Virus record (IMG/VR): IMGVR_UViG_3300046171_000044
Span: 1 to 21,062 of that record
DNA from: a virus
Reading direction: 5' to 3' (one strand)
Length of the DNA stretch: 21,062 nucleotides
A model generated the notes under the pieces. The model worked only from the letters and a program-made list of their open reading frames with translations, searched no databases and had not been told where the DNA came from. Below are positions 1 through 21,062 of this stretch, piece after piece. Positions within the stretch are counted from its first letter, which is position 1, and each line of letters begins with the position of its first letter. The translations under genes were made by a program, and so were the position numbers.

Positions 1-130
1 CACCATCCTGCCTATTTTTTGTGCACCTTTCTATATCGCGCCATTCATCCGGCATTCAATAGGGGTCAAGTGATAGCATATCTCTTGCCATATAATAAAA
101 AAGCATTGCAAAACAGTATGTTACATCGTT

Positions 131-172
131 TGTTCACGCTTTGTTCCAGGCTGTTCACCTTTTGTTCCACCC
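131..172. repeat. phased TGTTC direct repeats (two 21-bp units)
   Basis: TGTTC occurs at 131, 142, 152 and 163, spaced 11, 10 and 11 bases, which is one DNA helical turn each. The following bases alternate AC, CA, AC, CA, so the array is also two 21-base units (131-151 and 152-172) that match at 17 of 21 positions. The spacing would place every copy on the same face of the helix, as in iterons or cooperative regulator sites. The function is unknown. Confidence 0.6.
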
Positions 173-329
173 CGTGGCCGGACCACCACCCCCGTACCGT
201 ACGTACATATACATACAAGCACACAGATTGGGGAAATTGAGTGTTAACCACATGGGCAAATGATAAACACGGGTGACATCAGTATACACAAGTCAACACA
301 TATTTTGTCAGCAAAAGATAATTTTCTTC

Positions 330-359
330 TTGACAGGGTACAGTGAAGTGTGGTATAAC
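330..359 (+). promoter_or_regulatory. sigma-70-like promoter (P1) for the left gene cluster
   Basis: The -35 box TTGACA is at 330-335 and the -10 box TATAAC at 354-359, with an 18-base spacer. The -10 is preceded by TG plus one base, an extended -10 element. A short inverted repeat (TGTCA at 306-310, TGACA at 331-335) overlaps the -35. The first gene downstream starts at 464, leaving a leader of roughly 100 bases. Confidence 0.75.
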
Positions 360-363
360 TCTC

Positions 364-441
364 TTATTAGATAAAACATTAAATGTCCTTACAAAGATGT
401 TAAAGATATTATATGATAACATTAAATGCTACATCTAATAA
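364..441 (+). promoter_or_regulatory. leader with nested inverted and direct repeats
   Basis: A perfect 9-base inverted repeat, TTATTAGAT (364-372) and ATCTAATAA (433-441), encloses a direct repeat of ACATTAAATG (376-385 and 419-428) and a 6-base hairpin, ATGTTA (397-402) with TAACAT (417-422). All of it lies between promoter P1 and the first start codon, so it could fold in the mRNA or act as an operator. Function is inferred only. Confidence 0.45.
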
Positions 442-463
442 CCCCCCTACCTGACTAATTTGT

Positions 464-703
464 ATGATTCATAAAAAAGTAGTTGACAATGGGAAAGAAA
501 TCTGTAAAACTATACACAGACAATGTGTTGATGCATTCTATGATGCCATCAAGAATAACACATTACATAATTTACATATACCCCATAGCGATGTGTTCTA
601 TGTAAGGCAAGCTGTGGAGGCACATTATGGTCGTTCTTTCACATTGAAACATGTAGAGGCTGCAATGAAAGCCGAAGGATGGAAGGACACTGATGATGTT
701 TAA
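464..703 (+). CDS. small hypothetical phage protein (79 aa)
   Basis: This is the first gene after promoter P1. I do not recognise a family with certainty, and no motif gives a function. The product is a mixed alpha/beta soluble protein with two Cys (C14, C21), several His residues, a central HIPHSDVFYVRQAVEAHYG segment and an acidic C-terminus. An in-frame TGA at 452 lies only 12 bases before the ATG, which fixes this start even though no Shine-Dalgarno sequence precedes it. The stop codon (701-703) overlaps the start of the next gene, so the two are probably translated together. Confidence 0.7.
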   Translation: MIHKKVVDNGKEICKTIHRQCVDAFYDAIKNNTLHNLHIPHSDVFYVRQAVEAHYGRSFTLKHVEAAMKAEGWKDTDDV

Positions 704-890
704 AGCACTTGTAATGGTATGTAGTTTAGCTGACCCAACTAATTGCACTGTTTTCTCAGATACGATAAAGCTACGTGAAACTGAAGAACTTTGTAAGGCA
801 CGTATTGAGAAATGGTTGAGGTCATTCAGTTGACCATGCTGAATCCCGTTGAATACAAGTTTAAGTGTGAGCGTCAAAGAAAGCATATAA
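696..890 (+). CDS. small Cys-conserved protein, first of a tandem pair (frame broken)
   Basis: The frame starting MFKALVMVCSLADPTNC runs to a premature stop after about 810. The adjacent frame from 812 (MVEVIQLTMLNPVEYKFKC) continues to a TAA at 888-890. Adding one A in the A run at 810-812 joins them into a protein of about 64 aa. Once joined, it aligns along its whole length with the next gene: MFxAxVxxC, a second Cys, E-T-x-E-x-C, and P-x-E-Y-K-x-K-C near the end. The spacing of the four Cys is kept, suggesting disulphides or metal binding. AAGGA at 683-687 favours ATG 696 over ATG 693. The stop shares one base with the next ATG. Function is unknown. Confidence 0.65.
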
Positions 891-1102
891 TGTTTACCGC
901 AATAGTATTGGCCTGTGCTATCAATATGACCAATGCGTGTATTGAAGCTACAGATGAACTGGGGCCGTATGAAACGAGAGAGCAGTGTGTGATGCGTGTT
1001 CATCAAATGATTACTAGTATGCAGATGTCATTTCCTGTACCTCACGAGTATAAGTACAAATGTGTTGAGCATCCCATTACCAAAAAGGGTATCAATCTAT
1101 GA
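890..1102 (+). CDS. small Cys-conserved protein, second of a tandem pair (70 aa)
   Basis: The start is chosen at ATG 890 (MFTAIVLACAIN), not an upstream in-frame ATG at 812, because this aligns exactly with the start of its upstream paralog and produces a TAATG overlap with it. Four Cys lie in the same pattern as the neighbour (residues 9, 17, 32 and 58 by count). The C-terminus contains P-H-E-Y-K-Y-K-C. The hydrophobic first dozen residues could be a weak signal or membrane-touching segment, but no clear cleavage site is seen. The stop overlaps the next start (ATGA at 1099). Similar small Cys proteins recur in marine phage genomes without known function. Confidence 0.75.
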   Translation: MFTAIVLACAINMTNACIEATDELGPYETREQCVMRVHQMITSMQMSFPVPHEYKYKCVEHPITKKGINL

Positions 1103-1402
1103 GCGTAGAATACCGTGGTATAACATTCCCTGGATAACAATAAGCCCATTAAGTCTAACCGTGAAGGTAAGAAGAAGATGGTGTTGGCTAAGAAGGGTGA
1201 CAAGGTAAAGCTGATTCATTTCGGTGCTACGGGCTATGGACACAACTACAGTGCTGCAGCCCGTAAGTCATTTCGTGCTAGGCACAAGTGTGACACAGCT
1301 ACGGACATTCTGTCTGCACGGTACTGGGCATGTCGTACTCTATGGGGTGGGGCAGGTAAGCCCTCGCAATCTAGTCCTAAATCACGTAAGGGAAAATACT
1401 AA
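1099..1402 (+). CDS. basic small conserved phage protein (frame broken)
   Basis: ATG 1099 opens MSVEYRGITFPG and then meets a TAA at about 1135. Removing one A from the AA at 1136-1137 gives ...FPGYNKPIKSNREGKKK and runs into the open frame that continues to 1402. The rebuilt product is about 100 aa, strongly basic, with the recognisable segment VLAKKGDKVKLIHFGATGYG, then ARKSFRARHKCD, ARYWACRTLW and a C-terminal SSPKSRKGKY. This architecture is frequent in marine phage late clusters as a protein of unknown role. An internal ATG at 1178 would give a shorter 74-aa product. The stop overlaps the next ATG (TAATG). Confidence 0.75.
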
Positions 1403-1635
1403 TGGCTAAGAAAAAAGATGACGTAATGGTTGTATCAATTGGTATTGGTTCAATGCCCAAGAATAAGCTGAAGAAGATGAAGAAGGCTGAGATGGCATAC
1501 GGTGGTATGGCTAATGGCAAGAAACACATGTACTCTGCTGGTGGTTCTGTATCAGATAACCCAGGTTTGAAAGCATTGAAGGCTAGTGGACCAAAGGGTA
1601 TGGAAGCATACAACAAGATTACTGGCAATGGCTAA
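1402..1635 (+). CDS. Lys/Gly/Met-rich small phage protein (77 aa)
   Basis: The product begins MAKKKDDVMVVSIGIGSMP, followed by a KNKLKKMKKAEMAYGGMANG basic stretch, then KKHMYSAGGSVSDNPGLKALK and KGMEAYNKITGNG. It is basic, low in hydrophobic core and probably poorly structured on its own. The family pattern (GGMANGKKHMY.AGG) recurs in uncultured marine phages but has no assigned function. Start and stop both sit in TAATG overlaps with the neighbours (1402 and 1635), a strong sign of translational coupling and of a genuine gene. Confidence 0.8.
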   Translation: MAKKKDDVMVVSIGIGSMPKNKLKKMKKAEMAYGGMANGKKHMYSAGGSVSDNPGLKALKASGPKGMEAYNKITGNG

Positions 1636-2204
1636 TGCATCCTGTAGAACAGGACATCCGCAACTGGTCACACAACTTTCTTGAAGTGCCTAATGAAAAA
1701 CTAAATGGCCTACCTCCCTGCCCTTATGCAAAACAGGCGTGGGCAGATAACAAGGTAACATTCAGTATCAACACAGGGCTGGATGGACTGGTAGACGCAG
1801 TGAAGCAGTTTGAGTCTCACGACTATGATATAGTTGTGTGGGCCAGCGAAGAATTACCGGATATGGAATACCTAGATGGTTTCTGTGACGGTATGAATGA
1901 GGCACTGTCAACTCAGGGTGCCGATATGCATTTGATGCAGTTTCATCCAGACTACAGTGCGGAAGATGCTGGGCTGGATTTCTTGTTACAAGAGGGGGTC
2001 AGTGACCCTGACTTAGAATACTGCATGGTATTTGTGCAGAGGCTCTCAGTGTTGGACGATGCCGCATTGAGTTTAGAAAAGAGTGGATACTACTTGAAGT
2101 TTCCGGTAGAGACATTCCACTCTCTTGTTATCGACAGACGGAGATTACGAAATGGTAATGAAGAAAAAGATGCGGGGCGGCGGCATGATGAAGACAGCAG
2201 CTAA
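1635..2204 (+). CDS. acidic hypothetical protein with PCPYAK motif (189 aa)
   Basis: This is an unrecognised soluble alpha/beta protein. The N-terminal part reads DIRNWSHNFLEVPNEKLNGL and then PPCPYAKQAW, a compact motif that looks conserved and could form an active or binding site (Cys within a Pro-rich turn). The middle is acidic with hydrophobic strands (YDIVVWASEELPD, LEYCMVFVQRLSVLDD). The last ~20 residues become basic and charged, and the gene overlaps the next one by 52 bases, so a late frame error near 2140 cannot be excluded. It lacks transmembrane segments. The start codon shares a base with the previous stop. No function is assigned. Confidence 0.75.
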   Translation: MHPVEQDIRNWSHNFLEVPNEKLNGLPPCPYAKQAWADNKVTFSINTGLDGLVDAVKQFESHDYDIVVWASEELPDMEYLDGFCDGMNEALSTQGADMHLMQFHPDYSAEDAGLDFLLQEGVSDPDLEYCMVFVQRLSVLDDAALSLEKSGYYLKFPVETFHSLVIDRRRLRNGNEEKDAGRRHDEDSS

Positions 2205-2283
2205 AAAGAAAATGATGCGCGGCGGTGCCGTAGCCAAGAAGAAGATGATGCGTGGCGGCATGGCGGCTAAGAAGAAGAAGTAA
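2152..2283 (+). CDS. K/M-RGG repeat micro-protein (43 aa)
   Basis: This gene lies in the +1 frame relative to the end of the previous one. ATG 2152 is preceded by GGAG at 2140-2143 (8-base spacing), and its TAA (2281-2283) shares a base with the next ATG. The product is almost entirely Lys, Met, Arg, Gly and Ala, with three copies of a KKK-M-(M)-RGG unit (KKKMRGGG, KKKMMRGG, KKKMMRGG) and a poly-Lys end. RGG-type basic repeats are typical of nucleic-acid binding segments, so DNA or RNA contact or packaging inside the head is a reasonable inference. I cannot show it. An alternative start is ATG 2158. Confidence 0.65.
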   Translation: MVMKKKMRGGGMMKTAAKKKMMRGGAVAKKKMMRGGMAAKKKK

Positions 2284-2642
2284 TGCCCGTACTACAATCA
2301 GGCTCAAAGTTTCGTACAGAGGTAGTTGCGTTAGGTAATACTAACAAGACGAATGTGTACACCGTACCTGCAAACTTCTCTTCACACTTGGAGAATTTGT
2401 TTGTAAGTAATAACCACACAGGTAACGTGACTTTGAGCCTACACTTTTTTCATGCAGATGATAATACAGAGTATGACTTGTTGACTGCTCACAATATTGC
2501 GGGTGGGTCATACGAGTCTATATTTACTGTAGACAGACCCCTGTATCTTCATGCAGGTGACATTATCAAATGCACAGCAGGTACAGCTAGTAAGCTAGTT
2601 ATCACTACTGCCTGTGAAGAATTTTTTGACCCAGCGAGATAG
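2283..2642 (+). CDS. small beta-rich putative virion protein (119 aa)
   Basis: The product is rich in alternating hydrophobic/polar strands (ENLFVSNNHTGNVTLSLHFF, YDLLTAHNIAGGSYESIF, LYLHAGDIIKCTAGTASKL). This is the layout of the small beta-sandwich proteins attached to phage heads or tails. The order of elements (strand, N-x-T, hydrophobic strand, GGSYES, D-R-P-L-x-L-x-A-G-D, T-A-S strand) parallels the gene at 20657-20986, which sits among the fibres; the two may be distant paralogs. The start overlaps the preceding stop by one base. No catalytic motif is seen. Confidence 0.75.
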   Translation: MPVLQSGSKFRTEVVALGNTNKTNVYTVPANFSSHLENLFVSNNHTGNVTLSLHFFHADDNTEYDLLTAHNIAGGSYESIFTVDRPLYLHAGDIIKCTAGTASKLVITTACEEFFDPAR

Positions 2643-2652
2643 GAGACAGGAG

Positions 2653-2934
2653 ATGCCCCGTGTCACTAAAAAGCCAGCCGCTAAAAAAACCAAAGCCACA
2701 CCGACTGCAGCGAAAAAGAAACCGACTAGAACGGTTAGCCTTTCGCAAGGCGGTGCGCCTAAGAGCAAATCAAGAGTTAATGAAGCTGGCAACTATACTA
2801 AGCCCGGAATGAGAAAGCGTCAGTTCAGTCGCATCAAGGCTGGGGGCAAAGGTGGCGCACCCGGTCAGTGGTCAGCACGTAAGGCGCAGATGCTTGCGTC
2901 AGCCTATAAGAAAGCAGGAGGCGGTTACAAATGA
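2653..2934 (+). CDS. Lys/Arg-rich conserved phage protein (93 aa)
   Basis: A strong ribosome site (two GGAGA/AGGAG copies, 2641-2652) precedes ATG 2653. An in-frame ATG at 2614 is less likely because it lies inside the previous gene. The product has a low-complexity basic N-terminus (KKPAAKKTKATPTAAKKK) like a histone tail, then a conserved C-terminal block with NEAGNYTKPGMRKRQFSRIK, AGGKGGAPGQWSARKAQ and a final AYKKAGGGYK. This C-terminal block is frequent in marine phage genomes and has no known function. The very high Lys/Arg content suggests nucleic-acid contact. The stop is two bases before the next start. Confidence 0.8.
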   Translation: MPRVTKKPAAKKTKATPTAAKKKPTRTVSLSQGGAPKSKSRVNEAGNYTKPGMRKRQFSRIKAGGKGGAPGQWSARKAQMLASAYKKAGGGYK

Positions 2935-2935
2935 C

Positions 2936-3163
2936 ATGGAACACGTATTTCTGCTTCTTGTCTATTTAGGCACAGGAGAGTTTCGCAACTTAGTCAGTGG
3001 CGACATGTACTTTCGTAGTATTAACGAGTGCAATTATTTTGCAGAAAAGTCAGCAAAGAGGTATGGTAATTATCAGTATAGCGCATACTTAGACCCAAAA
3101 GACAGAGTAACAGCTTATTGTGTACCTAAATACGTTAACCCCGACAACGTAAGGATATATTAA
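2936..3163 (+). CDS. small conserved phage protein (75 aa)
   Basis: ATG 2936 is chosen because AGGAGG lies about 10 bases upstream (2917-2922) and the longer in-frame version would lie entirely over the previous gene. The product begins MEHVFLLLVYLGTGEFRNLV, a hydrophobic start with no clear cleavage site. It continues with SGDMYFRSINECNYFAEKSA and ends DRVTAYCVPKYVNPDNVRIY. Two Cys are present. This type recurs next to the basic small proteins in marine phages; its role is unknown. The next gene begins one base after the stop. Confidence 0.75.
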   Translation: MEHVFLLLVYLGTGEFRNLVSGDMYFRSINECNYFAEKSAKRYGNYQYSAYLDPKDRVTAYCVPKYVNPDNVRIY

Positions 3164-3164
3164 G

Positions 3165-3842
3165 ATGGACCCCATCAGCGCAATGGCGACTGCTTCGGCA
3201 GCGTTTGGTGCAATCAAAAAAGGTTTTGCAGTAGGCCGTGACATAGAACAGATGGCAGGAGACTTATCCAGATGGATGGGTGCCATGTCTGACTTGGAAC
3301 AGGCTGAGAAAGAAGCAAAGAACCCGCCTATATTTAAGAAGCTGTTTGCTGGACAATCTGTAGAGCAAGAAGCTATAACTGCATTTGCCAACAAAGAAAA
3401 GGCAAAGCAACAGAGATACGAACTACAGCAGTGGATAAGCCTGACTATGGGTAAGTCTAAGTGGGATTCACTGGTGGCAATGGAAGGCCAGATACGTAAG
3501 CAGCGTAAAGAAACACTTTACAAGCAGCGTGAACGCAGACAGAAGTTCGTAGAGTTTGTAGCGTGGACGTTGCTAGTTGCTGCAGGAGCAGCGGCATTGT
3601 ATGCTTTCGTAGTATTTATGAAGGGTCACGTAGCTAAAGCAGCAGACCCAGAGTATGTAACGTGCAGATTGAAGGGTTGCACTACGGTAGACAAGCAGCG
3701 TGTATGCGTGTATCATGGTGTGAACAATACGGTGGACACATTGTTTTTTCGTATGGACGAATGGTTCCCCCGTGAGTTTCAGTGTAAGTATGACCCTAAC
3801 GAAACCAAGCCACCAAGCATCAAGAAACCTTTAAGCAATTAG
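3165..3842 (+). CDS. membrane-anchored hypothetical phage protein (225 aa)
   Basis: The N-terminal ~125 residues are helical and charged (GFAVGRDIEQMAGDLSRWMG, KEKAKQQRYELQQW, IRKQRKETLYKQRERRQK) and look like a coiled-coil or amphipathic region. One clear transmembrane helix follows at about residues 127-150 (FVAWTLLVAAGAAALYAFVVF). A C-terminal domain of about 70 residues has four Cys (in CRLKGC, RVCVYHG and FQCKYD). The basic residues before the helix predict the C-terminal Cys domain outside the cytoplasm, which fits disulphide bonding. It lies just before the lysis genes, so an accessory envelope role (spanin-like or anti-lysis) is possible, but no lipobox or known family motif supports a firm call. 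Confidence 0.75.
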   Translation: MDPISAMATASAAFGAIKKGFAVGRDIEQMAGDLSRWMGAMSDLEQAEKEAKNPPIFKKLFAGQSVEQEAITAFANKEKAKQQRYELQQWISLTMGKSKWDSLVAMEGQIRKQRKETLYKQRERRQKFVEFVAWTLLVAAGAAALYAFVVFMKGHVAKAADPEYVTCRLKGCTTVDKQRVCVYHGVNNTVDTLFFRMDEWFPREFQCKYDPNETKPPSIKKPLSN

Positions 3843-3860
3843 AAAGTCACAGAAAAACTA

Positions 3861-4109
3861 ATGGCACTTGCAAAGTCACAACAGAGCCTGAAAAACTGGA
3901 CAAAGCAGAAGTGGCGCACAAAGTCAGGTAAGCCATCTGCCAAGACAGGTGAAAGGTATTTGCCTGAAAAAGCAATAAAGTCCTTGACAAGTGCAGAGTA
4001 TGCTGCTACAACTAAGGCTAAGAGAGAAGGAACACGTAAGGGGAAACAATTTGTACGCCAGCCTAAATCTATTGCAAAAAAGACTGCAAGATTTCGCAGA
4101 GGCGGGTAA
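3861..4109 (+). CDS. basic conserved phage protein, DUF5872-like (82 aa)
   Basis: The product is a highly basic small protein. The order AKSQQSLKNWTKQKWRTKSG, GERYLPEKAIKSLTSAEYAA, TTKAKREGTRKGKQF and QPKSIAKKTARFRRGG matches a widespread phage family that I recall as DUF5872; the number is from memory and should be checked. The function is unknown. Net charge and small size suggest nucleic-acid binding or packing with the genome. There is no strong Shine-Dalgarno sequence, only a purine-rich stretch before the ATG. It follows the membrane protein by 18 bases. Confidence 0.8.
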   Translation: MALAKSQQSLKNWTKQKWRTKSGKPSAKTGERYLPEKAIKSLTSAEYAATTKAKREGTRKGKQFVRQPKSIAKKTARFRRGG

Positions 4110-4197
4110 AGACCCACGCACGTTTCGTTTGGCTGATATGGAGCCAGATATAGAGACCCGTGTATTCTTAATCAAGAAAAAGCTACAGGAACTAAAG

Positions 4198-4581
4198 ATG
4201 TTAAACTTATTGATAGGGCCAGTTGCTGAACTGGCAGGGACGTGGTTAAATGGAAAAGTTGAAAAGACTAAAGCAGAAACTGGTGCAAAAGTTGCACGGG
4301 CTAAAGCTGAAGCTACAATCATGGAAAAGAAAGCTACTGGCGAACTTGACTGGGATTTGGAAATGGCTAAAGGAAGTAAGTCTTCGTGGAAAGACGAGTG
4401 GCTTACTATTCTGTTCAGTATACCTCTCATTCTTGCGTTCATTCCGGGTATGGAAGAAGTAGTGGCAAATGGATTTGCCCAACTCCAAGCAATGCCTTCA
4501 TGGTATCAGTATAGCCTTGGTGTTATCGTTGCTGCCAGCTTTGGTGTTCGCAGTGCTACTAGGTTATTTGGAAAAGGGTAG
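4198..4581 (+). CDS. putative holin, 3TM gene-transfer-release type (127 aa)
   Basis: The N-terminal MLNLLIGPVAELAGTWLNGK is followed by a charged helix (KAKAEATIMEKKAT-like) and SWKDEW. Then come two hydrophobic helices, about residues 65-83 (LTILFSIPLILAFIPG) and 99-118 (WYQYSLGVIVAASFGV). The first ~18 residues can form a third. This matches the holin family described for gene-transfer-agent release (Pfam 'Holin of 3TMs'). Such proteins form membrane holes that free the endolysin. ATG 4198 has AGGA 8-10 bases upstream; an in-frame ATG at 4138 would add 20 residues and is the main alternative. A still longer frame from 3991 overlaps the preceding gene and is not supported. Confidence 0.75.
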   Translation: MLNLLIGPVAELAGTWLNGKVEKTKAETGAKVARAKAEATIMEKKATGELDWDLEMAKGSKSSWKDEWLTILFSIPLILAFIPGMEEVVANGFAQLQAMPSWYQYSLGVIVAASFGVRSATRLFGKG

Positions 4582-4641
4582 TCCTATTGCAGATGTGGAG
4601 TATGCACGACAGAACAACCGAAGAACAAGCGAGGATTAATC

Positions 4642-4845
4642 GTGGCAGAAGTAACAATGGAAAGACTACTCAAGTGGAAGATACTGCCCCGCTTGATGAT
4701 GATTATGATGTCAATATCCGCTTGGCGGGTAGTGGAGTGGTTTATGACATTGCCAGACCCTACCAACGCACAGGCGGGTCTAGTGAGTGTAGTCACGGGG
4801 GCCATGACAGGTGCATTTGCGGTATGGATGGGGCATGAGAAATGA
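4642..4845 (+). CDS. small holin-like membrane protein (67 aa)
   Basis: A GTG start at 4642 follows GCGAGGA. The protein has two predicted membrane helices, about residues 14-35 (ILPRLMMIMMSISAWRVVEW) and 44-62 (AGLVSVVTGAMTGAFAVWM), joined by a short turn rich in Pro and Asp (TLPDPTNAQ). Size, two-helix plan and the 4-base ATGA overlap with the lysozyme gene are typical of a phage holin (class II-like). With the upstream 3TM-type gene this makes two holin candidates; one could be the holin and the other a regulator. Another frame over the same bases (4587-4838) has no domain and no membrane helix. Confidence 0.8.
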   Translation: MAEVTMERLLKWKILPRLMMIMMSISAWRVVEWFMTLPDPTNAQAGLVSVVTGAMTGAFAVWMGHEK

Positions 4846-5327
4846 AATATAACTCTGAGAACTTTGTAAACAAACTTATAGCACACGAAGGTCTGCGCCT
4901 TCAAGTGTACAAAGATACGCTTGGTATTGATACGATTGGTATCGGACGCAACCTAGAGGACCGTGGTATCACAAAGGAAGAACTGGACTGGATGGACATT
5001 CCTAGCATGGATGCTGTCTATGAGTACGGTATTACTGAAGCTGATGCCATGTACCTTGCAAAGAATGACGTACAGATAGTCGAAGAGGAACTGGTTCGTG
5101 CGCACCCTTGCGTTGAGGAGTTAGACGCTGTACGTCAACTTGTACTGATGGACATGGCATTTAATATGGGTGTACCTCGTCTCCGAAAGTTTCAAAAAAT
5201 GTGGAACGCTGTCCATGAAAAGAAATTTGACATAGCGGCGAAAGAAATGCTTGACAGCAGGTGGGCAATTCAAGTAAAATCACGTAGTACAAAATTAGCC
5301 CACGCAATGCATCATGGTGAGTTTTAA
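4842..5327 (+). CDS. endolysin, T4-type lysozyme (GH24, 161 aa)
   Basis: This is a muramidase that cuts the peptidoglycan glycan chain during lysis. The catalytic triad of the T4 lysozyme family is visible: Glu16 in AHEGLRLQVY, Asp25 in YKDTLG and Thr31 in DTIGIGRNL, with the same 9- and 6-residue spacing as E11-D20-T26 in T4. The length is normal for the family. The C-terminal lobe has the expected LVLMDMAFNMG and MLDSRWAIQV-type motifs. No signal peptide is present, so export depends on the holins just upstream. The start overlaps the holin stop (ATGA), and the stop overlaps the terS start (TAATG). Confidence 0.93.
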   Translation: MKYNSENFVNKLIAHEGLRLQVYKDTLGIDTIGIGRNLEDRGITKEELDWMDIPSMDAVYEYGITEADAMYLAKNDVQIVEEELVRAHPCVEELDAVRQLVLMDMAFNMGVPRLRKFQKMWNAVHEKKFDIAAKEMLDSRWAIQVKSRSTKLAHAMHHGEF

Positions 5328-5706
5328 TGGCTAGACAGCTAACAGACAAACAACAAAAGTTCCTTGCCGTGCTTTTTGATGAAGCTGGCGGCGATATGGT
5401 TGCAGCTAAAAAGATGGCAGGATATGCTGACACTTCTAGTACTGCAGAAATTGTTAAGGGTATTAAAGAAGAGATACTTGAGGCGACTCAAATGTACATG
5501 GCACGTAATGCGCCGAAGGCGGCAATGGCGATGACAGGTGCATTATATGACCCAACTGAACTTGGCATCCGTGACAAGATGGTTGCAGCGAAGGAACTGC
5601 TTGACCGTGTAGGTCTTGTGAAAACAGAAAGATGCAAGTCGAAGCATCTGGTGGTGTTATGCTTATGCCACCTAAAGCCGTCGTGGAAGACGATGAAGTT
5701 CATTGA
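5327..5706 (+). CDS. terS: terminase small subunit (frame broken near end)
   Basis: This is likely the DNA-recognition subunit of the packaging motor. MARQLTDKQQKFLAVLFDEA followed by AAKKMAGYADTSSTAEIV has the helix-turn-helix look of TerS N-termini. The central EILEATQMYMARNAPKAAMAM and the KMVAAKELLDRVGLVKTE segment are typical of the oligomerisation part. After KTE the given frame loses sense. Adding one A at about 5628-5630 gives KTEKMQVEASGGVMLMPPK and ends ...VEDDEVH at 5704-5706, a usual TerS tail, about 126 aa in all. The position directly before the large subunit supports the call. Confidence 0.8.
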
Positions 5707-5743
5707 TTGGAACGCTGGTATCAAGGAGGGACGCAAGAATGAT

Positions 5744-5884
5744 ATGTGTCCAAATTGTTTTACTAGGAATATGAAACGACAAGGACGCAATAGGCGTATA
5801 TGTAAAGATTGCGATACCGTATTTGCTAGGCCGAAAGAAAATGAGCAGAACAGCAGGAAAATGGAAGCTACCGCAGCCTACTGA
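5744..5884 (+). CDS. zinc-ribbon micro-protein between terS and terL (46 aa)
   Basis: The sequence MCPNCFTRNMKRQGRNRRIC, then KDCDTVF, gives CxxC-x14-CxxC, a zinc ribbon with intervening Arg/Lys. It closely resembles the short N-terminal ribbon of IS1 InsA-type transposition proteins and other DNA-binding ribbons (R-x-C-K-x-C-x-x-x-F ending). A strong AAGGAGGG (5723-5730) precedes ATG 5744 by 13 bases. The gene begins 37 bases after the corrected terS stop and overlaps the start of terL. The frame happens to be the one terS would read through after its frame error, but the two products are unrelated. The role is unknown; DNA binding near packaging genes is an inference. Confidence 0.6.
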   Translation: MCPNCFTRNMKRQGRNRRICKDCDTVFARPKENEQNSRKMEATAAY

Positions 5885-7679
5885 TTTAAAGGATGAGGAA
5901 GAGTGGGTTCCAGTCCCACGCATAGCAAGAACAATACCATTTGGATACATGGCAGATGAGAGTGACCCCGACATACTTTTGCCAGTAGCCACAGAGTTAG
6001 ATTTACTTGAGACTGCACGAAAACATGTGAAACGCTATTCATACAGGGAGGTGGCAAATTGGTTGTCGGCAAATTCTGGAAGATACATATCACATGTTGG
6101 GCTACGCAAAAGATTAGCACATGAACGACAGCGTAAGAACCAAGCTGAAAGCCTCCGCAAGTGGGCAGAGTATGCGGAAACGGCAATCGCCAAAGCGAAA
6201 GCAATCGAAGAAACAAGAACAGGCTCCAAAGCCAACGGTTGATATTGAAGAAGTTTCATATGAAACTAGCAGCATTGAAGAACACGCTAATGTGTTGTTC
6301 AAGCCAAACGAAGGGCCACAGACCCAATTTCTGGCTGCTAGTGAACGTGAAGTTTTATACGGAGGTAGTGCCGGTGGTGGTAAAAGCTACGCCATGTTGG
6401 CAGACCCCTTGCGATATATGGGTCATCCACAGTTCAGTGGACTACTGTTGCGACACACAACAGAAGAACTGCGAGAACTGATATTTAAGTCGCAGGAGTT
6501 GTACCCGAAAATCTGGCCGGGTATTAAGTGGTCAGAACGTAAGATGCAGTGGACTGCACCATCTGGCGCAAGGTTGTGGATGTCATATCTGGATAAGATG
6601 ATGATGTCTTGCGTTATCAGGGTCTGGCATTTAGCTGGATAGGGTTTGACGAATTAACTCAGTGGGCCACACCATATGCATGGAATTACATGCGTTCTCG
6701 TCTACGGTCCACTGCACCAGACTTGCCTATCTTTATGAGGGCTACAACTAACCCCGGTGGACGGGGACATCAGTGGGTCAAGAAGATGTTTATTGACCCT
6801 GCACCGTATAACAGGACATTTGATGCAACCGACATTGAAACAGGAGAAGTACTCAAGTACCCAGCAGGACATAGCAAGGCTGGAAAGTCTCTATTTAAAA
6901 GACGGTTCATCCCAGCAAGACTTTCTGATAACCCGTACCTATCTGCAGCAGGAGACTATGAAGCCATGCTTCTCTCTCTTCCAGAGCAGCAGCGTAGGCA
7001 GCTTCTTGAAGGCGATTGGGACATCAAAGAAGGTGCAGCGTTTACTGAGTTTAATAGGGATGTTCATGTTGTGGAGCCTTTTCGTATCCCTAACAACTGG
7101 GTCAAGTTTCGTGCATGTGACTATGGTTACGGCAGTTATTCTGGTGTTATTTGGTTTGCCGTTGCGCCTGATGAGCAACTGGTTGTATATAGAGAATTGT
7201 ACGTCAGTAAAGTATTGGCAACAGACTTGGCAGATATGATATTGGATTTGGAAGCTGAAGATGGCAACATTAAGTATGGTGTTTTGGATAGCAGTCTTTG
7301 GCACAAGCGTGGCGATACTGGTCCTTCTCTTGCGGAGCAAATGATTAGCAAAGGCTGTCGCTGGAGACCATCAGACCGTAGTCGTGGTAGCCGTGTAGCA
7401 GGTAAGAACGAAATACATCGTAGACTACAGATAGACGAATTTACAGAGGAACCAAGACTTGTATTCTTTAATAGCTGTACAAATGTCATCGGTCAATTAC
7501 CGTCCATCCCGTTGGACAAAGAAAATCCAGAAGACGTTGACACAAAGTCTGAAGACCATTTGTATGACGCACTCCGGTACGGTATTATGTCCCGACCCCG
7601 GTTCTCTATTTTCGACTACGACCCGCACGGGCGACCATCGACAGGTATGCCGGTAGCAGATTCTACATTTGGATATTAA
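5841..7679 (+). CDS. terL: terminase large subunit (two frame breaks)
   Basis: This is the ATPase and nuclease of the packaging motor. Three frames join: 5841-6212, 6214-about 6596, and about 6600-7679. Repairs are one A removed near 6213 and one A added near 6596 (giving SYLDKDDDVLRYQG). The product is about 612 aa. The N-terminal part has a helix-turn-helix-like stretch (YREVANWLSANSGRYISHVG). The Walker A is GGSAGGGKS (from 6361), the Walker B IGFDEL, and the coupling motif ATTNPGG. The nuclease Asp residues are in ACDYGYG, GVLDSS and DHLYDALRYG. The start is set at ATG 5841; a TTG at 5823 would add six residues. Confidence 0.88.
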
Positions 7680-7688
7680 GGAAACATT

Positions 7689-9814
7689 ATGGCCGAAGAT
7701 GAAATGATGATTGAAGATGATGCTATCGCTCTTGAAGATACAGAGGATACTGTGGCTGAAGACGCTGAAGTATCCAACATTATTCCATTTATTATGGACC
7801 GATATCAACGGGCAGAAGACTATCGCTATCAAGATGAAGAAAGATGGCTTCGTGCTTATCGCAACTATCGTGGACTTTATGGTCCTGATGTACAATTCAC
7901 TGAAGCAGAAAAGTCTCGCATATTTATTAAGGTAACAAAAACAAAAACACTGGCTGCTTATGGTCAAATTGTTGATGTACTATTTGCTGCTAATAAATTC
8001 CCTTTGTCGGTTGACCCTACAGAACTTCCTGAAGGCGTAGTTGAAAGTGTACACTTTGACCCACAGGAACCAGAACAACTTCAGGGTGAGACAGCTTTGT
8101 CTAGTCCATATGGGTTTGCTGGAGATGGCGTAGAGTTCCCTGCTGGTGCTACTGCACAATCCTTGCAGGATAAGCTAGGTCGCTTGCAAACAAACTAGAG
8201 CCTGTAGAAGAAACTAAAAGAAGGTCCGGGTAAAACTCCTACAGCAATTACATTTAGCCCTGCTATGATTGCAGCTAAAAAGATGCAGAAGAAGATACAC
8301 GACCAGCTTGAAGAGTCTGGTGCTACTAAGCATCTGCGTAAGTCTGCATTTGAGATGGCACTGTTTGGTACAGGCGTAATGAAAGGTCCATTTGCTACGG
8401 ATAAAGAGTATCCTAATTGGAATGAAGACGGTGAACTATGACCCACTGTTTAAAACAGTTCCGCAAGTTCAGCATGTATCTGTTTGGAACTTTTATCCTG
8501 ACCCTGATGCAATAACATGGATGAAGCGCAGTATGTAATTGAACGACATAAGATGTCACGTTCACAGCTGCGTCAATCTAAAGAAGCGTCCATACTTCCG
8601 TGGTCAAGTTATTGATGAAGCAATTGCATTGGGTGAAAACTACACAAAAAAGTATTGGGAAGATGACCTTGCAGATTATGCACCAGAACATGGGATTGAA
8701 AGATTTGAAGTTCTAGAGTATTGGGGTACTATTGATACCAGTATGCTAGAAGAAAACAATGTTGATATACCGGACGAACTAAAAGAGTTTGATGAATTGC
8801 AAGCCAACATTTGGGTTTGTAATAACAAGCTACTTCGTGTCGTTCTTAATCCTTTCAAGCCAGCAAAGATACCTTATCATGCTTCTCCGTATGAGATAAA
8901 CCCATACAGTTTCTTTGGGGTAGGCATTGCAGAGAACATGGATGATACGCAGACGCTGATGAATGGCTTCATGCGTATGGCTGTGGACAACGCTGTACTA
9001 TCTGGTAACTTGATTGTAGAAGTAGACGAAACTAATTTGGTGCCGGGCAAGACCTTCACTGTATCCGGGCAAGGTATTCCGTCGTCAGGGTGGCGCACCC
9101 GGTCAGGCTATCTTTGGTACAAAGTTCCCAAATGTTTCCTCAGAGAACATGATGCTATTTGACAAGGCTCGTGTGCTGGCAGACGAAAGCACTGGCTTTC
9201 CATCATACGCACATGGTCAAACAGGCGTACAAGGTGTGGGCCGGACAGCCAGCGGTATTTCTATGTTAATGAATGCTGCTTCTGGTGGAACAAAAAATGT
9301 TATCAAGAATGTAGACGATTATCTTTTGCGTCCACTTGGTGAAGGGTTTTTCCGGTTTAATATGCAGTTTGACTTTGACCCAACTATTAAGGGCGACCTT
9401 GAAGTGAAAGCACGAGGCACAGAAAGTCTCATGGCTAACGAGGTTCGTAGTCAGAGGCTTATGCAATTCCTTGGTGTGGCAAGTAATCCTGCTTTGGCAC
9501 CATTTGCTAAGTTTCAGTATATTATTCGTGAGATTGCAAAATCACTTGACCTTGACCCCGACAAGGTTACTAACAATATGGATGAGGCTGCTCTTCAAGC
9601 TGAACTTCTCAAAGGCTTTCAAGCCCCAGCAGAAAATCAGCAGCAACCACCGGCTGGCGTTGACCCAACAGACCCAACTGGTGCAGGGGGCGGTACAATT
9701 GGCGTAGGACAAGCACCTGTGCCGGGAGAGCAAGGATTTAGTGCAAATGGACAAGGAACTACTCAGCAAGTTGAAGCCGCTGGTCAACAGCAAGCAGTGG
9801 CCCCACTTCAGTAA
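7689..9814 (+). CDS. portal protein (six frame breaks)
   Basis: This dodecameric ring protein forms the DNA entry vertex. AAGGAAAC precedes the ATG. Segments in order: acidic N-terminus, RAYRNYRGLYGPDVQFTEAE, FIKVTKTKTLAAYGQIVDVL, FSPAMIAAKKMQKKIHDQLE, SVWNFYPDPDA, IERHKMSRSQLRQ, NPYSFFGVGIAENMDDTQTL, RRQGGAPGQAIFGTKFPN, GVGRTASGISMLMNAASG and a Gln/Pro/Gly-rich C-terminus. Together they make about 708 aa, normal for portals of short-tailed phages. Breaks lie near 8189, 8213, 8436, 8512, 8578 and 9079, each fixable by one (or two) bases. The order after TerL and before scaffold/capsid supports the identity. Confidence 0.82.
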
Positions 9815-9965
9815 TTATTTAGATAGTTTAATTACTATACAACAAAAGTCATTGGAACAAGCAGACAATGAAATTTTATTGTATCGTTCACAGGGAGCAA
9901 TAGCCGTGTTGAAAAAGATGCAACAACTAAAGAAAGATGTGGTGACACAAAATGTCAATATTTAA
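9747..9965 (+). CDS. small helical phage protein overlapping the portal end (72 aa)
   Basis: The frame begins MDKELLSKLKPLVNSKQWPH and reads FSNYLDSLITIQQKSLEQAD, then RSQGAIAVLKKMQQLKKDV. It is a compact, mostly helical, mildly basic protein of a type often found between portal and internal virion genes in marine phages. AAGGA at 9731-9735 serves ATG 9747 (or GTG 9741). Its first 68 bases overlap the portal C-terminus, and its last 14 overlap the next gene. The amino-acid sense in this frame is far better than chance for the 137 bases outside the portal. A chaperone or head-completion role is possible; none is shown. Confidence 0.7.
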   Translation: MDKELLSKLKPLVNSKQWPHFSNYLDSLITIQQKSLEQADNEILLYRSQGAIAVLKKMQQLKKDVVTQNVNI

Positions 9966-12900
9966 AAAGCACTCACGTAAAGACGTTGTTCGCGCTATTG
10001 AGGCGCACGAGGTAGGTCCGTATAAAGATACTAAGGAGGGCTGGCCGTATATCTTTACAGGAGTGTCTAGAAAGAAAAACCCGTCTTCTGCGTTTGGTCC
10101 TAGACAAATAACATACTCTACTATTGCTAATGCTCTTGCTGCATATAAAGAGAAAGGCAATGAACTCTCTCCTGAGTTAGAATCCTACGCAAATAAACTT
10201 GTTGCTCAAGGAAAAAACAAAGTAAATCTAGACCAAGGTGCAGCAAAGTTTTATAATGATGCTGGTATAGGTATTGAGCGAGAAGCAACAGCAGAGGATA
10301 GAGCATCTTTTGGTTCTTTTGGCACAGGATTTATTCCCAGAGAAGACCACGAAAAATATTATTCTGCAATTGCGGATATTGTATTTGATGAAAAACTTAG
10401 AGAAGCTGAAGCACTTGATGTGAAAGACCACGATGGTTTTTTGCGTGTCTATCATGGTAGCACTGACCCAGAAAAAAATCAAGAATATCAAAAGAATGTT
10501 AATAGATATTTAGACGACCCAAGTTTGATAGACCGTAAACCCGGTCTTTTTGGTTTGGGTATGGTCATTCCTGGTACAAGGATTGGCTTTAATAAGGGTG
10601 GCGAAGTTTCAATGCAGAAACAAATGGAACTATTTGATGAGGGTGGCCTCATGGATGAGGGAGGGACAACAGACCCAATATCAGGCAACGATGTTCCAGT
10701 AGGCTCCCTGCAAAAAGAAGTGCGCGACGACATTCCTGCCCAACTTAGTGAGGGCGAGTTTGTTATGCCAGCCGACGTTGTGCGCTATCACGGACTAGAC
10801 AAGATGATGGCATTACGTGACGAAGCAAAAGCTGGCTTGCAGCGCATGGACGCAATGGGTCAGATGGGTAATGCAGACGAAGCTACAATTCCTGATGGCA
10901 TTCCATTTAACATGGATGACTTGATTGTGGATGACGAGCCTATGCAGATGCAGGTTGGTGGTTTTGTACCGCAGCTTCAGCCATACACCTCTTTACAAGG
11001 ACAACAGCCTACAGGTTTTGCACAGCTTCAAGAAACCGCGCCAATTCAACAGCGAATTACAAGTCCATATTCCATTGCAGCTTCACCACAACCAACTGGT
11101 CCATTACTTACTGCAGAACAGCTTGTGCCACGTGTTGAAACAGAATTTAGAACATATGTTAATGCAGAGGGTCAGACTTTACAGATACCATTTATTGATG
11201 GCCAGCCTTTGTATCCAATTCCGCCGGGCTACACATTGCAGTCAACAACTGCTCCACAAGACCCTGCACAGCAACAACCCGTACAGGCTCCTATGCAACC
11301 TGTTCAACAAGATGACCCATCAGATGAGCCAAGCACTGCTCCGTCAGCGACTGCAGTATTTGGTGGCACAGTTTCCGATGGTCGTATATTTGGTGGCACA
11401 ACATACGGGGTATCCTATGATTCAAGTGGTACAACTGCACCGGGAATACTAGGAGCCTTGACAGGACGGGTGGACCGTGTTACACTTACACGTGACGGCC
11501 AACAAGCAACTATGTCACGCGATTTGTACAATCGACTAAAGGAAGATAGAACAAGCCCTGAAACCACACAAATAATTAATCAGCTATTTAATTATACTGA
11601 TGCAGCTAATCAAGCAATCAATCAATCTGCAGGACTAGATAGAGGAATTTTAGGTTTTGGTGGCAATCGAAAAGAATTGGAAAGTGACGCTGCCCGTGAA
11701 ATATATGAAGACTTAGGTTTAGAATATAAAAATCAACCTTTGTCTGAAGCACTCATGGTGCAAGCAGAAACAGAAAGAGAAGAGGCTACAGCTGCACAAC
11801 CAGCGGTAAGACCAACTCCAGCAGATATTGACTACGAGGGTGTAGTCGCTGGTGAAGCTGCACGTATGGCAACACCAAGAACTGCTGATGGTATTGGGAC
11901 TGGACCATTGCCTAGTGCTACACTTACAACTACTGGACCACGTGCTGCAAGCCCAATTATGGCAGGTGGTTCAAATGTGGGACAACTAAGCACAGGTCGC
12001 CCGGCAACTGAGGGCGACATTGCTAGATTGTTTGGGCAAGAGACTACAGCAGCTGGTACACGCTTTGACCCAATGGAGATTGGTTTCCCTGTAGGCACTC
12101 GTCTTACTGGACCGGAGGAACGTCTGTCTGATTCAACGCGCATGACACGCCTTGACGCACCAACTGCGCCTGTCTTTGCAGATGCAGAGGTTGCTACCAT
12201 CAATCGTTTTGGTAAACTTACAGATTATCAGAAGGTAGGTGATAACTTCTTCCGCGTAAAGGCAGATGGCTCATTGGCTGCAGCACCAGCCACAGGGCTT
12301 ACGGCAATGAACTTGCGTAATCCAGACTCACCTATAGTAAGTCGTCAAACGGTGGCTAGACCAACAGGGGATGATATTTCTTTACCAATGTCACGTCCTC
12401 GTGTACCTGATGCAATTCTTCGTGGTCAGCCTAGTGCTAGGAGGGACACAACTCCAGCAGACATTGACTATGAAGGGGTTGTTGCAGGCGAAAGTCAACG
12501 TATGGCAGATGAAGCAAGACGTAGACAGGAAGAGCGTGATGCAGAACGCGCAGAGGCAATTGTTGCAGAAGAAAGTCGCCGTCAACAAAGTCAAACAGAT
12601 ACAGATGAAGCTGACAGAGTTGCTGCAGAAGAAGGTCGTGGGAACATTGTCACGGATAGTTCTGGTCGCCCTGTTACCAGCCGTAGCACAGGGCCGTGCA
12701 GTAACAACATCACGAGGACAACAGCTTCGTGAGAGTGGTTCTGATGGTGACGCAGCTATTGAACGTCAAGCAGAAGCTATGCGACAGGAAGCAGCCCGTA
12801 GAGAAAATGAACAACGGGCTAGAGCCGCAGAATCTTCTAGATATCAAGCACAAGCGGATGCTTCAGACGACAGTGATAGTGGCGGCGGTACATACTGTTG

Positions 12901-13204
12901 TACTGCATCATGGAAGCGCAACCAGATGACCATTACAGAAATTAAAGAACTTCGTAGGTGGCATCGTCAACAGTCTAGCATGTGGCAAGAGGGATATGAT
13001 ATCTGGGGTAAGTGGGTTGCAGATAATCTTGTTGCTAAATCGGATTGGTCAGCATCTGTTGTTAAGGATGTGTATGAAGCGTTCATTAATAAAAAGTATA
13101 CTGCAAAGGGCTTGTTTGGTCTCGCAGTAATTATTCCTGGCGTATATGCCACAGCAATTTATCGGAGAATGAAGAACTATGGACGAGTTACTTGCACTAA
13201 TTAG
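9952..13204 (+). CDS. giant internal virion protein with lysozyme-like N-terminus (one frame break)
   Basis: The frame from 9952 leads to a stop at 12732, but sense moves to the +1 frame near 12685 and continues to 13204, giving about 1083 aa. Residues 1-170 look like a glycan-cutting domain: VVRAIEAHEVG (candidate Glu17/Glu20), SSAFGPRQITYST (45-57, as in transglycosylase SxxxGxxQ) and a later D/H-rich part. Near 255-300 is PAQLSEGEFVMPADVVRYHG, recurrent in marine phages. A long Pro/Gln/Thr/Ala-rich middle follows, with TPADIDYEGVVAGE twice. Then comes an Arg/Glu coiled coil. The C-terminus has YCCTASWKRNQMTITEIK and YTAKGLFGLAVIIPGVY. An ejection role like T7 gp16 is inferred. Confidence 0.72.
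11815..12507 (+). repeat. two copies of peptide TPADIDYEGVVAGE in the internal virion protein
   Basis: Copies are encoded at 11815-11856 and 12451-12492, and each is followed shortly by R-M-A (up to about 12507). All 14 residues are identical, while at least eight of the 14 codons differ, all silently (for example gat/gac, tac/tat, gag/gaa, gtc/gtt). The DNA repeat is therefore old and the peptide appears to be kept by selection, as for a docking or processing site. Confidence 0.8.
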
Positions 13205-13373
13205 AGAGCGTTATATGTCGCTTTCTGAAGAAGAGAAAGATGATATCCGTCGTCTTATGGGTACACAAGAAGGTCGCGTACTTGCAAAGTTACTTGGCCC
13301 TGACCTAATGCAACAAATTCGCTTGAGGCCACCGCAAGGTGCTTCTCGCAAACGTGGACTAGCAGCACGTTAA
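13179..13373 (+). CDS. small charged phage protein (64 aa)
   Basis: ATG 13179 lies inside the last 26 bases of the internal virion gene. The product reads MDELLALIRERYMSLSEEEK, then DDIRRLMGTQEGRVLAKLLG, and ends with a basic RLRPPQGASRKRGLAAR tail. It is an amphipathic helical protein with an acidic first half and basic end. No known family is recognised. Its position before the scaffold and its size suggest a head-assembly accessory, but this is only context. No clear Shine-Dalgarno sequence is seen, so translation may depend on termination of the upstream gene. Confidence 0.75.
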   Translation: MDELLALIRERYMSLSEEEKDDIRRLMGTQEGRVLAKLLGPDLMQQIRLRPPQGASRKRGLAAR

Positions 13374-13427
13374 ACAGCTAGATTAACTGGCCTACCCATC
13401 CCCCTGCATGGCTACGATGGCCCCAGA

Positions 13428-13437
13428 TAGGAGAAAC
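13428..13437 (+). promoter_or_regulatory. ribosome binding block TAGGAGAAAC (scaffold)
   Basis: The 10-base block TAGGAGAAAC lies two bases before the scaffold ATG and occurs again, identical, at 14520-14529 before the capsid ATG. These are among the strongest Shine-Dalgarno sites in the window. They fit the high demand for both proteins. Confidence 0.7.
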
Positions 13438-13439
13438 CT

Positions 13440-14294
13440 ATGAATGACACAATCATGGCTGAAGAGATGAAGCCCCAAGAAACCAAGGCATTTGTATCAA
13501 AGCCGTATAGTAATGATGAGCGTATCAAGAAAGATGAAGAAGAACTTGAACAGCTTATGAAAGAACAAAAAGGTGAGGTTGAGGAGTCTGAAGACGAACC
13601 TACTTCATCTGAAGAAAAAACATTTAAGAAACGGTATGGTGACTTACGGCGTCATACACAAGAAAAAGAACGCGAGTTTCAAAAGCAACTAGAAGAATTA
13701 AAATCTCAACTTGATTCTGCTACCCGCAAAGAAATGCAGCTACCAAAGTCCGACGAAGACCTAGAGGCTTGGGCAAAGGAATACCCAGATGTTGCTGCTA
13801 TTATTGAAACTATTGCTGCCAAAAAGGCTCAAGAACAGTCTAAAGAACTTGAGGATAGGTTTAAGGCAGTTGATGAAATGCAATTTAACGCCAAACGAGA
13901 AAAAGCAGAAGCGGAACTAATGCGACTGCATCCTGACTTTGACGAGATTAGGGATAGCGATGACTTTCACGAGTGGGCTGATGAACAGCCTAAGTGGGTA
14001 CAGGAAGCACTCTATGAGAACGACAATGATGCTCGTTCTGCTGCCCGTGCTATTGACTTGTACAAAACAGACAGAAACATCACGACTAAGAAAAAGTCAA
14101 AGGGTAATGCAGCAGAAGCTGTCACATCAAAGAATACTAGAAGCAAGCCGCAAGAGAATGAGGCATCTTCTTATTTAAAAGAATCGGAAGTTCAACGTAT
14201 GTCACCACAAGAATACGAGAAGAACTCTGACCAAATCATGGAAGCTATCCGTAGTGGAAAGTTTATCTATGATATATCTGGTTCAGCCAGGTAA
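13440..14294 (+). CDS. capsid scaffolding protein (284 aa)
   Basis: This is a highly charged, Glu/Lys-rich, coiled-coil protein directly upstream of the major capsid gene, the classic place and make-up of a phage scaffold that guides procapsid assembly. Visible parts: an acidic N-terminus, a coiled-coil stretch at about 60-95 (RRHTQEKEREFQKQLEELKS), the segment SDEDLEAWAKEYPDVAAIIE, a second helical region to about 170, LMRLHPDFDEIRDSDDFHEW, a linker rich in Lys/Ser/Asn, and a C-terminal MSPQEYEKNSDQIMEAIRSG. Translation uses TAGGAGAAAC, the same ribosome-site block as the capsid gene. The length is usual for scaffolds. No protease motif is seen. Confidence 0.85.
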   Translation: MNDTIMAEEMKPQETKAFVSKPYSNDERIKKDEEELEQLMKEQKGEVEESEDEPTSSEEKTFKKRYGDLRRHTQEKEREFQKQLEELKSQLDSATRKEMQLPKSDEDLEAWAKEYPDVAAIIETIAAKKAQEQSKELEDRFKAVDEMQFNAKREKAEAELMRLHPDFDEIRDSDDFHEWADEQPKWVQEALYENDNDARSAARAIDLYKTDRNITTKKKSKGNAAEAVTSKNTRSKPQENEASSYLKESEVQRMSPQEYEKNSDQIMEAIRSGKFIYDISGSAR

Positions 14295-14303
14295 AAAAAA
14301 GTG

Positions 14304-14331
14304 TTGACAAATGGTTATTTTTTAGTATAAC
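14304..14331 (+). promoter_or_regulatory. sigma-70-like promoter (P2) for the capsid gene
   Basis: TTGACA (14304-14309) and TATAAC (14326-14331) are 16 bases apart, just after the scaffold stop codon. The leader to the capsid start is about 195 bases. This would add extra capsid transcripts to those from upstream. A second TTGACA at 14425-14430 is followed 18 bases later by TTTAAG and is a weaker candidate. Confidence 0.7.
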
Positions 14332-14348
14332 TATAGTCATCAAAGGTG

Positions 14349-14485
14349 TAAGTGGGTTCGCTACCTGCTTATGCCTAATCCGCAAACACTTCAGTCTTAT
14401 GGATTACCTGACGAGCATGGCCCGTTGACAAACTGGGCGGCCACCTAGTTTAAGATACGCACCCATAGTGAATCAGCCTCTGATT
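14349..14485 (+). promoter_or_regulatory. capsid leader with three hairpins
   Basis: Three stem-loops follow promoter P2. The first pairs TAAGTGGGT (14349-14357) with ACCTGCTTA (14363-14371), nine pairs including two G-U, with a 5-base loop. The second pairs AACTGGG (14431-14437) with CCTAGTT (14444-14450), loop of six. The third pairs AATCAG (14471-14476) with CTGATT (14480-14485), loop of three. None is followed by a T run, so they are not classic terminators and may protect or regulate the mRNA. A possible 25-codon frame (ATG 14371 to TAG 14448) lies across the first two. Confidence 0.5.
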
Positions 14486-14532
14486 AGTCTGGTGAGTTTG
14501 CATCTGTAAAATGCTAATTTAGGAGAAACATC

Positions 14533-15591
14533 ATGGCATTCACTACCGCTGCCGGGTATGGTAACCTTCCTAACGGTAATTTTTCGCCCGTCATTTACAG
14601 CAAACAGGTGCAACTTGCTTTCCGCAAGGCCGCTGTTTGTGAAGCAATCACGAACTCCGATTACTTCGGTGAGATTGCTCAAATGGGTGATTCCGTTAAG
14701 GTCATCAAAGAACCCGAAATCACAGTTAAGGCTTACGCCCGTGGTACAACCATCACGCCGCAAGACCTTGACGACGAAGACTTCAGCCTGACAATCGACA
14801 AAGCTAACTACTTTGCGTTTAAGGTTGATGACATTGAAGAGGCACACAGCCACGTTAACTTCCAGTCTCTGGCAAGTGACCGTGCGGCTTACCGCCTTGC
14901 TGACCAGTTTGACCAAGACGTTCTTGGCTACTTGTCAGGCTTTAAGCAGTCTGCTCTGCATGCAAATGCAGACACCGCAAACGACGTAACAAACGGCTCC
15001 GTAGCTGTTTCTACCGCCGGTTCGGACGAACTGCTTGCAAGCATGAAGCTGGACGGCAGCGACTTTAACGCTGGTTCTAGCGGCAACTCGATTGCCCTGA
15101 CCGTTCGTACTGGTAATACTGCAGCACCTACTGCTGCTGGTAACGCCAACCCGCTGTCAGTTATTGCCCGTATGGGTCGTAAACTGGACCAGCAAAATGT
15201 AGACTCGCAAGGCCGCTGGCTCGTAGTTGACCCAGTTTTTGCTGAACTTCTGAAGGACGAAGACTCACGTCTGTTCAACGCTGACTTCGGCGGTTCTGGT
15301 CTGCAAAATGGTCAGATGGCTGGAACCATTCATGGCTTCACCATCCACGTGTCTAACAACCTTCCATCAATTGGTTCCGGTCCTGCTACTGAAGCAGACA
15401 CCAACTCAACCAACTACGGTGTGATTGTTGCTGGTCACTCGTCTGCTGTTGCAACTGCAGAGCAGATTAACAAGACCGAAACCTACCGTGACCCTGACAG
15501 CTTTGCTGACATTGTTCGTGGAATGCATTTGTATGGCCGCAAGATTCTTCGTCCCGAAGCACTTGTTAACGCCATCTACAACGTCCGCTAA
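14533..15591 (+). CDS. major capsid protein (352 aa)
   Basis: This is the shell-forming protein, presumably with the HK97 fold. The call rests on position after the scaffold, its own promoter and strong ribosome site (TAGGAGAAAC), and the sequence pattern. The N-terminus is SPVIYSKQVQLAFRKAAVCE, followed by MGDSVKVIKEPEITVKAYAR, DLDDEDFSLTIDKANYFAFK and DDIEEAHSHVNFQSLASDRA. An insertion-like Gly/Ser/Thr/Ala-rich region lies at about 150-200. The C-terminal part has GRWLVVDPVFAELLKDE and DSFADIVRGMHLYGRKILRP. Codons end in C noticeably more often than in the neighbours, consistent with high expression. There is no frame break. Confidence 0.9.
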   Translation: MAFTTAAGYGNLPNGNFSPVIYSKQVQLAFRKAAVCEAITNSDYFGEIAQMGDSVKVIKEPEITVKAYARGTTITPQDLDDEDFSLTIDKANYFAFKVDDIEEAHSHVNFQSLASDRAAYRLADQFDQDVLGYLSGFKQSALHANADTANDVTNGSVAVSTAGSDELLASMKLDGSDFNAGSSGNSIALTVRTGNTAAPTAAGNANPLSVIARMGRKLDQQNVDSQGRWLVVDPVFAELLKDEDSRLFNADFGGSGLQNGQMAGTIHGFTIHVSNNLPSIGSGPATEADTNSTNYGVIVAGHSSAVATAEQINKTETYRDPDSFADIVRGMHLYGRKILRPEALVNAIYNVR

Positions 15592-15605
15592 AGGGAGATT
15601 AGAAA

Positions 15606-16082
15606 ATGGCTACAATTACTGCTACTCTTGCTCCTGCTATGGGTAACTCCCAGCGTGGACGCAATCCGTACATGGTTGAGCAGGTCGTTGACCTTACTGC
15701 TAACAGCATCAATCCTAACGGTGACGTAGTACAGTGTATCACTGTTCCTGCGAACACCAAGATTCTTGCTGCTGGTTTTCAGGTAACTTCCAGTGCAACT
15801 CAGAACACGGGTACTGATGCTACTGCCATCCTTGGCACTGGCGCAGACGACAACGAATACGTAACAGCGTTTGACATTGACGGTGCTGCTGATGGTGCTT
15901 ATGCACCTAGCGTAACTGTCTCTGCTGACCTTGTTATCGGTACTGCGGACACTCTGGACCTGACCCTTGCTGGTTCAGGTGCATCGTTCACTGCCGGTGA
16001 AATTCGTGTCTTCGCCGTGATGATGGATGTAAGCGCACTTGGCGAAATGGAAGCTGCTGAAGTTTCCCGTGACCAAGCCTAA
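15606..16082 (+). CDS. putative capsid decoration or head-associated protein (158 aa)
   Basis: The product is a Thr/Ala/Gly/Asp-rich, beta-type protein right after the capsid gene: MATITATLAPAMGNSQRGRN, a VVQCITVPANTKILAAGFQV segment, TGADDNEYVTAFDIDGAADG and a strand-rich C-terminal half ending in an acidic EMEAAEVSRDQA. Composition, size and place suit a decoration protein or head-stabilising protein; I do not recognise a specific family. AGGGAG (15593-15598) is the ribosome site. Codon use is like the capsid gene, which also suggests high expression. A terminator follows the stop. Confidence 0.7.
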   Translation: MATITATLAPAMGNSQRGRNPYMVEQVVDLTANSINPNGDVVQCITVPANTKILAAGFQVTSSATQNTGTDATAILGTGADDNEYVTAFDIDGAADGAYAPSVTVSADLVIGTADTLDLTLAGSGASFTAGEIRVFAVMMDVSALGEMEAAEVSRDQA

Positions 16083-16088
16083 TTAAAC

Positions 16089-16119
16089 GAGGGGGCTGGG
16101 CAACTGGCCCTCTCTTTTT
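16089..16119 (+). terminator. rho-independent terminator after the capsid genes
   Basis: GAGGG (16089-16093) pairs with CCCTC (16108-16112), with a possible inner C-G pair across bulged G residues and a GC-rich loop. It is followed at once by TCTTTTT. It separates the capsid pair from the tail genes and would limit capsid-level transcription downstream. Confidence 0.65.
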
Positions 16120-16136
16120 ACCTTTAAGGATTTCAG

Positions 16137-16862
16137 ATGGCATATACCTACCTTGACATCACGAATGAAGTATTGGCTCGTTTTAATGAAGTAGCATTGA
16201 CGAGTTCTAACTTTACTGCATCTCGTGGATTTCAAACACAGTGTAAGAATGCTGTGAACGATGCCATCAATTACATTTTCCAACGAGAGTTCGGGTGGTC
16301 ATTTAGCCACGCACTTCAGACCGAAACTCTTGTAGCTGGCACCACACGTTACTCAATTGGTGCTACAGTTTACAACGTAGACTACGAGACCTTCCGTATT
16401 TCAAAGGATGACTCTCTTGGTGTGGCTGGTACAACGCTGCGCATAATGGACTATAACCAGTATGTCGATACACACATCGACCAAGAGAGTACATCAGATG
16501 TAGGTGCAGTGCCGCTGTATGTATTCCGTACACCAGATAACAACTATGGCCTGTATCCATACCCAGATAAAGCATATACACTCAAGTATGACGCATATGT
16601 AAGGCCGACTGCACTGTCTGCTGCTACAGATGCCCCAAGCATTCCTGAACAGTTTCGTCAGGTAATTGTAGATGGTGCCACTGCATACGGCTATCAGTAT
16701 CGTGGTGAGGCACAACAGTATGGCATTAACTTTGCTAGGTTTGAAGAAGGCATTAAGCATATGCAGAGTTTGTTTATTAACAGGAACTATAGCTACGTGC
16801 GTTCTACGTACATTCCGCAATCACAACGGTACGGTACTTCAGTATTTCCGACAGGGGGCTAA
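16137..16862 (+). CDS. head-tail adaptor / tail tubular protein A-like (241 aa)
   Basis: Position after the capsid block and before the nozzle protein, together with the sequence, fits the adaptor ring that attaches the tail to the portal (T7 gp11 / P22 gp4 type). Visible parts: TYLDITNEVLARFNEVALTS, helix NAVNDAINYIFQREFGWSFS, a beta-rich middle with TTRYSIGATVYNVDYETFRI, RTPDNNYGLYPYPDKAYTLK, and IPEQFRQVIVDGATAYGYQY plus a helical segment near the end. An AAGGA sequence precedes the ATG. The length is slightly above T7 gp11. No frame break is seen. The family assignment is from pattern memory. Confidence 0.75.
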   Translation: MAYTYLDITNEVLARFNEVALTSSNFTASRGFQTQCKNAVNDAINYIFQREFGWSFSHALQTETLVAGTTRYSIGATVYNVDYETFRISKDDSLGVAGTTLRIMDYNQYVDTHIDQESTSDVGAVPLYVFRTPDNNYGLYPYPDKAYTLKYDAYVRPTALSAATDAPSIPEQFRQVIVDGATAYGYQYRGEAQQYGINFARFEEGIKHMQSLFINRNYSYVRSTYIPQSQRYGTSVFPTGG

Positions 16863-16865
16863 CAC

Positions 16866-18374
16866 ATGGCTGATGAAGCGCAACTCAGTCCGTATGTGTT
16901 TGCCTGTGAAGGTGGCCTTGTTCTTGACCAGCCGACATTCAAAATGTCTCCCGGCATGGCTCTTGAACTAGAAAACTTTGAGCCAGATACACGTGGTGGA
17001 TACAGACGTATTAATGGCTACCTAAAATGGAATAGCAATATTGTTCCGCAGACTGCCAGTTCTACTGAAAAAGTGTTGATGTCTGCGTACTTTAACAGTA
17101 AGGTTATTGCAGCACGAGGTGAGAAAGTATTTGAAGTAGCTAGTGGTAGCGGTTCATGGTCAGAGATTGATACAGGACGTACTAGTGCTGGTAAGTATAC
17201 ACACCATCGTTATAATCTAGGTGGCACAGAACATATTGTTTGGGCTGACGGTGCCAACCACGCTACCAAATATGATGGCACTACAGTAACAGACCTTAAT
17301 GCTACAGGCGCACCGGCTAACCCAAAGTTTGTGACAGGTTTTAAAGACGCACTATTCTTTGCAGGACATACTTCTAACAAAGAAGAGATTATCTTTACTG
17401 CACCCTTTACCGACAGTGACTTTAGTACAGCTAATGGTGCAGGTAGTCTTCGCATTGACAGTCAAGTAACAGCACTGTTTCCGTTTCGTAACGAACTGAT
17501 TATATTTGGCGAAGAACGTATATACAGACTGACAGGTAACACAGTTGCAGATTTTGTACTCCAACCAATTACAAGAGATATCGGATGCCTTAACGGCTTT
17601 ACTGTCCAAGAACTTGCCGGTGACATCATATTCCTTGGGCGAGATGGTCTTCGCACCGTTGCAGGTACCGAAAGAATTAATGATGTTGAACTGGGAACTA
17701 TATCAGGGAATATCAAAGAACTGTTTGATGACACTGACGTAGACGAATTTGAAAGCATTGTAGTACCGGGTAAGACCCAATACCGTTTGTTCCGTGTAAA
17801 TACAACGGCAGATACACTAGCGACAACAAAAGGTATTATTGCAGTACGTAAACAGCAGGGCTTTGAGTTTGCCACCACAAAAGGTATTCAGCCTTCGTCC
17901 ACCGACTTTTTTACAACTCAAGGTGAGACATTTGTAATACACGGTGGCTTTGACGGTTATGTGTACAGGCAGGAACAAGGCAACACATTTGACGGCACAA
18001 ACATTGTGGGGCGATATCGTTCACCTGATATGACAATGGGAGATGCTGGTATTCGCAAGAACTTCCAGCGAGTAATTATTAACTACTCACCAACTGGTAC
18101 AATCAACTCAGACCTGTTCTTGAGATATGACTATGAGTCACCAGATGCAGCCAGACCAGCCGCATATCCATTTGACTCTACAAAGGTTGTAGCACTATAT
18201 GGAACGTCACAGTATGGCACCGCTACATACGGTGGTCAGTCAAACCCACTCGTTAGACAGCCTGTAGAGGGTAGTGGCTTTGCTGTAGCCATGCGAGTTG
18301 TAGATAATGCTGAGTCATTCCCATACACACTCAAGGGCTTTCAGCTAGAATTTGATGCAGGAGCAAGACGCTAA
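16866..18374 (+). CDS. tail nozzle / stabilisation protein, P22 gp10-like (502 aa)
   Basis: The protein is all-beta with repeated short strands and turns, as expected for a beta-propeller. It includes a VTALFPFRNELIIFGEERIY segment followed by RLTG that resembles the 'W-R-D-F-I-V-C-F-G-S-x-x-I-E-Y-F-S-L-T-G' part of P22 gp10. It ends with a 'KGFQLEFDAGARR' type strand, like the IGFKLRVI region of gp10. Length is close to gp10 (472 aa). In P22-like and T7-like tails this protein sits below the adaptor ring and carries fibres. The gene begins 4 bases after the adaptor and its stop overlaps the fibre ATG (TAATG). No frame break is seen. Confidence 0.72.
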   Translation: MADEAQLSPYVFACEGGLVLDQPTFKMSPGMALELENFEPDTRGGYRRINGYLKWNSNIVPQTASSTEKVLMSAYFNSKVIAARGEKVFEVASGSGSWSEIDTGRTSAGKYTHHRYNLGGTEHIVWADGANHATKYDGTTVTDLNATGAPANPKFVTGFKDALFFAGHTSNKEEIIFTAPFTDSDFSTANGAGSLRIDSQVTALFPFRNELIIFGEERIYRLTGNTVADFVLQPITRDIGCLNGFTVQELAGDIIFLGRDGLRTVAGTERINDVELGTISGNIKELFDDTDVDEFESIVVPGKTQYRLFRVNTTADTLATTKGIIAVRKQQGFEFATTKGIQPSSTDFFTTQGETFVIHGGFDGYVYRQEQGNTFDGTNIVGRYRSPDMTMGDAGIRKNFQRVIINYSPTGTINSDLFLRYDYESPDAARPAAYPFDSTKVVALYGTSQYGTATYGGQSNPLVRQPVEGSGFAVAMRVVDNAESFPYTLKGFQLEFDAGARR

Positions 18375-20173
18375 TGGCAGGATATAATAGACAGTCAACG
18401 TATACTGACGGCGACGTTATTAATGCGTCCGACAGTAATGACGAATTTGACCAGCTTCTTGCTGCGTTTAATAATAGCAGTGGACACAAACACGATGGCA
18501 CAGCAGCCGAAGGTCCAGTCATTGGGCTGATTGGTGACCCCGGCGTTACCACTCCAATTAACAAAGTTGTTGTAGATGACACTAACAATCGGGTTGGTGT
18601 TTTTGTAGATGTGTCTGGTAGCACGACTGAACAGGTACGTTTTCAGGATGGTGTAATTGTACCTGTCACTGACAACGACATTGACTTGGGTACTAGTAGC
18701 CTTGAGTTCAAAGACCTGTTCCTTGATGGTACAGCAACCATTGACACGTTGCAGGTGGACGAGAGTGCCACTATTACTGCCAACCTGACTGTCAATGGCA
18801 ATACCACACTTGGTAATGCTGCCAGTGACACAGTGACCATTACGGCTGATGTTGCCTCTAACATCATTCCTTCCGCTGACGATACACACGACTTGGGTGC
18901 CTCTGGTGCCGAATGGAAAGACCTGTACATTGATGGTGTTGCATATGTAGATAGCATTGCGATGCCAACTACAACTGTAACGGACATTCTTGATGAAGAT
19001 AACATGGCATCCGACAGTGCTACTGCGCTGGTTACACAACAGTCTATCAAGGCTTATGTTGACGCACAACTCACAGCCCAAGACCTCGACTTCTCTGCAG
19101 ACACAGGTGGAGCATTATCTATCGACCTTGACAGCGAGAGTCTCACGCTTACAGGTGGCACAGGCATTGATACTAGTGGTTCAAGTAATACTGTTACTTT
19201 TGCTATTGATAGCACCGTAGCTACGCTGACAGGTTCGCAGACACTTACTAACAAGACAATTGATGTAGACAACAACACTGTCTCCAATATTGAAGTAGAC
19301 AACCTCAAGTCTGGTGTGCTTGATACTGACTTGTCAAGTGTGGCTGGCACAGATACGACGCTGGCATCTGCAAAAGCCATTAAGACCTACGTGGATGCAC
19401 AGATAACTGCGCAGGACTTGGACTTCCAAGCTGACAGCGGTGGTGCGCTGGCTATTGACCTAGACAGTGAAACCATGACCTTCACGGGTGGCACGGGCAT
19501 TGATACCAGCGGCTCTGGCAATGCTGTGACCTTTGCTATAGACAGCACTGTAGCCACCCTCGCTGGTACGCAGACGCTTACAAATAAAACACTGACCACT
19601 CCGGTTATTTCGTCCATAAGCAACACTGGTACTCTTACCCTGCCAACTAGCACTGACACACTTGTAGGTCGTGCCACCACAGATACACTTACAAATAAAA
19701 CCTTGACAAGTGCTGTGCTAAACGGTACAATAAGTGGAACGTCCATTAAAGATGAAGACAATATGTCTTCTGACAGTGCAAGTCATCTTGCAACCCAACA
19801 GTCAATAAAAGCCTACGTAGATAGTCAAGTTACTGCACAAGACTTGGACTTTCAGGGTGACAGTGGTGGCGCATTAAGCATTGACCTTGACAGCGAGACA
19901 CTGGACATTGCCGGTGGCACAGGTATTGACACTTCAGGTTCTGGTAACACGCTTACTGTTGCTATTGATAACACTGTCACAACTCTGACCGGCACACAAA
20001 CCTTGACTAACAAAACACTGACTAGCCCGACAATTAATGGTGGGTCACTGTCCAGTGCTGTTACTACCACAACACAGGCTGCTGGCACTAGCAACACAAC
20101 TATTGCTACGACTGCGTTTGCACAGACAGCAGCCGCTGACCAAGCTGTGGCATTGGCAATTGCTCTGGGCTGA
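18374..20173 (+). CDS. repeat-rich tail fibre protein (599 aa)
   Basis: The N-terminus (MAGYNRQSTYTDGDVINASD) is likely the attachment part. It is followed by two DLGTSSLEFKDLFLDG-type units (about 108-122 and 174-188) and then three long repeats of about 80-86 residues. Each long repeat contains IKAYVDxQ, TAQDLDF, GGTGIDTSGS and TLTNKT. The C-terminus is a Thr/Ala-rich stretch. Extended beta repeats with Gly/Ser/Thr/Asp are typical of trimeric fibres. TLTNKT-type repeats are known from phage fibres, where they form regular shafts. The C-terminus ends without an obvious receptor domain, so receptor binding may lie in later proteins. Confidence 0.82.
   Translation: MAGYNRQSTYTDGDVINASDSNDEFDQLLAAFNNSSGHKHDGTAAEGPVIGLIGDPGVTTPINKVVVDDTNNRVGVFVDVSGSTTEQVRFQDGVIVPVTDNDIDLGTSSLEFKDLFLDGTATIDTLQVDESATITANLTVNGNTTLGNAASDTVTITADVASNIIPSADDTHDLGASGAEWKDLYIDGVAYVDSIAMPTTTVTDILDEDNMASDSATALVTQQSIKAYVDAQLTAQDLDFSADTGGALSIDLDSESLTLTGGTGIDTSGSSNTVTFAIDSTVATLTGSQTLTNKTIDVDNNTVSNIEVDNLKSGVLDTDLSSVAGTDTTLASAKAIKTYVDAQITAQDLDFQADSGGALAIDLDSETMTFTGGTGIDTSGSGNAVTFAIDSTVATLAGTQTLTNKTLTTPVISSISNTGTLTLPTSTDTLVGRATTDTLTNKTLTSAVLNGTISGTSIKDEDNMSSDSASHLATQQSIKAYVDSQVTAQDLDFQGDSGGALSIDLDSETLDIAGGTGIDTSGSGNTLTVAIDNTVTTLTGTQTLTNKTLTSPTINGGSLSSAVTTTTQAAGTSNTTIATTAFAQTAAADQAVALAIALG
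19004..20017 (+). repeat. three ~80-86-residue fibre shaft repeats
   Basis: Repeat 1 is 19004-19258, repeat 2 is 19355-19591 and repeat 3 is 19763-20017. All read from a Ser/Ala-rich start through IKAYVDAQ, QDLDF, GGALSIDLDSE, GGTGIDTSGS and a final TLTNKT. A shorter TLTNKT unit lies at about 19680-19700. The protein repeats are close but the codons differ widely, so they are not recent copies. Confidence 0.85.
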
Positions 20174-20181
20174 GTTTATTA

Positions 20182-20610
20182 ATGAAAACAAAGACTTGCA
20201 AGACATGCGGCGTAACTAAGTCTTACGATGAGTTTCCCGATGGGCGATTATACCATGATGGAAAACGTCCAAATTGTATAGATTGTAGGCGCAAATATGA
20301 AAGAGAGTCATACCACAAGAATAAACATAAAAAACCATATGTTTATGAAGTAGATAAAGATATAAAATTAAAAAAAGCGTATGGCATTAGCTATCAGGAA
20401 TACCTAAAAATTTTAGAAATGCAACAAAATAGCTGTGCTATATGTGGCATAAGTCAGGAAGATGTCTCTAGAGCATTTGCAGTAGACCATTGTCATGGTA
20501 CTGGAAAAATCAGAGGATTACTCTGCAGTAATTGTAATACAGGAATAGGTAATCTAAGAGATGATATTGACTTGTTAGAAAGAGCAATTGAATATCTAAA
20601 AAACGCTTGA
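20182..20610 (+). CDS. HNH endonuclease, recombination endonuclease VII-like (142 aa)
   Basis: The N-terminal zinc ribbon has CKTCGVTKSYDEF and later CIDCRRKYERE. A basic linker follows. The C-terminal endonuclease VII-type domain shows YGISYQEYLKILEMQQNSCA, CxxC (CAIC), AVDHCHGTGKIRGLLCSNCN with the catalytic DH and the second CxxC, and GNLRDDIDLLERAIEYL. Such enzymes in tail regions are usually free-standing homing endonucleases. The gene is visibly more A+T-rich than the fibre genes on both sides and interrupts them, which suggests recent insertion. No good Shine-Dalgarno sequence is present before ATG 20182. The stop (20608-20610) lies inside the -35 box of promoter P3. Confidence 0.9.
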   Translation: MKTKTCKTCGVTKSYDEFPDGRLYHDGKRPNCIDCRRKYERESYHKNKHKKPYVYEVDKDIKLKKAYGISYQEYLKILEMQQNSCAICGISQEDVSRAFAVDHCHGTGKIRGLLCSNCNTGIGNLRDDIDLLERAIEYLKNA

Positions 20611-20635
20611 CAAGTGAATGATAATCTGGTATAAT
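20607..20635 (+). promoter_or_regulatory. consensus sigma-70 promoter (P3) with -10 palindrome
   Basis: TTGACA (20607-20612), 17-base spacer, TATAAT (20630-20635), with TG before the -10: a full consensus promoter. The TTGACA overlaps the HNH stop codon. The -10 lies within GGTATAATTATACC (20628-20641), a perfect 14-base palindrome that could be an operator. It serves the gene at 20657. Confidence 0.85.
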
Positions 20636-20656
20636 TATACCGAAATGGAGTAATAA

Positions 20657-20986
20657 ATGGCAAACGCATTTAAACTCGTTACTGACACTGGTGTAGGCAC
20701 ATCTGCTGCCACTGTACACACCGGGGCATCAGCAACCGAAACCACCATCATTGGCCTCACTGTTGCCAACATCGTGACCTCACAGATTGAGGTAGATGTG
20801 CAGATTGAGAACAATGACGGCGACAACGTATATCTTATCAAGGCTGCACCTATTCCGGTAGGTAGTAGCCTTGTTGTCGTTGGGGGTGAGCAGAAGGTTG
20901 TCCTGAATGCAAGTGACGTTTTGAAGGTTACGAGCAACACAGCAAGTTCTGCTGACGTGGCTCTGTCCATCTTGGAGATTACCTAA
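20657..20986 (+). CDS. small beta-rich tail-associated protein (109 aa)
   Basis: GGAG at 20647-20650 precedes the ATG by six bases, and promoter P3 lies just upstream. The product is all-beta: MANAFKLVTDTGVGTSAATV, then TTIIGLTVANIVTSQIEVDV, IPVGSSLVVVGGEQKVVLNA and DVLKVTSNTASSADVALSIL. The order of strands and the IPxGSSL and A-S-D-x-L-x-V-T-S pattern resemble small phage tail or baseplate beta-sandwich proteins, and also the gene at 2283-2642. There is no enzyme motif. The stop shares a base with the next ATG (TAATG). Confidence 0.8.
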   Translation: MANAFKLVTDTGVGTSAATVHTGASATETTIIGLTVANIVTSQIEVDVQIENNDGDNVYLIKAAPIPVGSSLVVVGGEQKVVLNASDVLKVTSNTASSADVALSILEIT

Positions 20987-21062
20987 TGGCCTATATCGGT
21001 GCTGGCATCTCACGGTTTAACACCGCTGACGAACTGACTGTCACTGGCGATGCCCAGATTGA
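20986..21062 (+). CDS. start of next tail/fibre-type gene (partial)
   Basis: Only the first 25 codons are in the window: MAYIGAGISRFNTADELTVT, then GDAQI. The M-x-Y-I-G start and the A-D-E-L-T-V-T-G-D pattern are often seen at the start of phage fibre or receptor-binding proteins that begin with a short attachment motif. The rest is cut by the window edge, so the function stays open. Translation is coupled to the preceding gene by TAATG. Confidence 0.65.
   Translation, partial: MAYIGAGISRFNTADELTVTGDAQI

Follow-up and report, generated by a model that had tools for sequence, protein, structure and literature searches.

Endonucleases of the DHHRN (Endonuclease VII motif) type are recognised by the residues CX2-4C, DHxH, R, CX2C and N, as set out in the part of PMC6083498 accessible to us. 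According to the same part of that source, the motif lies at the C terminus in most sequences of the endonuclease clade and at the N terminus in most of the resolvase clade. F-CphI, the founder of the DHHRN homing endonucleases, and the restriction enzyme Hpy99I both carry the C-terminal form with CxxC, DHxH, R, CxxC and N (PMC6083498, same part). Endonuclease genes also stand between conserved genes of phage T4, with a promoter of the downstream gene inside them or just past their 3' end. Examples include mobE, which is upstream of the nrdB promoter, and segG, which has the gene 32 promoters inside it (PMC2988022, in the excerpt available). The HMO-2011-type marine phages, to which the locus described here is related, are described as an abundant group in the accessible text of PMC6918029.

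Here we analyse a promoter between the tail-fibre gene and a structural gene of such a phage, next to a gene for an Endonuclease VII-type nuclease. A literature search that covered search listings found no published account of this promoter, and the word "promoter" is absent from the portions available of two papers on HMO-2011-type phages (PMC9038755; PMC6918029). We read it, with a probability of roughly 0.87, as an internal promoter that already stood in the late (virion) gene block of HMO-2011-like marine phages before the nuclease arrived, that is present in an all-or-none manner and that is most likely read by a host sigma-70-type RNA polymerase. The endonuclease gene beside it would be a later and separable guest.

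The junction and its genes

The window, which is the whole stretch of DNA that was analysed, is an entire viral contig of 21,062 bases. Judged by its gene order and proteins, which are HMO-2011-like, it is a contig of an HMO-2011-like phage. Along the plus strand, a tail-fibre gene is followed by a 142-aa Endonuclease VII-family gene, the promoter and a 109-aa gene. The features are as follows.

18374 to 20173, plus strand: tail-fibre gene, an open reading frame ending in ...AIALG and a stop (PHROG 892 tail fiber, 3.8e-41)
20170 to 20596, plus strand: stretch of the window with no counterpart in L125, the relative with the empty site (about 427 nt vs 1 nt by BLAST boundaries)
20182 to 20610, plus strand: free-standing Endonuclease VII-type endonuclease gene, 142 aa (open reading frame; PF02945)
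20607 to 20612, plus strand: -35 hexamer TTGACA, which holds the endonuclease TGA stop (20608-20610); the same hexamer stands in the 62 promoter-bearing junctions of 163
20627 to 20629, plus strand: extended -10 element TGG (from the sequence)
20628 to 20641, no strand: 14-base palindrome GGTATAATTATACC covering the -10, overlapping a minus-strand TTGCCA-18-TATAAT
20630 to 20635, plus strand: -10 hexamer TATAAT (from the sequence)
20647 to 20650, plus strand: Shine-Dalgarno-like GGAG of the downstream gene (from the sequence)
20657 to 20986, plus strand: 109-aa gene that follows the promoter (all-beta model; structural-protein annotation in homologs)

The original prediction had described a perfect TTGACA-17-TATAAT promoter with its -35 on the nuclease stop codon, and this description is accurate. 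The endonuclease reading frame ends in ...GCT TGA, its TGA falls within TTGACA, and a 17-bp spacer leads to TATAAT. It is the sole perfect promoter in the 21 kb, and 100 dinucleotide shuffles of the window gave an expectation of 0.00 such sites. The T and the G of the extended -10 each occur in 70% of 23 non-redundant junction promoters. Inside the tail-fibre gene, the plus strand carries an 11/12 site, TTGACA-17-TACAAT at 19703-19731, that recurs in HMO-2011 and several relatives; it is probably coding sequence and not a promoter. The tail-fibre gene itself (18374-20173) has internal repeats that resemble one another at about 70%, and close relatives differ in it in mosaic fashion.

Homologs of the 109-aa protein are annotated as structural proteins in most of the listed records. 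Its predicted model is confident and all-beta (pLDDT 95). Among predicted viral structures, the nearest are virion structural proteins or proteins that are unnamed or uncharacterized, and matches to the PDB are weak, the best (4.7e-4) being tail fibres of phage 7-7-1. A distant paralog of this protein, with 26% identity over 84 aa, is encoded on the plus strand at 2283-2642, about 18 kb upstream, and was also recovered by profile search. Two copies of a gene of this type are likewise found in HMO-2011, CRP-9 and CRP-13.

The nuclease had been labelled HNH. More exactly, the protein belongs to the Endonuclease VII family (PF02945, 6.1e-27, match to residues 62-141 of 142) and has DHxH...R...N residues. 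Its C-terminal motif is CxxC-DHxH-R-CxxC-N, and the N terminus carries CxxC/CxxC. All DHHRN residues can be assigned, namely C85xxC88, DHCH at 102-105, R111, C115xxC118 and N119, and they align with those of Hpy99I. Hpy99I (3fc3) is also the best match among solved structures (1.1e-9). By its position at the C terminus, the motif puts the protein in the endonuclease clade. As is typical of a free-standing homing endonuclease gene, it can be present or absent between two genes that are themselves conserved, and the relatives L125/L130, L294 and L261 have the site empty. No Rfam family, group I introns included, reaches threshold in the window. The nuclease may well have spread by homing.

Promoter state and endonuclease gene across related junctions

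Junctions were collected by three protein-similarity fetches that kept the best 80 of 382, 589 and 568 loci, the first of which drew IMG/VR loci through the downstream protein of the window (best 80 of 382). Pooled, they gave 240 loci, five of them too short, and 163 distinct junctions. TTGACA-17-TATAAT, with 12/12 bases and exactly 17 bp, is found in 62 of the 163; this share is biased and is no population estimate, as the three queries are proteins of phages that carry the promoter (the promoter pattern had turned up two of them) and each fetch kept only its best 80 loci. A tilt of the sample to perfect over imperfect promoters is possible, yet it is not built into the design. Among the remaining 101 junctions none reaches 11/12, two score 10 and 99 score 7-9, and these low scores track the shuffle background. 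The 12 consensus bases and the 17-bp spacing are intact in 62/62 promoter-bearing junctions, which have 43 different spacers. For the 23 non-redundant promoters (<75% identity), the mean pairwise difference is 0.00 of 12 hexamer positions vs 8.55 of 17 spacer positions. Hexamers kept at a 16-18 bp spacing while the spacer drifts are what a sigma-70-type promoter is expected to show.

The same division is seen beyond the junction. In a whole-record search of 17 further contigs, 15/15 with a promoterless junction (several are fragments) hold no perfect promoter, and both promoter-bearing contigs hold two each. All 32 contigs of another set, chosen for carrying the promoter, hold at least one. 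Among fifteen named phage genomes that were also searched, the perfect promoter stands at this junction in HMO-2011 alone. The downstream gene is present without the promoter in CRP-9 and CRP-13; the other 12 hold no close copy of that gene. Because CRP-9, CRP-13 and the 15 promoterless-junction contigs go without it, the promoter module is dispensable in many phages. On sequence grounds, the junction promoter is an independent, strictly conserved internal promoter that is all-or-none in the examined set. As a side observation, the HTVC033P record (MZ892993) has twelve TTGACA-17-TATAAT sites with at most one mismatch; the counts in the 14 remaining named genomes run from 0 to 3.

The promoter might have come with, or arisen from, the inserted nuclease and so restored expression of the downstream gene, which was one of two origins proposed at the outset. 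Nuclease and promoter do abut, with the stop inside the -35. The structural-protein-gathered sets have the nuclease in 3/240 loci, which are two distinct junctions, and both carry the promoter. There is also a parallel in T4, where a promoter lies between mobE and nrdB (PMC2988022, in the excerpt available). The relatives without the gene tell otherwise. L125, L126, L130 and L135 have no nuclease gene and keep the promoter and the 14-base palindrome, and the tail-fibre genes of these nuclease-free relatives are 93-98% identical to that of the window. L125 is the cleanest empty site: positions 18374-20169 are 98.3% identical (1796 nt) and positions 20597-21062 94.4%, the nuclease stretch alone being missing. 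L130 has the identical 29-bp promoter between flanks of 92.7% and 94.6% identity. A second, separate pair repeats the result with another promoter. L202 carries the closest nuclease outside the window's own junction (87% identical), and it shares an identical 29-bp promoter, TTGACAACCACGTAAAAATATGGTATAAT, with nuclease-free L294, their flanks being about 80% alike. L294 reads GGG TAG TTGACA where L202 reads AAT AGT TGA, and in L202 as in the window the last bases of the nuclease reading frame are shared with the resident promoter, the TGA coming from TTGACA. HMO-2011, too, has the perfect promoter at this junction with no nuclease gene between. In L210 a 49% identical nuclease lies between promoter and structural gene, and its TAA stop is part of GGAGTAA. 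That string is the Shine-Dalgarno stretch of the resident gene, seen also in L261, a junction of the same kind without nuclease that is 90.3% identical to L210 over 2279 columns upstream and 68.7% downstream.

The nuclease also occurs without the promoter. Of 127 distinct junction rows (5 are weaker second matches), 21 carry the endonuclease. The promoter follows the nuclease in the window/L015 and L202 and precedes it in L210. In the other 18 of the 21, the best score in the 700 nt before the structural gene, nuclease gene included, is 9 (14 rows) or 10 (4 rows) of 12. On these rows the endonuclease does not need the promoter. An origin of the promoter with the insert is very improbable given the empty sites and these 18 junctions. 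The idea that the promoter restores expression after insertion is unsupported for the same reasons, and there is no terminator-like site on the plus strand of the nuclease gene or the intergenic space. It had further been suggested that the promoter marks the insertion target; this is unneeded, since the nuclease is also found in junctions that lack the promoter, and in L210 it follows the promoter instead of preceding it. The alternative origin offered there, a promoter that predates the insert, is the one borne out by the proposed comparison with nuclease-free relatives. Promoter first and nuclease later is the order that the empty sites set, as read from these alignments.

A structural-protein tree was built from 118 rows and 114 columns, with 5 weaker second hits and 4 short proteins left out; many of its forks are unresolved and L343 is on a very long branch. 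Even on well-supported branches only, the three rows with both promoter and nuclease need 3 separate changes. Promoter state takes 9 changes over all rows of this tree and 4 within the first-fetch rows, and the endonuclease takes 6. Tree and alignment together place the nuclease next to such promoters in three lineages that are separate from one another: it stands ahead of the -35 in two and past the promoter in the third. The position of the upstream stop was counted in 61 junctions with the promoter, of which the promoter pattern had supplied 48. It is inside the -35 in 11, namely 2 endonuclease and 9 long tail-fibre reading frames, and starts 3 to 15 nt ahead of the -35 in the remaining 50. 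Tail-fibre reading frames also stop inside the -35, and therefore the stop overlap is no mark of insertion.

The palindrome over the -10 element

A 14-base palindrome over the -10 had also been predicted, and GGTATAATTATACC is present at 20628-20641. The window holds 3 perfect palindromes of at least 14 bases vs 1.34 expected under a dinucleotide Markov model, and 75 of 100 random runs have at least one, so the palindrome alone is at chance level. The other two are at 6252-6267 (16 bases) and 8044-8057 (14 bases). Among the 62 junction promoters the full palindrome is kept in 5, 12 bases of it in 12, 10 bases in 13, and 8 or fewer in 32. In IMG/VR stretches with GGTATAATTATACC, a -35-like hexamer (at least 4/6) is found at 17 bp in 28 of 187 strand-sites vs 3 to 20 at other distances from 10 to 30. 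As a -35-like hexamer tends to stand 17 bp away, GGTATAATTATACC is often a -10, and the palindrome appears to be mostly a sequence extension of that element. A role as an RNA hairpin was rejected: the predicted start (about 20642) comes after the palindrome, and folding does not surpass that of shuffled sequences (z -0.81).

The palindrome could instead be an operator at which a phage regulator, for example a lysogeny repressor, keeps the virion genes off. The core GTATAATTATAC (12 bases) occurs exactly twice in the 55 kb of HMO-2011, a phage with an integrase gene, and only at its two perfect promoters; among the results, this repeat alone favours a regulator. The place of the palindrome is also less random than its presence: TATAATTATA is found more often at junction promoters (9/23 of the non-redundant protein-gathered set; 13/26 in a set that was mostly pattern-selected) than at the remaining perfect promoters of the examined loci (7/157). 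Against an operator, the full palindrome is found in just 5/62 junction promoters, it is single-copy in the window, and 21 kb of sequence should hold a 14-base palindrome by chance. Nor does any further listed promoter-like site in 16 other contigs repeat the extension of the junction, the overlapping minus-strand site aside. We regard an operator as quite unlikely; of the phages compared, only HMO-2011 repeats the palindrome, and a phage-wide operator is doubtful.

Published bidirectional promoters are based on symmetric -10 elements (PMC12825309; PMC10268837; in the parts accessible), and here antisense RNA would run into the nuclease and tail-fibre genes. The minus-strand TTGCCA-18-TATAAT (11/12) fits this. 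A reverse -35, however, is not enriched among the 13 non-redundant promoters with TATAATTATA, where 1, 1 and 2 reach 4/6 at 16, 17 and 18 bp vs 0 to 4 elsewhere, and the reverse TTGCCA coincides with the start region, being the complement of ATGGCAA. A bidirectional promoter is thus unlikely here, although the symmetric -10 of the window could alone fire weakly.

The endonuclease itself might bind the palindrome and repress the promoter, much as I-TevI does at its operator; autorepression by I-TevI is a published precedent (PMC2988022, same excerpt). Palindrome-bearing relatives without the nuclease speak against such control, as does L202, whose 87% identical nuclease faces a promoter with GGTATAATTATCG in place of the palindrome. 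Control of the promoter by the endonuclease, which the original prediction had raised, is accordingly most improbable.

A probable resident late promoter compared with known systems

HMO-2011 has exactly two perfect promoters. One is at the tail-fibre/structural junction; the other lies 21.6 kb upstream, close to where the same leftward gene block begins. The latter, at 53368-53396 on the minus strand of GU557055, has the same TATAATTATACT extension. At both, TATAAT is followed by the same TATAC, a shared feature that counts against a pure host-promoter reading, which does not require such a repeat. T7-type RNA polymerase (PF00940) was found in 0/23 records, promoter-bearing and promoterless, some of them fragments, and the same search gave a match in phage EcoDS1 as positive control. 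A phage RNA polymerase as the explanation of promoter loss was rejected on this result. Integrase (6/23 records) and DNA polymerase A (18/23) were rejected as correlates of promoter state, both being present in records of both kinds.

In the reading that we prefer, a resident promoter joined later by a guest gene, transcription would re-start at the 109-aa structural gene after the tail-fibre gene, presumably through the host enzyme. The module would be either letter-perfect TTGACA-17-TATAAT or missing. The Endonuclease VII-type gene would have entered between the tail-fibre stop and the -35, its reading frame running into resident DNA so that TTGACA doubles as the stop codon. A guest gene may in this way enter a compact phage operon with little disruption, sparing the promoter that is already there and drawing its own stop from the -35. 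More tentatively, the junction may be a swappable promoter cassette under unusually absolute selection, at which late-gene re-initiation would tolerate no mismatch (because the polymerase is phage-modified, competition is extreme or the site serves two uses). It would then be a modular hot spot that exchanges promoter and Endonuclease VII genes independently, the guest gene taking its stop from the adjoining control element. All-or-none perfection in a marine phage group described as abundant offers a natural test of the forces that hold the full consensus of a bacterial-type promoter in place, and the question can be put to the test in HMO-2011, a named phage whose host is also named.

The window shares with HMO-2011 and HMO-2011-type phages the order of tail fibre and structural protein, and with HMO-2011 a perfect promoter in the same place. 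Unlike the window, HMO-2011 and CRP-9 have no gene between the tail-fibre and structural genes. The bidirectional promoters of E. coli and Salmonella likewise have a palindromic TATAATTATA over a symmetric -10, whereas the junction promoters, predicted from sequence, lack a conserved reverse -35. F-CphI has the same C-terminal motif as the window nuclease and differs in that it adjoins an intron-containing psbA gene (PMC6083498, part accessible). Phage EcoDS1 is annotated with a similar layout: its gene 13.5 (endonuclease VII) separates gene 13 from gene 14 and runs into the start of the latter. The nearest published arrangements that we found, in the excerpt of PMC2988022 available, are those of mobE and segG in T4. 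Compared with these, the window promoter predates its insert, as three with/without pairs indicate, is a perfect host-type consensus and provides the stop codon from its -35, and the adjoining nuclease is of the Endonuclease VII type with putative homing.
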